From positions 2,190,501 to 2,254,500 of the forward strand of contig NZ_CP039934.1 in NCBI RefSeq assembly GCF_009792295.1: a stretch of DNA of 64,000 bases, read 5' to 3'. The notes beneath the pieces are model-generated. The model was not told where the DNA came from. It searched no databases and saw nothing but the letters and a program-made list of their open reading frames with translations. The DNA comes from Myroides fluvii (GTDB lineage Bacteria; Bacteroidota; Bacteroidia; Flavobacteriales; Flavobacteriaceae). Positions within the stretch are counted from its first letter, which is position 1. Each line of letters begins with the position of its first letter. The translations under genes and the position numbers were made by a program. Positions 1-64,000 of the stretch are shown piece by piece.

Positions 1-147
1 GAATTAAAAATAAAACGAGCTAGGTATTCTAAATATGAAGAGGGTGCGTCTGAGCCTCCATTTTTCTTACTGATTGAAATTAGTCGATTCTATGGTTTGA
101 GTGTAGATGCTTTGTTGATGAAAGATGTGCGTAAAATAGCTCTTTAG
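1..147 (+). CDS. XRE/Cro-CI family repressor, C-terminal fragment
   Basis: Only the last 48 codons lie in the window (frame 1, stop TAG at 145-147). The peptide contains ARYSKYEEGASEPPFFLL followed by ISRFYGLSVDALL, which matches the end of an HTH_3 domain: the Y-E-x-G turn after the recognition helix, then the helix ending in a V-D-x-L motif. This is known of phage Cro/CI-type regulators. It sits directly upstream of the replication genes, where lambdoid phages keep their early switch. Whether it is repressor or Cro-like cannot be decided from the fragment. Confidence 0.75.
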   Translation, partial: ELKIKRARYSKYEEGASEPPFFLLIEISRFYGLSVDALLMKDVRKIAL

Positions 148-148
148 G

Positions 149-168
149 TATTGACAATTTCGTCAATA
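149..168 (+). promoter_or_regulatory. Inverted repeat, upstream copy of the iteron
   Basis: TATTGACAATTTCGTCAATA is a 7-bp-arm inverted repeat with a 6-base spacer, directly after the regulator stop codon and 44 bases before the initiator start. Its reverse complement differs at one base from the core of the fourth iteron inside the initiator gene (537-552). Inference: a site for the same DNA-binding protein, used for autoregulation of the initiator gene, for the repressor, or as part of the origin. Confidence 0.55.
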
Positions 169-211
169 GGTAGTTGAAAATTAAATAAATAACAATGTAA
201 AATACAGTTAC

Positions 212-865
212 ATGGAACCAGGATATTATGCTATCATACCAGCGTCTGTGCGGTATGATAAGGAATTGCAACCCAATGCAAAGTTGCTCTATGGGGAAAT
301 TACAGCCCTTGCTCAACGTGAGGGATTCTGCTGGGCGGGTAATGATTATTTTGCTGAATTGTATGCGGTGAGTAATGAGACAATTTCGCGTTGGATATCG
401 GCTTTAAAAAAGGCTGGATATATCGAAGTTGAAATCCTGAAAAACGAGGGTAATAAACGCAAAATAGCTATTGACAAAAAAGTCAAGACCTATTGCGAAA
501 AAAGTCAAGACCTATTGATGAAAAAATCAATAGCTATTGACGAAATCGTCAACTCTAATATAAGGATTAATAATACAATTAATAATACAGAGAATAGCGC
601 TCTCAGTTTTTTGAAAGAAAATAATCCAAGTTTATACGAAACGTTCCTAATGCAATATCAATCGAAAATCAAAGATTTTCAAAAGTTCTGCGAGCTATTT
701 AATTGCAAAGTTGATGAAGAGGATTTGGAATGGACGGGAAAAAAGATAAATGCACGATTGACGCGATTTGCAATTAACTACATCGAAAACGAAAATAGAG
801 CATTTGGAAAACAACAGCCTCCAATGCAACAACAAGCGCAACAATATTCTAAAAATCACTTTTAA
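212..865 (+). CDS. Phage replication initiator-like protein with N-terminal winged helix
   Basis: 217 aa. The first 75 residues (YYAIIPASVRYDKELQPNAK through the SNETISRWISALKKAGYIEV stretch) look like the HTH_36/DnaD-type winged helix of phage replication proteins: a conserved start, helix-turn-helix and then a beta wing. The middle is lysine-rich and low complexity and is the stretch that encodes the 22-bp DNA iterons. The C-terminal part is helical and ends in a glutamine-rich tail. It is followed two bases later by a DnaB helicase, an arrangement like lambda O-P or DnaD-DnaB. Inferred role: bind the iterons within its own gene and load the helicase. No catalytic motif is seen, so it is not a Rep nickase. 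Confidence 0.72.
   Translation: MEPGYYAIIPASVRYDKELQPNAKLLYGEITALAQREGFCWAGNDYFAELYAVSNETISRWISALKKAGYIEVEILKNEGNKRKIAIDKKVKTYCEKSQDLLMKKSIAIDEIVNSNIRINNTINNTENSALSFLKENNPSLYETFLMQYQSKIKDFQKFCELFNCKVDEEDLEWTGKKINARLTRFAINYIENENRAFGKQQPPMQQQAQQYSKNHF
471..552 (+). repeat. Iteron array, candidate phage replication origin
   Basis: Four copies of TTGAC-N6-GTCAA type start at 471, 493, 515 and 537, exactly 22 bases apart: TTGACAAAAAAGTCAA, TTGCGAAAAAAGTCAA, TTGATGAAAAAATCAA and TTGACGAAATCGTCAA. Each is preceded by CTA. The period is about two helical turns and not a multiple of three, so the protein does not repeat and selection must act on the DNA. An A-rich spacer lies within each unit and AT-rich DNA (553-600) follows. 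This is the layout of lambda ori, with iterons inside the O gene. Confidence 0.75.
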
Positions 866-867
866 TC

Positions 868-2343
868 ATGAGTCAAACAATTTCAAAAGGATTAGTTCCG
901 CCGCATTCAAAAGATACTGAAGAAACGGTATTGGGTGGAATGATAAACAACAAGCAAGCGCTGGATGAATCAATGCAAGTGATTAAAGATTCTTCTGTGT
1001 TTTATGTTCCGGAGCATGTGCAAATATTCGAAGCGGTTCAAGAATTGTATTCAAGTTCTCAACCAGTGGATATGATTAGCGTTTCGCAGAAGCTGAGAGC
1101 GAATGGAGTTGCTGCAGAAGGTTTGGTTGTGGCACTTGTTCAAAACAGCATGTCGGCAGCGCACATTGAGTATCATTCTCGAATTCTTTTGCAATACAAG
1201 CTTCGTCGAATGATCGTGAGTTTTAATGCTGGGATGAGTTCGGCGGCAATGGATGAAAGTATTGATGTATTTGATTTGTTGGCACGTTGGAATAAAGAAT
1301 TCGATACCGTTACGGAACTAATCACGACGGGACGCTCAAGTGTGACTATTGCAGAATCCTTGCAGGACCTAGCAAAGCGTTTGGAATTCATTTCTAAAAG
1401 TACGGGTGAGAGTAAAGTAACTGGAGTTCCGACAGGGTTTAAGCGAATCGACGCGTATACATCTGGGTATCAAAATGGAGATTTAGTAATTGTTGCTGCG
1501 CGCCCTGGTATGGGAAAAACAGCGAAAGCACTGAAGACGGTAATCGAAAATGCAAAGGTTGGTAATTCGGTTGGTGTGATCTCTTTGGAGATGCCAGTGC
1601 AACAGTTGACAGGACGAATGGTTGCTATTGATACCAACTTTCACTTAGGGCAATTACTTAAAACAGGATTTGATAAGCCTGAATACTTCCAAACGTTTAT
1701 GATGCACTCAGGTCGAATGGCTAAGTATCAAATCGTAATGAAGGATTCAGGGGTGAATGATATCTCGGATATCATCGTTGAAGCGAGGAGTTGGAAGCGC
1801 AAGCACGATATCAAGTTGTTAGTGATTGATTACTTACAGCTTGTGAGTGATAAGACAAAAGGAAATAACCGAGAGAATGAAGTGAGTTCCGTTAGTCGTC
1901 GATTGAAGCTGTTGGCAAAAGAGTTGGATATTCCGATCATCGTGATGTCTCAGTTGTCTAGAGCAGTTGAAACACGAGGCGGTTCTAAACGTCCGTTGTT
2001 GTCGGACCTGAGAGAATCGGGTTCCATTGAGCAAGATGCGGATATCGTTGAGTTTATCTATCGTCCGGAATACTACAATATCGAAATTGGAGGCAATCCG
2101 GAGTATGACGAGATGACAAGGCAAGGGGCTGATACGGAAATAATCTTTGCTAAATACCGCGCTGGTTCCGTTGGAACAACATATTTGAAATGGATTGGTG
2201 ATAAGACCAAGTTTATTGATCCAACAGATAGTAATGAGAATGGAAGTAATCAGCAAGAAACAAATGTGTATGGTAATCCTAGTGAGTATGTTCCAACTGT
2301 TAGTGCAGCTGAAGCTTTTGGGGATGATGATACACCGTTTTAA
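868..2343 (+). CDS. dnaB: Replicative DNA helicase, DnaB family
   Basis: 491 aa, slightly longer than many bacterial DnaB proteins. The N-terminal domain (about 10-115) contains the usual HSKDTEETVLGGM start. The RecA-like domain has Walker A ARPGMGKTA at 211-219, Walker B KLLVIDYLQL around D321, the SQLSR motif at 361-365 and the ESGSIEQDAD segment at 383-391. A K-Y-R-A-G sequence near 430 fits the arginine-finger region. It would unwind the phage fork after loading by the upstream initiator-like protein. The C-terminal 45 residues are low complexity and rich in N, E and S. This is a phage copy; a chromosomal dnaB would sit elsewhere. Confidence 0.95.
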   Translation: MSQTISKGLVPPHSKDTEETVLGGMINNKQALDESMQVIKDSSVFYVPEHVQIFEAVQELYSSSQPVDMISVSQKLRANGVAAEGLVVALVQNSMSAAHIEYHSRILLQYKLRRMIVSFNAGMSSAAMDESIDVFDLLARWNKEFDTVTELITTGRSSVTIAESLQDLAKRLEFISKSTGESKVTGVPTGFKRIDAYTSGYQNGDLVIVAARPGMGKTAKALKTVIENAKVGNSVGVISLEMPVQQLTGRMVAIDTNFHLGQLLKTGFDKPEYFQTFMMHSGRMAKYQIVMKDSGVNDISDIIVEARSWKRKHDIKLLVIDYLQLVSDKTKGNNRENEVSSVSRRLKLLAKELDIPIIVMSQLSRAVETRGGSKRPLLSDLRESGSIEQDADIVEFIYRPEYYNIEIGGNPEYDEMTRQGADTEIIFAKYRAGSVGTTYLKWIGDKTKFIDPTDSNENGSNQQETNVYGNPSEYVPTVSAAEAFGDDDTPF

Positions 2344-2354
2344 AAAATAGAGTT

Positions 2355-2462
2355 ATGGAAAGTTTTTTTAATACAATTGAGAGTCATAAGCTAACGGCTT
2401 TCTTCTGTGCACTATTCATTTGGTTGATAGTTTGTGAATTGACTAAAGGAAAAAGAAAATAG
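2355..2462 (+). CDS. Small single-pass membrane peptide, 35 aa
   Basis: ATG at 2355 (leader AAAAATAGAGTT) opens a 35-codon frame. The peptide has a polar N-terminus, one hydrophobic segment (TAFFCALFIWLIVCEL, about residues 14-29) and a basic tail KGKRK, which suggests an N-out/C-in single-span membrane peptide. It fills the space between dnaB and the hairpin-led genes on the same strand. No family was recognised. It could be chance, but the fit of start, membrane span and positive tail favours a real gene. Confidence 0.45.
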   Translation: MESFFNTIESHKLTAFFCALFIWLIVCELTKGKRK

Positions 2463-2475
2463 TAACTAAAACTTC

Positions 2476-2495
2476 TCACTTGGATTTGTAAGTGA
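2476..2495 (+). promoter_or_regulatory. Hairpin leader, copy 1
   Basis: TCACTT-ggatttgt-AAGTGA forms a 6-bp stem with an 8-base loop, nine bases before the start of the zinc-ribbon gene at 2505. A second copy precedes the next gene (2787-2806) with the same loop and one compensating base-pair change. Flanks are also alike (AAAACTTC before, TTA after). Probably an RNA element or an operator. Confidence 0.55.
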
Positions 2496-2504
2496 TTAAA
2501 AATT

Positions 2505-2780
2505 ATGGAAATGCCAACACCATGTAGTGAATGTAAAGAAGTGGTAGAGTTAAATGATTTAAGGGAATCAAACTTTACGAAACAAATGCTTTGTTATGAT
2601 TGTTATAGTACTGATTCAGAACTCTATGATTTAGTCGAAGAAGCAAAAGATATTCAAAGGGATTTAGAAGGTTATGCTGACCACATGAAAGGGAATCGTG
2701 GCCTTTGGAGAGCCAAACTCAATTTATTAAGAAAGCAAATTAATGAGCTAGGCGAAGACGCAGATGACTTATTACTTTAA
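2505..2780 (+). CDS. Small zinc-ribbon protein
   Basis: 91 aa. CSEC at residues 7-10 and CYDC at 30-33 give a CxxC-x19-CxxC zinc ribbon in the N-terminal third. The rest is predicted mostly helical and acidic (VEEAKDIQRDLEG, then KLNLLRKQINEL) with a D/E-rich end. Nothing identifies a partner or substrate. It lies in the early/middle region between replication and packaging genes and is preceded by the duplicated hairpin leader, so it is probably expressed together with the gene at 2816. Small zinc ribbons in phages often bind nucleic acid or host polymerase, which here would be a guess. Confidence 0.75.
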   Translation: MEMPTPCSECKEVVELNDLRESNFTKQMLCYDCYSTDSELYDLVEEAKDIQRDLEGYADHMKGNRGLWRAKLNLLRKQINELGEDADDLLL

Positions 2781-2786
2781 AACTTC

Positions 2787-2806
2787 CCACTTGGATTTGT
2801 AAGTGG
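2787..2806 (+). promoter_or_regulatory. Hairpin leader, copy 2
   Basis: CCACTT-ggatttgt-AAGTGG: same loop as the copy at 2476-2495, but the closing pair is C-G instead of T-A, a compensating change. Nine bases separate it from ATG 2816, the same distance as in copy 1, which decides the start of the downstream gene. Confidence 0.55.
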
Positions 2807-2815
2807 TTAATGATT

Positions 2816-3091
2816 ATGGATTGGAAAGAATTAAAAGATTTTTGTAACAGTTTACCTGAATCAGAACTAGATAAGACTGTTATTATTTGGGGTGAAGAAT
2901 ACGATATTGCTAATGTATGTGTAGAACAATTAAGTGAAGATTATTGTTATGATCCAGGTGATTTAGATATTGGATGTTTTCCTGTATCCGACACAAAAGA
3001 TTTCTCTGAAGAAGATAAAGAAAATCTTGAGGTAGCTTATAGTAAAGGAACTCCTATGATAATTGAGCGCTATGGCAAAGAGAATAGATAG
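2816..3091 (+). CDS. Hypothetical acidic phage protein
   Basis: 91 aa, strongly acidic, starting MDWKELKDFCNSLPESELDK. A start at 2810 (MIM...) is possible, but ATG 2816 keeps the nine-base spacing and the TTATGGA context seen after the first hairpin leader. The sequence has the look of a small alpha/beta protein with a KTVIIWGEEYDIANVCVEQL central strand-helix stretch. No catalytic or metal motif is visible and no family was recognised. Its last 20 bases overlap the HNH gene, so the two are probably translationally coupled. Confidence 0.65.
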   Translation: MDWKELKDFCNSLPESELDKTVIIWGEEYDIANVCVEQLSEDYCYDPGDLDIGCFPVSDTKDFSEEDKENLEVAYSKGTPMIIERYGKENR

Positions 3092-3383
3092 TATTAAACG
3101 TCCTTGGGTAGTAGAGCGCAAGCCGTTTGAAAGGAATGTAAGGAGTAACTCTGAGTTCTATAACTCGAGAGCGTGGCGCAAGTTGAGGCGCTCGTTCTTA
3201 GATGCTAATCCGTTATGCGTGGAATGTAAACATGAAGGCTTAGTTACTCCCGCAACTGTAGCGGACCACATTCAACCGATTAACCGAGGAGGTGAACGAC
3301 TGAGTGAAGACAACCTACAACCGATGTGCGCGAGCTGTCACAATAAAAAATCGGCTCGAGAATCGCATGGGGATAGGGGGTAA
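3072..3383 (+). CDS. HNH endonuclease
   Basis: 103 aa from ATG 3072; the TTG at 3063 is a less likely start. A zinc-bound HNH fold is visible: C49-x2-C52, then D65-H66, N81 (NLQP) and C86-x2-C89-H90, followed by NKKSARE. The N-terminal YNSRAWRKLR is typical of phage HNH proteins that sit next to the terminase. In HK97-type phages such an HNH protein assists the terminase in cos cleavage and DNA packaging; here it lies 107 bases upstream of TerS, which supports that role. A homing endonuclease is the alternative but would not normally be so short or so placed. Confidence 0.9.
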   Translation: MAKRIDSIKRPWVVERKPFERNVRSNSEFYNSRAWRKLRRSFLDANPLCVECKHEGLVTPATVADHIQPINRGGERLSEDNLQPMCASCHNKKSARESHGDRG

Positions 3384-3490
3384 AATCTCCCGAGAATGTG
3401 ACCGCTGTACATCGCATGTTACCAAGGATTTTACTCACAATGAATTTAGGGGAGGGGGGTATGAGTGATTAATAACTAAGTTTTACAAGA
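3384..3490 (+). other. Gene-free gap between HNH and TerS, possible cos region
   Basis: This is the only sizeable gap in the packaging module. It contains GGGGGTAAAATCTCCC just across its left edge and a G-rich run GGGGAGGGGGG near 3450. Many cos-type phages with an HNH-TerS-TerL order carry cosN and TerS binding sites here. No nick site can be defined from sequence alone. Confidence 0.25.
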
Positions 3491-3991
3491 ATGAAAGAGA
3501 ATAAACTATTAAACATGAGTGGTGAAATTGTAGAATGGGAAAATGCAACTACCACAGGAAAGAATCAACAGCTTTATGATGTCTTGGATAAGCTTCCAGC
3601 TGCAATGGCAAAATTCAATTTGACAAAGGACCAGAAGTTTTGGTACAAATATTTTGGTGAGCAGTTGGTGAGTTCAAATAAATTAACCAAGCCCGATTTG
3701 GTGCATTTACACCGATTGGCAACTACAATTGATTACTACATTCAAGCGGAAGCGGAGATCAATTCACGAGGTTTTCAAGGCGGATTGATTCAAACCTTTG
3801 CAACTGGAGCTACAAACGTAAGTGGTTATGTAACCATTCGCGAAAAGATGATCAAGGATATGGATGAATTATCTAAACATTTTGGATTTTCATTCAAGGA
3901 TAGAAATAAATTGGTGGATGTGCCAAAAGGAGATCCTGGACAAGGTGATTTGTTTGCGGGGTTTTTAAATCAAAAATATAGTAACGGGTAA
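3491..3991 (+). CDS. terS: Terminase small subunit, P27 family
   Basis: 166 aa. The central region (DLVHLHRLATTIDYYIQAEAEI) is helical, followed by a stretch SGYVTIREKMIKDMDELSKHFGFS and then RNKL, which is the typical ending of P27-type small terminases: a conserved helix before the G-F-S/T-x-x-x-R-x-K/R-L motif. The protein would recognise the phage packaging site and regulate the TerL ATPase. Position just before TerL, with only one 75-aa gene between, supports it. The C-terminus carries a short G/D-rich tail ending in NQKYSNG. Confidence 0.85.
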   Translation: MKENKLLNMSGEIVEWENATTTGKNQQLYDVLDKLPAAMAKFNLTKDQKFWYKYFGEQLVSSNKLTKPDLVHLHRLATTIDYYIQAEAEINSRGFQGGLIQTFATGATNVSGYVTIREKMIKDMDELSKHFGFSFKDRNKLVDVPKGDPGQGDLFAGFLNQKYSNG

Positions 3992-4001
3992 AAACTAAAA
4001 C

Positions 4002-4229
4002 ATGAAAAAATACAACAAGGATAAACTCAATGCATATGCGAAAGAATTGTTTGAATTATGTCTAAAAAAGGGCGTCGTTTTTGAATATTATCCATATTCA
4101 TCGGGTATTGACATCAGAACCAATTCATGCCAGATAGGCCATACCTATATTTGTGAAAAGATGTTTAATTATAATCAAGGCGATGCTATGCCGATCTGGC
4201 TATTAATAAGAAAAGTGGAAGAGTTATGA
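4002..4229 (+). CDS. Hypothetical protein between TerS and TerL
   Basis: 75 aa, beginning MKKYNKDKLNAYAKELFELC. It is basic at the N-terminus with a first helix, then an aromatic-rich middle (FEYYPYSSGIDI) and a C-terminal helix. Three cysteines (C34-like, C48 and C56 region) do not form a CxxC ribbon. Its stop overlaps the TerL start in an ATGA arrangement, so it is translationally coupled to TerL. No family was recognised; a packaging accessory role is only suggested by position. Confidence 0.65.
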   Translation: MKKYNKDKLNAYAKELFELCLKKGVVFEYYPYSSGIDIRTNSCQIGHTYICEKMFNYNQGDAMPIWLLIRKVEEL

Positions 4230-5941
4230 AACTAACCAAAGAAATGCTTTCTTCACCAGCTTTTCAATATGCAGAAATGGTGAGGAGTGGAAAGTTGAAA
4301 ACAGGCAAAAAAATACAGCTCGCTGTTGAGCGGTTTTATAAGTTCATTGAAGAGTCGGATGCAAAAGGATTTACAATTGATCACGATAAAGGAATGCGAG
4401 CCGTTAATTTCTTTCCAAATTTCTTAAATCATACAACCGGAAAGATGGCAGGTCAGCGATTTTTTTTGGCTCCTTTTCAAGCGTTTACCATCTACAATAT
4501 TTTCGGATGGATTCACAAAGAAACTGGAGTGCGTCGGTTTAATACGGTTTATGATAAACGCGCTAAGAAAAACGGAAAAACAGCAGAAATGGCGGGGCTT
4601 GCTTTGTTTTGTATGTCGTTTGATGTGGAGATGGGGGCGCAAATCTATGTCGGAGCAACCAAAGAAGAGCAAGCAAAAATCTGTTGGAACCAAGCTAAGA
4701 TGTTTATTGATTCTCCAGTTTCAAATCCTAACCTTCGAAATATGGGATTCCAATGTTTTCAAAAGGAAATCAAGTTTGGAAGAACACAATCCGTTATGAT
4801 GCCGCTTGGAGGTGATTCTAAAACACAGGATGGAATTAACGCCCATGTTGCAATCATTGACGAGTATCACGCGCACAAGGACGATACGGTTAAGGAAAAT
4901 TTGGAATCGAGTTCGGTATCCAGGAAGCAGCCAATTACTTATCATATCACAACAGCCGGTGTAAACTTAATGAGTGCCTGCAAGCGATATGAAGAAGCAG
5001 TTACAGAAGTGCTGGAAGGAAGGAATCAAGACGATCACTTGTGGGTTATGATTCATGATTTAGACGAAAGCGATGATTGGGAAAATGAAGACAACTGGTT
5101 TAAAGCAAATCCGCTTTTGGGATTTGGTTTAGATATCGATAACATTCAAAAAGAATACATCAAGGCACGGAACCAACCAAGTAAGATTCCAAACTTCAAA
5201 ACGAAACATTTAAATATGTGGGTGGATGCACCTACAATTTGGATTCCAAATGAAATATGGATGGCAAATAAAGTGGATGAATTACCAATGGAAAAGTTTT
5301 CACAATTTGGAGCATATGCAGGAATGGATTTATCTACAACTACAGATATCACTTGTTATGTAGCGGTATCAGAACCAGACGAAGAAATGAATCGATATAT
5401 AAAGCCTTATTTCTTTTGTCCAAAAGATACAATAGAAAGAAGAAGCAAAGAGGATCGCGTACCCTATCAATATTGGGTGGATGCTGGATATATGATTGCA
5501 ACACCAGGTAATGTAGTTGACTATGAATATTTGAAAGATACTATTCGAGCAACGTATCGAGAGCTGAATATTCAACGCATTGAGGCGGACCAATGGAACT
5601 GTGCGCAATTAGCACAAGAATTAACCGAGGAGGGAATGAGTATCAGTTTCTTTAGTCAAGTAGTAGGTGTGATGTCCTTTCCGACTAAGCAATTTGAGCG
5701 ATTGACCTATGAGGGAAAATTAAAACACGACGGTAATCCGATTTTGCAATGGATGCTTTCCGGTTGTTCTATCTATCAAGACGCAAACGAAAACATAAAA
5801 GTTCATAAAGGAAATTCGAACAAAGGAGGGAAACGAATCGATGGGATTGTTTCTACAATTATGGCGCTGGGTGGATCAATGTCAGTTGAGGAAGATGAAG
5901 GAGGAAAATACAGCAAACCTGGAGCTGAAGTTTATATTTAA
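4226..5941 (+). CDS. terL: Terminase large subunit
   Basis: 571 aa, typical length for the HK97-like Terminase_1 family. The N-terminal ATPase has the deviant Walker A KRAKKNGKT at 111-119 and Walker B VAIIDEYHAH ending in D212-E213. The C-terminal RNaseH-like nuclease begins with YAGMDLS (D368) and continues with IEADQWN and a KRIDGIVSTIMALG ending, the usual order of catalytic acids. It would cut concatemeric DNA and power its translocation through the portal. The family is associated with phages that have an HNH partner and HK97 capsid genes, as here. Confidence 0.96.
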   Translation: MKLTKEMLSSPAFQYAEMVRSGKLKTGKKIQLAVERFYKFIEESDAKGFTIDHDKGMRAVNFFPNFLNHTTGKMAGQRFFLAPFQAFTIYNIFGWIHKETGVRRFNTVYDKRAKKNGKTAEMAGLALFCMSFDVEMGAQIYVGATKEEQAKICWNQAKMFIDSPVSNPNLRNMGFQCFQKEIKFGRTQSVMMPLGGDSKTQDGINAHVAIIDEYHAHKDDTVKENLESSSVSRKQPITYHITTAGVNLMSACKRYEEAVTEVLEGRNQDDHLWVMIHDLDESDDWENEDNWFKANPLLGFGLDIDNIQKEYIKARNQPSKIPNFKTKHLNMWVDAPTIWIPNEIWMANKVDELPMEKFSQFGAYAGMDLSTTTDITCYVAVSEPDEEMNRYIKPYFFCPKDTIERRSKEDRVPYQYWVDAGYMIATPGNVVDYEYLKDTIRATYRELNIQRIEADQWNCAQLAQELTEEGMSISFFSQVVGVMSFPTKQFERLTYEGKLKHDGNPILQWMLSGCSIYQDANENIKVHKGNSNKGGKRIDGIVSTIMALGGSMSVEEDEGGKYSKPGAEVYI

Positions 5942-5956
5942 CCAATACGATAAATT

Positions 5957-6211
5957 ATGACGATAACACAACATCATTTAGCGGTCCAGGCAGAGAATGA
6001 ACGGCTAAAACAAGAAAATGAATTGATGAAGCAAATTGCTTCGACAGAAGGATTTTATGAATTCTATTTTAAAAATATCACGAAGTATTCTTCTCGTATT
6101 GATGCGTTTAATTATGTAAATGGATTGTATGAGAAGTATTTCGGGAGTAAACGATATAAGAATTATTGGAGTTTTAAAAGAACTATTAATCGTAAATTAA
6201 GTAGTGTCTGA
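5957..6211 (+). CDS. Hypothetical protein with N-terminal coiled coil
   Basis: 84 aa. Residues 8-30 (LAVQAENERLKQENELMKQI) form a short leucine/heptad coiled coil with E and K at surface positions; the remainder is rich in aromatic and basic residues (YEFYFKNITKYSSRIDAFNYV and YKNYWSFKR). It lies on the plus strand 15 bases after TerL and is the last late-strand gene before the antisense HEPN cargo gene. No family was recognised. A DNA- or membrane-associated small protein is possible but nothing shows it. Confidence 0.6.
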   Translation: MTITQHHLAVQAENERLKQENELMKQIASTEGFYEFYFKNITKYSSRIDAFNYVNGLYEKYFGSKRYKNYWSFKRTINRKLSSV

Positions 6212-6327
6212 AAAGATATTTTGCTATTGTTAATTATGATGTTGTCTGTATTAATTTAATAATTAAGATTTAACTGTGATTTATATTGTAATTACTCTCT
6301 ACTTTGGTCTTGTAAGGTGTTTTTATT

Positions 6328-6369
6328 TAAATTCTAAGAGAAGATATTACACACTTCTCTTAGAATTTA
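6328..6369 (-). terminator. 16-bp perfect hairpin at the end of the antisense cargo gene
   Basis: Arms 6328-6343 and 6354-6369 are perfectly complementary (core CTAAGAGAAG / CTTCTCTTAG) around a 10-base loop. The right arm touches the stop codon of the minus-strand gene. Neither side has a good T-run, so it is a strong RNA hairpin that may terminate or protect transcripts from both directions rather than a classical intrinsic terminator. Confidence 0.6.
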
Positions 6370-7683
6370 TTATAGAAAGTTATTGTAAATTTCAAAATTA
6401 AAATTGGGGTTTTTTTCTAACATTTTTTCTTTAATCAATAAATTGGTTGAGATTGCTTTTTTTCTACCATAAATTTGACTATTAGAGTTTATTCCTGAAA
6501 TAAGCATCTTTAGACTATCTTCACTAAAGTCGTTTAATCTATTAAAAACACAAGCGTCGAATCTTTCGTCTGCATATAAAAACTGAGAACTAGATATAAA
6601 AAATTTTATTATTACTTCATTAGATAAGTCATTAAAATCATAATAATCTAGTGTAGCTGCGAGTTGATTTATGTAATAAACTTCTGCTTTTTGATATTTT
6701 GAAAAAGTGTCATTTTTAGAAAAATTACAATTAAATAGTTTTTCCTTTAAAAAAATTTCAATTTCATTTTTTGTTATTGAGGTTAGGTAAAATATACTTA
6801 CTATTTGGAGATTGTAATCTAATTCAATTGTATTGTCAATATAGTTTTTTAATGATTCATCTAAAACTGGATATATGTCAGTATTTTTATTTAATATTGA
6901 AGTGATTAGAATACCTATCATGTCTTCGTTTAGTTTTTTTTCTAATCTTTTATTTTTAAAAAAGAATTGAGTTAAATCAAACTTTCTGTTTTCTAATAAG
7001 GTGTTAATGAATAGAATGTTATGAAACTCATTGTCTTTACATTTTTCTGAATTGCAATAAAAAACAATTTCCCAGAAACTCATTAATAAGTCTTGTTGGT
7101 GAAAGGAAGATATTTTGTTTATATAAGTCGTTGTAAAGTACTTTTTGAATTGAAGGTGTGAAAGTCGTTTTTTCTTAAATTCAATATCTGTTAAAATAAT
7201 TGAAACTGTATTTATTTTATCTAGTGGTGATATTATAAAAACTTCTTGTAACATCTGTTGTATCAAGGATCTTGTCAGCTCTTTGTCGGGAGAATAAAGT
7301 TGTTTTTCATTTAGTATAGTGGGATGAGCGCATAAATGTCTTTTTTGTTTCAAATATTCTATGTTATTGAAAGTGTCTAAACTAATCAGTTTTAGTGATT
7401 CATGAGCTTGTTTTGTTAAAGTATTTTCCCAGCTCGTATCTTTTGGTTTTTCTTGTTTATTTTTTTTTATTTTATCTAAAATACCTTCTGCTTTTTGATC
7501 ATTATAATCAAGTGCTAGTTCAGCTATTTTTAGATATAAGTCAGTAATCGTTACTGTGTATAACATTACAACAGCTGATCTGTAAGATTCGTGATAATAT
7601 GATTTTAGAATTTCTTTAAAATATTCTCTAGTCTGTGGATTATGAATATTCTCGCTTAGCAAGTCTAAAGATATTGGTGTCAT
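6370..7683 (-). CDS. Antisense cargo protein with HEPN-like R-x4-H motif
   Basis: 437 aa from ATG at 7683; a GTG at 7740 would add 19 residues. The first 150 residues are helical (YFKEILKSYYHESYRSAVVM, the start of many HEPN/DUF4145-like domains) and contain KRHLCAHP, an R-x4-H motif (R115-H120 from this start) as in the RNase site of HEPN domains. The remaining 290 residues are helical, lysine/asparagine/phenylalanine-rich and unrecognised. The gene runs against the late operon between TerL and portal and is visibly more AT-rich than its neighbours, signs of a separately acquired cargo gene. Known HEPN proteins act in abortive infection and toxin-antitoxin systems; a defence or superinfection-exclusion role is inference. 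Confidence 0.6.
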   Translation of the reverse strand: MTPISLDLLSENIHNPQTREYFKEILKSYYHESYRSAVVMLYTVTITDLYLKIAELALDYNDQKAEGILDKIKKNKQEKPKDTSWENTLTKQAHESLKLISLDTFNNIEYLKQKRHLCAHPTILNEKQLYSPDKELTRSLIQQMLQEVFIISPLDKINTVSIILTDIEFKKKRLSHLQFKKYFTTTYINKISSFHQQDLLMSFWEIVFYCNSEKCKDNEFHNILFINTLLENRKFDLTQFFFKNKRLEKKLNEDMIGILITSILNKNTDIYPVLDESLKNYIDNTIELDYNLQIVSIFYLTSITKNEIEIFLKEKLFNCNFSKNDTFSKYQKAEVYYINQLAATLDYYDFNDLSNEVIIKFFISSSQFLYADERFDACVFNRLNDFSEDSLKMLISGINSNSQIYGRKKAISTNLLIKEKMLEKNPNFNFEIYNNFL

Positions 7684-7723
7684 TTTTTTAGTATTTAAAT
7701 AATAGCTAATATAATTAAACTTC

Positions 7724-7750
7724 GGGAACAAAGTTCCCACCTTGTCAAGG
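7724..7750. promoter_or_regulatory. Two adjacent palindromes between cargo gene and portal
   Basis: GGGAACAAAGTTCCC (7724-7738) and CCTTGTCAAGG (7740-7750) lie side by side in the divergent space between the antisense cargo gene and the portal gene. On the minus strand GAACTTTG (one mismatch to TAnnTTTG) overlaps the first. Likely operator or promoter region of the cargo gene. Confidence 0.4.
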
Positions 7751-7794
7751 TTTTGCTACTTAAGTTTGCTATGTAATCATCAAATGATAAGATA

Positions 7795-8991
7795 GTGTTT
7801 GGATTCTTAGGTAGACTTTTTAAAACTTCTGACAGTTCGATTTCTTCGGACAATTCCTTCATGGGTTCTCCAGTAGAAGGAACGCTAGCTACTGCTTCGT
7901 CTGCATTAACGTTATCTGCATTTTATAATGCAGTTGATCAGATAAGCAACGATATAGCTAAGCTACCTAAATCAGTGTTTAAGAAAGATGAAGATAGTCG
8001 CGAGAGATACGCTGGTCATCCCTTGAACTATCTCATATCAACTGAGCCGTCAGGTCTGATGACTGCTTTTGATTTTTGGAAAGCGGTTGTCTTGCAAGTA
8101 ATCCTGAAAGGAAATTGTTACGTGCGGGTTTATCGTAATAGTTTAGGTATAGAAGAGAAACTAATCATTCAAGAGGTTTATAATGTAGGCGTTAGATGTG
8201 TAGATGATGAACTGTTCTATGTAATAAAAGGAGAGGTGTTTTTGTCCAGTGATATATTGCATTTCAAAGCATTCAGCGTCGATGGAATTATGGGAATTCC
8301 TGTAATAAAATGGGCAGCTTACAATTTAGGTGTAAATCTAGATGCGCAAAAATACGCTTCTACTATTTATAATGATCGTGGTATTGGGTACGGAGTAATA
8401 GAAAGTGACAAAGCTATTCATGTAGATAATAAAAAATCTATCTCTGAAGGATTTACTAAAAAGATGGCTGAGAAGAATAAGTTTAAAGTTCCGGTTCTTG
8501 ATGACGGTTTAAAATACAAATCAATTAGTGTTACTCCTGAAGAAGCACAATTCTTAGAAACCAATAAGTATTCAGTAACAGAAATAGCGCGCTGGTTGAA
8601 TATTGCACCACATAAGCTTAAGGACCTTACCAATGCAAACTATTCAAACATACAAGCGCAATCTATTGAGCATGTTCAAGATTCTTTGCTTCCTTGGACA
8701 ACACGAATTGAGCAAGAATTAAACAGAAAGATGTTTGCTCGCGAAAGTTCAGAATCTCTTTATGTAAAGTTTAATGAAAAGGTTTTATTAAGGGGAGATT
8801 TAGAAGCTAGGCAAAAGTTTTATTCTGCTATGGTTTATGCGGGAATAATGACTAGAAATGAAGTTAGAGCATTAGAGGATTTGAATCCGCTAGAAGGACT
8901 TGATGAGCCGTTAACACCTGTAAATATGGAATTGTTGAGTTTTATGATTGATAAAAATAAAAAGGAATTGAATAATGAGCAAGGTAGTTAG
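7795..8991 (+). CDS. Portal protein, HK97 family
   Basis: 398 aa, usual for HK97-type portals. It starts at GTG 7795: the in-frame stop is at 7774 and no ATG lies between, and the N-terminus FGFLGRLFK is what portal proteins of this family begin with. Typical family segments follow: ALTLSAFYNAVDQISNDIAKLP, LILKGN-like VILKGNCYVRVYR, SDILHFKAFSVDGIMGIPVI and the C-terminal IAPHKLKDLTNANYSNIQAQ. It forms the dodecameric ring through which TerL packages DNA. The 3' end overlaps the protease gene by 17 bases. The GTG start next to the antisense cargo gene may reflect disturbance of the original upstream junction. Confidence 0.95.
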   Translation: MFGFLGRLFKTSDSSISSDNSFMGSPVEGTLATASSALTLSAFYNAVDQISNDIAKLPKSVFKKDEDSRERYAGHPLNYLISTEPSGLMTAFDFWKAVVLQVILKGNCYVRVYRNSLGIEEKLIIQEVYNVGVRCVDDELFYVIKGEVFLSSDILHFKAFSVDGIMGIPVIKWAAYNLGVNLDAQKYASTIYNDRGIGYGVIESDKAIHVDNKKSISEGFTKKMAEKNKFKVPVLDDGLKYKSISVTPEEAQFLETNKYSVTEIARWLNIAPHKLKDLTNANYSNIQAQSIEHVQDSLLPWTTRIEQELNRKMFARESSESLYVKFNEKVLLRGDLEARQKFYSAMVYAGIMTRNEVRALEDLNPLEGLDEPLTPVNMELLSFMIDKNKKELNNEQGS

Positions 8992-9568
8992 GGAAGCGGT
9001 TGTACGAGTTTTAACTGAAGAGCAAATTGAGAATAGACAAGCTGAGTTTGTAATCAGTTCAGAAACTCCAGATACATACGGAACGGTCTTTAAAATAGAT
9101 GGTTGGGAGTTGGAGCGTTACGCGCTCAATCCGGTTGTGTTATATGCACATAAATCCTATTCAGATGATCCGGATATGGTGATTGGTACTTCGGTTGTGA
9201 GGGTTGAAAATGGTGAGTTGATTGCTACAGTAACCTTTGAAAATGCAGAGGATAATCCGTTAGCGGAGAAGGTGTTTAGAAAAGTTCAAAACGGAACACT
9301 TAGAATGGCATCTATTGGAGCCGATGTTCACGATTGGCATTGGGGTGATTTTGATGAAGGGGAGAATCCTGATTTGTTGTACTTCGATAGACAATCACTG
9401 TTGGAATGGAGTATCGTTCCAATTGGAAGTAATCCTGATGCGTTGAAACGATCGGCTGAATATAAAAAAGATTTTGAACAAAGATTTCCTAAAGCAAATG
9501 GAGATGTAAAAAACAAATATGCAGTTAGAGCTGCTTTGGTTGATTTAAAAATTAAAATGTTAAAGTAA
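8975..9568 (+). CDS. HK97-type prohead protease (S78)
   Basis: 197 aa, starting within the end of the portal gene. Peptidase S78 signatures: H59 in VVLYAHK, S113 in LRMASIGADV, and an acidic residue in LLEWSIVPIGSNPDA (E144). These three positions are the known catalytic elements of HK97 gp4. It cleaves the N-terminal delta domain of the capsid protein after assembly. The downstream capsid protein indeed has a long N-terminal coiled region that would serve as scaffold. Confidence 0.93.
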   Translation: MSKVVREAVVRVLTEEQIENRQAEFVISSETPDTYGTVFKIDGWELERYALNPVVLYAHKSYSDDPDMVIGTSVVRVENGELIATVTFENAEDNPLAEKVFRKVQNGTLRMASIGADVHDWHWGDFDEGENPDLLYFDRQSLLEWSIVPIGSNPDALKRSAEYKKDFEQRFPKANGDVKNKYAVRAALVDLKIKMLK

Positions 9569-9569
9569 G

Positions 9570-10841
9570 ATGAAAAAGTCTGATTTATTAAAGCAGGAAA
9601 GAATGGCTCTTCTGCAACGTCAACAAGCGATATATAAGTTGGTTGAAAAGGAAGATAGAGAGGTGTCTCAGAAGGAACAAGATGAATTGGATAGTTCCGA
9701 TGCTAAGATTGAAGGTTTAGATGGTGAAATTGAAGCGGCTGAGAAGCACGAAGAAAGACAGCGAAGATTTGCTGGGTTAGCAGGTGCGCCAGCAGGTGGT
9801 GGAGAAGGTGCGGAAATTGAAAAAATTGCAAAGCGTTTTTCTTTCTTAAAAGCAGCAAGAAGTATTACTGCGGGGACTGCGTTAGATGGTGTAGAAAAAG
9901 AAATGAATGATGAAGCGGTTAGAGAAGCTGAAAGTTTGCATTTAGGATTTGATACTAAAGATAGTTTCTCTATTCCTGCTTCTATGGTTCGCGCAACAGG
10001 GCAAACAGTTACTGAAGATTCAGGAAAATTTGGAGGAAAATTAGTGCCTACAGATATTAATGTAGTCGAAGGTTTTATTCCAAAATTGTTTTTGGAGGAT
10101 GTGGGTGCGAGTTTCTTATCTGGATTAGTTGGAAATGTTTCTTTACCTAAATTTTCAGACTATGAATACAAATGGCTATCTGAGCGAGAGAAAATCATTT
10201 TAGAGGCAGAGGAAATTGACGGGCCAATTATGAAGCCAAAAAGAGCTGGTGCTGGGGTTTCTGTTTCAAAGCAATTGATTATGCAATCATCTGTTGCTGT
10301 AGAGAATATGATTTATAACAAGTTGCGTTTTGCAGCTGCAAGAGCCCTGAATAAAGCAGCTTTGAATGGTGATGGTGTTAAAGAGCCTTTAGGTATTTTA
10401 AACATGACGGGGGTTCAACTTGCGAAAGCTGTTGCTGAAGCGGAAATGTCTTATGAAGCGGCTGTGGAGTTATGGGGGTTGATTGCCGGAGCGAATGCAG
10501 ATGCAGGAAACGAAGTGTTTATCTTGAATTCAAAATTAGCGGCAGCGGCTAAAACGACTAAAAAAGATGCGGGAAGTGGACGTTTTGTGATGGAAAACGG
10601 ATTGATTGATGGTCAAAAAACAATCGTTACCAACTTAGTTGAAGAATTAGCTGGCTTGCAAACGTTGATTTATGGGAACTTCTCTGAGTTGTACATCGGT
10701 CAATGGGGTGGTGTGAACTTTACTGCTGATACAGTTACAGGAGCAAGTACAGGAGAGGTAATATTGTATTCTAACTTGTATGCAGATATTCAATCAGCTA
10801 ATCCTGAAGCGTTCGCAGTAAATAAATTCTTAAAAGCGTAA
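9570..10841 (+). CDS. Major capsid protein, HK97 fold
   Basis: 423 aa, standard for HK97 gp5 relatives. Residues 1-75 are a charged coiled coil (delta/scaffolding domain) followed by a Gly/Ala linker AGAPAGGGEGAEI. The body has family-typical stretches: GKLVPTDINVVEGFIPKL, SVSKQLIMQSS, AARALNKAALNGDGVKEPLGI and the C-terminal YSNLYADIQSANPEAFAV. The protease encoded just upstream would remove the N-terminal domain. Whether the subunits crosslink covalently as in HK97 cannot be seen. One base separates it from the protease stop. Confidence 0.95.
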   Translation: MKKSDLLKQERMALLQRQQAIYKLVEKEDREVSQKEQDELDSSDAKIEGLDGEIEAAEKHEERQRRFAGLAGAPAGGGEGAEIEKIAKRFSFLKAARSITAGTALDGVEKEMNDEAVREAESLHLGFDTKDSFSIPASMVRATGQTVTEDSGKFGGKLVPTDINVVEGFIPKLFLEDVGASFLSGLVGNVSLPKFSDYEYKWLSEREKIILEAEEIDGPIMKPKRAGAGVSVSKQLIMQSSVAVENMIYNKLRFAAARALNKAALNGDGVKEPLGILNMTGVQLAKAVAEAEMSYEAAVELWGLIAGANADAGNEVFILNSKLAAAAKTTKKDAGSGRFVMENGLIDGQKTIVTNLVEELAGLQTLIYGNFSELYIGQWGGVNFTADTVTGASTGEVILYSNLYADIQSANPEAFAVNKFLKA

Positions 10842-10844
10842 GTC

Positions 10845-11201
10845 ATGAGTACAGATAATAAAAAACAAGGACCAGGAGCAGAAAAAGCTCCTGCTCTTTT
10901 AGATCAAACAGAAACGGCTTCTAATGCAAATGTTGTAGAGTTGGAAGAGAAAGTTACAGCATTAGAAACAGAGAAGACTGAATTACAGGGGAAGTTGGAA
11001 AAAGCTGAAGCTAAGGTTGCGGAGTTAGAAAAGAAACTTCCTAAAGCAGTAAAAGCAAAGAAAAATGAAACTCTCATTCGTTTCACTTTATCCCCAGCGG
11101 GAAAATTTAAACTTCCGTACAATGTAGGCCAAGAAGTGGCTTTACATGAGGAAGTGGCAGCAGAAATCGTGGAAGCGAAATACGCGGAATACGTTAAATA
11201 A
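10845..11201 (+). CDS. Coiled-coil capsid-associated protein
   Basis: 118 aa. N-terminal 30 residues are disordered, residues 31-68 form a strong heptad coiled coil (VELEEKVTALETEKTEL, then LEKAEAKVAELEKKL), and the last 40 residues form a small beta-rich domain with FTLSPAGKFKLPYNVGQEV. It sits three bases after the major capsid gene, the usual place for head-decoration or head-fibre genes. A minor head protein is likely; no specific family was recognised. Confidence 0.65.
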   Translation: MSTDNKKQGPGAEKAPALLDQTETASNANVVELEEKVTALETEKTELQGKLEKAEAKVAELEKKLPKAVKAKKNETLIRFTLSPAGKFKLPYNVGQEVALHEEVAAEIVEAKYAEYVK

Positions 11202-11231
11202 AAATCTTTCATAATTAATAGTTTGGTTGGT

Positions 11232-11774
11232 ATGAATGCAGATGTTATTGCTATAGAAAATGTAGAAGTAGTGAAGTTGGAATTGGCGAAAAAGCACTTG
11301 CGCTTGGATGCTGATAATGACGAGGAGGATATGTTGATTGAGCTAGCAATAGCATCTGCTATTACTCAATCCGAAAACTATACTGAAAGGGTTTTAAAGA
11401 AGGGTATAATTGAATTCTTGACTCATAATGCTGAATCGATTGTTATTGAAAGATCATCTTTGAATGACAAGATTCAAAAGGTAGAAGTGTTGGGAGAAGG
11501 TGTTGATTCAATTCTTCTTCCTGCTTCTGCTTATTCTCAAACAAAAAGAGCTACTGAGATTTATGAAGTGTCTTTTAAGAATGTAAAGTTAGAACCAGAG
11601 CAACAACTCAAAGTAACAGTTGAGTTGGGGTTTGATTCTGAAACATTGCCAAAAGATATCTTATCAGCAATGCTTTTGATGATTGGAGATTCTTTTGAGA
11701 AACGTGAGGATAGAAATCAGGGAAATAATACAGCAGTGAATAATCTTTTAAGACCGTATAGAAAATGGCAGTAA
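11232..11774 (+). CDS. Head-tail connector protein (gp6-like)
   Basis: 180 aa from ATG 11232; TTG 11223 is a weaker start. The N-terminal VVKLELAKKHLRLDADNDEEDMLIELAIASAITQSENYTERVL is the hallmark helix pair of phage gp6-like/DUF head-tail connectors: K-x-H-L-R-x-D, then D-x-x-L, then I-x-x-A-x-x-x-x-E-x-Y-x-x-R. The middle forms beta strands (VEVLGEGVDSILLPASAYS) and the end IGDSFEKREDRN with LLRPYRKW is also typical. It would attach below the portal. Its end overlaps the following gene by 10 bases. Confidence 0.88.
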   Translation: MNADVIAIENVEVVKLELAKKHLRLDADNDEEDMLIELAIASAITQSENYTERVLKKGIIEFLTHNAESIVIERSSLNDKIQKVEVLGEGVDSILLPASAYSQTKRATEIYEVSFKNVKLEPEQQLKVTVELGFDSETLPKDILSAMLLMIGDSFEKREDRNQGNNTAVNNLLRPYRKWQ

Positions 11775-12121
11775 GAAAGCCGTATGGCCAAGTAAATAAG
11801 CCTTTTATTGGGCAAATGGATAGGCGAATAGTTATTTACGAAAACGTTAAAACTCAAAACGGTATTGGTGAAGAAAAGATTGAAAGGCAAAAGATAACGG
11901 CCTGTTGGGCTAGAGTTGATTTTGATACAGGTTCAGAAAATGTAGAAGGGAATATTCGTCATTTAATGAATAAGAGTTTTACTATTCGTTTTAATAAAAC
12001 AGTTTTGGAACGCGGGAATGAATTTATTGTAGAGTACAGTAACCAGTTTTATGCTATAACTCATGTCTCTGAAATTGGTCGTAGATCACATTTGCAATTA
12101 ATGTGTTTTGTTTATGATTAA
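11765..12121 (+). CDS. Head closure / head-tail adaptor protein
   Basis: 118 aa. The segment MDRRIVIYENVKTQNGIGEEKIERQ, then CWARVDFDTGSE is the recognisable pattern of SPP1 gp16-like head-closure proteins (Phage_H_T_join): L/M-D-x-R-I-x-I, G-x-x-x-x-x-W/C-W-A-x-V. It would close the portal channel and offer the surface for tail docking. It overlaps both neighbours by a few bases, as expected in a tightly packed late operon. Confidence 0.85.
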   Translation: MAVRKPYGQVNKPFIGQMDRRIVIYENVKTQNGIGEEKIERQKITACWARVDFDTGSENVEGNIRHLMNKSFTIRFNKTVLERGNEFIVEYSNQFYAITHVSEIGRRSHLQLMCFVYD

Positions 12122-12647
12122 AGCGATAATTGAAGTAAGGAGTAATCTCAAGCAGTTAGCGGAAGGAGCGAAAGAGAAAGGTCGGTATCGCAAGATATTG
12201 ACTGAAGTTGCTTCTGAATTGTCTTCATCAGTTAAGAGTAAAACTCCTGTTAAGTCAAAGGCTATTTCTTCCGGTCGAAAAAATGGTGCAGGTAGAGTTC
12301 AGCAAAGAGCTGGTAATCTGAAGGAATCAATAGGTGTTTTTGATTCGAAAAGTCAGAATTATGTCCGTGTTTGGGTTGGTGCAAGAGTTCAAGATGGTTT
12401 TGATGGTTGGTATGCGCAAATGGTTCACAATGGACATCGCATTTATAGGAATACCAACTCGTTAAAACGAAATCCTTTGAAGCGATGGCGTAAGAAAACA
12501 CTCCCCGAAAAAACACAAGGACAAGTTAAAGCAGATCCTTTCATTACAAGAACGTTTGAAAGTAAAAAGAGTGGTTTAGAAGCTTCTTTAAAAACTAAAA
12601 TCGGTGTGAATCTAGAAACATTAATAAAACAGAATAATAATGCTTGA
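12114..12647 (+). CDS. HK97 gp10-like tail completion protein
   Basis: 177 aa from ATG 12114, which overlaps the preceding stop; a TTG at 12108 would add two residues. The protein is very basic, with KSKTPVKSKAISSGRKNGAGRVQQRAGNLKESIGVF, a long variant of the T-P-V-x-T-G-x-L-x-x-S motif of HK97 gp10, and the Y-A-x-x-V/M-H-x-G-H-R motif (YAQMVHNGHRIYR). The C-terminal ADPFITRTFE matches the R/A-x-P-F-I/L-x-x-A-F end. It would act at the head-tail interface or as tail terminator partner. Confidence 0.85.
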   Translation: MIKAIIEVRSNLKQLAEGAKEKGRYRKILTEVASELSSSVKSKTPVKSKAISSGRKNGAGRVQQRAGNLKESIGVFDSKSQNYVRVWVGARVQDGFDGWYAQMVHNGHRIYRNTNSLKRNPLKRWRKKTLPEKTQGQVKADPFITRTFESKKSGLEASLKTKIGVNLETLIKQNNNA

Positions 12648-12993
12648 GTTAAGTAAAAAATTATATCAATTATTCTCTGAATCTGAATTGTTTTCCGATG
12701 TAGTTGAAAAGAGAATTTTCCCTGTTGTGGCAGGTGAAGGAGTGGGATATCCCTTTTCAATTTACACGATACAACAAGTGCCAGGAACATTTGATGGAGA
12801 TGAGTATAATGTGGGATTGCACACTTATTTTTCTCCGAACAAGATTAGCGAAGCTATGAGATTTTCTGATGCTGTAAAGGGGTTTATCGATGATAGATTT
12901 ATTTACGAAGGATCGGGGATTGATTTTATTGATAAGGATCAAAGTATAGTAGTGTCAATTTATTTTAAAGCAATATGTGATTATGTCGATTAA
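12640..12993 (+). CDS. Tail completion/terminator protein (DUF3168-like)
   Basis: 117 aa. The pattern RIFPVVAGEGVGYPFSIYTIQQV, a short glycine-rich variable loop, then LHTYFSPNKISEAMRFSDAVKGFID is that of gp17-like/DUF3168 tail completion proteins (R-V-x-P, P-Y-x-x-Y, V-x-x-x-S, A-x-x-L-A-x-x-V). It probably terminates tail tube growth and joins tail to head. Its start overlaps gp10 by eight bases and its end overlaps the tube gene by 11. Confidence 0.8.
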   Translation: MLELSKKLYQLFSESELFSDVVEKRIFPVVAGEGVGYPFSIYTIQQVPGTFDGDEYNVGLHTYFSPNKISEAMRFSDAVKGFIDDRFIYEGSGIDFIDKDQSIVVSIYFKAICDYVD

Positions 12994-13402
12994 CGGAATT
13001 TATAAAGGAAAAAAGGTGCGTATTTCTTTAGGTGGAAAAACGCTTTATCATGCGAACTCTTGTAAAGTTGATATTTCAACAGAATTAGAAGAGATCGCAA
13101 CAAAGGATACGGATGGGAAAATGAGTGTGCCTGATGGGTATTCTTGGAGTGCTTCAACAGAAGCTCTAGTTGCAGACAAGCCGCTTAGTTCAACACAAGT
13201 TGATGCAATGGATATTATTGATTATCAATTAGCAGGTACTGAATTGGATTTTGAGTTTACGACGAATGAAGAAGGGGATTTCCTTTTAAAAGGAAAAGTG
13301 ATTGTTTCTCAAGCGTCTGTTGATGCTTCAAGAGGAGCGGCGGTAAAAGGTTCTTTTAGTTTTGTTGGTCAGGGTGATTTGGTGAGAGAAAAAGTTGTTT
13401 AA
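12983..13402 (+). CDS. Major tail tube protein
   Basis: 139 aa from ATG 12983 (a GTG at 12977 is possible). It is beta-rich, with GKKVRISLGGKTLYHANSCKVDISTELEEIATKDTDGK, then SWSASTEALV, which matches the start of the TP901-1/Phage_tail_2 tube family: small-residue strands followed by the T-K-D-x-x-G-x-x-x-x-x-x-P-G-x-x-S-W pattern. Many copies would stack as hexamers to make the tube. The C-terminus (GAAVKGSFSFVGQGDL) ends with the usual G-x-G motif. It is followed by the frameshifting chaperone pair. Confidence 0.88.
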   Translation: MSINGIYKGKKVRISLGGKTLYHANSCKVDISTELEEIATKDTDGKMSVPDGYSWSASTEALVADKPLSSTQVDAMDIIDYQLAGTELDFEFTTNEEGDFLLKGKVIVSQASVDASRGAAVKGSFSFVGQGDLVREKVV

Positions 13403-13403
13403 T

Positions 13404-13757
13404 ATGAAAAGGCAAATTAAAATCAGTGTTGAAGGTGTAGATGTGAATCTGCACTTTCCTTTTTCTGTCTTATTTAGGCTGGGAAAAAAATGGGGGATTG
13501 AATCTGTTAATGGAATTCTTGAGAAAGTAGTAAAAGTTTGTGCTGTCTCTACTGATGGTGATGTTAGTTTGAGTGCTTTAGATGTTTTATCGGATGTTCT
13601 AATTGAATGTTCAGAAAACAAAATTAGCAAGGATGATGCTTTGAATTACTTAGGTAGTAATCCTGAGGTTGTTGTTCAAGTCATTGAACTGTTAATCGAA
13701 TCTGTTTCAGCACCAAAAGGTAAGGATCAACCAGAGCAAAGTGATTTGGGAAAGTAG
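13404..13757 (+). CDS. Tail assembly chaperone, G-like product
   Basis: 117 aa from ATG 13404. It begins with a beta-rich region (QIKISVEGVDVNLHFPFSVLFRLGKKWG) and ends D-L-G-K-stop at a GGGAAAG heptamer. Length, position between tube gene and tape measure, and the slippery end make it the counterpart of lambda gpG. Together with the longer GT-type product it would coat the tape measure during tail assembly. The next reading frame downstream has no ATG and is open right from the heptamer, so most ribosomes make this product and some make the fusion. Confidence 0.85.
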   Translation: MKRQIKISVEGVDVNLHFPFSVLFRLGKKWGIESVNGILEKVVKVCAVSTDGDVSLSALDVLSDVLIECSENKISKDDALNYLGSNPEVVVQVIELLIESVSAPKGKDQPEQSDLGK

Positions 13758-13801
13758 ACTATCTCACATGGGACGATTATGAACAATTGGCCTGTGGTGA
13801 G
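13748..13801 (+). promoter_or_regulatory. Programmed -1 frameshift signal
   Basis: GGGAAAG (13748-13754), read as G GGA AAG in the zero frame with TAG following, is the same heptamer as in lambda G-GT. After a slip, reading resumes at G13754 (GTA GAC TAT ...) into an open frame to 14107. Eight bases downstream, CTCAC (13763-13767) can pair with GTGAG (13797-13801), with further inner pairs CACA and GG to CC and TGTG, a possible stimulatory stem. Confidence 0.85.
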
Positions 13802-14107
13802 ATTGGTTTGCGGTTGGATTACTTCTATGAGTTGACTTTGCGTCAATTTTCTAATATCTGTCAAGGGTATTTTAAGAAGAAGCGTTTTCAGCAAAATGAG
13901 GCATTAATAAGGGTTCGAAAAATAATGTATGCTTGTCTTTTGCCGTATCAGGAAAAGGGATTTAAAGAGCAAGATTTATTCTTATTGGATTTTGAAAAAG
14001 AATTGAACCCAGCGATTGATTTAGAGGAAGAACTTAGAGAGGTAGAGGAGCAAAGAGCGTATTGGGAAAAGGTTGATAAACAAAGAGAGGTAAAAAATAC
14101 AATGTAA
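13754..14107 (+). CDS. Tail assembly chaperone, T-part made only by frameshift
   Basis: 117 codons continuing the G-like protein in the -1 frame; the fusion would be about 234 aa in total. There is no ATG near the start (the first possible initiator is TTG 13787), and the segment from the heptamer, VDYLTWDDYEQLACGEIGLRL, reads as a continuous domain. The end is helical and acidic/basic (LEEELREVEEQRAYWEKV). By analogy with lambda gpGT, this part would bind tube subunits and recruit them to the tape measure coated by the G part. It ends one base before the tape measure gene. Confidence 0.82.
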   Translation, partial: VDYLTWDDYEQLACGEIGLRLDYFYELTLRQFSNICQGYFKKKRFQQNEALIRVRKIMYACLLPYQEKGFKEQDLFLLDFEKELNPAIDLEEELREVEEQRAYWEKVDKQREVKNTM

Positions 14108-14108
14108 T

Positions 14109-16058
14109 ATGTCAGTAGCGTCAATAAATGTTGGGTTTCAGGTTAATGTAAAAGAGTTGGCGGATAAGCTAAATCAAGCGGCGGTTAAATTAGAACAGCA
14201 TAAAGCAAAGTTTGATGAGATAGGGAGTTCAATTGGTCAGGCTGGGATGTATATCGGTCGTTATGTGGATCAGATGGCAGGAACTGTTATTACTACTATT
14301 GGAGGGGTGGTTTCTTTTATTCCTGAGATTATGTCTGGTATTGCAAAGTTAAATGCGGTGATAGCAGCGAATCCGTGGATAGCTTTAGCTACTGTTATTA
14401 CGGCAGCAGGTACAGCTCTTTATTTTTTTACAAGAAAAGGCAGTGAAGCGGCTCAAATGCAAAAAATGTTGAATGATGTAAATACGGAAGCTTTAAAAAA
14501 CACAGCAAAAGAACGTGCAGAATTGGATTCTTTGTTATTGGTTGCTCAAGATGAAAATGCGTTGAAAAAGGATCGTCTGGATGCGATTAAAAAGCTTAAT
14601 GAAATTTCTCCTCAATATCTAGGAAATATAAATCTAGAAACCATTAATACGAAAGAAGCTACAGATGCTATTGGCAAATACATAAACGCCTTGAATAGTA
14701 AGGCAAGGGAACAAGCTTTAATGGCGAAAAAAACACAATTGTATCAAGAGCAAATCGAAGAAGAAGCTAAAAGTGTGCAGCGTTTTCAAGCTAATGCGGA
14801 TGCTTTGTCTCGAATTTATGGAGGGCAGGCGGGTGTTATTATTCGTACCAAGGAGCAATTAGAGGATTACATAAAAGAGTTAAGTCTTAGTAAACAACAA
14901 GCGGCTGAGTTTAGAGAAGAGTATTCTAAGCAGTTAGGTGTTCTTGAAAAGGGTAGAGAGAAGTATGAAAGCAAGATTGCAGTTTTAAATGATTATGTTA
15001 AAGCAGAAGGTTTGGCTAATGGTGCTGTTGATGCATCAAGTAAAGTTCATGAAAACTCAGATAAAGCGATATCAGAAAAGATTAAAACCCTAAGATCTGA
15101 AAGAGAAGTTTTAGATCGTTCTTCTAGTAAATATAAAGAGCTTACTGCAGACATTGAGCGATATGAGGCAATGCTTTCAAAGGCTAATAAACCTAAGGCA
15201 CCAATAATTAAAACCCCTAAAACAGAAAAAAGAGAAAAAGCAACTGTTGCAGCTGTTGATTTTTCACCTGTGATTGCTGGTTCTACAGCTGAAATGGAAA
15301 AGCAAATCAAAACATTGGAAAGACAAAGAGAAGCTATTCGAGTTGTTTTTGGTGAGGCGAATCTTGCGTATCAATCTTTGACAAATCAGATAAAAGATAT
15401 TGAGTTTCAAATCAAAATTGATGTTGATGAATCCAGTTTGAATACAAGTCAATTTAAATCGTCGTTCGATAATTTTCAATCTTATGTTGAAGGTCAAGCT
15501 CAATTGAGTAGTGATGTTATTAGACGTAAACAAGAGGAGGCTCAAATTTATGCAAATTTAGCAGGTGATTCTTTTGCAGCCTTTGGTAGTTCTTTTGTGC
15601 AATCTATGGGAGAGGCGGAAAACGGTTTGGAGCAATTCGGTCAAGCTATGGCTGAAGCTGTTGTTAAAATAATTGCTATGGGGTTGTCGCAATCAGTTTC
15701 CAACTCGGTTGTTATTGGTACAGAAACGGCAAAAGGATTTGGTCCAATGGCAGCCTTTGTTTTACCCGGTTTAATAGCTGCCGCTATGGGAGCTGTTATG
15801 TCTGCACATTCGCAAGTGCCGAAATTTGCAGATGGTGGAATTGTTTATGGGCCGACCCTAGGGTTAATGGGGGAATATGCTGGGGCTACTCGTAACCCTG
15901 AAGTAATTGCTCCTTTAGATAAACTGAAGAACTTAATCAAACCTGCAGGTGGTGGAGAAACGCAGATTTTTTTAGGTGGAAGATTGGCGGTTAGTGGTGG
16001 TGATTTGAAATTGATTTTAGATCGTCATGCAACAAGAAGTAAACGAATTGGGGGATGA
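14109..16058 (+). CDS. Tape measure protein
   Basis: 649 aa, fairly short for this role. N-terminal coiled coil (LADKLNQAAVKLEQHKAKFDEI), two hydrophobic segments at about 58-75 and 88-107 (ANPWIALATVITAAGTALYFF is a common tape-measure pattern), a long helical middle (about 115-540) and a hydrophobic Gly/Ala C-terminal region near 555-590 followed by KFADGGIVYGPTLGLMGE, a motif found at the end of many tape measure proteins. It would set tail length and take part in DNA injection. The stop overlaps the next gene in an ATGA arrangement. Confidence 0.92.
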   Translation: MSVASINVGFQVNVKELADKLNQAAVKLEQHKAKFDEIGSSIGQAGMYIGRYVDQMAGTVITTIGGVVSFIPEIMSGIAKLNAVIAANPWIALATVITAAGTALYFFTRKGSEAAQMQKMLNDVNTEALKNTAKERAELDSLLLVAQDENALKKDRLDAIKKLNEISPQYLGNINLETINTKEATDAIGKYINALNSKAREQALMAKKTQLYQEQIEEEAKSVQRFQANADALSRIYGGQAGVIIRTKEQLEDYIKELSLSKQQAAEFREEYSKQLGVLEKGREKYESKIAVLNDYVKAEGLANGAVDASSKVHENSDKAISEKIKTLRSEREVLDRSSSKYKELTADIERYEAMLSKANKPKAPIIKTPKTEKREKATVAAVDFSPVIAGSTAEMEKQIKTLERQREAIRVVFGEANLAYQSLTNQIKDIEFQIKIDVDESSLNTSQFKSSFDNFQSYVEGQAQLSSDVIRRKQEEAQIYANLAGDSFAAFGSSFVQSMGEAENGLEQFGQAMAEAVVKIIAMGLSQSVSNSVVIGTETAKGFGPMAAFVLPGLIAAAMGAVMSAHSQVPKFADGGIVYGPTLGLMGEYAGATRNPEVIAPLDKLKNLIKPAGGGETQIFLGGRLAVSGGDLKLILDRHATRSKRIGG

Positions 16059-18034
16059 AACAAGTTAGGATAAAAATAATGGATACGGAGTCAGAGGTTT
16101 ATGTCGATGTTATTGATGTTAATGATCCGTTGTTATGGAATGATGCAATCGAAAATCAAGCGGCTAAAAGTTCTGTTAAACTTACGTACGAAGGTTCTGA
16201 TGATAAATATCAATCCTTGATGACTTCGTCTTTAGTTTTTGATTTATTAGTTAAAGATGGGGCGGATGGTAAGTTCTACCATTTATTTACGGGATCAGAA
16301 ACTAGGTATCAAGTTGATTTGACTGATGAGAATAATGTTCTGTTATGGCGTGGCTTTTTGTTACCTGACCAATATTCAGAACCTTATAAGTCGCCTACTT
16401 TATTTGTGTCGATGACTGCAACGGATGGTATAGGAGTGCTTGAAGGGAAAGAGTTTCCTGATACGGCCTATTATACTACAGATAGGTCAATTATTGATTA
16501 TCTGTGTAAAGCTTTAGAGATGACAGGTCTTAAACAAGATTTGTATTTCTGTCCTTCTATTGTTGCAGGTAACGGTTTTCGTTGGGATGAAATTTATGTG
16601 AATGGAAGATTGTATACAGAAGATTACGAAGAAGAGGAATTCGGAATAGGTGGGAGTTGGGAAAGGGATACTGTATATGATGTTCTTGAAAATATTGTTC
16701 ATGATTTAGGATGTAAACTATTCACCTATAATGGGAAATGGTGGTTGATAGGTATTAATCAGCAGCACAAGGAGCTGTTATCTTGTTTTATCTATGGTTA
16801 TGATGGCGAATATAAAGGAGTGTCGCAGGTTTCTATACAAAGTTCAAAAGTTATTTTTACAGCAGATCCTATAATTTCAGTCCAATCTCCATGGAAGAGG
16901 GTTGAAGTTTCGGCTTCATATGATGCAGATAAAGATGTTGTAACAGAAAAGTTTTATAAAAAGGATCAGACTATATTCTCTAATGATCCTTATATCCATT
17001 GGAAAAAAAATCATTGTTCTATTAATGAAATTCCAATAGAGGGTAAATGGTTTTATGAGTTTACTTATCCTGGGCAAACACTTCCAAATATAAGTCCGGG
17101 TTGGCCACGTGTTATTGGTCCCGCAGGATGGAAAACGGAAAGTAATATACGAGGTTCATATATAGAGTTGTCAGTACCTATTTGGATAGAAAAATCGGAT
17201 TCACAATGGGAGTGGAAAAAAATAGATTTTGAACTAGACTTAGTAGCTTATACTATTAATGGAACTAAAGAGAAGTTTGATAATAGAGAGTATGAAAATG
17301 TGATGCGTTACGAATTGATGGTTGGGGATGATGTATTGAATTCTAATTTCCCTGATTCTCCTAGATATAAAGATTCTGTATTAGACTTAAGGTTTTCTCA
17401 AGGTCGTAACGAATGGCAGGATGGCAATAGTACGGGAGTAAATCGGGTGTGGGTAGAGCAAAGAAGTTCTTTGGCGGGAAAAATAAAACGTCAACACTTA
17501 GTGATAAATAAAAGTGGATGGTTGCAATTGAGACTTTATCCTCCTGTATTACTAAATAATTTTACTCCTACTTTTAATGATATCGGTATTGCTAAGTTGT
17601 CTATAAAGCTAGCATCAAAAAATAAATTCCTTTCTAATAAGATTCGTCAAATTGATTATTCAACTAAAAAAACAGTCGATTTATTTCATATAGATAATGC
17701 TCAAGATAATAGTTTTAAAAAATTCATTTTTAAAAGAACAGGTGTTAGTGAGCAAAAATCATGGCGTCAGAGTTGGAAGCGAAACGGGGTAAATGAGAGT
17801 TTAAGATATGGGGAGTGTTTTGCGAGAATGATTCACGATGTTCAGCCTAAACCTCATATTAAAATCGATGGTCGAGCTGTGGGTGTTTATGGGCCTTTGA
17901 ATTTATTTGAATTTCATTGGCGTGAAAATAAAAAGTTTATACCTACTCGTATTGATATTGATTTTTCAGAAGGTAGAACGGAGTTGACCATGATAGAAAA
18001 TGTTTTTGAAAATGTTACAGATGTATATTGGTGA
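16055..18034 (+). CDS. Tail tip/hub protein
   Basis: 659 aa. The N-terminus (MKQVRIKIMDTESEVYVDVIDVNDPLLWND, about 1-140) resembles a distal-tail-like beta domain found at the start of Bacteroidota phage tail proteins. The stretch SWERDTVYDVLENIVHDLGCKLFTYNGKWWLIGI near 220 is reminiscent of the gp27/hub-type fold. It follows the tape measure, the place of Dit/Tal genes. No peptidoglycan hydrolase motif is seen. Function is assigned from position and architecture, and the exact family is uncertain. Confidence 0.72.
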   Translation: MKQVRIKIMDTESEVYVDVIDVNDPLLWNDAIENQAAKSSVKLTYEGSDDKYQSLMTSSLVFDLLVKDGADGKFYHLFTGSETRYQVDLTDENNVLLWRGFLLPDQYSEPYKSPTLFVSMTATDGIGVLEGKEFPDTAYYTTDRSIIDYLCKALEMTGLKQDLYFCPSIVAGNGFRWDEIYVNGRLYTEDYEEEEFGIGGSWERDTVYDVLENIVHDLGCKLFTYNGKWWLIGINQQHKELLSCFIYGYDGEYKGVSQVSIQSSKVIFTADPIISVQSPWKRVEVSASYDADKDVVTEKFYKKDQTIFSNDPYIHWKKNHCSINEIPIEGKWFYEFTYPGQTLPNISPGWPRVIGPAGWKTESNIRGSYIELSVPIWIEKSDSQWEWKKIDFELDLVAYTINGTKEKFDNREYENVMRYELMVGDDVLNSNFPDSPRYKDSVLDLRFSQGRNEWQDGNSTGVNRVWVEQRSSLAGKIKRQHLVINKSGWLQLRLYPPVLLNNFTPTFNDIGIAKLSIKLASKNKFLSNKIRQIDYSTKKTVDLFHIDNAQDNSFKKFIFKRTGVSEQKSWRQSWKRNGVNESLRYGECFARMIHDVQPKPHIKIDGRAVGVYGPLNLFEFHWRENKKFIPTRIDIDFSEGRTELTMIENVFENVTDVYW

Positions 18035-18149
18035 TTACTGGGTTCGGCATGTTGTATTTATTCGCGTGCCTGGAGAACCATTCGGACCAATAACAAAGGA
18101 GCGAATTTATTGTGTAGATGAATATTGTGTAGAAGAGTATGTCAGATAG
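18021..18149 (+). CDS. Small tail-region protein, 42 aa
   Basis: ATG 18021 opens a 42-codon frame ending TAG 18147-18149; it overlaps the preceding gene by 14 bases and the following by 11, so it fills the only gap in this run exactly. The peptide is MYIGDYWVRHVVFIRVPGEP followed by a short charged tail with paired YC-V-[DE]-E repeats (IYCVDEYCVEEYV). No family was recognised. The perfect overlap on both sides favours a real gene. Confidence 0.5.
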   Translation: MYIGDYWVRHVVFIRVPGEPFGPITKERIYCVDEYCVEEYVR

Positions 18150-19278
18150 AATAGTATATAGAAGAGAAAAGGGAAGGCAGTTGAGTTCTGCTGAAGTAGA
18201 TGGAAACTTCCAATACCTAGATGAAAGAATTGATAAAATTGCTCAAAAGGACTATTTCATATATGATGCGGGTTATTCATTGTCTAATAGCAATGTGGTG
18301 ATTAACCCTCGTTCTAAATGGTTGATTGGTGGTTTAGAGTTGGAGAATATAGTTGAGTTTACATTTAATATTCCTCGTGCAGATTGGACAAAATATCGAG
18401 TAGATGTAGTCGTGGCAAATGCAAGTGGTTCGCTTGAGCTTATTACCGGAATTGAAAGTTCAGAAGGTTATGTTGTTCCGCGTATAGTTGGAAACTTTTT
18501 GCCTTATCTCTATTTGTATGTGAGCGATGCGGGGTTGCAAAATGTGGGTTCTGAAGCTGTGGGGGATTTTATTTCTAAACTCTCGTATCGATGGATTCAA
18601 GTTGATCATCACGATAAGCTTCTTGCTGTTGATGTGAATGAGCGAAACATTAATATCATTGGAGGTAATAGCTTTATCGATGGAATTATGAATGGTGTTT
18701 TTGGAATTGCCATTGATGAAAATTATCCTGACGGTTTTGAAGTTTCAATTAGAAATAAAAGAACGCATTATTTGACGATTATTCACGACGCTTTAGAAGT
18801 TAATTTTCCTATCCAGCTCTATACGCAAAAGGATTATTTTCTAAGACCAAACGAAACTATCGTTTTAAAGTATGTCAAATCTGAGCAGTGTTTTGTTGTA
18901 AGCGGTGGTTTGGATATCCAATTGACGTACCAAAACGTAGATGATATCCTTGGAACTGATTCTTTACATCTCTTCATCGATTCTTCAGAAGGCGAAACCA
19001 TTGCAGCGGATAATCTTCAAACCACCTTAACAGCAACCGTAGAACGTTACTTCAATGATTTTACTAACGAAGTTGTCTCTTGGCAATGGTTCAGAGAATC
19101 GGGCGATACGCAAGAAGATCGCGATTCGGATGCTATATGGAGCCAAGGCAAAACCGAGCGAATCATTCACTTAACAGCAGCTGACTTTACACCAAATATT
19201 CATTCAAGATCAATTGTATTTGTATGTCAAGCAATTGTACAAAATCAAAAATTAATCGCGAAAACAAACATAGGATAA
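18139..19278 (+). CDS. Tail fibre/tip protein with C-terminal Ig-like domain
   Basis: 379 aa. The N-terminus YRREKGRQLSSAEVDGNFQYLDERID is the attachment motif seen in many siphovirus fibre proteins (L-S/T-x-x-E-x-D-x-N-F-x-x-L). A beta-rich middle follows. The last 110 residues (EGETIAADNLQTTLTATVER, then SWQWFRESGDTQED..D and HLTAADFTPN..FVCQAIV) form an immunoglobulin-like domain with the central tryptophan and late cysteine. The next gene starts on its stop codon (TAATG). Probable structural part of the tail tip or fibre; receptor binding is possible but not shown. Confidence 0.7.
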   Translation: MSDRIVYRREKGRQLSSAEVDGNFQYLDERIDKIAQKDYFIYDAGYSLSNSNVVINPRSKWLIGGLELENIVEFTFNIPRADWTKYRVDVVVANASGSLELITGIESSEGYVVPRIVGNFLPYLYLYVSDAGLQNVGSEAVGDFISKLSYRWIQVDHHDKLLAVDVNERNINIIGGNSFIDGIMNGVFGIAIDENYPDGFEVSIRNKRTHYLTIIHDALEVNFPIQLYTQKDYFLRPNETIVLKYVKSEQCFVVSGGLDIQLTYQNVDDILGTDSLHLFIDSSEGETIAADNLQTTLTATVERYFNDFTNEVVSWQWFRESGDTQEDRDSDAIWSQGKTERIIHLTAADFTPNIHSRSIVFVCQAIVQNQKLIAKTNIG

Positions 19279-20876
19279 TGAAAAAGGGAATTATAGATAT
19301 AAAAGTAGTTTACAAACCGCTGGACACTTATAAAAATGTTACAGTTCGCAGTGGTTCAAATAGGCAAAATTACAACGCGAACACGCGTTATTTTGAGCCT
19401 GACCGTCGTATTGACCCTTATGTTGTATTGGTCGAATGTGGTGTAAATGATACGCATAACATTGTAAATGGATTAGTGAATGCAAATCTCACGGACGTGG
19501 TTTGGAAGCAATCAACTCCAACGGGTTATAAAGACATTTTAACCACGGACAAAGAGTTCAAAATAGGAACTGGAGCTGATAAAGGCAAAATCACCATCTT
19601 TAAAAACGTGAGTGATATTGAACCGGTGACTATTTTATTTTCAGCAAGATTCATGGATAACACAACAAAACGTGTGGTAAACTTTCAAGAATCGTTTAAT
19701 CTGATTACACTTCCTATTGCTGAATCACCGGTGCTTTTGGAAATATCTGCGCCTGTAGGATATAATTTATTTCCTACAGAAAACAACCAGGGACTTATCT
19801 GTCAAGCTGATTTATATCGAGGTAAAGACAAAGTTCCTGCGGCTTATTGGTGGTACAAGGGTAATACTTTACTAACTGAAAGCAACGGTTATTCCGGAAC
19901 AGCTAAAAATAAACTTTTTGTTCCTGCTTCTGCTTTATCTAAAACTGGTGATGTGTTTAAATGCGAAGTCGCGGATTGTTCTGAGTATTTGAATCAATTG
20001 ATTGAACAAAAGGTTGAAGCAGACGCTCAGGTAATTGGATGGAGGGATTTGTATCAACGAGGAGATGTTAATGTACTTCAAGATTCTATTTTTAATAAAG
20101 TATCACCTAAATGGATGGGGGCAAATAACGAGCCTAAAGCTAATATTGAAAATGGAATTTTAAGAGTGGTGTCAAACACACAAACTTCTCAGCAAAATAT
20201 TGTTGGAATTACAGGGGATTGTTCAGTTCGAATCTACGTAAAAAAAGTGTCTTCATCATCAGTAGAGTTTATTGCAAGATTTGGTGGAGTTAGTGGTCCT
20301 TCGGGGAGAGCTTCATTTACTAATATCAAAAATGGCGATGTATTGGATTATACCTATACAGCTACAGGAAACTTGAACTTTATTTTTAATATTCAACCGT
20401 TAGCAGGAGCGTTTATAGAAATAGAAAAAATCATGCTAGTTAATGGAATTGTATCTAAGGATTGGACACCATTGAAAAAAGAGATGCAAGACTTAATCAC
20501 TCAAAAGACAGAATATTACAAAGCGAATACTTCACTTCCTGAAGATTATCGTCCTAATCCTAAACCATCGAAGCTTTATAATGCAGATTTCATGTTGATG
20601 AAGAAGTTGCCTGGTTATACAGAGGAAATCTTGTATCCAACTTCTGTATCGCCTGAAGCGAGTTCCGTTCAAGTAGAAATGGTGCTCAATACTAACAATG
20701 GTACCATCCAACAACCGGAGGAACTTTTTTCGGTTGGATGGTTAAAACAACCTGACGGCTCATTCAAATACAAAGGATTCAAAGTGAATATTACTATTGA
20801 AGATATCAAGGCTTTGAATGAGGCGAATAAGCAATTGGATTATGAATTAAGAGAAGACTTAACCTTAAAACCATAG
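19278..20876 (+). CDS. Tail tip protein with Ig-like domain
   Basis: 532 aa from ATG 19278, overlapping the previous stop. A beta-rich N-terminal domain is followed by an Ig-like segment near 180-250 (CQADLYRGKDKVPAAYWWYKGNTLLTE, then VFKCEVAD), with the C...W...C spacing of such domains. Residues about 270-390 (beginning VLQDSIFNKVSPKWM and containing a jelly-roll-like run of strands) resemble carbohydrate-binding modules. The C-terminal part is less clear. It belongs to a set of four neighbouring tail proteins built from the same kind of module. Confidence 0.65.
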   Translation: MKKGIIDIKVVYKPLDTYKNVTVRSGSNRQNYNANTRYFEPDRRIDPYVVLVECGVNDTHNIVNGLVNANLTDVVWKQSTPTGYKDILTTDKEFKIGTGADKGKITIFKNVSDIEPVTILFSARFMDNTTKRVVNFQESFNLITLPIAESPVLLEISAPVGYNLFPTENNQGLICQADLYRGKDKVPAAYWWYKGNTLLTESNGYSGTAKNKLFVPASALSKTGDVFKCEVADCSEYLNQLIEQKVEADAQVIGWRDLYQRGDVNVLQDSIFNKVSPKWMGANNEPKANIENGILRVVSNTQTSQQNIVGITGDCSVRIYVKKVSSSSVEFIARFGGVSGPSGRASFTNIKNGDVLDYTYTATGNLNFIFNIQPLAGAFIEIEKIMLVNGIVSKDWTPLKKEMQDLITQKTEYYKANTSLPEDYRPNPKPSKLYNADFMLMKKLPGYTEEILYPTSVSPEASSVQVEMVLNTNNGTIQQPEELFSVGWLKQPDGSFKYKGFKVNITIEDIKALNEANKQLDYELREDLTLKP

Positions 20877-20878
20877 TT

Positions 20879-21082
20879 ATGAAGTATGTAATAATGAATG
20901 AGGAGTTGGCTATTGAAAAAGAAGTCATTCCTGCAGATCACTACTTTCCTCAAAAAGAAGGAGAGGTTATTTTTAAAAAAGATATCCTTACGATTTACGG
21001 TCAAAAGGGAAATCAAATTGATTTTGAATACGAAGAATTAGAAACCGCGCAAGCATTAAATATTATTGACTCATGGAATTAG
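20879..21082 (+). CDS. Small tail-region protein, 67 aa
   Basis: 67 aa, MKYVIMNEELAIEKEVIPAD at the start, acidic, with alternating strand-like and polar stretches. It begins two bases after the preceding gene and its end overlaps the next start by 10 bases, so it is part of the tail operon. No motif or family was recognised. Small proteins at this place are sometimes fibre chaperones or tail-tip plugs, but nothing in the sequence says so. Confidence 0.62.
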   Translation: MKYVIMNEELAIEKEVIPADHYFPQKEGEVIFKKDILTIYGQKGNQIDFEYEELETAQALNIIDSWN

Positions 21083-22113
21083 TAAGAGGAAAAAGAACAA
21101 TAAAAATTGGAAAGAAAGGTGATACAATCTCAAGTTCACTAATTGCGGATAAACCGCTAGTGGCTAAGTATCAAAATGGAGTTGTTGTAGGAAGTTGGGT
21201 AAATGAAGCGGAACAGCGAACAGTATATGCTCAAGTCCTAACGTCTTTGACGAATACTCCGCTTTCTACTACCCAATTGACAAATGTTGTGTGGCGTTGG
21301 AATGGGGTTGTGATAGGAGGTTCAAGTTCAAATTTTGAAAAGACCACGTATAATATTGGTTCGATTCAAGTACCAGCATTAAAAATCAAAAAAGATATTA
21401 TGAATTCAATCGATACCACAAGTTCGATTGAATTTAGTGCTAACGCATACACTGGGGGATATACCACGGCGATTACAGCTCTAATTAATGTTGTAAAGGA
21501 AAATATATCAGCCAATACATATAATGCTTATATCATTGATGCAAACGGTCGAGGAGCAACAATAACAACAACTTATCCAAGTGTAACATTAAAAGCAATC
21601 CTAGAAAAAGGGGGTATTGAAGTAACAGCTGGAATCACATACCAATGGTTTAAAAGTACCATGGACGAAGCCGAAGACTTGGCTAATGATCCCATTGCAG
21701 ATAATCGTATGCTACTGCCTGGGAAAACACAACAGACGTTAACCTTGACGGCGAGTGATGTTCAAACGTATGATACTTATATCTGCCAAATATCAGAAAA
21801 CGGTCAATTGGTAAAATCAGCGATGATGTCAGTGCGTGATGAAACGGATTCGCTAGAGTTGATGTATAACGTTGAAGGAATTGAGGACGATTTGCAACCT
21901 GGGGGGTCAATTAAATACACGCCTAAAGTTGTGTATAGAGGTACAGCAACGCCTGCATCAGGTTCTTGGGTTTACAAGTATCAGAAGGTGAAAGTAGATG
22001 GAACAACCATTGGAAATCAAACCAGTGGGACATCAGTAACGGTTACCTATACGGAAATCGAAGCTGCAGGAGTGTCTGAAATTAGTGTGCTATTTGAGGC
22101 GCAAGAAAATTAA
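21073..22113 (+). CDS. Tail tip protein with Ig-like domains
   Basis: 346 aa. The N-terminus MELVRGKRTIKIGKKGDTIS resembles that of the following gene product (VVRGSRRIGL), which suggests duplication and a shared attachment site. Two or three Ig-like segments can be followed: VVWRWNGVVIGGSSS, then ITYQWFKSTMDEAEDLANDP with TLTASDVQTYDTYICQI. Wxx and late C-Q-I positions match the Ig-like domain in the gene ending at 19278. Likely a structural or adhesive tail-tip component. Confidence 0.66.
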   Translation: MELVRGKRTIKIGKKGDTISSSLIADKPLVAKYQNGVVVGSWVNEAEQRTVYAQVLTSLTNTPLSTTQLTNVVWRWNGVVIGGSSSNFEKTTYNIGSIQVPALKIKKDIMNSIDTTSSIEFSANAYTGGYTTAITALINVVKENISANTYNAYIIDANGRGATITTTYPSVTLKAILEKGGIEVTAGITYQWFKSTMDEAEDLANDPIADNRMLLPGKTQQTLTLTASDVQTYDTYICQISENGQLVKSAMMSVRDETDSLELMYNVEGIEDDLQPGGSIKYTPKVVYRGTATPASGSWVYKYQKVKVDGTTIGNQTSGTSVTVTYTEIEAAGVSEISVLFEAQEN

Positions 22114-22118
22114 AGTAT

Positions 22119-23270
22119 ATGGGACAAGTAGTAAGAGGATCAAGAAGAATAGGTCTTAGAGAGCGCATCAAATCGGTGCGCATTCAGGCTACGGGTACGC
22201 AGTTTCAAAACAATACACCTTCAACCATTACTTTAAAGGCTGTTGCACAGAATTTTGAAGCAATTAGCTATGCTTGGTACAAAGGAACCGGAACAACGAT
22301 TGTAGGAACGAATCAAAACTTCGTGATTGCCCATGATCAAGTCTCAACGGTTGAAACCTATCGAGTTGTTGTAAAAAACAATCAAAACCAAGAATACGAA
22401 GATTCGATTTCTATTTCTAAAGTTATCGATGGTCCACAAGGCCGTCCTGGGCAATTGCCTATTCAACGTGAATGGGTGGCTGGTGATGTCTATCGAAACA
22501 ATGATGAAGTAGTTGATTATATCTATCATCGCATTACGGATAGTTGGTGGAAACTAAAACCGGGTTACAACAATGTGACTGCGCAAATTAATCCAACAAA
22601 TGAGTTTATCCGGTTGAATTCGATGGAGCAACTAGCGGTTAATCTTTTAATTGCTGAAAATGCAAACATTGCGGGCTTTGTTTTTAAAGATCAAAAGATG
22701 GTGAGTCAATCACCATCACCATTGAATCCAAATTTAACCTTGGATGGTGTTAATGGTCAACTCAAAGCGTTAGCAGGGCAAATTGGAGAATTTCAGATTA
22801 ATGAAGGGTTGGAGTATAATAAAGAAGGGAATAGAATAATTGCAATGCAGGTGAAGCCTTATCAAAAGTTTTTCAGAATTGATAAGGACGGAATGAAATT
22901 AGTGAGCGATGACTGGTATTCAGGCAACTTTTGTGGTGAAATGTCTTCTGGTGGGAATATGGTGTGTTATCAAGGTAATACCCATAACGTAAGATATGAA
23001 GTTTCTACCGGTGGTGTTGATTATTATCTGAAGATACACGGGTTAGGTATGCTTCGCGGTGCTACTTACAAAGCGGCTTTATGGGTTAAAGCCGTAGTTA
23101 GGGATGCGGATGCTATCTTGGTAGAAAAAGGAGGTGTCACAGTGAAAAATGGTAATATCAATGTACAAGATGGTGAATATATGGCTAATGGTCGTGAAGG
23201 TGTTACAGGTATGAAAAATATTGGAGGTATTAGTTTAAGAGTTGATAAAGGAATTATAACAGGGTGGTAG
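22119..23270 (+). CDS. Tail fibre/tip protein
   Basis: 383 aa. N-terminal Ig-like domain (about 15-105: STITLKAVAQNFEAISYAWYKGTG, then TYRVVVKNNQNQEYEDSISI), a short collagen-like or hinge stretch GPQGRPGQLP near residue 110, a WVAGDVYRNNDEVVDYIYH segment typical of carbohydrate-binding tail modules, and a beta-rich C-terminus. It is the last structural gene before the lysis genes, the usual position of the host-recognition protein. The stop is followed immediately by the holin start. Confidence 0.7.
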   Translation: MGQVVRGSRRIGLRERIKSVRIQATGTQFQNNTPSTITLKAVAQNFEAISYAWYKGTGTTIVGTNQNFVIAHDQVSTVETYRVVVKNNQNQEYEDSISISKVIDGPQGRPGQLPIQREWVAGDVYRNNDEVVDYIYHRITDSWWKLKPGYNNVTAQINPTNEFIRLNSMEQLAVNLLIAENANIAGFVFKDQKMVSQSPSPLNPNLTLDGVNGQLKALAGQIGEFQINEGLEYNKEGNRIIAMQVKPYQKFFRIDKDGMKLVSDDWYSGNFCGEMSSGGNMVCYQGNTHNVRYEVSTGGVDYYLKIHGLGMLRGATYKAALWVKAVVRDADAILVEKGGVTVKNGNINVQDGEYMANGREGVTGMKNIGGISLRVDKGIITGW

Positions 23271-23801
23271 ATGAAGTATTTAATCGATTTACAAGAGTAT
23301 TTGTTCTATAATCTGCAACAGATTGGGGTGAGTGTAAAACTATCAGGAATCATGGGGATTTTTATAGTAGTTGGAGTGAATATATCTGATGTTTTTAGCA
23401 AATGGTTGAGTGAAAATATCGATTATGTTGTTATTGCTTTAGGCTTAGTTGCTATTGATCACTTATTAGGTTCGGGTGTACATCAGTGGTTGAAAAAGGA
23501 TTTTGAGTGGCGTTTGAATATTATTGGCTTGCTAATTAAGTTGGCTATGGTTCTTTGTGGTGGATTAATTTTTGAAGGGTTGGCACATATTACCAAAGAG
23601 CAAGATTTGGTTTATACTTATTTAAAGATGACAACGCGTTTAATTGTGTGTATTTATCCTGGACTATCTGCCATGCGAAATATGAATTTAGTTACAAAAG
23701 GAGTTTTTCCTCCAGCTGCATTAGTAGGAAAGTTTGATAGCTTCCAAAAGGATTTAAGTGTTGAAAAATTAAAACAAGGAAAAGAAAATGAAGGAGATTA
23801 A
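23271..23801 (+). CDS. Holin-like membrane protein
   Basis: 176 aa. At least three hydrophobic segments are seen: GIMGIFIVVGVNISDVF (about 27-43), YVVIALGLVAIDHLLGSG (about 53-72) and NIIGLLIKLAMVLCGGLIF (about 86-105), with a probable fourth around LIVCIYPGLSAM (about 124). The C-terminus is charged and cytoplasmic (SVEKLKQGKENEGD). The layout fits toxin-secretion/phage lysis holins of the phage_holin_4 type. It would permeabilise the inner membrane and release the endolysin encoded next, whose start overlaps by 14 bases. Confidence 0.82.
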   Translation: MKYLIDLQEYLFYNLQQIGVSVKLSGIMGIFIVVGVNISDVFSKWLSENIDYVVIALGLVAIDHLLGSGVHQWLKKDFEWRLNIIGLLIKLAMVLCGGLIFEGLAHITKEQDLVYTYLKMTTRLIVCIYPGLSAMRNMNLVTKGVFPPAALVGKFDSFQKDLSVEKLKQGKENEGD

Positions 23802-24318
23802 TTTTGAAGTATTTGAAGCGTTGTCGTTGGATAATGCTTCAATTTTTGTAAACAAATACAAAACTGCTGCTAAGGAGATTGAAAGGCAAACGGGATTGAG
23901 TCATATTGCGATATTGGTTCAAGCAGCGCTTGAGAGTGGTTGGGGGTTAAAAGTAGTTGGAAATAATTTCTTTGGCATTAAGTGGACTGGAAAGGGAGAG
24001 AAGCAACTCGTTACAACGACTGAAATTCTTTGGAGTCCTAATGTAAAATTTCCTGAGGTGTTATCGATGACTAAACGCGCAGATGGTAAATACGTGTATA
24101 AAGTCAAGGATTGGTTTAGAAAATATGATACACCGGAACAAAGCTTTCAGGATCATGTGTTGTTTTTTCAAGAGAATAAGCGCTATGCTAAAGCTTGGGA
24201 GGTTCGAGGGGATTATAATCGCTTTTTTGAAGAAATTGCTAAGGCTGGATATGCAACTGCGGATAATTATGCAGACTACCTTAAAAGTGTCGCTAAATCA
24301 GTAATTAAACGTTTATGA
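23788..24318 (+). CDS. Endolysin, GH73-type N-acetylglucosaminidase
   Basis: 176 aa. The motif SHIAILVQAALESGWGLKVVGNNFFGIK carries the catalytic glutamate E49 in A-A-L-E-S-G-W-G and the N-N-F/L-F-G-I-K sequence typical of GH73/FlgJ-like glucosaminidases. The C-terminal part with KYDTPEQSFQDHVLFFQENKRY and YATADNYADYL is also typical of this fold. No signal peptide, so access to peptidoglycan depends on the holin. It lies in a holin-endolysin-spanin cassette and its stop overlaps the spanin start (ATGA). Confidence 0.92.
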   Translation: MKEINFEVFEALSLDNASIFVNKYKTAAKEIERQTGLSHIAILVQAALESGWGLKVVGNNFFGIKWTGKGEKQLVTTTEILWSPNVKFPEVLSMTKRADGKYVYKVKDWFRKYDTPEQSFQDHVLFFQENKRYAKAWEVRGDYNRFFEEIAKAGYATADNYADYLKSVAKSVIKRL

Positions 24319-24791
24319 GAATAGTTGTATTGTTGATTGTGATGCTTGGATTAGTAGCACAATCTTGTGGATCTCGTAAAGTTGAAAAACATAGTAAGTC
24401 ATCTTTGGAAGAAACGAGTACTTCTCTCCAGGAGCAAACAAAAGTTACCGAGATTCAATTTGATAGAAAAAGGATTTTCGAGATTATGCGAGAGTTAAAT
24501 ATTCGCAATGGATCTATAACTTTTAATCCGGATGGTTCCGTCACGGCCAAGGGCGATGAGATTGATTTGAAGAATAAAGAAGCTGGCGAGGAATTGGAAT
24601 CGATTGAGGTGAAGGAAGAGGATACTAAGCTGGATCTTGATCAGAAGGAAAAGAAAACTGAAGAGGATAACGGAAAGAAGGTGGATCGAGAGCAATTTGG
24701 TTGGTGGGGGATTATTGTACCAATAGGGGTAATTGGATTTTTGATTTACATGTTTAGAAAGTCATTGAAAAAAGTAAGCCGACTGTTTTAG
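24315..24791 (+). CDS. Probable unimolecular spanin (lipoprotein plus C-terminal TM)
   Basis: 158 aa. A lipoprotein signal peptide (IVVLLIVMLGLVAQSC, lipid-attached cysteine C18) is followed by a charged, coiled-coil-like periplasmic region of about 110 residues (EETSTSLQEQTKVTEI, then KEEDTKLDLDQKEKKTEED) and one C-terminal membrane span at about 129-147 (WWGIIVPIGVIGFLIYMF) with a basic end. Outer-membrane lipid anchor plus inner-membrane span in one chain is the defining layout of u-spanins such as T1 gp11, which fuse the two membranes at lysis. It directly follows the endolysin. An ordinary phage lipoprotein is the alternative, but the C-terminal span argues against it. Confidence 0.75.
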   Translation: MRIVVLLIVMLGLVAQSCGSRKVEKHSKSSLEETSTSLQEQTKVTEIQFDRKRIFEIMRELNIRNGSITFNPDGSVTAKGDEIDLKNKEAGEELESIEVKEEDTKLDLDQKEKKTEEDNGKKVDREQFGWWGIIVPIGVIGFLIYMFRKSLKKVSRLF

Positions 24792-24803
24792 TCGGCTTTT
24801 TTT
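24776..24803. terminator. Bidirectional terminator between spanin and antisense cargo gene
   Basis: AAGCCGAC (24776-24783), loop TGTTTTA, GTCGGCTT (24791-24798), then a T-run to 24803. The stem contains the stop codons of both convergent genes, so the late operon ends here. Confidence 0.85.
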
Positions 24804-25507
24804 ATTGTGTAAGCTTTGTACAAAAATGGTATTGCTTCTTTGTTTATGAAATCTATATAATTTACAAAGTGTTCAAGTGCTTTTTCAGATCCTTCCATAT
24901 AATTGAAGTTATCTTTAAATATCTTATTTTCTTTATCATATACAATTTTCGCTTCAATATTTGAAATATTATGGATAAAATCATTTCGAATACTTAATAT
25001 TGGCAACAAATTATCATTATTAATTAATTTATTAAAAGTATCGTTGAGTTCATTATTTTTAAATGTCTTATTTAATATTTTATCAACCTTACCTTTAGTG
25101 ACAACCTTTTGTATTCCAAGGTTAAACATAATATTTATCAGATGTAAAAACCTATCAAAAGAACCACTAATTTTCAAATAAAACATTTCGTAATTTGTTT
25201 CAAAAAGCAAACTTGTAGCTACTTGTTGTTCATTACCAAATTGATTTGGGTTCTTACTTGCGTAATATAGTCCTATTGATAAATAGTGATTAGCAACACT
25301 AATGTGATTAATCATTTGTTCATAAAAAACTTTTTGCTCTTTAAGATAACTAGAATGGAAAATATTTTCTCTATTTAATTGTTTTTCATCATTCTTTTTA
25401 ATTGCATCAATATCATATTTATCTAATTCAGGATATTTCTGATAGATTGCTTTCATATTTTCTTTACTTGGGAAAGTAAAATCATCCCATTTCAATTCTG
25501 TTTTCAT
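24788..25507 (-). CDS. Antisense HEPN-domain cargo protein (Cthe_2314-like)
   Basis: 239 aa. Helical throughout; the segment LLPILSIRNDFIHNISN contains R174-N-D-F-I-H179, the R-x4-H motif of HEPN RNase domains, preceded by KLINNDNL. Length and arrangement (long N-terminal helices, HVSVANHYL-like NHISVANHYLSIGLYYA, then the motif two thirds along) resemble the Cthe_2314-type HEPN family. It lies antisense between the lysis genes and the attachment site, the classic spot for lysogenic-conversion cargo, and is strikingly AT-rich. No nucleotidyltransferase or antitoxin partner is adjacent. A role in defence or exclusion is inference. Confidence 0.68.
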   Translation of the reverse strand: MKTELKWDDFTFPSKENMKAIYQKYPELDKYDIDAIKKNDEKQLNRENIFHSSYLKEQKVFYEQMINHISVANHYLSIGLYYASKNPNQFGNEQQVATSLLFETNYEMFYLKISGSFDRFLHLINIMFNLGIQKVVTKGKVDKILNKTFKNNELNDTFNKLINNDNLLPILSIRNDFIHNISNIEAKIVYDKENKIFKDNFNYMEGSEKALEHFVNYIDFINKEAIPFLYKAYTIKKAD

Positions 25508-25664
25508 TTCAAAAAAATTAGATGCTTACATGTTTTACACTTCTTGTAAGTTAAGAAATAATATAAGAAAGGTTGTACTAAATATTTTTAGTATACAATA
25601 AGTATACATTATTATGTGTTTTGTTTTATTATGTTGTTGATTATGTTGTTTTTAATTATTTTTT

Positions 25665-25686
25665 ATCAAACCCCATTTCGGTCACA
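25665..25686 (+). other. Candidate right attachment site in a tRNA 3' end
   Basis: ATCAAACCCCATTTCGGTCA plus CA reads like the end of a tRNA: T-loop TCAAAC, T-stem 3' strand, acceptor 3' strand and discriminator base, with no 5' tRNA part before it. A strong terminator follows at once, as downstream of an expressed tRNA. Phage DNA ends and host genes begin here. The complete tRNA would be at the left end, outside the window. Confidence 0.5.
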
Positions 25687-25724
25687 AAAAAGCGCAGATA
25701 ACATCTTGTTATTTGCGCTTTTTT
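25686..25724. terminator. Strong intrinsic terminator after the attachment site
   Basis: A 17-bp stem with one G-T pair: AAAAAAGCGCAGATAAC (25686-25702), loop ATCTT, GTTATTTGCGCTTTTTT (25708-25724). Flanked by A6 and T6, so it can work in both directions. It would have terminated the tRNA transcript before phage integration. Confidence 0.85.
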
Positions 25725-25833
25725 AGTTAGGCGTAATGAGAAATCAGGGATTGGTGAATTTTTAAGCATAGTTGTCCTTAGCGAAAACTATACACTAAGA
25801 TCACGTATAATGCCTTGCAACCTCTCCTCTTTA

Positions 25834-26133
25834 TTATTTAGGCTCTAACTTTAGATACTTGTTTTTTCCGAAAGTGATATAGTATAATGCGAAGAAAGGG
25901 CTTGTACCTTTTAAATTGAAGTATTGCATTTTGCCCTCTTGTATTGTAAAGGAGAGGTCGTTGGATTTGCACCAATCAATTTTAGCAGTAAGTGTATGGT
26001 GACCTGAGGGAATATCAAATACTTTTGTTTCTCCATCTTCTATCGTTCCAATCTTTTTTTCTCCTAGATAAATAGCTATTTTACGTGCCTTGTTAGAAAA
26101 TTCAGAACTGCGTTTAACTACAATTTTTGACAT
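25834..26133 (-). CDS. Small PEGA-like protein
   Basis: 99 aa without signal peptide. Residues 20-55 (IAIYLGEKKIGTIEDGETKVFDIPSGHHTLTAKID) follow the PEGA-type pattern: short strand, V/I-x-G, small-polar turn, then L/I-x-x-G-x-H-x-L-x-A-x. The C-terminal half (SFTIQEGKMQYFNLKG) continues as beta strands. Such small beta proteins in Bacteroidota are often of unknown role. It is the first host gene after the prophage and stands alone on the minus strand. Confidence 0.72.
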   Translation of the reverse strand: MSKIVVKRSSEFSNKARKIAIYLGEKKIGTIEDGETKVFDIPSGHHTLTAKIDWCKSNDLSFTIQEGKMQYFNLKGTSPFFALYYITFGKNKYLKLEPK

Positions 26134-26186
26134 GGGTATTGGTTTAAAAAGTAAGGAGTTGATTGCGTTTTATTGTATCCTATTTT

Positions 26187-26648
26187 TTACGCCTTCAGTT
26201 TGTGGTTTGTGTATTTTAAGAATAAATCGACAATGGGATAATGAACTTCCATAATCTCTTCTTTAGAAAAGTTGGATAACGGAAACCATTGTAAAGCTTT
26301 GATATCATCTTTGGGGTGAATGTCGCTTGTTTCGAAAGGAATTTCTAAAAGGTAAAGATGGGTAATGATTTTGTCTTTGTGGTTTCTGTATCGAGGGTCG
26401 TCAATTTTAGTAGATCCTACGTACTTAATTTCGTCTGCAAGAGCTACGAGATTGGTTTCTTCAAATAACTCTCTTACAGCGGCTGTTTCATAGCTAGAAT
26501 CGTCTGCGTCAACGAAACCGCCAACAAATCGCCATTTGGGTTCGTGTTCTTTTCGGCCTAATAAAAGAGAGTAGGTGTGGTCTGGATTTAATCGCAACAC
26601 AGCAATATCGACTGTAGGAATTGCGTTTGGATAAACTTTTTCTTGCAT
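26187..26648 (-). CDS. NUDIX hydrolase
   Basis: 153 aa. The Nudix box is recognisable as GGFVDADDSSYETAAVREL followed by FEETNLVAL: the R-E-L-x-E-E-x core is intact. The spacing from G to R is one or two residues longer than canonical and the final G of E-E-T-G is N. The fold is otherwise standard, starting with PTVDIAVLRLN and with LLLGRKEHEPKWRF before the box. It would hydrolyse a nucleoside-diphosphate derivative; ADP-ribose or a flavin/CoA derivative cannot be distinguished. Probably monocistronic. Confidence 0.9.
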   Translation of the reverse strand: MQEKVYPNAIPTVDIAVLRLNPDHTYSLLLGRKEHEPKWRFVGGFVDADDSSYETAAVRELFEETNLVALADEIKYVGSTKIDDPRYRNHKDKIITHLYLLEIPFETSDIHPKDDIKALQWFPLSNFSKEEIMEVHYPIVDLFLKYTNHKLKA

Positions 26649-26683
26649 TTTTTGTTGTTTTGAGGAGATGAAGGTAAAACAAA

Positions 26684-26709
26684 AAAGGCTGAAATTACCT
26701 TCAGCCTTT
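26684..26709 (-). terminator. Intrinsic terminator after murF
   Basis: AAAGGCTGAA (26684-26693), loop ATTACC, TTCAGCCTTT (26700-26709). On the minus strand the stem is followed by a T-rich run, right after the murF stop. Confidence 0.85.
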
Positions 26710-26712
26710 GTG

Positions 26713-28017
26713 TTATTTTAAAAATGAAATGATTTTTTCCAAAGCCATTCCTCTTGATCCTTTAATTAGAACGGTGTGATTGGCTAATAATTGGGCTACG
26801 TCTTCGTGTTGAGCTAAGAAATCCGCAAGCGTTTCATAAAAGGATATCGCCGTTGCCGTTGTTGTATCTTTTGCTTTTGCAAATTCTTTTCCGATGAAGA
26901 ATGCTTGTTCAAAGGTAGTTTCCTCTACTTGTTGAATGATGTTTTGATGCTCTTTTTCACTGGCTGTACCCAACTCAAACATATCCCCTAAGATGTATAT
27001 TTTAGATGTGGTAGCAGGTAATTGGTTAAAATTAGCTATAGCGAGCTCCATGCTAGAAGGATTCGCGTTATAAGCATCTAGCAAAATGACGAATGGCTCT
27101 TGCTTGATCCATTGGGAGCGATTATTGGTGGGGATATAATCTTGAATGGCTTGACTAGCTTCGGCCAACGAAACACCAAAATACTGTCCAATTGCCACAG
27201 CTGCCGCTATATTGGTTGCATTATATTGCCCAGTCAAATGAGAGGTGATGCGTTGTTTTTCTAGTTGTATTTCAGCTAATTCAGTATGTTGAATTATTTC
27301 AATTTCTACGTTTGCCTCTGTTTCTTTTGAGCCAAAAGTAAATCTAGAGAAGGTTATGGTTTTTGCGTCTTGTCTAGGGTCATTCATATTGACAAAGGCA
27401 ATTTTGTGATTATCCTCTAAGTAATCGTAGAGTTCACTTTTTCCTTTGATTACTCCTTCAAAACCGCCAAAACCTTCTAAATGAGCTTTGCCAAAATTGG
27501 TGATATAGCCATAATCTGGTTGGGCAATGGCACATAAAAGAGCAATTTCGTTGAGGTGATTGGCGCCCATTTCTACAATTCCAATATCGGTTTCGTCATC
27601 AAATTGAAGTAAAGTTAGAGGTACTCCAATGTGATTGTTGTAATTTCCTTGGGTTGCTTTGACGTTGTATTTTCGACTTAAAACAGCTTTAATTAGCTCT
27701 TTGGTTGTTGTTTTTCCATTGCTACCCGTTAAGGCAATAATAGGAAGACCTAATTGCTGTCTGTGGTAGTTGGCTAATTGTTGTAAGGCTTGTAAGGTGT
27801 TGGGAACAAGAAACATTTTCTCTCGGTCCGTTACAAGTTTAGGATTGTCCATGATTACATAGCGCGCTCCTTTATTCAATGCGTCCTGTGCAAATTCATT
27901 TGCGTCAAAATTTTCGCCTTTTAAAGCGAAAAAAAGACTGTTAGGTGTAATGTTTCTCGTGTCAATTGATATGCCGTCAGCTTCTGCGAAGCAGCTGTAT
28001 AATTCTTGTATATTCAT
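26713..28017 (-). CDS. murF: UDP-N-acetylmuramoyl-tripeptide--D-alanyl-D-alanine ligase
   Basis: 434 aa, normal MurF length. ATP-binding loop ALTGSNGKTTTKEL at 95-108; N-terminal domain with SIDTRNITPNSLFFALKGENFD, a MurF signature; central NNHIGVPLTLL and VEMGANHLNEI; C-terminal domain with DAYNANPSSM and GDMFELG. It adds D-Ala-D-Ala to the UDP-MurNAc-tripeptide in the cytoplasm, the last soluble step of the peptidoglycan precursor. It lies just downstream of gldJ with a terminator between them; this gldJ-murF adjacency is common in Flavobacteriaceae. Confidence 0.96.
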   Translation of the reverse strand: MNIQELYSCFAEADGISIDTRNITPNSLFFALKGENFDANEFAQDALNKGARYVIMDNPKLVTDREKMFLVPNTLQALQQLANYHRQQLGLPIIALTGSNGKTTTKELIKAVLSRKYNVKATQGNYNNHIGVPLTLLQFDDETDIGIVEMGANHLNEIALLCAIAQPDYGYITNFGKAHLEGFGGFEGVIKGKSELYDYLEDNHKIAFVNMNDPRQDAKTITFSRFTFGSKETEANVEIEIIQHTELAEIQLEKQRITSHLTGQYNATNIAAAVAIGQYFGVSLAEASQAIQDYIPTNNRSQWIKQEPFVILLDAYNANPSSMELAIANFNQLPATTSKIYILGDMFELGTASEKEHQNIIQQVEETTFEQAFFIGKEFAKAKDTTTATAISFYETLADFLAQHEDVAQLLANHTVLIKGSRGMALEKIISFLK

Positions 28018-28033
28018 CTGTCAAAAGTAAAAA

Positions 28034-28061
28034 AAAAGTCCTAATTAAAATTAGGACTTTT
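28034..28061 (-). terminator. Intrinsic terminator after gldJ
   Basis: GTCCTAAT (28038-28045), loop TAAA, ATTAGGAC (28050-28057), extended by A-T pairs on both sides. The minus-strand side ends in a long T-run (A-run at 28028-28037 on plus). Confidence 0.85.
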
Positions 28062-28085
28062 AAAAGAAATATAGGTTATCTTATT

Positions 28086-29603
28086 TTAGTTTTTCGTTTT
28101 GCGAATCACTTGTTTTTGACCCACTTTAGTCATGGCTAAACGGAATCCGATATAATCAGTAGCTTGATCTTCAGGATAGAATCTTCTCGTTGCAGGATCT
28201 AACCAATAAGCTCTGTCTTTCCAAGAACCACCTTTGATTACACGGCTCTTTTCGTTGAAAATATTCGTGATTTGTTTTTCTTTTTTGCTTGCAGCAGCTG
28301 TTTCAGCATCCTCTTGATCTGCTGTTTGTGTTAAATCAGCATCATAAGCAATTTGTGAAACTTGCCCTGGTAAGTTGCGCAATCTTAAGCGACCATTAGA
28401 CAAGGTGTCGAACTGAACGGTTTGATCCGTTACGATTTGTGGCTTTCCATCAGGTCCGATTTGATTTTTGTAATAAATGTTCCCTTTGAAAAAGTTAAAA
28501 TCAGTATCGATTTGATCAATTTGCGGATCGTAAACATCTGCTACCCATTCTGCAACGTTACCAGCCATGTCATACAAACCGAAATCGTTAGGAGCATAAG
28601 ATTTTACAGCATTTGTGATGTCTGCATTATCTGTAGCCCAACCTGCGATTCCACCGTAATCTCCGCGACCTTGTTTGAAGTTAGCATATTGAGATTTTAA
28701 TGTATTGTTGCGGCTTTTTCCAGATTTTTGAGTAGGATTTTCCCAAGGATATGTCTTTCTACCTTGGTAGTTGTTGTATTCTCTCGTACCAGCCATTCCA
28801 ATTGCTGCATATTCCCACTCTGCCTCAGTTGGTAGACGGTATTCAGCTGTGAAAAGACCATAGTTCATTGTCGCATAAAGGTTTTTTTCTCCTTCTTTTG
28901 CTTTATTTTTTACACCGCGATATACGATATCTGTATTACCTCCGTAAACAGCTTCTGGATTCGCTAAATACGTTTCTGTACTAAAGTGTGCATCAGCATA
29001 AGCTTCCACAATCTTAGCGTCTTTTTTCAGATACCCAGCTCTTTCTAAAGTTAACTCATTAACTCGGTCTGTTCTCCATTTTGCGTAATCATTTGCTTGT
29101 AACCAAGTTACTCCAACCACAGGGTAGTTAGCGTACGCAGGATGTCTTAAATAGCTGGAAATAAGTGTTTCGTTGAAACCTGAACCACTTCTCCAAACAG
29201 TTGTATCTGGCAAGGCGCTTTTGTAGATTTCTGCATAAACTTGATTTGTAGGAGGAAAAACACTCTTAAGCCAGTACAAGTATTCATTATAGGCAATGTT
29301 GGTTGTCTCAGCCTCATCTAAATAAAAAGATTGTACATACTGTTGTTTTGGATTGTTGTTCCAATCAGCCATGATGTCATCTTGTACTCTTCCCATTGTA
29401 AAAGCACCCCCTTCAATGGATACCATACCCTTAGGATTCTGCTGTTCAAAATTCGTGTTGTACTGAAAGCCTCCTTTTTTATCATTTATTTTCCAACCAG
29501 TAGCAGAAGAAACTCCATTATTTGTGTTACTGCAACTCGTTAAACCAACTGTAGCTAGTAGGCCAGCAAGCAGTTGTAAAGTCATAAGTCTATTAATCTT
29601 CAT
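28086..29603 (-). CDS. gldJ: Gliding motility lipoprotein GldJ
   Basis: 505 aa with a lipoprotein signal (MKINRLMTLQLLAGLLATVGLTSC, cysteine 24). The body is an FGE-sulfatase/SUMF1-like fold: GMVSIEGGAFTMGRVQDD near 60, YPVVGVTWLQANDYAKWR, RLPTEAEWEYAA near 275, DMAGNVAEWVADVY and SRVIKGGSWKDRAYWLDPATR, FIGFRLA-like DYIGFRLAMTK at the end. The domain is structural here and not known to act as a sulfatase-modifying enzyme. In flavobacteria GldJ is required for gliding and stabilises GldK and T9SS components. Located divergently from porU. Confidence 0.95.
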   Translation of the reverse strand: MKINRLMTLQLLAGLLATVGLTSCSNTNNGVSSATGWKINDKKGGFQYNTNFEQQNPKGMVSIEGGAFTMGRVQDDIMADWNNNPKQQYVQSFYLDEAETTNIAYNEYLYWLKSVFPPTNQVYAEIYKSALPDTTVWRSGSGFNETLISSYLRHPAYANYPVVGVTWLQANDYAKWRTDRVNELTLERAGYLKKDAKIVEAYADAHFSTETYLANPEAVYGGNTDIVYRGVKNKAKEGEKNLYATMNYGLFTAEYRLPTEAEWEYAAIGMAGTREYNNYQGRKTYPWENPTQKSGKSRNNTLKSQYANFKQGRGDYGGIAGWATDNADITNAVKSYAPNDFGLYDMAGNVAEWVADVYDPQIDQIDTDFNFFKGNIYYKNQIGPDGKPQIVTDQTVQFDTLSNGRLRLRNLPGQVSQIAYDADLTQTADQEDAETAAASKKEKQITNIFNEKSRVIKGGSWKDRAYWLDPATRRFYPEDQATDYIGFRLAMTKVGQKQVIRKTKN

Positions 29604-29768
29604 GTTAAAAACGGGTAAATAATTTGACGCAATATAAGAATTAACGATTAATTAGCAATATCCTTGCTATGAATATTTTAAAAAAAACTTAATTTTTGTG
29701 TTCAAAAATAATTATGATTATCTAAATAACGCTTTTTTTATTCGTGTATTGTGTATGGAAAAAATAAT

Positions 29769-29776
29769 TATTTTTG
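29769..29776 (+). promoter_or_regulatory. Bacteroidota -7 promoter box for porU
   Basis: TATTTTTG fits TAnnTTTG and lies 20 bases before the porU start at 29797. A TTG 17 bases upstream may be the -33 element. Confidence 0.45.
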
Positions 29777-29796
29777 CCTAGGAATAATTCTTCCTC

Positions 29797-32700
29797 ATGC
29801 AAATATATATGAAAATAATTATTAATACACTACTGATTCTTACTTGCTTTACACTTTTTTCTCAGTCGAGAAGATTAGAGCTGAAATGGGAAAATAAACA
29901 GGTTGAACAGGCCTTGTCTCTTGACGATTTTGACGTGGCCAAAATAGATAAAAATTTAACATTTGAAAATGTTAATAATAAGTTAATTTATTCTGTTTTG
30001 GAAACAAATATTCCGCCTGGTTTTAAAAATAATGTACGAATTCTTCAAGTTACTTACGAAGATTTAGATGCAAATTTGGTATCTGAGGCTAAGAAAAAGT
30101 TGTATCAAGAGGAATTAAATATGCAAATAAAAACGGCAAATGTCAATCATATTGCTCAAAGTTACGTGTATTTTTCACCAATTCTTTACTCAAATGGGGT
30201 GTTAAAGCGCGTAAAAAGCATCTCTTATGTTGTGGAAAATCAATCTTCCCTACCAATACAAAAGCAAAGTGACAGGAATAGTGGCAGGAATTTTATATCA
30301 AATACTGTGCTTAAGCAAGGAAGTTGGTTCAAATTCGGGGTCACTAAAACCGGAATTTACAAGTTAGATAGAAGTTTTCTCAATCAATTAGGAGTGCCTC
30401 AAACTATAGATCCACGTACAATTCAGATCTATGGAACAGGTGGAAAAATGCTGCCTTTGCTTAATCAAGCGAATTATCCCACTGATTTACAAGAAAACAG
30501 TATATATGTGCATGGTGAAGCTAAAGGGACGTTTAATGCTGAGGATTACATCTTGTTTTATGCTGTAGGAGTTGATCAGTGGAATGAAGAAAGTTTAACC
30601 TATAAGAATTTATATGTTGATGAAGGCGTGTATTTTTTGACTTATGGACAACAACAAGGGCTGAGAATTTCCAATTTTGTTGAACCTTCCGCTAGTGAAG
30701 TCACTACAATAACGACATTTGATGGACGGGTCTTTCACGAACAAGAACTTGTAAACATCGGTAAGCTTGGTAGAAAATGGTTCGGAGAAGAGTTTGGGAT
30801 TGTTAATAATCGCAGTTTTTCATTGGAATTATTGCATTTAAAAGCAAGTGAACCCGTTACTTTTGGTGTGAATACAGCTTCGAGTTCGTATGGAAATACG
30901 TCTTTTTCTTATTCAATTAACAATCGATTTGTCGGAGCTGTTTCTTTTTTTCCAATTCGAAGTGCTACAACAAAAGGATATGAAAGTTTTTTTGAAAAAG
31001 AGGAGTATTTTAATACGCCAGCTGTTGAGGTGACACTTACATATCAAAATGGAGGCGTACCTAATTCGAAAGGATATTTGGATTATATTGAGTTTTTGTA
31101 CACCGGAAACTTGATCGGAGGATCAAAGCAGTATCGTTTCTCTAATAAGAATGCAAGAACAACAACGGGGATTATTCGCTGGAGTTTGTCGAATACGAAT
31201 CAAGTACATCGCATTTGGAATGTCGCGGATGTATCCGCCATTAGCACACTCGCTGTTGGAAATCAGAGTCAGTTTAGTTTTAAAACACATGGAGGAGCGG
31301 AACAGTTGTTTCAAGTAGAAATTCCAACAGATTATTATGCGCCAACTCTATTGCTGAACAATCGCGTTCGCAATCAAGACCTTAAAGGAACCGTTCAGGC
31401 GCAAGGCCTGGTGGATTACCTTATTATTACCAATGAAGCTTTTGCATCTGCAGCGCAACAATTGGCACAATTTCATCGTCAAAATAACAGTCTAAATCCC
31501 CTGGTCGTTACTGTAGAGCAGATTTATAATGAGTTTTCATCAGGACAACAAGACGGTGTGGCGATTCGCAATTTTGTTCGTTATGTATATGAGAACATGC
31601 AACAAAAGGGAGGAGCCTTGAAATACCTCAATTTATTTGGTACTGGATCGTACGATTATAAACAGAGAATTGAGCAAAACGCCAATATTGTTCCCTTGCA
31701 TTACGGAATGAGTAAATTGAAAAAAGCGCAAAACAGCAACTCTAACTTCTCCATGTATACTACTTTTATGTCGGATGATTTTTATGGATTGCTCGATGAA
31801 GGAGAGGGGGATATGTACAATTTGGTTTTTGGAATTGACGTTACCGTTGGAAGGATGCTAGCGAAGAACGCAGAAGAAGCCAACCAAGCTGTGCAGAAGA
31901 TTATAGCTTATCATGGAGAACAAGCAAGAGGACGTTGGAAAAATAACCTCGTTGCCATGGCAGATGACGTGGATAAGTCATCTGATTATGTGTTACAAGA
32001 GGAGACGGATACTATTGTTACTCGTATATTATCGCATAATCCATTTTTTAATGCAAAGAAAATTTATTTAGACGCTTATGTTCAAGAAACTTCTGCGGGA
32101 GGAAATCGCTATCCACAGGCGCGTTTAGATTTCTTAGATGCTATTGAAAAGGGAGCTTTGTTTGTCAATTATTTAGGACATGGAGGAGAAGATGGGCTAG
32201 CGCAAGAGCGTGTTTTTACCCTTGAAGATGCTCGAAAATTAACCAATGAGAATAAATACCCTGTCTTTTCTATTATAACGTGTGAGTTTAGTCGATTTGA
32301 CGATCCAAACTACACTAGTGGAGGGGAAGTGTTGTTTAATAATAGTAAAGGAGGTGCAATTGCTTTAATTGGGACTACAAGAGAAATTGGAATTGATATT
32401 GGACGCTTGTTGAATCGAACGTTTACGGATTTGTTTTTTGAAAACGCAACCACTTATACCATGGCGGATGCATTAAGACACACAAAGAATACCTATACCA
32501 ATAGAGATAAAAATGTCGTTTCTTATATTGGTGACCCTGCATTGAAAATTGCTTTGCCCCATTTAAAAGTAGTGTTGTCTCAAGTTAATGATGAGGAGGT
32601 GACACAAACGGTTAACAATCCAGTAAAGGCGTTGGATTACGTAAAAATGAAGGGAGAAATACAAGACGAGAGCAATCAGTTAATTCAATCTTTTACAGGG

Positions 32701-33657
32701 AATTTAGCGGTGGAAATTTACGATAAGTACTTGGATAAGAAAACACTAGGAAATGATAATGTCATAAATAATGGTGTGCCTTGGGTGATGGATTATCAAA
32801 CACTAGGCGAGGTGGTTTTCAGAGGAAATGCCAGTGTGAAAAAGGGGGCTTTTTCTTTTGATTTTATTATGCCAAAGGATATTCGACTCAATGAAGGAAA
32901 AGGAAAAGTGAGTTTTTATTCTTCCAATCAACAGATAGAATATACAGGAAATAACGATGATTTGGTTATTGGAGGACTGAATGAAAATGCACCAACAGAT
33001 ATCACACCTCCAATAGCGAGACTCTACCTGGATAATGAATCTTTTGTATCTGGAGGTGCAACAAGCAATAATCCTGTATTTCTTGCGTTTGTTGAAGATG
33101 AAAGTGGAATTAACACGGCGAGTGGAATTGGGCATGATATTGTTATTGTCGTTGATGATAAGGACGATCAAGCAGTTGTTCTAAACGATTATTATGAAAC
33201 GGAGTTGGATAATTTTAGGAAGGGAAAAGTGACCTATCAACTAAATGAGTTGGAACCTGGTATGCACACGATTCAATTTAAAGTGTGGGATGTATACAAC
33301 AACTTATCCACCACTGAAATCCAATTCTTGGTGAAACAAGATGAAGCGTTGAAAATCGAAAAAGTTTTGAATTACCCGAACCCTTTTGTTAATTATACTG
33401 AATTTTGGTTTACGCATAATCGACCGTTGGAGCCTTTGGATGTTCAGGTGCAGATTATGACTATTACGGGGAGAATTGTAAAAACAATGAACCAACAAAT
33501 TACAACGGAAGGAAATTTGAGCCGTGAGATACAATGGGATGGGCGTGATGATTTTGGCGATCGAATAGGAAAAGGAGTCTATATTTATCGCCTAACGGTG
33601 CGTTCATCACAGACGGGAAAAAAAGTCGAAAAAATAGAAAAATTAGTTATACTTTAG
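29797..33657 (+). CDS. porU: Type IX secretion system sortase PorU
   Basis: 1286 aa. A signal peptide covers MKIIINTLLILTCFTLFSQS, so ATG 29809 is an alternative start four codons later. The C25 gingipain-like peptidase domain contains FVNYLGHGGEDGLAQE with H795 and FSIITCEFSRFDDP with C829 (numbers from 29797), the catalytic pair. The end, KVLNYPNPFVNYTEFWF through KGVYIYRLTV, is a FlgD/CTD-like domain. PorU sits on the outer surface and removes the C-terminal signal of T9SS cargo while attaching it to A-LPS or releasing it. porV follows 39 bases downstream, as in most Flavobacteriaceae. Confidence 0.96.
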   Translation: MQIYMKIIINTLLILTCFTLFSQSRRLELKWENKQVEQALSLDDFDVAKIDKNLTFENVNNKLIYSVLETNIPPGFKNNVRILQVTYEDLDANLVSEAKKKLYQEELNMQIKTANVNHIAQSYVYFSPILYSNGVLKRVKSISYVVENQSSLPIQKQSDRNSGRNFISNTVLKQGSWFKFGVTKTGIYKLDRSFLNQLGVPQTIDPRTIQIYGTGGKMLPLLNQANYPTDLQENSIYVHGEAKGTFNAEDYILFYAVGVDQWNEESLTYKNLYVDEGVYFLTYGQQQGLRISNFVEPSASEVTTITTFDGRVFHEQELVNIGKLGRKWFGEEFGIVNNRSFSLELLHLKASEPVTFGVNTASSSYGNTSFSYSINNRFVGAVSFFPIRSATTKGYESFFEKEEYFNTPAVEVTLTYQNGGVPNSKGYLDYIEFLYTGNLIGGSKQYRFSNKNARTTTGIIRWSLSNTNQVHRIWNVADVSAISTLAVGNQSQFSFKTHGGAEQLFQVEIPTDYYAPTLLLNNRVRNQDLKGTVQAQGLVDYLIITNEAFASAAQQLAQFHRQNNSLNPLVVTVEQIYNEFSSGQQDGVAIRNFVRYVYENMQQKGGALKYLNLFGTGSYDYKQRIEQNANIVPLHYGMSKLKKAQNSNSNFSMYTTFMSDDFYGLLDEGEGDMYNLVFGIDVTVGRMLAKNAEEANQAVQKIIAYHGEQARGRWKNNLVAMADDVDKSSDYVLQEETDTIVTRILSHNPFFNAKKIYLDAYVQETSAGGNRYPQARLDFLDAIEKGALFVNYLGHGGEDGLAQERVFTLEDARKLTNENKYPVFSIITCEFSRFDDPNYTSGGEVLFNNSKGGAIALIGTTREIGIDIGRLLNRTFTDLFFENATTYTMADALRHTKNTYTNRDKNVVSYIGDPALKIALPHLKVVLSQVNDEEVTQTVNNPVKALDYVKMKGEIQDESNQLIQSFTGNLAVEIYDKYLDKKTLGNDNVINNGVPWVMDYQTLGEVVFRGNASVKKGAFSFDFIMPKDIRLNEGKGKVSFYSSNQQIEYTGNNDDLVIGGLNENAPTDITPPIARLYLDNESFVSGGATSNNPVFLAFVEDESGINTASGIGHDIVIVVDDKDDQAVVLNDYYETELDNFRKGKVTYQLNELEPGMHTIQFKVWDVYNNLSTTEIQFLVKQDEALKIEKVLNYPNPFVNYTEFWFTHNRPLEPLDVQVQIMTITGRIVKTMNQQITTEGNLSREIQWDGRDDFGDRIGKGVYIYRLTVRSSQTGKKVEKIEKLVIL

Positions 33658-33665
33658 GAAACAAT

Positions 33666-33673
33666 TATATTTG
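33666..33673 (+). promoter_or_regulatory. -7 promoter box for porV
   Basis: TATATTTG, 23 bases before the porV ATG, right after the porU stop. It suggests that porV can also be transcribed on its own. No clear -33 TTG was found. Confidence 0.45.
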
Positions 33674-33696
33674 TACAATATTATAAACACAACTGA

Positions 33697-34839
33697 ATGA
33701 AAAATTTCACAGCATTAGTTTTATCTATATTTGGAGGATCTGCCTTGTATGCACAGACAGATATGCATCCCATTACAACCGGAGTTCCGTTTTTAACTAT
33801 TGCAGCTGATGCGAGATCAGCGGCTTTGGGAGATATGGGGGTTGCAACTACAGCAGATGCTTTTTCACAACAACACAATGCTTCAAAATACGCTTTCGCT
33901 ACTAAAGACCAAGGTTTTGCTTTGAGTTATACGCCCTATATGTCCAAAATATCTAGCGGAATGTCACTTGCTCAAGTAAACTATTTCAATAAATACAACG
34001 AGCGAAGTGCATTTTCAGTAGGGTTTCGCTATTTTGGAATGGGAGAAGTGACCTATAGAGAGGATTACAATAGTATGGGAGCAACCTATAAGCCGAGTGA
34101 GTTTGCTATTGATGCCTCTTATGCATTGAAATTAAGTGAGAAGTTTGGTATGGCCGTTACAGGGCGTTTCATCAATTCCAATCTTAAACTACCTGATACG
34201 GGAGATGGGGATGCATCAAGTGCAAGTACATTTGCTGTTGATATTTCTGGGTTCTATCAATCGGACCGCATGTCTTTTTCTGATTTTGATGGGCGTTGGA
34301 GATTAGGTTTTAACTTACAAAATTTAGGTCCTAAAATGAGCTATAGCGATAAGCCAATAGGTGATTTCTTGCCGGCAAATTTAAAATTAGGTGCTGGTTT
34401 TGATTTTATTTTGGATGATTACAATACGCTGACTATAACGACTGAGTTTAATAAATTGTTAGTGCCTACTCCTCCCGCAGATATCACGGATCCAGAAGAA
34501 ATGCGCAAGTACAACGATATTGGTTGGTTTAAGGGCGTATTTAAATCTTTTGGTGATGCGCCAGGAGGATTTAGTGAAGAAATGAAAGAAGTAGCTTGGG
34601 CTATGGGAGCTGAGTATTGGTATGACAATACATTTGCCTTTCGCGCAGGTTATTTCAATGAAAATAAGAATAAAGGAGCAAGACAATATGCAACCCTAGG
34701 AGCAGGATTTAGATACAGTATGATTACAGTAGATTTATCTTATCTGTTCTCTACATCAAAAATCAACAATCCTTTAGAGAATACACTTCGTTTTTCTTTG
34801 ACATTTGATTTAGGAAGAAAGACTTATTCAAAAGGATAA
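33697..34839 (+). CDS. porV: Type IX secretion outer membrane shuttle protein PorV
   Basis: 380 aa. Signal peptide MKNFTALVLSIFGGSALYAQ. The start of the mature part (VPFLTIAADARSAALGDMGVATTADAFSQQHNASKYAF) is the signature of PorV/LptO, which is a FadL-like outer membrane beta barrel. The rest alternates aromatic-ended strands and ends in LENTLRFSLTFDLGR. PorV collects cargo from the SprA translocon and delivers it to PorU. Its location directly after porU is conserved in the family. Confidence 0.95.
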   Translation: MKNFTALVLSIFGGSALYAQTDMHPITTGVPFLTIAADARSAALGDMGVATTADAFSQQHNASKYAFATKDQGFALSYTPYMSKISSGMSLAQVNYFNKYNERSAFSVGFRYFGMGEVTYREDYNSMGATYKPSEFAIDASYALKLSEKFGMAVTGRFINSNLKLPDTGDGDASSASTFAVDISGFYQSDRMSFSDFDGRWRLGFNLQNLGPKMSYSDKPIGDFLPANLKLGAGFDFILDDYNTLTITTEFNKLLVPTPPADITDPEEMRKYNDIGWFKGVFKSFGDAPGGFSEEMKEVAWAMGAEYWYDNTFAFRAGYFNENKNKGARQYATLGAGFRYSMITVDLSYLFSTSKINNPLENTLRFSLTFDLGRKTYSKG

Positions 34840-34851
34840 CAAGAAAAGTAT

Positions 34852-34859
34852 TATATTTG
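34852..34859 (+). promoter_or_regulatory. -7 promoter box upstream of cdd
   Basis: TATATTTG, same sequence as before porV. Expected transcription start is near 34865, at the very foot of the hairpin at 34866-34900. Confidence 0.5.
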
Positions 34860-34865
34860 TATCAT

Positions 34866-34918
34866 AATCCAAACCGTTAAACCAAAGACGCGTTTGGATT
34901 TTTTATCTCTAATGGTTT
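34866..34918 (+). promoter_or_regulatory. Candidate attenuator leader of cdd
   Basis: AATCCAAAC (34866-34874) pairs perfectly with GTTTGGATT (34892-34900), followed by T6: an intrinsic terminator placed between promoter and cdd. AAACCGTTA (34871-34879) can alternatively pair with TAATGGTTT (34910-34918) with one G-U pair; the two stems share 34871-34874 and exclude each other. It may also simply be the terminator of porV. Confidence 0.45.
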
Positions 34919-34923
34919 GACTT

Positions 34924-35406
34924 ATGAAAAAAGTAGAAGTAGTAACGACATTTATCGAATATGAATCGATTCGCGAATTAGCGCAGCAAGATCAAGAATT
35001 GATGGAACAGGCGATTGCTGTTCGAAAAAATGCATACGCGCCTTATTCACAATTTCGAGTAGGTGCAGCTTTACTTTTAGAAGATGGTACTTTTGTACTT
35101 GGATCCAATCAAGAGAATGCTGCATTTCCGTCGGGATTATGTGCAGAACGCACGGCTATTTTCCAAGCAGGAGCTTTGCACCCGAACAAGCGAATTTTAA
35201 AAATCGCTATTTCAGCATCCTCGGATTTGAAAGTAACCAATCATCCTATTCCTCCTTGTGGAGCATGTAGACAAAGTATATTAGAATATGAAGTGAAACA
35301 AGCACAACCCATTGAAATGTTCTTTATGGGAGCTGAAGGAATGGTGTGTTATTCGCCTTCTCTTTTAAACCTCTTGCCTTTTCACTTTGATGCGAAATCG
35401 ATGTAA
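34924..35406 (+). CDS. cdd: Cytidine deaminase
   Basis: 160 aa, homotetrameric type. Zinc and catalytic residues are in GLCAERTA (C73, E75) and PPCGACRQ (C112, C115); substrate-binding FRVGAALL and GSNQENAAFPSG precede them. It deaminates cytidine and deoxycytidine to uridine and deoxyuridine in the pyrimidine salvage route. The leader contains a possible terminator/antiterminator pair. The short extension of about 20 residues at the N-terminus is seen in other flavobacterial copies. Confidence 0.95.
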   Translation: MKKVEVVTTFIEYESIRELAQQDQELMEQAIAVRKNAYAPYSQFRVGAALLLEDGTFVLGSNQENAAFPSGLCAERTAIFQAGALHPNKRILKIAISASSDLKVTNHPIPPCGACRQSILEYEVKQAQPIEMFFMGAEGMVCYSPSLLNLLPFHFDAKSM

Positions 35407-35529
35407 AATCGATACAAAATACAAGTAGATTAAGGTATAAAGTAAAAAGTTTTACCTCTTTGATAACTAGTTAATTACCCGTTTTAAAAAAAACGAGTGT
35501 TAACCTTGATATTATATCAAATAAATTAT

Positions 35530-35599
35530 TAATTTTGATATGAAAAGGCGATGAAACTAAAACTTCGCTTATAGGTCCCAAAAAAGTTAAACGAGGACC
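35530..35599 (+). promoter_or_regulatory. -7 box and structured leader of the CNNM gene
   Basis: TAATTTTG (35530-35537) fits the -7 consensus with a TTG 21 bases upstream. The 72-base leader can form two hairpins: AGGCGA/TCGCTT (35546-35551 with 35565-35570, one G-U) and GGTCC/GGACC (35574-35578 with 35595-35599). No known riboswitch family was recognised. Confidence 0.35.
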
Positions 35600-35614
35600 C
35601 TTTGAATTTATAAA

Positions 35615-37006
35615 ATGGACACATACCCCCAGATCATCACAATATTAGCTAACGTTAATATTGTTCCCGAAGAAATTTCAGTAGGTAAGTTATTGCTTAC
35701 GTTATTCTTAGTATTCCTAAATGGATTTTTCGTTGCAGCGGAGTTTGCAATTGTAAAAGTAAGAACCTCTCAGATTGAAGTACATCAAGAATTAAACTCT
35801 AAAGTAGCAGGTGTTGCTAAAAATATCGTTGCTAATCTAGATGCTTATTTAGCTGCTACTCAATTAGGAATTACTTTAGCTTCATTAGGATTAGGTTGGG
35901 TAGGAGAGAGTTCATTGACTCCCGTGATCATGAAGGTATTTGAGTTATTCGGCATGACTGGACCAGAATGGTATTCAGTAGCGAAGAGTGTGTCATTCCC
36001 AATTGCCTTTGCTATTATCACAATTTTGCATATTGTATTTGGTGAATTAGCACCAAAATCTATTGCCATTCATTTCCCTACAAAAACAACATTCTCTATA
36101 GCCTTGCCTTTGCGCGTATTCTACTTTGTTTTTAAACCAATTATTTGGATGATGAACGGGTTGGCAAATGGTATTTTACGCATGTTTGGTATTACACCTG
36201 TACATGGTTCGGATATACACACTGAGGAGGAGTTGAAAATGATTATCACCGAAAGTCAAGCAGGTGGTGCAATTGAAGAAACAGAACGCCTTTTGATTCA
36301 AAATGTTTTTGATTTTGACGATAGACGCGTAAACAATATTCAAACGCTGCGTAAAAATGTTTCTGCGATTGAAATCAATACAAGCGTAAAAGAAGCGATT
36401 GATTATGCCATTACAGAAGGTTATTCGCGTTTTCCAGTGTACGATGACTCCCTAGACGATATCAAAGGAGTAATTTATACCAAAGACTTGATGAAGGCGA
36501 TGATTAAAGAGAAAGAAGATGTATCGCTAGGATCTTTAATGCGCGAGCCAATTTATATTTCAGAAAATACATTGATTAAAAATGTACTGAAACAGTTTCA
36601 GGCAAAACACTTACAAATGGCAATTGCGACTAATGAAGTAGGAGAGTTTACAGGAATTGTTACTATGGAGGATATTCTAGAAGAGTTGGTTGGTGAAATT
36701 CAAGATGAGTACGATAATGAAGAGCCTATTGTTGTATCGATAGACGAAGGCGTATACATGGTAGATGCTCACTCGAATATTTCAGATATTAACCGTTGGT
36801 TGCCTTTTAAATTTGAAGAAAGCGAACACTACGACACTTTAGCAGGATTGATTAGTGAAGTTTGTCCGGATCAAGAACTAAAAGAAGGAGATATAGTAGA
36901 TTTAGACCACTACACAGGTGAAGTGATGAATATGTACCGAAACTCTGTAGAAAAGTTGAAATTATCCTTGAAACAAGAGCATATAAACGATATAGCACAG
37001 AGCTAA
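35615..37006 (+). CDS. CNNM/CBS-domain membrane protein (HlyC/CorC family)
   Basis: 463 aa. The DUF21/CNNM region has four hydrophobic spans (LLTLFLVFLNGFFVAAEFAIVKVR, LAATQLGITLASLGLGWVG, FPIAFAIITILHIVFGELAPKSIA, then FYFVFKPIIWMMNGLANGIL). Two CBS domains follow (about 225-345; FPVYDDSLDDIKGVIYTKDL and GEFTGIVTMEDILEELVGEI), then a CorC_HlyC domain (about 365-450). Members are linked to Mg2+/Co2+ efflux or Na+/Mg2+ exchange in the inner membrane, though the name haemolysin persists. It resembles GldE-type proteins but is not next to gliding genes of that group. Confidence 0.92.
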   Translation: MDTYPQIITILANVNIVPEEISVGKLLLTLFLVFLNGFFVAAEFAIVKVRTSQIEVHQELNSKVAGVAKNIVANLDAYLAATQLGITLASLGLGWVGESSLTPVIMKVFELFGMTGPEWYSVAKSVSFPIAFAIITILHIVFGELAPKSIAIHFPTKTTFSIALPLRVFYFVFKPIIWMMNGLANGILRMFGITPVHGSDIHTEEELKMIITESQAGGAIEETERLLIQNVFDFDDRRVNNIQTLRKNVSAIEINTSVKEAIDYAITEGYSRFPVYDDSLDDIKGVIYTKDLMKAMIKEKEDVSLGSLMREPIYISENTLIKNVLKQFQAKHLQMAIATNEVGEFTGIVTMEDILEELVGEIQDEYDNEEPIVVSIDEGVYMVDAHSNISDINRWLPFKFEESEHYDTLAGLISEVCPDQELKEGDIVDLDHYTGEVMNMYRNSVEKLKLSLKQEHINDIAQS

Positions 37007-37020
37007 GAGTTGATATATAG

Positions 37021-37054
37021 AAAAAGGGAAGTCAAAAAAGACTTCCCTTTTTTT
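37021..37054 (+). terminator. Intrinsic terminator after the CNNM gene
   Basis: AAAAAGGGAAGTC (37021-37033), loop of six A, GACTTCCCTTTTT (37040-37052) with a T-run to 37054. Confidence 0.9.
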
Positions 37055-37147
37055 GTACGTTGTTTTTTCGTTTTTTTGCAAAAGTCATTTTTCGTTTAGG
37101 CATGCATTTTTTGACGGCCTAATGCGAAAGCTAAAAGAAAAACAAAA

Positions 37148-37564
37148 ATGAGATACCAAGCAATATATCAAAACATAGACGTAACGACGTATTGTCAATT
37201 GCGCGTCCATTCTGGATTATCGCCTAAAACGGAAATAGCAGCAACGATAGGATTACAAAATTCACTGTGTTGTGTCGCGATTTTAGATCGGGAGAACAAC
37301 AATGAAGTAATCGGAATGGGCAGATTAGTTGGGGATGGCGCTTGCCATTGTCAGGTTGTGGATATTTGTGTTTTACCCGCTCATCAAAAAAGAGGATTAG
37401 GCAAGTTAATTCTGAGTAAGTTAGACGAATATATTCAGGCGAATATACCGAGTTCTTGTTATGTCAATCTCATTGCAGATGGAGAGGCTTATCGCTTATA
37501 CGAACAGTACGGCTTTAAAGAAGTATGGCCTGCATCAAGAGGAATGGGATATACGAAGAAATAG
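37148..37564 (+). CDS. GNAT family N-acetyltransferase
   Basis: 138 aa, a single GNAT domain. Motif A with acetyl-CoA binding is VVDICVLPAHQKRGLGKLIL (the Q-K-R-G-L-G loop at about 82-87); the end YRLYEQYGFKEVWPASRGMGY is the usual motif B. The substrate is unknown. It stands alone between two terminators, on the strand opposite to bshC. Confidence 0.9.
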   Translation: MRYQAIYQNIDVTTYCQLRVHSGLSPKTEIAATIGLQNSLCCVAILDRENNNEVIGMGRLVGDGACHCQVVDICVLPAHQKRGLGKLILSKLDEYIQANIPSSCYVNLIADGEAYRLYEQYGFKEVWPASRGMGYTKK

Positions 37565-37580
37565 CAACAATACAAGGTAA

Positions 37581-37613
37581 AAAAAATAGCGACGGGAACC
37601 GTCGCTATTTTTT
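37581..37613. terminator. Bidirectional terminator between GNAT gene and bshC
   Basis: AAAAAATAGCGACGG (37581-37595), loop GAA, CCGTCGCTATTTTTT (37599-37613). Works for both converging genes; it touches the bshC stop. Confidence 0.9.
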
Positions 37614-39202
37614 TATACTATAAGGATGTCGAACTTTTGCTCTAACGGTTTCAGCTGTTGAAAGAGTTTTTCTATTAATTCATCTCCAGCTTCCTGATAA
37701 AATTGAGCAAAGTTGTAATAGCGTTCTTGTAAACTGTGTTTTGGAAAGAGTTCCAGTTGAATCGCCATTATGCGATCCAGGATTTCCTTATTCTTCTTGC
37801 GCTCTGCTTTTTGTAGGCGTTTTTCCAGATTATGAAGCCCTTTCATTTGCTTTTTTTCTTGTGCATTTACAGCTCCGATAAAAGAGGCATCTGTTTGTTG
37901 AGCAATTTTTCTTAATTGGTCAAACTGAGCTTGTAGGATTTGACGTTGTGTTTCAAAGTCGAATGTTACATCCGATAGTTCAGCAGATTTCTGTTGTAAT
38001 AATGTGGCTGCAGGTGTAAAGACCTCTGACCAAGTTAGCTGTAGTTTATCGAGTTTCTTAACTTGTTTTTCTGTTGCAAGTAAAACAGAGTTTCTCAATA
38101 ATAGCATCGGAAAATCAACTTGATGTAAGTCAAAAACAGGTTTTAACTGCAACCAATACGCTAATTCACCACCCCCACCGATGTAACACAAATTCGGTAA
38201 AATTGTTTCTTGATACAAGGGACGTAAAATAACGTTAGGGCTAAAGCGTTCTGGATGATTATGGAGCTCTTGCAGGATCTCTTCTCTTGAAAAAGAAAGA
38301 GTTGTATTGTTAATCTTATAGCGATTATCTTCCCAGATGATTCGCTCACGCAGTTTGTCTTGAATATAAAATAAGTTAATATCTCGAGGTGTTACTTGTA
38401 CAAAGTAATCCTGTAGAATAGCATAGGTTTTTTCTACTTCTCGAATTGCATTTTGTTGAAGGAGTTCCTGCTGTACAGCAGGTGCAAAAAGAGATTTAAG
38501 TGAAGTGTCATCTCCATCAACAATCACTAAACCATAAGATTCAAATAAAGCGTTAGCCAGATAGCGTGTTGCATCGGCTAAATTGTCGTGCTTGAGATAA
38601 CTCTCTTCAAAAAGAGTTTTGAGTTTTTTTGCATGGTCCCCAGCGTTTAATTGCCCCTTAAATACATCAAACACTTTGTCTAAAGTAGCCGTACTCAATC
38701 TACCTACAGGCCCCTTGCTTTCTTGATCCCAACAAATTTTTTTATCCTGAAAATAGAAGTGATTGATTTCTTCAAAATCGTGATCTTCTGTAGCCATCCA
38801 ATATACAGGAACAAAGTTGTATGCGGGATAGTGTTGTTTTAACTCTAGCGTTAAATTAATCGTAGAAACAATTTTATAAAGAAAATACAACGGTCCTGTG
38901 AATAAATTCAATTGGTGACCTGTTGTAATAGTAAATGTATGTTCCTCTTGTAACAGCGCTAGGTTTTGCTCGGTTGCTAAAGAGGAGGGAATGTTTTTAT
39001 ACTGCTCTACGAGTGCGCGGTATAAAATGGAGCGTTTTTCTAACGAAAAATGTTGTTGTTTAGCTTCTATTTGAAGTTTGAAATTAGCTATAGTAGGAAA
39101 ATGTTGATAAAGTGGTTTTAGTTTTTCCGCTTGGTTGAGGTAGTCGACCATTAATTTAGAAAAATAACCGGCGTTTTGAAATGTTATATTGGGTACCGTC
39201 AT
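37613..39202 (-). CDS. bshC: Bacillithiol biosynthesis cysteine-adding enzyme BshC
   Basis: 529 aa from ATG 39202; the codon at 39217 is TTG and a weaker start. Family signatures: FQNAGYFSKLMVDYLNQ at the N-terminus, FTITTGHQLNLFTGPLYFLYKIVSTI (about 95-118; HIGH-like T-G-H-Q), FVPVYWMATEDHDFEEINHF, NVILRPLYQETILPNLCYIGGGGELAYWLQLKPVF and a long C-terminal coiled coil. It joins cysteine to glucosamine-malate, the last step of bacillithiol synthesis, which Bacteroidota share with Firmicutes. Confidence 0.95.
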   Translation of the reverse strand: MTVPNITFQNAGYFSKLMVDYLNQAEKLKPLYQHFPTIANFKLQIEAKQQHFSLEKRSILYRALVEQYKNIPSSLATEQNLALLQEEHTFTITTGHQLNLFTGPLYFLYKIVSTINLTLELKQHYPAYNFVPVYWMATEDHDFEEINHFYFQDKKICWDQESKGPVGRLSTATLDKVFDVFKGQLNAGDHAKKLKTLFEESYLKHDNLADATRYLANALFESYGLVIVDGDDTSLKSLFAPAVQQELLQQNAIREVEKTYAILQDYFVQVTPRDINLFYIQDKLRERIIWEDNRYKINNTTLSFSREEILQELHNHPERFSPNVILRPLYQETILPNLCYIGGGGELAYWLQLKPVFDLHQVDFPMLLLRNSVLLATEKQVKKLDKLQLTWSEVFTPAATLLQQKSAELSDVTFDFETQRQILQAQFDQLRKIAQQTDASFIGAVNAQEKKQMKGLHNLEKRLQKAERKKNKEILDRIMAIQLELFPKHSLQERYYNFAQFYQEAGDELIEKLFQQLKPLEQKFDILIV

Positions 39203-39239
39203 AAGACATGGAATCAATTAGAAAGTTTGTTTTAAACAA

Positions 39240-39271
39240 AAAAGTTTTACTATCAAGATAGTAAAACTTTT
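39240..39271 (-). terminator. Intrinsic terminator after the T9SS cargo gene
   Basis: AAAAGTTTTACTATC (39240-39254) and GATAGTAAAACTTTT (39257-39271) form a 15-bp perfect stem; on the minus strand a T-run follows. Confidence 0.85.
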
Positions 39272-39304
39272 AAGTATAGTAAAATTACGGTTTTATTTCA
39301 AATA

Positions 39305-41209
39305 TTAATGTATTAATTCAATCCAACCTGAATAAACTCCTTTGATGGATTCAAAATAGTACCAATAGGTTCCACTTGGCAATAAGGTACTGCCACTTCC
39401 TTGTCCATACCATTCATTTTTGTATCCTCCTGTTTTCTTGTACACTTCAATTCCATAGCGATTGAAGATTTTTAAATTGACAACGCCATAAGGAGTAAGG
39501 TCCCAATTGTCATTCAAACCATCACCATTAGGTGATATTCCCTTCGAAATGATACATCCTTCAGTTGTAATGGTAAAGCTATCTTCAAAAGAACAATCGT
39601 TTAATTGAGGTAACCCATAGTCTTTTTTCGCGTAAATATAAATGGTTTTAGGACCATAAAGAAAACTTTCAGGTGTATTAAATTTAATATTATCCCCTTG
39701 TTTATTCGGTTCTACATAATAAGCATATCCCTCGGGTAATTCCGGAAGTTTATAAGGTTCACATGCTGTGTTTAAATGGTCTTTCATTCTAAATCTTGGG
39801 GTAGCAGGTAAGTGAATCTCAGAAACTGTTGGACACGTATTTTGATCCGTTATTTTAGCGCTGATGATTTGTTCGTGATAGTAAGAAACTAAATAATTGG
39901 CTGGATTTTCTATGACATTCGTTTCATTTTCTGCATCTTCTGTGGATGGGTAAAATTGAATGTCATATTTGTCTTGATTCTTATTCGCTAGTAGCGTGCT
40001 AATTGTTTTGGTTAAATCGTAAACAAGCCCAGTTTCTATTTCTGTAGCACAAAACTCAGAATAGGTAAACGAAGTAGATTTTACATCAATATCATTGATA
40101 ATTAATTGAAGGGGAATGTCCACAGGACATTTTTCATCAATGGTCATGCGTATCGTAATATTTCTTTTAGATGAGAGATATTTTTTAGGATTGTTAATCT
40201 TAATGATTGTGTCGTTAAAAGGTTCAAAATAAGTAAAATCAATAGCTCCAATATTGTTTTCATTCAATTTACTTTCAAACTTAGTCAAGTCAAATGTTGC
40301 AATTTTTTCCTTATTTCTTATTTCCTCATAACACAAAGCATATTTTAAAGGTTCTTTGGGCTTTTTAGGTGTTTCGTTGATGACTAAATTGATTTTCATT
40401 GTTTTAGAATACAAACCATTTGCTCTTTTAAAGCGAGCGTAAATACTCTTTGGACTATCTTCTGTTGTTATAGTATAAGGAGACGATAAGGTCGTAGTGG
40501 AAGTAGAATTAGTAGCTTCATCTTCAGTTTCAAAGAAATCGATAGTAAACGATTGATCGATATTGTTAATTTCTGTTTTAATTAAATCTAAATCGAAAAT
40601 TTCTTTTTCATCGTAATTTATATCACATTGTTCATAGGTCTTTTCTATTAGATCGCAGTTTAAAACAGCATTACCTCCAAAAGATAAAGTAAAACCAGCA
40701 TCAGTTGTAGACCAACGATTCACAGCAATTAGAATACCATCTCCAGGTTGTACATCATAATAGCGTACCAAACCAGGTACAGTTGCCGTATTACCCATCC
40801 ATCTAGAAGCTCCTGGTACTTCGCATAACATGGTTTCTGTCAAGGATAGACCAATGTCATATTGACCTGCATCCATACCATCATTTTGAGAACCTCGGTC
40901 TCCAGGGCCTAAGTTGTCAAAGTTAGGATTCTTCCAGGAAGCAAAATCATAGTCAACAGCGGCCTGTGGACTGATTCTAAAAGTGAAAGTTGAACCAGAT
41001 TTAATTTCAACATAAAATAATGCTAATGAACTAGATAAAGGATCAAAAGGGCCACATGGTGTTCTTAATGTGGTGTAATTAGTACTTTGTGGCGTTTGTC
41101 CAACTACTTGTTGGTTTGAGCATATTACTATGACGTCATCTATATTTATTCTCTGAGAATGTATTAAATTTGATACTAGTAGTAAGGTAAGAAGTATAAT
41201 TTTCTTCAT
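39305..41209 (-). CDS. T9SS-secreted protein with CHU_C (type B) sorting domain
   Basis: 634 aa. Signal peptide MKKIILLTLLLVSNLIHSQ. The N-terminal domain (about 25-190) has an all-beta pattern with paired cysteines; a repetitive middle (CYEEIRNKEKIATFDLTKF and FCATEIETGLVYDLTKT units) resembles adhesin repeats. The last 90 residues, beginning GISPNGDGLNDNWDLTPYGVVNLKIFNRYG, form the gliding-motility-associated CHU_C sorting domain that T9SS recognises as a type B signal. It should be exported and anchored or released by PorU/PorV encoded 6-10 kb upstream. Its function is probably adhesion. Confidence 0.9.
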   Translation of the reverse strand: MKKIILLTLLLVSNLIHSQRINIDDVIVICSNQQVVGQTPQSTNYTTLRTPCGPFDPLSSSLALFYVEIKSGSTFTFRISPQAAVDYDFASWKNPNFDNLGPGDRGSQNDGMDAGQYDIGLSLTETMLCEVPGASRWMGNTATVPGLVRYYDVQPGDGILIAVNRWSTTDAGFTLSFGGNAVLNCDLIEKTYEQCDINYDEKEIFDLDLIKTEINNIDQSFTIDFFETEDEATNSTSTTTLSSPYTITTEDSPKSIYARFKRANGLYSKTMKINLVINETPKKPKEPLKYALCYEEIRNKEKIATFDLTKFESKLNENNIGAIDFTYFEPFNDTIIKINNPKKYLSSKRNITIRMTIDEKCPVDIPLQLIINDIDVKSTSFTYSEFCATEIETGLVYDLTKTISTLLANKNQDKYDIQFYPSTEDAENETNVIENPANYLVSYYHEQIISAKITDQNTCPTVSEIHLPATPRFRMKDHLNTACEPYKLPELPEGYAYYVEPNKQGDNIKFNTPESFLYGPKTIYIYAKKDYGLPQLNDCSFEDSFTITTEGCIISKGISPNGDGLNDNWDLTPYGVVNLKIFNRYGIEVYKKTGGYKNEWYGQGSGSTLLPSGTYWYYFESIKGVYSGWIELIH

Positions 41210-41346
41210 AATCGTATTGTTTTTAGGTTGAGGGCAAAGTAAATATAACTTAAAATTAACATAAAATAAATCTTTTGATGGAGAAATTTTAAAATATTAT
41301 TTATACTAAGAAAATGTAGGTAATTTTGTCACTTAAATTATCTAGG

Positions 41347-43545
41347 GTGCAAACGACAATTACATTAATTACTCCGCCTTTTACGCAGCTGAATACGCCA
41401 TATCCAGCAACTGCTTATATCACAGGTTTCTTGAATACATTATCCATTTCGAGTTACCAAAGTGATTTGGGGATTGAAGTTATTTTACAGCTATTCAGCA
41501 AAAGAGGATTGACTCGTTTGTTTGATCATATTCACACCGTTGTAGAAGAGGTCAATGCCAATACGCATCGAATGTTAGCCCTAGAGACGGAATATATCGC
41601 TACAATAGAGGCTGTGATTAAATTTTTACAGGGAAAAAACCCAACCTTTGCCCATACGATTATCAAAGAAGATTTTTTGCCAAGAGCGTCTCGATTCGAA
41701 GAATTAGAAGAATTGGAGTGGGCGTTTGGTTCTATGGGAATTCAAGATCAAGCCAAACATTTAGCAACCTTATATTTAGAGGATATTGCAGATTTAATTG
41801 TCGATACAGTGGATCCTCATTTTGGATTTAGTCGCTATGCAGAGCGTTTAGGTCGATCCGCTCATACGTTTGATGAATTGTATGAATCACTACAACAACC
41901 CTTGACGTTTATTGATGAATTGACGATTGAGCTCTTGACAACAATTATAGCTAAATCTAACCCGAAGATTGTCGGATTTTCAGTGCCCTTTCCCGGAAAT
42001 TTATACAGTGCTTTTCGCTGTGCACAATGGATCAAACAAAATCACCCCGAGGTAAAAGTAACTATGGGAGGAGGGTATCCCAATACTGAACTGCGCTCTT
42101 TATCGGATGTGCGGGTATTTGAGTTCTTTGATTTTATTACGCTAGATGATGGAGAAGCTCCGTTGGAGAACTTAATTTTGTACGTGGAAGGAAAATTGAC
42201 GCAGGCGGAATTGAAACGCACGTTTGTTTGTAAGGAGAATCAAGTGGTGTATATCAACAATCCCTTGAAACGAGACTATAAACAAGCAGAAGTAGGAACA
42301 CCCGACTATTCGAGCTTAAAACTCAATGATTATATATCCGTTATTGAGGTGGTAAACCCGATGCACCGGATGTGGAGTGATGGTCGTTGGAATAAATTGA
42401 CGATGGCCCATGGTTGTTATTGGGGAAAATGTACGTTTTGTGATATTAGCTTAGATTATATCAAAGTATATGAACCCGTTGCGGCTAAGTTAATTGTTGA
42501 TCGAATGGAAACTTTAATTGAGCAGACGGGAGAAACGGGATTCCATTTTGTCGATGAAGCAGCACCTCCAGCTTTGATGCGAGAAGTAGCTTTGGAAATT
42601 ATTCGCAGAAAAATTACCGTATCCTGGTGGACCAATATACGCTTTGAGAAAAGCTTTACGCGGGATTTGTGTTTGTTGTTAAAAGCTTCGGGATGTATTG
42701 CGGTATCAGGGGGATTGGAAGTAGCTTCTGACCGTTTACTCAAACTAATTGAAAAAGGTGTAACGGTAGAGCAGGTAGCCCGTGTCAATCGAAATTTTAC
42801 CGCAGCAGGGATTTTAGTCCACGCCTATTTAATGTATGGTTTCCCTACTCAAACGGCTCAAGAAACCATTGACAGCTTAGAAATGGTACGCCAATTATTT
42901 GAAGCAGGTATTATGCAATCGGGCTTTTGGCATCAATTTGCTATGACAGCTCATTCTCCAGTGGGAATGAATCCAGAGGAGTATAAGGTCATTGCACAAA
43001 AACAAGAAAATAGTGCTTTTGCGAATAATGATGTGCCCCATGTAGAAATGAATGGTGCCATTCACGATAAGTTTTCTTTTGGTTTAAAGAAATCCTTATT
43101 TAACTATATGCATGGCATGTGTTTGGATTGGCCGCTGAACGAATGGTTTGATTTTAAAGTGCCCCGTACATCGGTTCAACCTGATTATATTGCTTCTTGT
43201 TTAGAAAACGAACTTCTACCAACGTATAGAGGCAATCAAAAGATTGTATGGTTGGGTACTTATCCTTATAAAGAATATTTCGAGAAAAAGAAAAAAGGAA
43301 GTGTTTTTGAAATGGTCAACCTTATTTTCTATACCAAGAACGATACCATTACTATTGGTTTGGATCGAGGGGAAGGGGAATGGTTTGCTCACTTTATCGA
43401 AGAATTAAAAGGCAGTACCACACAAACCAAAACCTATCAAGAGATGAAAACGAGTTTTGAAACGGCTTGTCCAACTGACTTTGAACTGTTTTGGTATTCA
43501 AAGCCAGTGCAACAATTGCGCGAAATGGCTTTACTTGTCGTGTAA
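41347..43545 (+). CDS. B12-binding domain radical SAM protein
   Basis: 732 aa from GTG 41347; TTG 41326 would add seven residues. GTG is preferred because VQTTITLITPPFTQLNTPYPATAY then starts right at the first strand of the cobalamin-binding-like domain and because TAATTTTG (41321-41328), a -7-like box, overlaps the TTG. The B12-like domain (about 1-260; IVGFSVPFPGNLYSAF, VTMGGGYPNTEL) is followed by a radical SAM domain with HGCYWGKCTFCDIS. The cysteines are spaced C-x4-C-x2-C, not the usual C-x3-C. Product unknown; similar proteins act as methyltransferases or in RiPP maturation. Confidence 0.88.
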   Translation: MQTTITLITPPFTQLNTPYPATAYITGFLNTLSISSYQSDLGIEVILQLFSKRGLTRLFDHIHTVVEEVNANTHRMLALETEYIATIEAVIKFLQGKNPTFAHTIIKEDFLPRASRFEELEELEWAFGSMGIQDQAKHLATLYLEDIADLIVDTVDPHFGFSRYAERLGRSAHTFDELYESLQQPLTFIDELTIELLTTIIAKSNPKIVGFSVPFPGNLYSAFRCAQWIKQNHPEVKVTMGGGYPNTELRSLSDVRVFEFFDFITLDDGEAPLENLILYVEGKLTQAELKRTFVCKENQVVYINNPLKRDYKQAEVGTPDYSSLKLNDYISVIEVVNPMHRMWSDGRWNKLTMAHGCYWGKCTFCDISLDYIKVYEPVAAKLIVDRMETLIEQTGETGFHFVDEAAPPALMREVALEIIRRKITVSWWTNIRFEKSFTRDLCLLLKASGCIAVSGGLEVASDRLLKLIEKGVTVEQVARVNRNFTAAGILVHAYLMYGFPTQTAQETIDSLEMVRQLFEAGIMQSGFWHQFAMTAHSPVGMNPEEYKVIAQKQENSAFANNDVPHVEMNGAIHDKFSFGLKKSLFNYMHGMCLDWPLNEWFDFKVPRTSVQPDYIASCLENELLPTYRGNQKIVWLGTYPYKEYFEKKKKGSVFEMVNLIFYTKNDTITIGLDRGEGEWFAHFIEELKGSTTQTKTYQEMKTSFETACPTDFELFWYSKPVQQLREMALLVV

Positions 43546-43549
43546 GGAA

Positions 43550-43894
43550 TTAATTGGAAGATTGTTTTTTTTCAAATTGATATAAGCGTATCTCAGTATA
43601 GATGATTACCAAAAATGAACCTGCACCAATGAGTGTCATTTCTGTTCGTTGATAATAGATATGGGGAAGAACAGCAAAGTAGAACAGCAAGTTGATAACC
43701 AAAATAAGGGTACCTAAAATGAGCATTAAGCTGCCACTTAGTTTTTGAGAAAAATCCCAGTTTTCTTGATTCTTCATACTTCGCGGAGTTCGATAGCCTA
43801 CTGGACCAATGTTTTTACATAGCGGAATAAGAAAGCCAATAAGAATAAAGATGACAGGCAATAAAAAACAATGGAAAAGTGCGTTGTCTGACAT
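43550..43894 (-). CDS. SdpI family membrane protein
   Basis: 114 aa. Three hydrophobic segments (CFLLPVIFILIGFLIPL, LMLILGTLILVINLLFYFAVL and MTLIGAGSFLVIIYTEIRLY) with the loop GYRTPRSMKNQENWDFSQKLSG between the first two; this loop motif (G-x-R-T/S-x-x-S/A-x-x-x-x-x-x-W-x-x-A/S-x-x) identifies the SdpI/YhfL family. In Bacillus SdpI is an immunity protein and signalling partner. It is the last gene of a four-gene minus-strand operon behind DUF2089, YIP1-like and hydrolase genes. Confidence 0.85.
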   Translation of the reverse strand: MSDNALFHCFLLPVIFILIGFLIPLCKNIGPVGYRTPRSMKNQENWDFSQKLSGSLMLILGTLILVINLLFYFAVLPHIYYQRTEMTLIGAGSFLVIIYTEIRLYQFEKKQSSN

Positions 43895-43904
43895 AAGAAA
43901 TGGA

Positions 43905-44843
43905 TTAAGGAGTTACGATAAAGGTGGCAATTGTTGAAGCGAGTTCTGGATGTAATGGAAAGGTTGGATCACTATAACTTTTCAGATTATCTTCGTCTTT
44001 TTCTATGTGTTTTAATACGTGATTCATGTTTTTTAGCGTGATGCGTTCGGCGTTCGGATTCGCCTGACTCAATAGGTCTCCTTGTGTTGTTAACACTTGT
44101 AAATCTTTATCACCATCGATAATTAATGTCGGTTGTTTAGTCTTTTTAATTTCTATACTTGGGTTGTATTGCATCCAAGAAATTAAGTAGGGCTGTACAC
44201 TAGGGCGGTATAAGGCCTGAAGCATAGGAGGAACGTCTTCTGTCGTTTGTCCCTTTTTTAAAGAAGCATTGATTTCCAGTACTTTATTTCCTAAAGCAGG
44301 TAATTGGTTGCTTACTTGTTCATAGATAATTTGATCTGCTGCCAAACCAGGGCCTTGCAAGGCTACGTATTTTTTTACTTTACTTGATGTATTGGCTAAG
44401 ATATTTGCAACTAAAGCACCTTCACTATGACCTACTAAAGTAATCCTAGGATATGTAGTAGCAAAATGATTGACAAGTAAGGCTAAATCATTCACACCAT
44501 CTTCGAAGCGCCCCTCTTCTTCTTTCATGGGATGATTCTGTTTTAATTGGGTAATGAATCGCTTGTCATAGGTGAAAACGGCAATATTTTTTTCAGCTAA
44601 GGCCGTGGCTAACATTTTATAGGAATTGCCTCTTAGGCCCGCAAAACTATTTCCATTTCGATTGGTTGGACCTGAACCAGGAACGATAATAACGAGATTG
44701 TCGTTCTTACTAGCTGTAGTATATAAATCGCCTATTAATTGAGAGTCAATTGTTATTTCTTGGATGGTAGGTGCTTGGGCAAACCCTAATACGGCACACA
44801 ACGCCATTAATAAGTAGATAAAGAAGTGTATAAATGCTTTCAT
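43905..44843 (-). CDS. Secreted alpha/beta hydrolase
   Basis: 312 aa. Signal peptide MKAFIHFFIYLLMALCAVLGFAQA. The nucleophile elbow is LVGHSEGA (S140), the oxyanion region VIIVPGSGPTNRNGN (50-64), the acid D in IDGDKDLQV and the histidine in LKNMNHVLKH. Architecture resembles periplasmic YbbA/serine aminopeptidase-like esterases, so a substrate such as an ester or peptide is likely. It is encoded two bases after the YIP1-like gene (in transcription order) and ahead of the sdpI-like gene. Confidence 0.88.
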   Translation of the reverse strand: MKAFIHFFIYLLMALCAVLGFAQAPTIQEITIDSQLIGDLYTTASKNDNLVIIVPGSGPTNRNGNSFAGLRGNSYKMLATALAEKNIAVFTYDKRFITQLKQNHPMKEEEGRFEDGVNDLALLVNHFATTYPRITLVGHSEGALVANILANTSSKVKKYVALQGPGLAADQIIYEQVSNQLPALGNKVLEINASLKKGQTTEDVPPMLQALYRPSVQPYLISWMQYNPSIEIKKTKQPTLIIDGDKDLQVLTTQGDLLSQANPNAERITLKNMNHVLKHIEKDEDNLKSYSDPTFPLHPELASTIATFIVTP

Positions 44844-44844
44844 A

Positions 44845-45426
44845 TTAATATAAGTTGGTTAATAGGCGGGTGAGAAAGTCAATGAAGAGTATAAGAATTA
44901 CAAAAATTATGATGTGTGATGTTTTTTTAAGATGGGTTGCTGTTTTGAAACCTTGATAAATATAGTATCCAAAGATAATGAGGGATAATAATACAAGAAA
45001 TCCAAATACAGTAAGTAGAATGATATCTATGAATTGATTTGCCATTTCATCGGGATTGGAAATTGAATCAAGGATTACTTTCGTTTTTTTCGTGATAAAA
45101 CTGTTGATATCCCCTATAATAAAGAGGTATAACGGAATTCGCGCAATCAGTACAGTATTTAGAATATCGATGAATCTTGTTTTTGCATTAATCATCTTTC
45201 CAAAAATAAACAAAGCAAGTACCATCGTTATGGTGGTAATAATAAAATCTGCTATATTTTGCACAAAAGGAGGATTTTCCTCAGTGATGATAGCTTTCAA
45301 TAAGGCAATTACACGTGTAGTCGTCGTCAGTTGAATGATACAACTGATTAGACCTAAACTTAAACCAAACAAAAGTAATTGCTTCTCTTGAAAATAAGTA
45401 AAAGGTTTTAGAAAATAATTTTTCAT
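44845..45426 (-). CDS. YIP1-like membrane protein
   Basis: 193 aa. Five hydrophobic segments (LLLFGLSLGLISCIIQLTT, FIITTITMVLALFIFGKMI, DILNTVLIARIPLYLFIIGDI, IILLTVFGFLVLLSLIIFGYYIY and HIIIFVILILFIDFLTRLL). The pattern, with a central R-I-P loop and a cytoplasmic start KNYFLKPFTYF, matches bacterial YIP1-family proteins of unknown role. It lies between the DUF2089 regulator and the secreted hydrolase and is probably co-regulated with them. Confidence 0.72.
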   Translation of the reverse strand: MKNYFLKPFTYFQEKQLLLFGLSLGLISCIIQLTTTTRVIALLKAIITEENPPFVQNIADFIITTITMVLALFIFGKMINAKTRFIDILNTVLIARIPLYLFIIGDINSFITKKTKVILDSISNPDEMANQFIDIILLTVFGFLVLLSLIIFGYYIYQGFKTATHLKKTSHIIIFVILILFIDFLTRLLTNLY

Positions 45427-45450
45427 AAAGGCTGTTGTGTTATCGGTTAG

Positions 45451-45732
45451 TTATAGATTTTGTAGTTTTTTAATGTGCTCAATCATATCATCCAGTTTAT
45501 TTCGAACTGTAGGATAACTAATGTTCATCTGTTGTGCCATTTGTTTTAAACTTCCACTGTATAGAAAGAATTGTAGGACAAAATCTTGCTCCTCTTGTGT
45601 TAATTGAGAGAGCAAGGGCAGATTAAATTGGCCTCCTACAGTTGTTTCACAACTCTCACAGGCAAGTTGTGTCACGTGTAATTTGTTAATACAACTTGGA
45701 CAGTGCGTAGGTAATTTATGTTTTGTTTTCAA
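45451..45732 (-). CDS. DUF2089 zinc-ribbon/HTH transcription regulator
   Basis: 93 aa, starting at TTG 45732 (no ATG in the frame). CPSC (11-14) and CESC (25-28) make a zinc ribbon; the C-terminal half (LTQEEQDFVLQFFLYSGSLKQMAQQMNISYPTVRNKLDDMI) is a sigma-70 region 4-like helix-turn-helix with the typical S-Y-P-T-V-R-x-x-L-D ending. DUF2089 proteins are known as small regulators of membrane-protein operons. It heads the YIP1-hydrolase-SdpI operon and may control it and the second SdpI gene. Confidence 0.88.
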   Translation of the reverse strand: MKTKHKLPTHCPSCINKLHVTQLACESCETTVGGQFNLPLLSQLTQEEQDFVLQFFLYSGSLKQMAQQMNISYPTVRNKLDDMIEHIKKLQNL

Positions 45733-46023
45733 ATTGTTTAATTTTGTTTAAGTCAAATTTAATAAAATTTAATTTAAAATCAATATTTTTTATTGGAGGG
45801 AGGGGGAAATTTCTAACTATTGAGAATTTCTATAAAAAAGTGAAAAAACAAAAAAGCTAAAAAAAAAGAGGAAATCGGAGTGAAGTCTAGATTCATCGAA
45901 TACCAAAACGAATAGAAATTAAATAAGATAAAGAAGAAAGGGGAGGAGGGCTCAAATAGGCGGGTACTTTCTTTAAACAAATTTCACAAAAACTAACCAT
46001 CTCATCCTCTCACCACCCCACAA

Positions 46024-46061
46024 AAAAAAGGTATGAATTACAAGTAATCCATACCTTTTTT
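46024..46061. terminator. Bidirectional intrinsic terminator
   Basis: AAAAAAGGTATG (46024-46035) pairs with CATACCTTTTTT (46050-46061); inner arms ATTAC and GTAAT extend it with one mismatch. On the plus strand no gene precedes it; on the minus strand it would end transcripts from the SdpI gene at 46198-46533. Confidence 0.85.
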
Positions 46062-46092
46062 AAGTAAGTAAAATAATATTATTGATAAAAAA

Positions 46093-46176
46093 CCTCTTTC
46101 TTGTCTAATAGTAGTAGTGATTTAAAGCAAAGTAAATGTTATTCTGGCTGTAGTAATCGTTAGCACAAGAAAGAGG
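46093..46176 (-). ncRNA. Long hairpin downstream of second SdpI gene
   Basis: CCTCTTTCTTGT (46093-46104) and ACAAGAAAGAGG (46165-46176) are perfect 12-base complements, extended by CTAA/TTAG with one bulge, around about 60 bases. On the minus strand it starts 21 bases after the SdpI stop and ends in T6, so it may be a structured 3' UTR, a long-loop terminator or a small RNA. Confidence 0.35.
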
Positions 46177-46197
46177 AAGAAATAATAATAATTGAAA

Positions 46198-46533
46198 TTA
46201 TTTTTGAATAAGATTGTGATCTAATTTTTCTAATACAGTTTCTGTGTGGATAATCGTGTACAGCACACAAAAAATGCTAGCTGTAATCATAATTACCTGT
46301 AAGGTCTGCGCTACATAGTCAAATTGAGCTAACGTATAGTTCATACAAATCAAAAATAAACTAGCTGCAATTAACGATGAACTACTGGTGCGTTGTGCTA
46401 CGCGCCAATGTTTGTCATCTTTTAATGCATTGAGACTTCTATAACCTAGTAAGTGCACTTGTTTAAAGTGAAAAAGCAGATTAAAAAAACCTATTAGGCC
46501 TAGAATAATAGGAAATATATAGAGCATTGCCAT
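46198..46533 (-). CDS. SdpI-like membrane protein, second copy
   Basis: 111 aa from ATG 46533 (a TTG at 46578 would extend it by 15 residues; the shorter form matches the 114-aa paralogue). Three hydrophobic segments (LYIFPIILGLIGFFNLLF, SLIAASLFLICMNYTLA and LQVIMITASIFCVLYTII) and the diagnostic loop LGYRSLNALKDDKHWRVAQRTSSSS place it in the SdpI family. It differs clearly from the gene at 43550-43894. The two copies lie on either side of the DUF2089 operon. Confidence 0.8.
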   Translation of the reverse strand: MAMLYIFPIILGLIGFFNLLFHFKQVHLLGYRSLNALKDDKHWRVAQRTSSSSLIAASLFLICMNYTLAQFDYVAQTLQVIMITASIFCVLYTIIHTETVLEKLDHNLIQK

Positions 46534-46777
46534 TGTTGTTGTTTTTTGATTGGTTTTGGTATTTGCTAAAATAAACAAAAAATTAACTTAAACTTAATCG
46601 AAAGAACCAAAAGGGAAGAATTATTTGTTTTTTAATATTTTAAGTTATAATGGTTGTTTTGTCTTTTTGTTTTTGGTTAATAGTTGGTTTTATTGATATA
46701 TATTCAATAAAATAGAAGTGTGAATGATGTATTTATATTTGTTTGATGAGGGGTATATTTAAAAAACAATGAAAAAA

Positions 46778-46804
46778 AAAGCTCACTTTCAAGAAGTGAG
46801 CTTT
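46778..46804 (-). terminator. Intrinsic terminator after the efflux operon
   Basis: AAAGCTCACTT (46778-46788), loop TCAAG, AAGTGAGCTTT (46794-46804); on the minus strand followed by a nine-T run. Ends the five-gene operon. Confidence 0.88.
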
Positions 46805-46830
46805 AATATAACTATTTGGAAATAATTAAT

Positions 46831-47361
46831 TTACAATTTTAAAACTTGATCCATGAACTTTTCAACTTCCTCAGAGGCAAAGTCGACGCCACCAACAATA
46901 CGTTGAATCATATTGCCTTTTTTATCAAATATTACGGTTGTGGGGATAGAAGTCCCTAAGTAGGTGCTAGAAATAGTTGCCGCAGGAATATAAACAGGCA
47001 GATCTAAATTCCTTTTGTCCATAAAAGCTTTGGCTTTTTCGTAGTTTCCATCGATATCTACTAACAAAAAGACAACGTCTTTGTTTTTCATTTTCTCTTT
47101 TAATGCAAGGATGGAAGGCATTTCTTTGATACAAGGCGGACACCAAGTGGCCCAAAAATTGACAAAGACAACTTTACCCTGCAAAGCACTTAATGAAACC
47201 TTTTTACCCGTGCTATCTAAAAATACAGCATCTGTAGTTGTCGTATTTACAATAGGAGCCTTTTTTTGCTGTGCTTGCGTTATCGAACTATGTAGTAAGG
47301 CCATAGTAAGTATAAGTGTGAATGCGCTGACGCGGTGTTTGATTTTTTGTATAAACTGCAT
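46831..47361 (-). CDS. TlpA-like periplasmic thioredoxin
   Basis: 176 aa. Signal peptide MQFIQKIKHRVSAFTLILTMALLHSSITQA; redox motif NFWATWCPPCIKEMP with C74 and C77; cis-proline region GTSIPTTVIFDKKG. It would act as a periplasmic disulfide reductase. It is the last gene of the RND efflux operon, 10 bases after the adaptor gene, which suggests a role in protecting or maturing envelope proteins under the same stress, an inference. Confidence 0.9.
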   Translation of the reverse strand: MQFIQKIKHRVSAFTLILTMALLHSSITQAQQKKAPIVNTTTTDAVFLDSTGKKVSLSALQGKVVFVNFWATWCPPCIKEMPSILALKEKMKNKDVVFLLVDIDGNYEKAKAFMDKRNLDLPVYIPAATISSTYLGTSIPTTVIFDKKGNMIQRIVGGVDFASEEVEKFMDQVLKL

Positions 47362-47371
47362 AATCTTTTAT

Positions 47372-48451
47372 TTATTTTTTTGAGTTTTTCATTTCTTCGG
47401 ATGGTTTTTTAATAATCAAGTCAGCCTTGTTTAGGGCTCCAAAAACTTCAGTTAAAGTATCTAATTGTACGCCTAATTCTACTGGAATTCTCGATAATTG
47501 GTCGCCGTTTTGGGTGAGTACAAAATTTCCAGATTGAGTAGTGAGAATACTTTTGGTCTCAATCCACAAGGAAGGTTGTTTGCGTTGTAACTCTAATTTT
47601 ACTTGTGCGTAATCTCCTCCTTGTAATTTTCCTTTGCTATTGTCTAGATCAAATTCTAAGGTTAAAGATCTATCGCGTTGATTGAGTACACCGGAAGTTC
47701 TTGAAAGTTGAGCAGTGAATTGCTCACCGGGATAAGCACTAATACTAAAGGTAGCTGTTGTTCCTTGTGGAATAGAGCCCGCGTGTTTTTCGGGAATAGC
47801 GATAGTTAAGCGCAATTGATTGTTTTGGGCCAGCTCAAAAATAGGAGAACTTCCATTATGACCAACCAATGAACCATTGGATACATTGCGTTGGGTGATA
47901 ATGCCATCAAAAGGAGCTACAATGCGCAAATAGTCTTGTAATTGCTTGGCTTGGGCAGTACTTGCTTTGGCTGATTCATAAGCGGATTTTGCACTATTCA
48001 TCATACTTTGAGCACGCTCGAGCTCTACTTGAGCGACTGCTCCTGTTGTGTGTGATGCTTCTAGTAAACGCTCGTATACTTGTTTAGCTAATAGATAGTC
48101 GCTATGTACTTTATCTTGAATAGATTGATCAGAAAGTGCACGTTGATTCATCTCAGGAGCTTCCAATAGCGCAAGTAATTGTCCTTTTTTGACGTAATCA
48201 CCGCGATCGACGTATAGGTGTTTGATGAAACCTGAAACTTTAGCGTATAAAGCTACTTGTTCGTATGGTTTGATTTCACCAGGCACTGTAATGGAGTAGG
48301 TGGGGTTTAGTTCTTGTAAGGCTACTGTGCTTAAGTCTAGTGCAACGGTTTGTTTGGTCTGCGTTTTTTCTGTTGGATTATTATCCTTGCAAGCGGTAAA
48401 AAATAAGGCGCAACTCAGTAGTGCAAGGGATAAAGTGGTATATCGTTTCAT
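47372..48451 (-). CDS. RND efflux periplasmic adaptor, lipoprotein
   Basis: 359 aa. Lipoprotein signal MKRYTTLSLALLSCALFFTAC (cysteine 21). The HlyD/AcrA-like layout is clear: lipoyl half-motif KVSGFIKHLYVDRGDYVKKGQLLALL (about 69-94), coiled coil about 100-165, second lipoyl half RIVAPFDGIITQRNVSNGSLV (about 172-192), beta-barrel with ISAYPGEQFTAQLSRTSG and a C-terminal membrane-proximal domain. It connects the RND pump to the TolC-like channel encoded upstream in the operon. Confidence 0.92.
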   Translation of the reverse strand: MKRYTTLSLALLSCALFFTACKDNNPTEKTQTKQTVALDLSTVALQELNPTYSITVPGEIKPYEQVALYAKVSGFIKHLYVDRGDYVKKGQLLALLEAPEMNQRALSDQSIQDKVHSDYLLAKQVYERLLEASHTTGAVAQVELERAQSMMNSAKSAYESAKASTAQAKQLQDYLRIVAPFDGIITQRNVSNGSLVGHNGSSPIFELAQNNQLRLTIAIPEKHAGSIPQGTTATFSISAYPGEQFTAQLSRTSGVLNQRDRSLTLEFDLDNSKGKLQGGDYAQVKLELQRKQPSLWIETKSILTTQSGNFVLTQNGDQLSRIPVELGVQLDTLTEVFGALNKADLIIKKPSEEMKNSKK

Positions 48452-48474
48452 ATTTGTACTATTAAAAATAAATA

Positions 48475-51400
48475 TTAAAGGGGGTCAGCGGTGTGAAATT
48501 TACTTTTAGGATCATCTGGATCTAAAGAAGGACCAATTAAGGTTGCTTTTTGCATCGTTGAGGTAAATAAATGAGGGAGAAGTAATAAGATGGTAACAGT
48601 CGAAGCCAAAAGACCTCCAATTACAGCTTGACCTAATGGAGCTACTTGTTCTCCACCATCACCTAAACCTAAAGACATGGGCAACATTCCTGCTACCATG
48701 GCTGCTGCCGTCATTAATACCGGGCGCAGACGTGAAGAAGCCGCTAAGCGAGCCGCATTAACTGTGCGCAACTGCATTTCTTTTCGATAGTACTCCGCTT
48801 GATTAATTAAGAGGACAGCGTTGGAAACCGAAACTCCAATAGACATGATAATACCCATATACGATTGTAGATTTAAGGTGCTACCGCTGATGAAAAGTAA
48901 AATTAAACTTCCTGCAATTACTGCAGGTAAGACAGATAGAATTACTAAAGGTAATCGGAAGGATTGATAGTAGGCTGATAACATCAAGTAGATTGTAATG
49001 ACAGCTACCCCTAGTCCAATCAACAAATTACCTAGTGTTTCATCTAGTAGATTTAATGTGCCCTCTGTCCATACAATTGTTCCTCTTGGGGGCTCTCCCA
49101 CATTGGCAATTGCTTTTTTGACTGCTTTCGAAGCCGTCCCTAAATCCTTATCGTGAATGTTTGCAATAACGGTAACATATCGATTGGGGCCTTTTCGATT
49201 GACTTGTGCTGCTTCATTTACTAGCTTAATATGGGCAACATCTTCCAAAATTGGACGTAAACTTCCCTTTTTTAAGGGAATCGCTTTTAGTTTCTCCGCA
49301 CTGTCAATGGTTCCTTCCGGGATTTGAACTTGTACCTGGAAAACTAATCCTGAATTGGGATCAACCCATAAATTTTTATCCGTATAACGCGTAGAGGAAG
49401 TTGCAGTAGCTAAACTTCGAGTAACATCACTCATGGTTAAACCGAATTGACCTAATAAATCGCGGTTTACCTCAATTTGCATGGTTGGATAATTCAAAGG
49501 CTCGGCAATTCGAATATCGCGTAAGTAAGGAATTGCTCTCAGTTCCTGTTCGATTTTTTTTGCGTGATTTTCCGCCATTTTAATTTGCCTTGCCGCAACC
49601 TTGACTTCTATCGGAGTCATGGCTCCTTGCCCCATGATTTTTTCAACCAACTCCATCGGTTCGAAATTAATGAGCACCTCTGGGCGATTTTTACTCACTT
49701 TAGCTCGAATCTGTTCTTTGAGTGCTGCAATTGATCCGGTGTAAATACTTTGATCAATAGCAACTTGTAACACTGCTTCATGTGAGGCATTGGTAAATAA
49801 GAAAATAGGGTTAATCGGTGTTCCTGATGGATGCATACCTACAAAAGAAGAGGTAATTGATATACCGTTTTCTGGTAGTACGGCTGTGATATCGCTAATG
49901 ATCTCTTTTACGATTTCTTCTGTTTTTTCAATTCGACTACCTTGAGGCGCTTCAATTCGAATTTGAAAATCGCCACTATTTGAAGCAGGCATAATGTCTG
50001 TTCCAATGAATTGAAGTAAAACGGCGATACAACCAACAGCAACGATTACATATCCAAAGAAAAGAGCTTTCGATCTTTTATGCCAATTGCGAATAACTTG
50101 AGTATAACGCAAGCGGAATTTTTCAAAGAATTTGCGCTGTCTCTTTGTTTTTTTGTCGTAAATCTCCAAGTGCTTGTTTTTCATCAACCAATTAGCTAAA
50201 ATCGGAACAAAGGTTTGAGAAGCTAAGAAAGAAAATATCATCGCAAAGGCTACTGCCATAGACAAAGGCATAAACATATCTTTGGGAATTCCCGTCATGA
50301 TAAAAGCAGGCGTTAGTACCGCTAAAATACAAAGGAGAATAAGTAATTTGGGAATTGAAATTTCCAAGAGTGCATCTAAAATGGCTTGGGCTTTTGATTT
50401 ACCCATCTCGAAGTGCTGGTGAATATTTTCAATGGTAACGGTGGCTTCATCGACGAGAATACCAATAGATAAAGCTAGACCACTTAATGTCATGATATTA
50501 ATGGTTTGACCCATAAAATACAACGCAGCAACAGCTGATAGAATAGCTACAGGTATGGTTAAAATCACAATAATAGCTCCGCGAGTATCTCCTAAAAATA
50601 AGAAAATCATCAAGCCTGTAAATAAAGCCCCTAGAATTCCTTCGTGAATTAAATTGCTCAAGGAACGCTCGATGTATTTAGATTGGTCAAATTCATAGCG
50701 AATGGAGACATCTTCTGGAAGGGTGTTCTCTAGCATTGGCAACGAGGCTTTTAAATTTTTTACTACGTCAATGGTCGAAGCATCCGCTTTTTTAATAATA
50801 GGCAAATACACCGAACGCGTGCCGTTAATCAGAGCATATCCCGTTGTTTGATCGGCGGCATCAATTACTTGCGCGACATCTTTTACATAGATGGTTCTAT
50901 TTTCTGTAGTTCGAATCGGAGTTTGTAGAAAAACTTCGGGGTTTGTCGCAATAGAGTTAATCGGAGCCATTAAATTTTGTTCGCCTATGCGAATATTTCC
51001 CGCTGGAGAAGGATGACTGTTTTTGGTGATTGCCAAGGTTATTTCTTCCGGTGTTAACCCATTGGCCTGCATCGCATGGGGATCAATATTGACAATGATA
51101 GACCTTACATTTCCTCCAAATGGAGCAGGAGCTGTCACACCGGGAATCTCAACAAACATTGGTCTAATCCTTGTTTGTACCATGGTTTGCAATTCGGTAA
51201 TCGTGCGCTGTGGACTTTCAAAAACGAGTTGCCCAACAGGAAGTGAACTACCGTCAAATCGAACAACCATAGGCGGAACAGCCCCGGGAGGTAAGAACCC
51301 CATTGCACGTGACACTTGGGTAGAAACTTCTCCTGCCGCTTGAGCCATATCCGTTCCCGGATAAAAAGATAATTTCATCAAGGTTAAACCTTGAACACTT

Positions 51401-51648
51401 TTAAAATCAATATTTTCTACACCGCCTACAAAGAGCAATACCTTTTGAAATTCATTGGCCATAAATCCATCCATATAAGCAGGAGAAAGTCCGCCATAAG
51501 GCATGGCAATGTAAATGGAAGGGAGTTCTATTTCGGGGAAAATATCGACGTTGATTTTCTTAATCGAATTAATCGATAAGAAGCCCAAAGCTAATACAAT
51601 GATTAGAATGGCAATAGGCTTTCTTAAGGCAAATCGGATTAGATTCAT
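48475..51648 (-). CDS. RND family efflux transporter permease
   Basis: 1057 aa, standard length. Twelve membrane spans in two halves and two large periplasmic loops. The first span MNLIRFALRKPIAILIIVLALGF, the TM4 segment GILVDEATVTIENIHQHFEMG, the TM2 region LFLGDTRGAIIVILTIPV, and late LQSYMGIIMSIGVSVSNAVLLINQAEYYR are typical. TM4 has D-E-A instead of the D-D-A of many multidrug (HAE-1) pumps; it does not match D-G-A of metal pumps. Substrate is therefore open; drug or lipid-like compounds are likely. Works with the adaptor and TolC-like protein of the same operon. Confidence 0.93.
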   Translation of the reverse strand: MNLIRFALRKPIAILIIVLALGFLSINSIKKINVDIFPEIELPSIYIAMPYGGLSPAYMDGFMANEFQKVLLFVGGVENIDFKSVQGLTLMKLSFYPGTDMAQAAGEVSTQVSRAMGFLPPGAVPPMVVRFDGSSLPVGQLVFESPQRTITELQTMVQTRIRPMFVEIPGVTAPAPFGGNVRSIIVNIDPHAMQANGLTPEEITLAITKNSHPSPAGNIRIGEQNLMAPINSIATNPEVFLQTPIRTTENRTIYVKDVAQVIDAADQTTGYALINGTRSVYLPIIKKADASTIDVVKNLKASLPMLENTLPEDVSIRYEFDQSKYIERSLSNLIHEGILGALFTGLMIFLFLGDTRGAIIVILTIPVAILSAVAALYFMGQTINIMTLSGLALSIGILVDEATVTIENIHQHFEMGKSKAQAILDALLEISIPKLLILLCILAVLTPAFIMTGIPKDMFMPLSMAVAFAMIFSFLASQTFVPILANWLMKNKHLEIYDKKTKRQRKFFEKFRLRYTQVIRNWHKRSKALFFGYVIVAVGCIAVLLQFIGTDIMPASNSGDFQIRIEAPQGSRIEKTEEIVKEIISDITAVLPENGISITSSFVGMHPSGTPINPIFLFTNASHEAVLQVAIDQSIYTGSIAALKEQIRAKVSKNRPEVLINFEPMELVEKIMGQGAMTPIEVKVAARQIKMAENHAKKIEQELRAIPYLRDIRIAEPLNYPTMQIEVNRDLLGQFGLTMSDVTRSLATATSSTRYTDKNLWVDPNSGLVFQVQVQIPEGTIDSAEKLKAIPLKKGSLRPILEDVAHIKLVNEAAQVNRKGPNRYVTVIANIHDKDLGTASKAVKKAIANVGEPPRGTIVWTEGTLNLLDETLGNLLIGLGVAVITIYLMLSAYYQSFRLPLVILSVLPAVIAGSLILLFISGSTLNLQSYMGIIMSIGVSVSNAVLLINQAEYYRKEMQLRTVNAARLAASSRLRPVLMTAAAMVAGMLPMSLGLGDGGEQVAPLGQAVIGGLLASTVTILLLLPHLFTSTMQKATLIGPSLDPDDPKSKFHTADPL

Positions 51649-51660
51649 AAGTAGTCTATA

Positions 51661-53046
51661 TTATAAGTTAGTAAATAAAAAATCAAAATTAGCAGTTAAA
51701 CTCGCCTCAGAGACCAATTGCATCCAATACTGTTGTGAGGCATCAATGTGTGTTTTTTCCGCTTGTTCTAGCAACTGTTGAATTTGCAATAGTTCGCTCA
51801 ACGAAATTAATCCGCTTTTGTAACGAGCCATGTACATCGTATAGGCCTGAGTTGCATGCACAATCGCTTGATGGGTTTGTTGTAATTGCTGAGTTTGTTC
51901 TTTAATTTGAACTTGACTAGCTGCTATATTGGACTGAAGAGCTTGTTCATACGCACTGTATTTGTTGGATGCACTTTCTGCCTGTTTATTTAGGGCTTGT
52001 TTTTTATATTGATTGGTGAATAAAGAGGAGAAATTCCAAGTAATACCCACACCTACAAGATAATTATCAACGGAGTTAGAAAAACCATCTTTCCATTTAT
52101 CGGTAGCGAGGTTCGTTTGAATTCCTGCTCCTCGAATGGCATAACCACCTAGTACTTTGACACGGGGTAGGGCCGCTCTTGTCATAGATTTACCACTGTG
52201 TTCAAAGTAGGAAGCTTCTTGCTTGTATTGCGTTAAAACGGGGTGTTCTACTAGATTATCCGTATCAGCTGTGTTGATGTTGTGAAGTGGATACGTGAGA
52301 AAATGGCGTATGTGTATGGTATCAAGTGTATCTATAGGCTCCCCTACTAACTCAGTTAAGGCAATATGGGTGGCTTGTTTATTTCCCTTCCAATAGTGCT
52401 GTTGCCCTGCTGCTTGCAAGTAAGAAGAATGCGCTAATAAATTATCCGCAGCAGGCTTTAGACCTGATACCGCCAGACCATTGGCTATTAATTCGATACT
52501 TTTTAGACGATCTGCATTTTTATTCATCCAATCGAAATTGGCTGTAGCATATAAATTTCGGATATGTCTGAGTGCTAATTCCTTTTTGAGTTGAAGCGTG
52601 TATACCTCTTTTTGTGCTATTTGTTGCTGATGTTGTGCATGGGCCGCTTTGTTTTCTTGGTTTTGTTTTCCAAAGGCAAACACTTCCCATTCCACCGTAG
52701 CAGAGCCGAAGGTGTTGAATGTTTGGTCACTTCCTTCTAGCAGGTCTGGATTTCCACTGACGTTAAAAAAACCAGCTTGTGGAAAAAATGCCCCATTACT
52801 CCCCTCAAAGGTGCTATAGGAGTTTTGAGCTTGAATTTTAAATTGAGGCAAAGCCTGACTTTTTACGGCTTGTTGTTTGTTTGCTGTAGAGGCTACTAAG
52901 GCTGTTTGTGCTTGTAATCCTGGATAATGTTGTGCCACTTTTTCCCATAAGTTGCCAAGCGTATTTTGCCCTGGCTCTTGTGCGGATAGTGTCACGCTTA
53001 AACAGATCAACCACAGTGATGTAGCCGAACGAAAAATCGTTTTCAT
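51661..53046 (-). CDS. TolC family outer membrane efflux protein
   Basis: 461 aa. Signal peptide MKTIFRSATSLWLICLSVTLSAQ. Two repeats of long helices and short strands typical of TolC: the first with LWEKVAQHYPGLQAQTALVASTANKQQAVKSQALPQ, the second with LVEHPVLTQYKQEASYFEHSGKSMTRAALPRVKVLGGYAI. The end RYKSGLISLSELLQIQQLLEQAEKTHIDASQQYW carries the R-Y-x-x-G-x-x-x-x-x-x-L motif. It forms the outer membrane channel of the pump. Confidence 0.9.
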   Translation of the reverse strand: MKTIFRSATSLWLICLSVTLSAQEPGQNTLGNLWEKVAQHYPGLQAQTALVASTANKQQAVKSQALPQFKIQAQNSYSTFEGSNGAFFPQAGFFNVSGNPDLLEGSDQTFNTFGSATVEWEVFAFGKQNQENKAAHAQHQQQIAQKEVYTLQLKKELALRHIRNLYATANFDWMNKNADRLKSIELIANGLAVSGLKPAADNLLAHSSYLQAAGQQHYWKGNKQATHIALTELVGEPIDTLDTIHIRHFLTYPLHNINTADTDNLVEHPVLTQYKQEASYFEHSGKSMTRAALPRVKVLGGYAIRGAGIQTNLATDKWKDGFSNSVDNYLVGVGITWNFSSLFTNQYKKQALNKQAESASNKYSAYEQALQSNIAASQVQIKEQTQQLQQTHQAIVHATQAYTMYMARYKSGLISLSELLQIQQLLEQAEKTHIDASQQYWMQLVSEASLTANFDFLFTNL

Positions 53047-53174
53047 TAGAAAGAGAATATTGGGGACCTATATAAAATAGATCGCATATTATTGAATTTT
53101 TGAACGAACAATAGCAGTTACATCGTAGGTTAGCACACGCTAATACGATAAACCGACAGAGAAACGTTGAAAAA

Positions 53175-53594
53175 TCAAATTCTCAAATTCTGTAAGGCTA
53201 TAAATAAAGGGAGTTTGCCCAGTAATTGGGAGGTATCCTGGTATAAAGGATGTCTGTCTGATTCGCCTTTGATGCGAAATCCAAAGAAAAAAATAAAAAA
53301 GGTAGATACAACTAAGGCTATAAAAGGATTTGAAAGATCCCATCCTGCTTTTTGTAACAGTTGACTTTGATCATCCGTTAGGAAATTCTGACTGCAACTT
53401 CTTTCTGTTACTGTAGTGTGTTTTTTACTTTTATTTGTTTTGGTGGTTTGTTCTATGGCAGTTGCTGAATCATTGAATAAGTGACTGAGGCTGGTTTGCA
53501 TAGAGCAAGTAGAGAAAATAAGCCATATCGCACAAAATAAAGTCAAGACTTTGCGCGTTTTTTGTTGTATGATATGTAACGTATTTATACTCAT
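53175..53594 (-). CDS. Hypothetical membrane protein heading the efflux operon
   Basis: 139 aa from ATG 53594, eight bases from the -7 box at 53602-53609; an earlier start at 53687 would lie upstream of the promoter. An N-terminal hydrophobic segment (KVLTLFCAIWLIFSTCSM), a polar loop with LFNDSATAIEQTTKTNKSKKH, a second span (PFIALVVSTFFIFFFGFRI) and a short tail. No family was recognised. Small two-span proteins at the head of flavobacterial TolC-RND-adaptor operons may be signalling or accessory parts of the pump. Confidence 0.68.
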   Translation of the reverse strand: MSINTLHIIQQKTRKVLTLFCAIWLIFSTCSMQTSLSHLFNDSATAIEQTTKTNKSKKHTTVTERSCSQNFLTDDQSQLLQKAGWDLSNPFIALVVSTFFIFFFGFRIKGESDRHPLYQDTSQLLGKLPLFIALQNLRI

Positions 53595-53601
53595 AGAGTG
53601 A

Positions 53602-53633
53602 CAAACATAGAGTATTTCAAAATTAAATACAAA
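53602..53633 (-). promoter_or_regulatory. Promoter of the efflux operon
   Basis: On the minus strand TTTG (53633-53630), 20-base spacer, then TATGTTTG (53609-53602): both elements of the Bacteroidota consensus with proper spacing. The predicted start lies close to 53597, almost at the ATG. Confidence 0.6.
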
Positions 53634-53800
53634 GTTTTTTTTGTTTTTAGGTATGAAAATAGCGAATGATAAAGAGAAAATGGACAAGGAGCGGGTATAT
53701 CTTGGTTTGAATTTAGCAATTATCGAGAAAAATAAAAAACAAAAGGTCTTTGGTATGAATTTTGATTATTAATTTAGAGTAAAATAAAAACAAAAACAAT

Positions 53801-54508
53801 ATGAAAAGAGTATTAGCATTATTGGGATTAGTTTTTAGCTTGTTTTTGATAACAAGTTGTAACACAGATGATAATAATTGGGAGTCTTCTCCAGCGGGGG
53901 GCTTGACGATGGTAAATGGTTATGCTGGTTCAGATGCAATATGGTATATGGCGAATGGACGTTTTGTACAACCCCCTAATCGAGGATTACTTTACAAAGG
54001 ATATGATTATGTAGGATTATATACCGGAAACCGCTCATTGGATATTATCAACAAGCAAAATGAAAAAATTGTGACGGATGCAAAGTTACAAGTAGAAGAT
54101 AATCACCTGTATACTTCTTTTATTGGTGGAAAATCAAAGGAGAATCTCATTCATTTTATAACCGAAGATCAGCGTATTAAATTAGGGGAAGACGGCAATA
54201 ATCTCACGCATTCAGGTCTTCGTTTCTTTAATTTAACAGGAGAAGATTTAGCTGTAACGGTTAAATTAGACGATAACCCAATCTTTAGTGATCGAAATAC
54301 AGAAACAGCAGTGTCAGCAAAAGAAAATGAAGCGTTTATTGCACAAATAAGTAAGACCTATTCGGTTAGTGTGCAAGATAAAAGCGGAAAAGAAATCGCT
54401 AAACGCGAAAACGTTGTACTCGAAAAAGGAAGGTATTTTTCTCTAATTCTTATTGGTTCAAACGCTACGGAGAATCCTTATTATATAGGTCTCGTAAAGC
54501 AGTTTTAA
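53801..54508 (+). CDS. DUF4397-like lipoprotein
   Basis: 235 aa. Lipoprotein signal MKRVLALLGLVFSLFLITSC (cysteine 20). The body (GGLTMVNGYAGSDAIWYMANGRF, then KGYDYVGLYTGNRSLDI) and a second half (SGLRFFNLTGEDLAVTVKLD, then ENEAFIAQISKTYSVSV, ending GRYFSLILIGS) fit a two-module DUF4397-type beta-sandwich protein. Such proteins are cell-surface or periplasmic lipoproteins of unknown role. It stands alone between two promoter regions and has its own terminator. Confidence 0.75.
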   Translation: MKRVLALLGLVFSLFLITSCNTDDNNWESSPAGGLTMVNGYAGSDAIWYMANGRFVQPPNRGLLYKGYDYVGLYTGNRSLDIINKQNEKIVTDAKLQVEDNHLYTSFIGGKSKENLIHFITEDQRIKLGEDGNNLTHSGLRFFNLTGEDLAVTVKLDDNPIFSDRNTETAVSAKENEAFIAQISKTYSVSVQDKSGKEIAKRENVVLEKGRYFSLILIGSNATENPYYIGLVKQF

Positions 54509-54532
54509 TTCTATATCTATAAATCAATTGGG

Positions 54533-54564
54533 AAAATAGTCATCATCTATGTGATGGCTATTTT
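54533..54564 (+). terminator. Intrinsic terminator after the lipoprotein gene
   Basis: AAAATAGTCATCA (54533-54545), loop TCTATG, TGATGGCTATTTT (54552-54564) with one T-G pair, then a T-run to 54567. Confidence 0.85.
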
Positions 54565-54603
54565 TTTATTGAATAAGGACTAGCTTCATCAGGGTGAAAA
54601 GGA

Positions 54604-54611
54604 TATATTTG
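54604..54611 (+). promoter_or_regulatory. -7 promoter box of the PH-domain operon
   Basis: TATATTTG. Transcription would begin near 54617, which leaves almost no leader for ATG 54621 and favours ATG 54636 as the start. Confidence 0.5.
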
Positions 54612-54635
54612 TTTCTTTAAATGCTTATTTTTGAT

Positions 54636-55217
54636 ATGAATTCAACCTTTTCTAATCAGCAAATCAATATAATAGCGCTCCCTAGTGTAGAGGCGGTAAA
54701 CTTTCAACCTTTGCATGTGAAGTATAAACGCGTAGTGTTGCTTCGTTCTATTATGGTAGCACTCTTTATTTTAGTTCTTGGAGCAAGTGGGTATTACCTT
54801 CCTTTATCAGAAGATAATGCGCACTTGAGAATCTATAAGGAAATGGTATTGTGTACGAGTATCGTTTTTGCTGTTCTGTTAGTAATTCTGAATAGGGCAG
54901 GTGTTCGCAAAAAAGGTTATGCCGTACGCGAACATGATATCATTTTTAAATCAGGTTTGTTAAACCAAAAAGAAACGACAATTCCCTTTAATCGCGTACA
55001 GCATGTAGAGATTTATGAAGGAGCTTTATTGCGTATTTTTGGATTGTGTAGAATTGAGTTTTTTACAGCAGGTGGCAGTTTTGGCGATCTGAAAATTCCA
55101 GGTTTACTTATTGCGGAAGCCAATAAAATAAAGGCTTATGTAATCGAACAGGTATTGCCACAAAAGAAAGAAGAAGCTGAAATAAATAAGCAGGATCCTT
55201 TAAATACAGCGAAATAA
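54636..55217 (+). CDS. PH-domain membrane protein (YdbS-like)
   Basis: 193 aa from ATG 54636; ATG 54621 is possible but would lie right at the promoter start. Two hydrophobic spans (VVLLRSIMVALFILVLGASGYYL and MVLCTSIVFAVLLVILNRAGV) followed by a bacterial PH (bPH2) domain with GYAVREHDIIFKSGLLNQKETTIPFNRVQHVEI. Members of this family usually occur in pairs; the partner follows with a one-base overlap. Role in Bacillus YdbS/YdbT is resistance to some bacteriocins, otherwise unknown. Confidence 0.88.
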   Translation: MNSTFSNQQINIIALPSVEAVNFQPLHVKYKRVVLLRSIMVALFILVLGASGYYLPLSEDNAHLRIYKEMVLCTSIVFAVLLVILNRAGVRKKGYAVREHDIIFKSGLLNQKETTIPFNRVQHVEIYEGALLRIFGLCRIEFFTAGGSFGDLKIPGLLIAEANKIKAYVIEQVLPQKKEEAEINKQDPLNTAK

Positions 55218-56728
55218 TGAATTTCTATGTACCCAATCGACAAGCCCCTATCGGTATTGTTGTTCATTTTATTTACGGATTACAAAAGTTCGTTCGCGCC
55301 TTTTTTCCTGTTCTTATTTTAGTTGCTTTGCGAATTAATAAAGGAGAATGGACAGGTAGATGGGATTGGATGATATGGAGTGTTGCGATAGGACTTGTCT
55401 TAGTTTTTGTTGCGGCTTATTTTAGTTATCGCAATTTTACCTTTCACATTGAAAAAGAAACAGATGCTTTTGTCTTGCAAAAGGGAATCTTTAATAAAAC
55501 GAAAACGACGATTCAACTTCGAAAGATTCAACAAGTAAACATCAATCAATCGTTTATCAATAAGTTGCTAAATATTTATTCCATTGAAGTCGATTCTGCC
55601 GGAAGCGGAACCAAAGAGGGAATGATTAAATCCGTTTCTCACGAGGTAGCACAAGCGTTGAAAGAAACACTATTGACATATCGCGAGGAATTGTTGGAGG
55701 AAGAAGAGGTTGCAACTTATCAAAATGTAAAGCAAAGAAGTACGGTCTCTCAAGATGTTCGACATATTAGCGTCTTAACCTTGTTAAAGGTTGGGGTAAC
55801 AACAAACTACCTCTGTACCATGGGAATTGTGTTGTTCTTTGCAAATTCTTTGATTTATGAGGGATCTAAGTTTTTTGGGGATTCCATTGATGATGAGGCC
55901 ATCGATACCTTCATCGAAGAGCGTATTACGCTATATGTAGGATTGATTTTAATGGTTTTCTTTTTAGCTGTTATCTTTATTGCGAATATTATTCGAACTA
56001 TTATTAAATTTTATAACTATAAGGTTGTGGTTCAACACGATAATTTGTTTCTCTCCTACGGATTGCTTCAAACGAAAAGTACAATTATCCGGCCTTCTCG
56101 TGTTCAGTTAGTTAAAATTGTCCGCAATTACTTTCAAAAAATATGGGGTATTTCTAGTTTTAAAATTCACCAAGTTTTCGGAAAAGAATCATTTAATCAA
56201 AAAACAGCTCTGGAAATTCCAGGTTGCTCAAACAAGGAAACCCAAGAGTTCTTTGATATGATTTATAAAAAACCGTTGGATTTCAATGGTGTGGAGCTAA
56301 AGTATAATTATCGTTTTTTTGGTTTTCGCTTTTTTTTCTTGGTACTTGTTCCCGTTGGCTTATTTATTAGCCTTACGCAAGAAAATCTACCCGTGCATTG
56401 GCAATGGAGTAGTGCGGGAGTTTATTTTATACTCGTGACGTTATTGATTTGGCGTTATTTTAAAGTAGGGCGATTCATCATTACTTCTGATTTTATTATC
56501 GTAAAAACAGGAGCATGGGATATTACACATACGATTCTAGAATCACATAAAATTCAAAAAATTGTTTTGTCTCAACTCGCTTGGCAAAAATCAGCAAATG
56601 TCGGTAGTTTAGCTTTGTATACGGCAGGTGGAGTTGTACATTTTAGCACGTCAAACTATCAAAAAATGAAACAATTAAGAGACCAGTGGCTGTTTGAAAT
56701 TGAAAGTCAAAACAAGCATTGGATGTAG
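55217..56728 (+). CDS. Three-PH-domain membrane protein (YdbT-like)
   Basis: 503 aa, double the size of the upstream partner. Three bPH2 units are visible: FTFHIEKETDAFVLQKGIFNKTKTTIQLRKIQQV, YKVVVQHDNLFLSYGLLQTKSTIIRPSRVQLVKI and FIITSDFIIVKTGAWDITHTILESHKIQKIVL. Each is preceded by paired hydrophobic spans, giving six membrane segments. Co-translated with the small YdbS-like gene (stop/start TAATG). The pair is a typical two-gene unit of Bacteroidota and Firmicutes. Confidence 0.9.
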   Translation: MNFYVPNRQAPIGIVVHFIYGLQKFVRAFFPVLILVALRINKGEWTGRWDWMIWSVAIGLVLVFVAAYFSYRNFTFHIEKETDAFVLQKGIFNKTKTTIQLRKIQQVNINQSFINKLLNIYSIEVDSAGSGTKEGMIKSVSHEVAQALKETLLTYREELLEEEEVATYQNVKQRSTVSQDVRHISVLTLLKVGVTTNYLCTMGIVLFFANSLIYEGSKFFGDSIDDEAIDTFIEERITLYVGLILMVFFLAVIFIANIIRTIIKFYNYKVVVQHDNLFLSYGLLQTKSTIIRPSRVQLVKIVRNYFQKIWGISSFKIHQVFGKESFNQKTALEIPGCSNKETQEFFDMIYKKPLDFNGVELKYNYRFFGFRFFFLVLVPVGLFISLTQENLPVHWQWSSAGVYFILVTLLIWRYFKVGRFIITSDFIIVKTGAWDITHTILESHKIQKIVLSQLAWQKSANVGSLALYTAGGVVHFSTSNYQKMKQLRDQWLFEIESQNKHWM

Positions 56729-56729
56729 T

Positions 56730-56796
56730 GGGGGGGGGACAGTTTACGGTTGACGGTTTACAGTTAACCGTAAACTGTCCACCGTAAACTGTAAAC
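56730..56796. repeat. G9 tract plus GTTTACGGT-type inverted repeat cluster
   Basis: After a run of nine G (56730-56738), GGACAGTTTACGGTT (56737-56751) is inverted at 56766-56780 with a loop that itself holds ACGGTTTACAGTT, and a further ACCGTAAACTGTAAAC follows (56781-56796). So a GTTTACGGT/GTTTACAGT unit occurs about five times in both orientations within 60 bases, between converging genes. This looks like a REP-like or palindromic intergenic element. The G-run sits in a place where length could vary. Confidence 0.65.
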
Positions 56797-57206
56797 TATT
56801 CTACATATTCTTTAAGTGAGCAGTTCATTAAGATAAAACCTGGTAATGTTTCTTTTTTTAATTTTTTCTTGAGGAGAGGAACTAAGAGTCCACTAAAATT
56901 TTCACCTTGAATAAAGAGGCATTTATGTTCATCGATAGGGACGATTTCAAAATAGTGATAACCATCAAAAAGCCCTTTAATTCCCAATTTCCCTAGCCAA
57001 GTTAATTTTTGATGGGGTTTGTATACTTGAATAATTGGAGAAAAATGCATATTTTGAATATGTACTTTTAGTTTGTGTCCAGGAGCCGCGGTACCTTTAA
57101 TCTTAGTAATAAAGGGATTCCATTTTTTGTAATTTTCAAAATCGATTAATGCATTCCAAATGGTTTCCGCATTGGCGTTAATTTCTATTTGTGTAACTAG
57201 TTTCAT
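56796..57206 (-). CDS. SRPBCC/START-like domain protein
   Basis: 136 aa. The start MKLVTQIEINANAETIWNALIDFENYKKWNPFI is the signature of polyketide cyclase/SRPBCC proteins (ligand-binding helix-grip fold); FDGYHYFEIVPIDEHKCLFIQGENFSG follows. Members bind hydrophobic ligands; the specific ligand is unknown. The gene is downstream of a Crp/Fnr-type regulator in the same direction, 69 bases apart. The stop codon lies inside the repeat cluster. Confidence 0.88.
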   Translation of the reverse strand: MKLVTQIEINANAETIWNALIDFENYKKWNPFITKIKGTAAPGHKLKVHIQNMHFSPIIQVYKPHQKLTWLGKLGIKGLFDGYHYFEIVPIDEHKCLFIQGENFSGLLVPLLKKKLKKETLPGFILMNCSLKEYVE

Positions 57207-57275
57207 ATCATCTTATTTTTCACAAATATCATCGCTTTCTATGGAAAGACTCTTGATATACATCAAGAAAGTGAA

Positions 57276-57839
57276 TTAGAACTGTTTTCGTCTCAGTCTA
57301 CTCAGTGTTTCGGGGGTCATGCCGAGTAAAGAGGCAATGTATTGATGTGGTACTTGATTGAATAAAAAAGCGTAATCTCTACAAAAAGTACGGTAACGTT
57401 CTTCGCTGTTTTGAGCTAAGAATTGAAAGATGCGTTGTTCCATTTGGTTGAAACAATGAGCGATGAAGTTTTTTTCTTTGGCGTGCCAATTCGTTATTTT
57501 ACGTTGTAAATGCGGATAGTCTTCTTTGGACACCGCAACTAAGGATACCTCCGTTAAGGTAGTTAAATTCCATGTTGCGGGTTGATGAAACAACCAAGAA
57601 GATAGATCAGTAATGAAAGATCCAGGAGAACTAATCCATTGGGTAATTTCTTTCCCTTCAAAGTCAGCGTGAATGCGGACGCAACCTTCAGTAAGAAAAA
57701 AAAGCTGATTTGCTTCTTTTCCTGCTTCGAGTAAAGAAGTGTTTTTCTTGTAGGTGTGTGGAACGAAATGATTGACTGCTTCTTTGGCTTCAATATCAGT
57801 TAATTGAAGAATGAACTGTAGCGAGGTTTCTAATGACAT
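57276..57839 (-). CDS. Crp/Fnr family transcription regulator
   Basis: 187 aa. N-terminal cyclic-nucleotide-binding-like domain (about 15-110: VPHTYKKNTSLLEAGKEANQLFFLTEGCVRI), dimerisation helix and a C-terminal winged helix (VPHQYIASLLGMTPETLSRLRRKQF). The cyclic-nucleotide pocket is not obviously conserved, so the signal is unknown. No FeS cysteines are seen, which argues against an FNR-type oxygen sensor. It probably controls itself and the SRPBCC gene downstream. Confidence 0.92.
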   Translation of the reverse strand: MSLETSLQFILQLTDIEAKEAVNHFVPHTYKKNTSLLEAGKEANQLFFLTEGCVRIHADFEGKEITQWISSPGSFITDLSSWLFHQPATWNLTTLTEVSLVAVSKEDYPHLQRKITNWHAKEKNFIAHCFNQMEQRIFQFLAQNSEERYRTFCRDYAFLFNQVPHQYIASLLGMTPETLSRLRRKQF

Positions 57840-57845
57840 AAAAAA

Positions 57846-57875
57846 AAATTGTCCTTTTGATTAAAAGGACAATTT
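57846..57875 (-). terminator. Intrinsic terminator after the DUF4369 gene
   Basis: AAATTGTCCTTTT (57846-57858), loop GATT, AAAAGGACAATTT (57863-57875); a T-run follows on the minus strand. It also sits just upstream of the Crp/Fnr gene. Confidence 0.85.
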
Positions 57876-57879
57876 ACGA

Positions 57880-58617
57880 TTATTCAGTTGCTTTCGCTTC
57901 TTCTTTTTTTCTCTCTTGAATAAAATCATTCAGATTTTTGGCGTACTTGTGATTGAGCACTTCTGGTGTTAATGAACTATAGATGGTATCCAAGTATTTG
58001 ATGTTGCGGTCATAGAGCTCAGTCAATGCAATATAAGGAGCAATGTCAGCATTTTTGTTGTTTAAAGCAAAGTTGATTGCATTTAAGTACAAACGACCAG
58101 TCAGTTTTTTATTTACCTCCTGTAAGCTATCTAATTTCGCTTGATTATTGCTTTTTTGAGCTTCAAATAAAGCAACGTACAAATCGTTTTGGCGATCTGT
58201 AATCAGCGCTCTTGATTTTAGGTACTCTTTGTAGAGTTCATTGTTTTGAGATCCTTTTACTTTTGCGTCTTTGTAAAAGTTTTTCAAGGTAGTTTCAATG
58301 GTCATTACGCCTGGTTCAGCAAAGAAAGCCAATTGATTATCAATAGAATTACTGTGTCCGCGATCCAAAGAAAGGAAAAGCATTTCGGGTGACTCTAAAT
58401 GGTGTTTAAAGGTAAAATCTGCTGATTTACCATCAAAAATAACAGAATCAAGGGCAACAAAAGTAGTATCTTGAACATGGTAGAGATATACTTTTCCTTG
58501 TTTTAAACCGTCAATTTTTCCTGTAATGGTTAAATTATCAGTTCTTTTTGCATCTTTGTCACAAGAAGTAAGAAGCGAAGCGCCTAAGATAAAGGCAAGA
58601 CCAATATATTTTTTCAT
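57880..58617 (-). CDS. DUF4369 lipoprotein
   Basis: 245 aa. Lipoprotein signal MKKYIGLAFILGASLLTSC (cysteine 19). The first half is the DUF4369 domain (LTITGKIDGLKQGKVYLYHVQDTTFVALDSVIFDGKSADFTFKHHL), a beta domain frequent as the N-terminus of Bacteroidota thioredoxins. Here no thioredoxin follows; the second half is helical (YLKSRALITDRQNDLYVAL, then NALNNKNADIAPYIAL-like) and lacks a CxxC. It is encoded nine bases after ybaB. Confidence 0.85.
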   Translation of the reverse strand: MKKYIGLAFILGASLLTSCDKDAKRTDNLTITGKIDGLKQGKVYLYHVQDTTFVALDSVIFDGKSADFTFKHHLESPEMLFLSLDRGHSNSIDNQLAFFAEPGVMTIETTLKNFYKDAKVKGSQNNELYKEYLKSRALITDRQNDLYVALFEAQKSNNQAKLDSLQEVNKKLTGRLYLNAINFALNNKNADIAPYIALTELYDRNIKYLDTIYSSLTPEVLNHKYAKNLNDFIQERKKEEAKATE

Positions 58618-58626
58618 TCTATTATT

Positions 58627-58950
58627 TTATTTAAATAAATCTAACCCTGGGATATTTGGCATGCCATCTTTGGCTGCCGCAGCTAATTCAGCTTCGTGAA
58701 TAGCAGTTGCTTTTTCAATTGCTCTGTTTACTACCATAACAAGATAGTCTTCCAATTGCTCTTTATCGTCCATTAACTCATCTGCAATGGATATAGAACG
58801 AATCGTTCTGTTTGCCGTCAAAGTCACTTGTAGTAGTTCATCACTACTTTTTTCATCAATTAGAATGGTGTCCAATCTCTTTTTTGTTTCTTCAATTTTA
58901 GCTTGGGTTTCTTGTAATTTACCCATCATTCCCATTAAGTCGCCAAACAT
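58627..58950 (-). CDS. ybaB: YbaB/EbfC nucleoid-associated protein
   Basis: 107 aa from ATG 58950 ([14 protein letters not shown]); ATG 58962 would add MYTS. The start [27 protein letters not shown], the strand pairs [19 protein letters not shown] and the C-terminal helix are those of YbaB proteins, small DNA-binding dimers of the nucleoid. The -7 box CAAAAATA (minus TATTTTTG) at 58978-58985 fits this start. The lipoprotein gene follows in an operon. Confidence 0.93.
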
Positions 58951-58977
58951 ACTAGTATACATTAAAATTTAGTGTGA

Positions 58978-58985
58978 CAAAAATA
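58978..58985 (-). promoter_or_regulatory. -7 promoter box for ybaB
   Basis: TATTTTTG on the minus strand, 28 bases before ATG 58950. No clear -33 element was found. Confidence 0.45.
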
Positions 58986-59095
58986 GCATATTCTTTTCAA
59001 GTTTTGTTCATGATGTCGATAAAGACCTTAACTAATTTTGTTCTATATTCCCATTGAAATTAATTTACATTAAGAATTAGCGGATTTATAATCCG

Positions 59096-59103
59096 TATTT
59101 TTG
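59096..59103 (+). promoter_or_regulatory. -7 promoter box for the GNAT-FMN reductase pair
   Basis: TATTTTTG, 31 bases before ATG 59134. No convincing -33 TTG at the right distance. Confidence 0.4.
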
Positions 59104-59133
59104 ACTGTATAATATTCGTTAATACTGAAAAAG

Positions 59134-59451
59134 ATGAAAGAAGAATTTTTAGCCTTAGCTGTGCATCAAAATACAACCAATCACAGATTTGAATTAACTG
59201 TTGATGGATATACTGCTTTTATTGATTACAAAGAAGATAGTCAACGCATTCACTTGCTTCATACCGAAAGTCCAGAGGAACTTGCTGGTCGTGGGGTGGC
59301 AACTGCCTTAATTGAAAAAGCACTTTTATATATTGAAGAACACAAGAAAACAGTGATGCCTTTTTGTCCATTAGTGTTTGCTTATATAAAAAAACATCCA
59401 GCATGGAAGAGGTTAGTAGATCTTAGTTTTCCTGCTTATAATAAATTGTAA
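59134..59451 (+). CDS. YjdJ-type GNAT N-acetyltransferase
   Basis: 105 aa, the small form of GNAT (Acetyltransf_CG). LLHTESPEELAGRGVATALIEKALLYI carries the acetyl-CoA loop (G-R-G-V-A); VMPFCPLVFAYIKKHPAW is the typical end. The substrate is unknown. Encoded 11 bases upstream of the NADPH-dependent FMN reductase gene, so probably one transcript. Confidence 0.9.
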   Translation: MKEEFLALAVHQNTTNHRFELTVDGYTAFIDYKEDSQRIHLLHTESPEELAGRGVATALIEKALLYIEEHKKTVMPFCPLVFAYIKKHPAWKRLVDLSFPAYNKL

Positions 59452-59462
59452 TTCAAGAAGAA

Positions 59463-60002
59463 ATGAAAAAGAAAATAATTGGATTTGGAGCTAGTATTTC
59501 AACTACCTCAATTAACAAAGAATTTGCGGCATATGCGTTGGGCTTTTTTCCAGAGTATGAAGTTGAATTAGTAGACTTAAACGACTATGAAGTACCCGTT
59601 TTTTCTGTGGATTGTGAAAGAGAGAACTGCCCAGAAAGAGCCAAAGCTTTTTTAGCTAAATTACAAGAAGCGGATGTACTTGTTTGCTCTATGGCAGAAC
59701 ACAATAGAAATTGGACGGTTGGTTTTAAAAACTTATTCGATTGGTGTTCGCGGTTGGATTTGAAATTACTTCAAAATAAACCCATGTTGCTTTTGTCTAC
59801 TTCGCCAGGCGGTTATGGTGCTCAAAACTCCATGAATATCGCTAAGACTATTTTTCCCGCTTTTGGAGGAAATGTTTTAACCACATTTGCGTTGCCCAAA
59901 TTTCATGAGAACTATGATCGTATACACGGAATTCAAAATGAAGTAGTATTAGCGGATTTTAAAAATCAGGTTGAGGAATTTAAAAATCAACTAAACAAAT
60001 AA
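59463..60002 (+). CDS. NAD(P)H-dependent FMN reductase
   Basis: 179 aa. Flavodoxin-like fold: KKKIIGFGASISTTSINKEFAAYAL at the start (phosphate-binding T-S-I-N-K), ADVLVCSMAEHNRNWTVGFKNLFDW in the middle, LLLSTSPGGYGAQN near 115 (flavin-binding S-P-G-G-x-G) and a regular C-terminal helix. It would reduce FMN or quinone-like acceptors. It follows the small acetyltransferase gene. Confidence 0.9.
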   Translation: MKKKIIGFGASISTTSINKEFAAYALGFFPEYEVELVDLNDYEVPVFSVDCERENCPERAKAFLAKLQEADVLVCSMAEHNRNWTVGFKNLFDWCSRLDLKLLQNKPMLLLSTSPGGYGAQNSMNIAKTIFPAFGGNVLTTFALPKFHENYDRIHGIQNEVVLADFKNQVEEFKNQLNK

Positions 60003-60011
60003 AATTGGTAC

Positions 60012-60047
60012 AAAAAAGAGATAGAGAAATAACTATCTCTTTTTTTT
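60012..60047 (+). terminator. Intrinsic terminator after the FMN reductase gene
   Basis: AAAAAAGAGATAG (60012-60024), 8-base loop, CTATCTCTTTTTT (60033-60045), T-run to 60047. Confidence 0.9.
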
Positions 60048-60134
60048 GTTAGTAAGCTGTTAAAAGTTCATACATAGCCCAAAAAGTATGAATATCTTTG
60101 AGTGAAATACATGTAAAATTCAACGTTATAATCT

Positions 60135-60752
60135 ATGTCTCAAACCCCTGAAATTCCTGTTATCTTTGACTTTACTAAAGAGTATGTCTTAGAAAATGAC
60201 CGTGTAAAACTCATTCCCCTAAGCGAAAAGCACCTCGCTGATTTACTGTATTACGCATTAAATGAATCTGATATTTGGTTTTTTTCTTCTGATAAGCCAA
60301 CGGACAATGAAAATATGATTAAGTATGTGAAGGCCGCTTTAGCGATGCGCATGGAAAAGCAAGGGTATGCTTTTGTGATATGGGATAAGCAACAACAGAA
60401 ATTTGTTGGGTCTACGCGTTACTATCGCGTAGATGTTCGCAATAAGGTAAGTACAATTGGGTATACATGGTATAGTAAATCGGCTCAAGGAACAGGAGTG
60501 AATAAGAATTGTAAATACTTGTTGTTTGAGTTTTTATTTGAGAAGCTTGGCTTTGAGCGTGTAGAATTTGAAGCAGACAGTGAAAATCACCGCAGTATAG
60601 CGGCTATTCTCAGTTTAGGTTGCAAGCAAGAAGGTGTTTTGCGAAAAAATAAAATTAGAACAGATGGCACACGTCGAGATAGTGCAGTTTTTGGTCTATT
60701 GCGAGAGGAATGGCTCATTTCTGCTAAAGAAAGACTACAGGCAAAACTGTAA
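60135..60752 (+). CDS. RimJ/RimL-type GNAT N-acetyltransferase
   Basis: 205 aa, single Acetyltransf_3 domain. VKLIPLSEKHLADLLYYALNE near the start, GSTRYYRVDVRNKVSTIGYTWYSKSAQGTGVNKNCKYLLFEFLFE (strand pair with the acetyl-CoA loop, Q-G-T-G-V-N), FERVEFEADSENHRSIAAILSLGCKQEGVLRKN in the C-terminal part. Substrates of such enzymes are often amino-terminal residues of proteins or small amines. It stands alone. Confidence 0.92.
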   Translation: MSQTPEIPVIFDFTKEYVLENDRVKLIPLSEKHLADLLYYALNESDIWFFSSDKPTDNENMIKYVKAALAMRMEKQGYAFVIWDKQQQKFVGSTRYYRVDVRNKVSTIGYTWYSKSAQGTGVNKNCKYLLFEFLFEKLGFERVEFEADSENHRSIAAILSLGCKQEGVLRKNKIRTDGTRRDSAVFGLLREEWLISAKERLQAKL

Positions 60753-60843
60753 TCCATTCCCTAGATTAAACTCCTCAAACTAAAGGGCTAAATCTTGGTC
60801 TTCCCCATGAAAAACCCGTATTTTTGTATTTTAAATAAAAGAA

Positions 60844-62904
60844 ATGAACGAATCTATTCTAGCTCCTATAGCTAAAAAAATACCACATGAACTAAAAGCG
60901 CATAACCAGATGCGTATCGATAATTACTTTTGGTTGAATGACAGAGAAGACAAAGAAGTATTGGCCTATTTAGAAGCTGAAAAAGCATACTATCAAGCGT
61001 CAACAGCGCATACTAAAGTACTGCAAGAGTCTTTGTTTACTGAAATGAAAAATAGAATCAAAGAAGACGATTCATCAGTACCTTATTTTTACAATGGCTA
61101 CTATTATATTACTCGTTTTGAGCAAGGGAAAGATTACCCGATTCACTCGCGTAAAAAAGGAAGTCTAGAGGCGATAGAGGAAGTTTTGTTTGACTGTAAT
61201 GAAATGGCGGAACCTTATGCTTATTTTCACCTGAGAGGAATTACGGTTTCTGAGGATAACCAATGGGTAGCCTATGGTGTAGATACCGTTTCTCGAAGAG
61301 AATATACGCTTTATGTGAAGAACTTAGCCACCGGAGAAATTTTGGATTTTGCTATTAGCAATACAACAGGAGCTTCTACTTGGGCAAGCGATAATAAAAC
61401 ACTATTTTATTCTCGTAAAGATGCAGTAACCTTGCGTTCAGATAAAATCTACAAACACGTGATTGGCACTCCTTTGGAAGAGGATGCTTTAGTTTATCAC
61501 GAAACAGATGACACCTTCGATACGTTTATCTACAAAGAGAAATCGAGAAAGTTCTTGGTAATTGGAAGCGAGAGTACTTTAACTAGTGAGTACCGTATTT
61601 TAGAAGCAAATAACCCACAAGGTGAGTTTCGAATCTTTCAAAAAAGAGAAAGAGGGGTAGAATATGGAATTTCTCATTATGACAATCGCTTTTATATTTT
61701 GACGAATAAAGATGAGGCGGATAACTTTAAGTTAATGTCTTGTTCGGAAACACGTACAACAAGCGCAGATTGGGAAGAACTTATTCCACATCGCGAGGAT
61801 GTGCTTTTGGAAGGAGTTGATATTTTTAAAGATTATTTGGTGATTTCAGAGCGATCTAATGGATTAGCTCATATTAAGATTCAACCCTGGAGAGAAGGAG
61901 AAAAAGCGTATTACTTGCCTTTTGAAAGTGAGACTTATAATGCACAAGCTCAGATTAATGCTGATTTTGAAACGGAGAAATTCCGTTTTGTCTATCAATC
62001 GTTGAATACCCCTTCTTCTGTCATTGATTTTAATATGCGTACTCAAGAAAAAGAAATCTTGAAAGAGCAGGAAGTATTAGGTGATTTTGACAAGAATGAT
62101 TATGCTGAAGAACGCATTTGGGCTACAGCAAAAGACGGTGTAAAAGTGCCTATTTCTATGATTTATAGAAAGGGAATTGAGCGAAACGGTAAAAATCCAT
62201 TTTTATTATATGCCTATGGATCCTATGGAATTACGATGGAACCTTATTTTTCAACAACGCGTTTGAGTTTGTTGGATCGCGGTTTTGTATATGCGATTGC
62301 ACATGTGCGTGGCGGAGAAGATATGGGACGCGATTGGTATGAAGATGGAAAGTTATTAGTGAAGAAAAATACCTTTACAGACTTTATCGCTTGTTCTGAA
62401 TATGTAATGGAACAAGGATATACTTCTTCGGATTATTTATTTGCCGAAGGAGGTTCTGCTGGAGGAATGTTGATGGGGGTAATTGCGAATGAGCGTCCTG
62501 ATTTATACCAAGGAGTAATCGCTCAAGTTCCCTTTGTCGATGTAGTAACAACGATGTTAGATGATAGTATTCCACTAACCACAGGAGAATACGACGAATG
62601 GGGAAATCCCAATGAAGAAGAATACTATGACTATATGTTGTCTTATTCTCCTTATGACAATGTCAAAGCACAAGCGTATCCGAATATGTATATCTCAACA
62701 GGATTACACGATTCTCAAGTACAGTATTGGGAGCCTGCGAAATGGGTGGCCAAATTAAGAGATATTAAAACAAACGACAAGCAATTGTATTTTGATATCA
62801 ATATGGATACAGGACATGGAGGTGCTTCCGGTCGATTCGAATCATTAAAAGAAGTAGCCAAGGAATTTGCGTTTATGTTCGATTTAGTGGGAATTAAACA
62901 GTAA
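60844..62904 (+). CDS. S9A oligopeptidase (oligopeptidase B/PtrB-like)
   Basis: 686 aa, standard length. N-terminal seven-bladed propeller (about 60-400) starting YFWLNDREDKEVLAYLEAEK; C-terminal peptidase with FLLYAYGSYGITMEPYFS, RGGEDMGRDWYEDGK, nucleophile S538 in AEGGSAGGMLMG, D623 in TGLHDSQVQYWEPAKW and H658 in DTGHGGASGR. The family cleaves short peptides after basic residues in cytoplasm or periplasm. No signal peptide is visible. Confidence 0.95.
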   Translation: MNESILAPIAKKIPHELKAHNQMRIDNYFWLNDREDKEVLAYLEAEKAYYQASTAHTKVLQESLFTEMKNRIKEDDSSVPYFYNGYYYITRFEQGKDYPIHSRKKGSLEAIEEVLFDCNEMAEPYAYFHLRGITVSEDNQWVAYGVDTVSRREYTLYVKNLATGEILDFAISNTTGASTWASDNKTLFYSRKDAVTLRSDKIYKHVIGTPLEEDALVYHETDDTFDTFIYKEKSRKFLVIGSESTLTSEYRILEANNPQGEFRIFQKRERGVEYGISHYDNRFYILTNKDEADNFKLMSCSETRTTSADWEELIPHREDVLLEGVDIFKDYLVISERSNGLAHIKIQPWREGEKAYYLPFESETYNAQAQINADFETEKFRFVYQSLNTPSSVIDFNMRTQEKEILKEQEVLGDFDKNDYAEERIWATAKDGVKVPISMIYRKGIERNGKNPFLLYAYGSYGITMEPYFSTTRLSLLDRGFVYAIAHVRGGEDMGRDWYEDGKLLVKKNTFTDFIACSEYVMEQGYTSSDYLFAEGGSAGGMLMGVIANERPDLYQGVIAQVPFVDVVTTMLDDSIPLTTGEYDEWGNPNEEEYYDYMLSYSPYDNVKAQAYPNMYISTGLHDSQVQYWEPAKWVAKLRDIKTNDKQLYFDINMDTGHGGASGRFESLKEVAKEFAFMFDLVGIKQ

Positions 62905-62973
62905 AAAAGAATTAACTTAGTATTGTTATTCATGCTTATCCTAAGTGTGAATGCAATATAAATAAATGAAAAG

Positions 62974-64000
62974 ATGAAAGAAGAAATCCAAGCTTTTGAT
63001 AATGTGATTTCCTTAGTAGGAGATACGCCTTTAGTGAAATTGGACAACGTTACCGCTTCATTAAAAGGACATTTTTACGGAAAAGTTGAAGCCTTTAATG
63101 CAGGACAATCAGCAAAAGATAGAATTGCATTACACATTATTGAAACAGCAGAAAAACAGGGAATCTTAAAGCCAGGAGGAACAATTGTAGAAACTACTTC
63201 TGGAAATACAGGATTTAGTATTGCGATGATTAGTGCAATTAAAGGGTATAAATGTATCCTTTCTGTCAGTGATAAATCATCTCCAGATAAGATCGATATG
63301 CTACGTGCTATGGGGGCAAAAGTATATGTTTGCCCAGCTAACGTGGCTGCTGATGATCCAAGATCATATTATGAAGTAGCGAAAAGAGTGCATGAGGAAA
63401 CACCTGGATCCATCTATATTAATCAATATTTTAATGAACTAAATACAGAAGCTCATTATTTATCTACAGGACCGGAAATTTGGGAACAAACAAAAGGAAA
63501 AATTACGCATTTCGTTTGTTGTTCTGGAACTGGAGGAACGATTTCTGGAACAGCTCGTTATCTGAAAGAAAAAAATCCAGCCATTCAAATTCTAGGTGTT
63601 GATGCTTATGGATCTGTACTAAAGAAATATCATGAAACAGGCGAATTGGATCCCAATGAAATTGCCCCGTATAAAATTGAAGGATTAGGAAAAAACTTGA
63701 TTCCATCAGCTACAGATTTCTCCGTGATTGACCACTTTGTCAAAGTAACGGATAAAGACGCAGCTTTAGTAGCGAGAGCATTAGCGCGTACAGAAGGTCT
63801 ATTCTTAGGGTATACTTCTGGAGCTGTATTACAAGCTACTCGCTTATATGCTGAACAAGGAATGTTCGACGAAAATAGTGTAGTTGTTATGCTATTCCCT
63901 GATCATGGATCTCGTTATATGAGCAAAATTTATAGCGATGATTGGATGCGTCAGCAAGGGTTTCTCGATGAAAGTGAACCTAAAAATGAAATTAACTACA
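62974..64000 (+). CDS. PLP-dependent cysteine synthase family protein (cut by window end)
   Basis: 342 codons are visible without a stop. ATG 62974; starts [24 protein letters not shown]. The PLP lysine is K48 in AGQSAKDR (S-A-K-D-R instead of S-V/I-K-D-R), the substrate loop is TTSGNTG (74-80) and the phosphate loop CSGTGGTIS (183-191). The late SAVL-like [10 protein letters not shown] and the end [18 protein letters not shown] are typical of the cystathionine beta-synthase/cysteine synthase fold. It would make cysteine or cystathionine from serine or O-acetylserine; which cannot be decided. The 3' end lies outside the window. Confidence 0.92.

Follow-up and report, generated by a model that had tools for sequence, protein, structure and literature searches.

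Here we have characterized a 437-aa gene (the cargo gene) in a prophage of Myroides fluvii, using a 64,000-nucleotide stretch of contig NZ_CP039934.1 that we call the window. We show that the gene belongs to the PD-T7-3/'Dandelion' family, that it carries the HEPN signature in the placement described for such domains, that it lies antisense between the genes for the terminase large subunit (TerL) and the portal protein, and that the interval between these two genes is highly variable among related phages. The cargo gene is probably a single-gene anti-phage system of the PD-T7-3 family, carried as a moron of a temperate tailed phage and acting as an abortive HEPN RNase. A prophage gene that would have passed for an 'orphan' is hereby assigned to an anti-phage family having a solved relative.

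The minus-strand frame is open from 6370 to 7740, with the ATG at 7683 set by alignment with homologues (Table 1). The gene stands alone, without a partner, and its neighbours are phage genes on the opposite strand. Its GC content is 0.25 against 0.395 in the TerL flank. The frame, the Pfam and PHROGs assignments of the flanks and this composition confirm the preliminary description of an antisense, AT-rich gene of 437 aa between terminase and portal.

Table 1. Features in and around the TerL-portal interval (window coordinates)
Feature	Position	Strand	Evidence
Terminase large subunit (TerL), left anchor of the slot	4226..5941	+	Pfam PF20441 E=6.3e-42, PF03354 E=1.8e-32; phrog_9
Small conserved ORF after TerL, 84 aa	5957..6211	+	Present in 33/35 related phages
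Possible remnant: first bases of the ~62-65-aa membrane-like ORF, rest absent	6209..6230	+	Junction alignment, by eye
Terminator-like hairpin where the TerL unit and the cargo gene converge	6332..6365	+	-13.8 kcal/mol
PD-T7-3/'Dandelion' family protein, 437 aa (cargo gene)	6370..7683	-	PADLOC PDLC04108 E=3.5e-90; PDB 9wxf E=2.7e-35
C-terminal domain, almost all-helical, solenoid-like, residues ~151-437, putative sensor	6373..7233	-	
N-terminal HEPN domain (predicted), residues ~1-150	7234..7683	-	9wx2 'Dandelion-hepn' E=2.1e-24 over residues 5-149; AF2 model
R115-H-x3-H120 motif (RHLCAH)	7324..7341	-	R and H in 41/41 aligned homologues
Dyad GGGAACAAAGTTCCC	7724..7738	.	Compensatory changes among six close phages
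Palindrome ACCTTGTCAAGGT, right edge of the slot	7739..7751	.	Invariant in six close phages
TAAGTTTG, possible portal-unit promoter	7761..7768	+	Shared by six close phages
Portal protein, right anchor of the slot	7795..8991	+	Pfam PF04860 E=1.1e-85

Pfam and PHROGs returned nothing convincing for the cargo protein. Against the PADLOC profile for PD-T7-3, by comparison, it scores 301 bits, with residues 1-436 aligned to positions 1-428 of 432, and a protein search recovered 45 other homologues at E<=1e-3, the best of them (44% identity) from Myroides odoratimimus. Among PDB sequences the protein matches 'Dandelion' 9wxf (460 aa) over residues 5-435, 'Dandelion-hepn' 9wx2, and 9wwz, a C-terminal construct of a relative (E=6e-6); the family profile itself matches 9wxf at E=1.8e-129. 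Through these matches, the N-terminal part corresponds to one that depositors name 'hepn' in a relative, and the C-terminal ~290 residues are matched as well. The latter had been described as unrecognised, which no longer holds, as they belong to the same full-length family, with a C-terminal construct (9wwz) deposited. A literature search found no paper on 'Dandelion' (9wxf, 9wx2 or 9wwz). Judged from these alignments, the cargo gene adds a divergent new member to an already known defence family and is not a new kind of system.

Residues R115, H120, D48, K52, W85, E86 and P121, the last directly after H120, are invariant in 41/41 aligned homologues, and residue 116 is H in 39 and N in 2; the alignment comprises 41 of 46 proteins, with P0032, P0037, P0044, P0045 and P0046 omitted as partial or very distant. 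R and H are likewise present at every locus that covers the site (97/98), a count that is biased because one fetch pattern contains RHLCAHP (D48 and K52 occur in no pattern) and that includes loci encoding proteins already among the aligned 41. Given the family match, the 45 homologues and the invariance of R115 and H120, RHLCAH is not a chance occurrence. An AlphaFold2 model of the protein (mean pLDDT 92.2, pTM 0.83) is almost all helical, with R115-H120 at the end of helix 102-119 and D48/K52 within helix 34-60. Following the HEPN definition of PMC3710099 for motif and helix placement, R115 and H120 are positioned in the model as that text describes for R-x4-H, and the acidic-x3-[KR] pattern that it reports in helix 2 of many HEPN families is found as D48-x3-K52 in helix 34-60 and in all aligned homologues. 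Alignment and model together support an HEPN-type N-terminal domain. The R-x4-H motif in a helical context, which had been noticed at residues 115-120, thus stands, and so does the core of the first reading, an HEPN-type anti-phage cargo gene in antisense, which is supported by the invariant signature, its placement in the model and the 'hepn' domain of the relative.

A Foldseek search with the whole model gave no PDB or viral match at E<=0.001. Rows below significance were mostly helical-repeat proteins matching the C-terminal part, the VIA rows mainly covering residues 150-437; this would agree with the weak HEAT-like C-terminus reported for the structural relative BxaP, and is a weak pointer on its own.

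A protein of this kind might nevertheless be a silent passenger, or an inactive RNA-binding HEPN protein, kept by hitchhiking. Such a history would fit the low GC content, a profile score below those of other same-genus homologues and the lack of a recognised promoter. We consider it quite unlikely, since the 437-codon frame is intact, R115, H120, D48, K52 and the other family-invariant residues checked are kept, and model confidence is high along most of the chain.

Portal and TerL proteins served to collect relatives of the phage, both from viral contigs and among 398 same-genus genomes (13 matched, 11 regions fetched). After 11 near-duplicate loci and loci without both anchors had been dropped, 35 distinct phages were retained, the window's included. 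Their TerL-portal intervals span 120-4746 bp (median 1116), against -25 to 18 bp (median -7, n=25) at a control junction from the portal to the next head gene, and the interval thereby shows the high gene turnover, with a conserved phage gene on either side, that marks hotspots of the P2/P4 type. Its usual residents are two small ORFs, namely the 84-aa ORF and a membrane-like ORF of ~62-65 aa; the latter is present in 31/35 and was not found in the window phage, in L115 or in two distant phages, and no family was found for either in Pfam or PHROGs. Besides these residents, 53 further ORFs forming 43 clusters were called mechanically in the intervals (>=70 aa, not proven genes); they precede the 84-aa ORF or separate the membrane-like ORF from the portal. 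In several relatives the interval is almost empty. At the left edge in the window, a junction alignment may still show the start of the lost membrane-like ORF; tblastn with this ORF gave no protein-level match there, the best hit (E=0.89) being on the other strand.

A PD-T7-3 gene occupies the interval in 1/35 distinct phages. Its position between TerL and portal could by itself suggest a conserved late gene for phage structure or packaging, but it is missing from the other 34, lies on the opposite strand and matches a defence family over its full length, so that this possibility is extremely remote and a conserved late structural gene was rejected. The search at the same spot in related prophages, as had been suggested, therefore bears out the idea of cargo. 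It also overturns the view that this is an unusual place for it, because in this phage lineage the TerL-portal interval is a recurrent cargo slot, situated at an apparent transcription-unit boundary.

The contents of the slot are diverse. In the six closest phages (TerL identity >=80%) the portal-proximal position holds the cargo gene, antisense ORFs of 157 aa (L097), 278 aa (L098), 151 aa (L133) and 54 aa (L172), and a sense ORF of 189 aa (L115); PADLOC has no family that matches the 157-, 278-, 151- or 189-aa protein at E<0.01. In more distant phages the slot encodes a D12 DNA methyltransferase (L114), a BrxP-like protein with a PAPS-reductase domain (L134), a reverse transcriptase (L138) and a DUF4406 protein (L107). 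A PADLOC scan of nine related-phage proteins, which covers part of the 53 ORFs and includes one membrane-like ORF that is a normal resident, gave three matches at E<1e-15 (the methyltransferase, the BrxP-like protein and the reverse transcriptase). The reverse transcriptase gene (L138:7646-11327; PF00078 E=2e-16) lies between TerL and the 84-aa ORF in surroundings that resemble, by eye, a diversity-generating retroelement.

The recurrence of antisense ORFs, found at the same place in four of the five other closest phages, could also mean that the PD-T7-3 homologue serves the phage itself, for instance by superinfection exclusion of close relatives, or that an antisense transcript tunes the late genes. 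The cargo gene does run against the head-gene units on both sides of it and is convergent with the TerL unit. Sister phages, however, fill this position with unrelated genes, which argues that the cargo protein is not needed for an effect in cis; some family members outside phages adjoin restriction-modification (RM) and Lamassu genes; and PD-T7-3 is reported to defend against unrelated lytic phages (PMC9519451). We therefore regard a role for the phage itself as unlikely and retain the reading as an anti-phage system.

How an antisense gene can be tolerated among head genes is suggested by the sequences at the two edges of the slot. The plus-strand terminator-like hairpin lies just past the cargo gene's stop codon; on the minus strand, to which that gene belongs, no such hairpin was found at 6332-6365 by the criteria used. 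Plus-strand terminator-like hairpins of <=-10 kcal/mol occur in 15/24 viral-contig intervals against 6/240 shuffled sequences; for L112, L113 and L124 the best hairpin in this count falls within an ORF, and each of the three has another nearer the portal. Within the 220 nt upstream of the portal, a hairpin of <=-5 was detected in 13/29 regions versus 15/290 shuffles, and in 0/24 control regions upstream of the next head gene; the corresponding 220 nt of the window contain no terminator-like hairpin. Only identical sequences were removed for these hairpin counts, in which near-duplicate phages count more than once.

At the right edge, the dyad is paired in 94.4% of cells among the six close phages, against 33-56% for slid partners, and two of its pairs have changed on both sides. 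The -7 element of Bacteroidota promoters is TAnnTTTG, which we take the octamer upstream of the portal to resemble; the more distant phages compared lack this octamer. The block at 7724-7768 is, from its sequence, a possible regulated late promoter. Upstream of the cargo gene itself we found no convincing Bacteroidota promoter. Most simply, TerL and portal would belong to separate transcription units, with cargo entering at the boundary. Since the terminator-like hairpin would end the TerL unit and a promoter-like block precedes the portal, the antisense insert need not break expression of the head genes.

The wider surroundings are those of a prophage. An integrase-like gene (L139:6243-7541, by eye) lies beside five tRNA-Lys genes and one tRNA-Leu gene, and the 14 bp at the 3' end of the tRNA-Leu gene (L139:6039-6052) are repeated at window positions 25672-25685. 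These repeats are likely to be the attachment sites, 25672-25685 being the right one. IMG/VR holds a 30.5-kb contig of what is apparently the same prophage. A second HEPN-like gene (24788-25507, minus strand, 239 aa) also lies antisense to late genes, immediately ahead of the likely right attachment site; it matches PF18730 HEPN_Cthe2314 at E=5.9e-9, contains RNDFIH and has no PADLOC match at E<=0.1.

We propose that the lysogen makes the cargo protein from a transcription unit of its own, and that the C-terminal helical solenoid would sense infection by a competing phage and release the N-terminal HEPN domain. R115 and H120, aided by D48 and K52, would then cleave RNA, and the infected cell would stop supporting phage growth, an abortive infection that would spare the lysogen population and with it the prophage. 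The slot would join two apparent late transcription units, its promoter and terminator functions being presumed. A reading in terms of defence is supported because the PADLOC match, the 'hepn' name of the Dandelion domain, the invariant residues, the protection given by relatives, the homologue in the P2 Z-region and the RM and Lamassu neighbours of others all point to it, and the variability of the slot and its enrichment in terminator-like hairpins fit in with it. Counting against it are the lack of a significant fold match for the whole model, of a clear cargo promoter and of an own-strand terminator, the lower profile score, the 27% identity to the P2-EC30 homologue, the slot genes of the closest phages without a PADLOC match, and the rarity of homologues in phage records.

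That rarity is pronounced, with one match among 50,697 phage records (ORF1 of P2-EC30, 27% identity), which lies in the P2 Z-region between annotated repeats. Among 72,556 plasmid records 129 match, three of them over most of the protein, and 8/398 genomes of the same GTDB genus have a match, this genome included and one being weak and broken. Several of the genus-level homologues have neighbours of defensive type. One (L182:963-5313) is directly upstream of type I RM methylase and specificity genes on the same strand, another (L187) adjoins a PDC-S54 gene, and two (L185:3978-8270 and L183:1060-5325) are directly upstream of lmuC-lmuB, LmuC having been scanned in both and LmuB in L183 only. 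For L184 and L186, one neighbour was scanned in each and gave no match. From these placements, PD-T7-3 proteins look like defence effectors that serve in more than one context.

The two lmuC-lmuB loci invite comparison with Lamassu, in which lmuA normally precedes lmuC. If this order applies, the PD-T7-3 homologue occupies the position expected for lmuA in L183 and L185; in contrast, the cargo gene of the window lies between phage genes with no lmuB or lmuC adjoining. LmuA is the Lamassu effector (PMC12342005), and from the gene order checked at these two loci it is possible that the PD-T7-3 homologue has been swapped in for it. Homologues apparently in the LmuA position of two same-genus genomes suggest that the family can act as an interchangeable effector.

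Taking slot and family together, we suggest tentatively, and with rather less than even confidence, that the Flavobacteriales terminase-portal boundary is a modular slot for inter-phage competition genes at a transcription-unit junction, bounded by a terminator on its left and, in the close clade, by a conserved palindromic promoter/operator block on its right. PD-T7-3/Dandelion would be one plug-in, used elsewhere in the same genus with Lamassu (for LmuA) and next to type I RM. The slot may be a defence hotspot, or it may take up morons in general. If the suggestion is true, unknown antisense slot genes would be candidate new anti-phage genes, and the slot genes of the sister phages (157, 278, 151 and 189 aa) become testable candidates.

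Compared with known hotspots, the slot resembles those of P2 and P4 in being a small high-turnover locus between two conserved phage genes, and a P2 phage carries a PD-T7-3 homologue in its Z-region. The P2 hotspot is placed between gpA and the portal gene gpQ near cos and that of P4 near cos, with further hotspots in Vibrio phages, where they lie between cI and integrase, and in a prophage of Bacillus (Rousset et al. 2022, PMC9122126); a second P2 locus holds fun (PMC9519451). The slot described here differs from the hotspots as given in the portions of these two papers drawn on, as it runs from TerL to portal within the late region of Bacteroidota prophages, and a narrow literature search found no description of a terminase-portal hotspot.

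BxaP (ORF376) is reported as a structural relative of PD-T7-3, with DUF4145 in its N-terminal part and a weak HEAT-like hit in its C-terminal part. It protects against T4, probably through abortive infection, and its P121A substitution significantly lowers protection (PMC10799925). This residue shares its number with the invariant P121 of the cargo protein, a likeness in numbering. By hmmscan, DUF4145 gave no match in the cargo protein at E<=1 (the BxaP paper used HHpred) and one weak match (E=0.049) among 41 family members. BxaP is tied to type 3 BREX or type I RM, whereas the cargo gene has no such linkage and is flanked by the TerL unit and the portal gene.

PD-T7-3 itself was found by functional selection in E. 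coli, with stronger protection against T-even phages than against T7, in a study in which 12/21 systems were located in intact prophages (Vassallo et al. 2022, PMC9519451), and a review table places it under HEPN (PMC10952713). The cargo gene is like PD-T7-3 in its full-length match, in being a single gene and in length (437 aa against a 432-position profile). It differs in its score, which is well below the 406-515 bits of six strong same-genus homologues, and in its place at the TerL-portal junction, a position not named for PD-T7-3 in the portions of PMC9519451 drawn on here. Dandelion, compared by sequence match only, is a distant relative of the cargo protein that nonetheless aligns with it along its full length and across the HEPN part.
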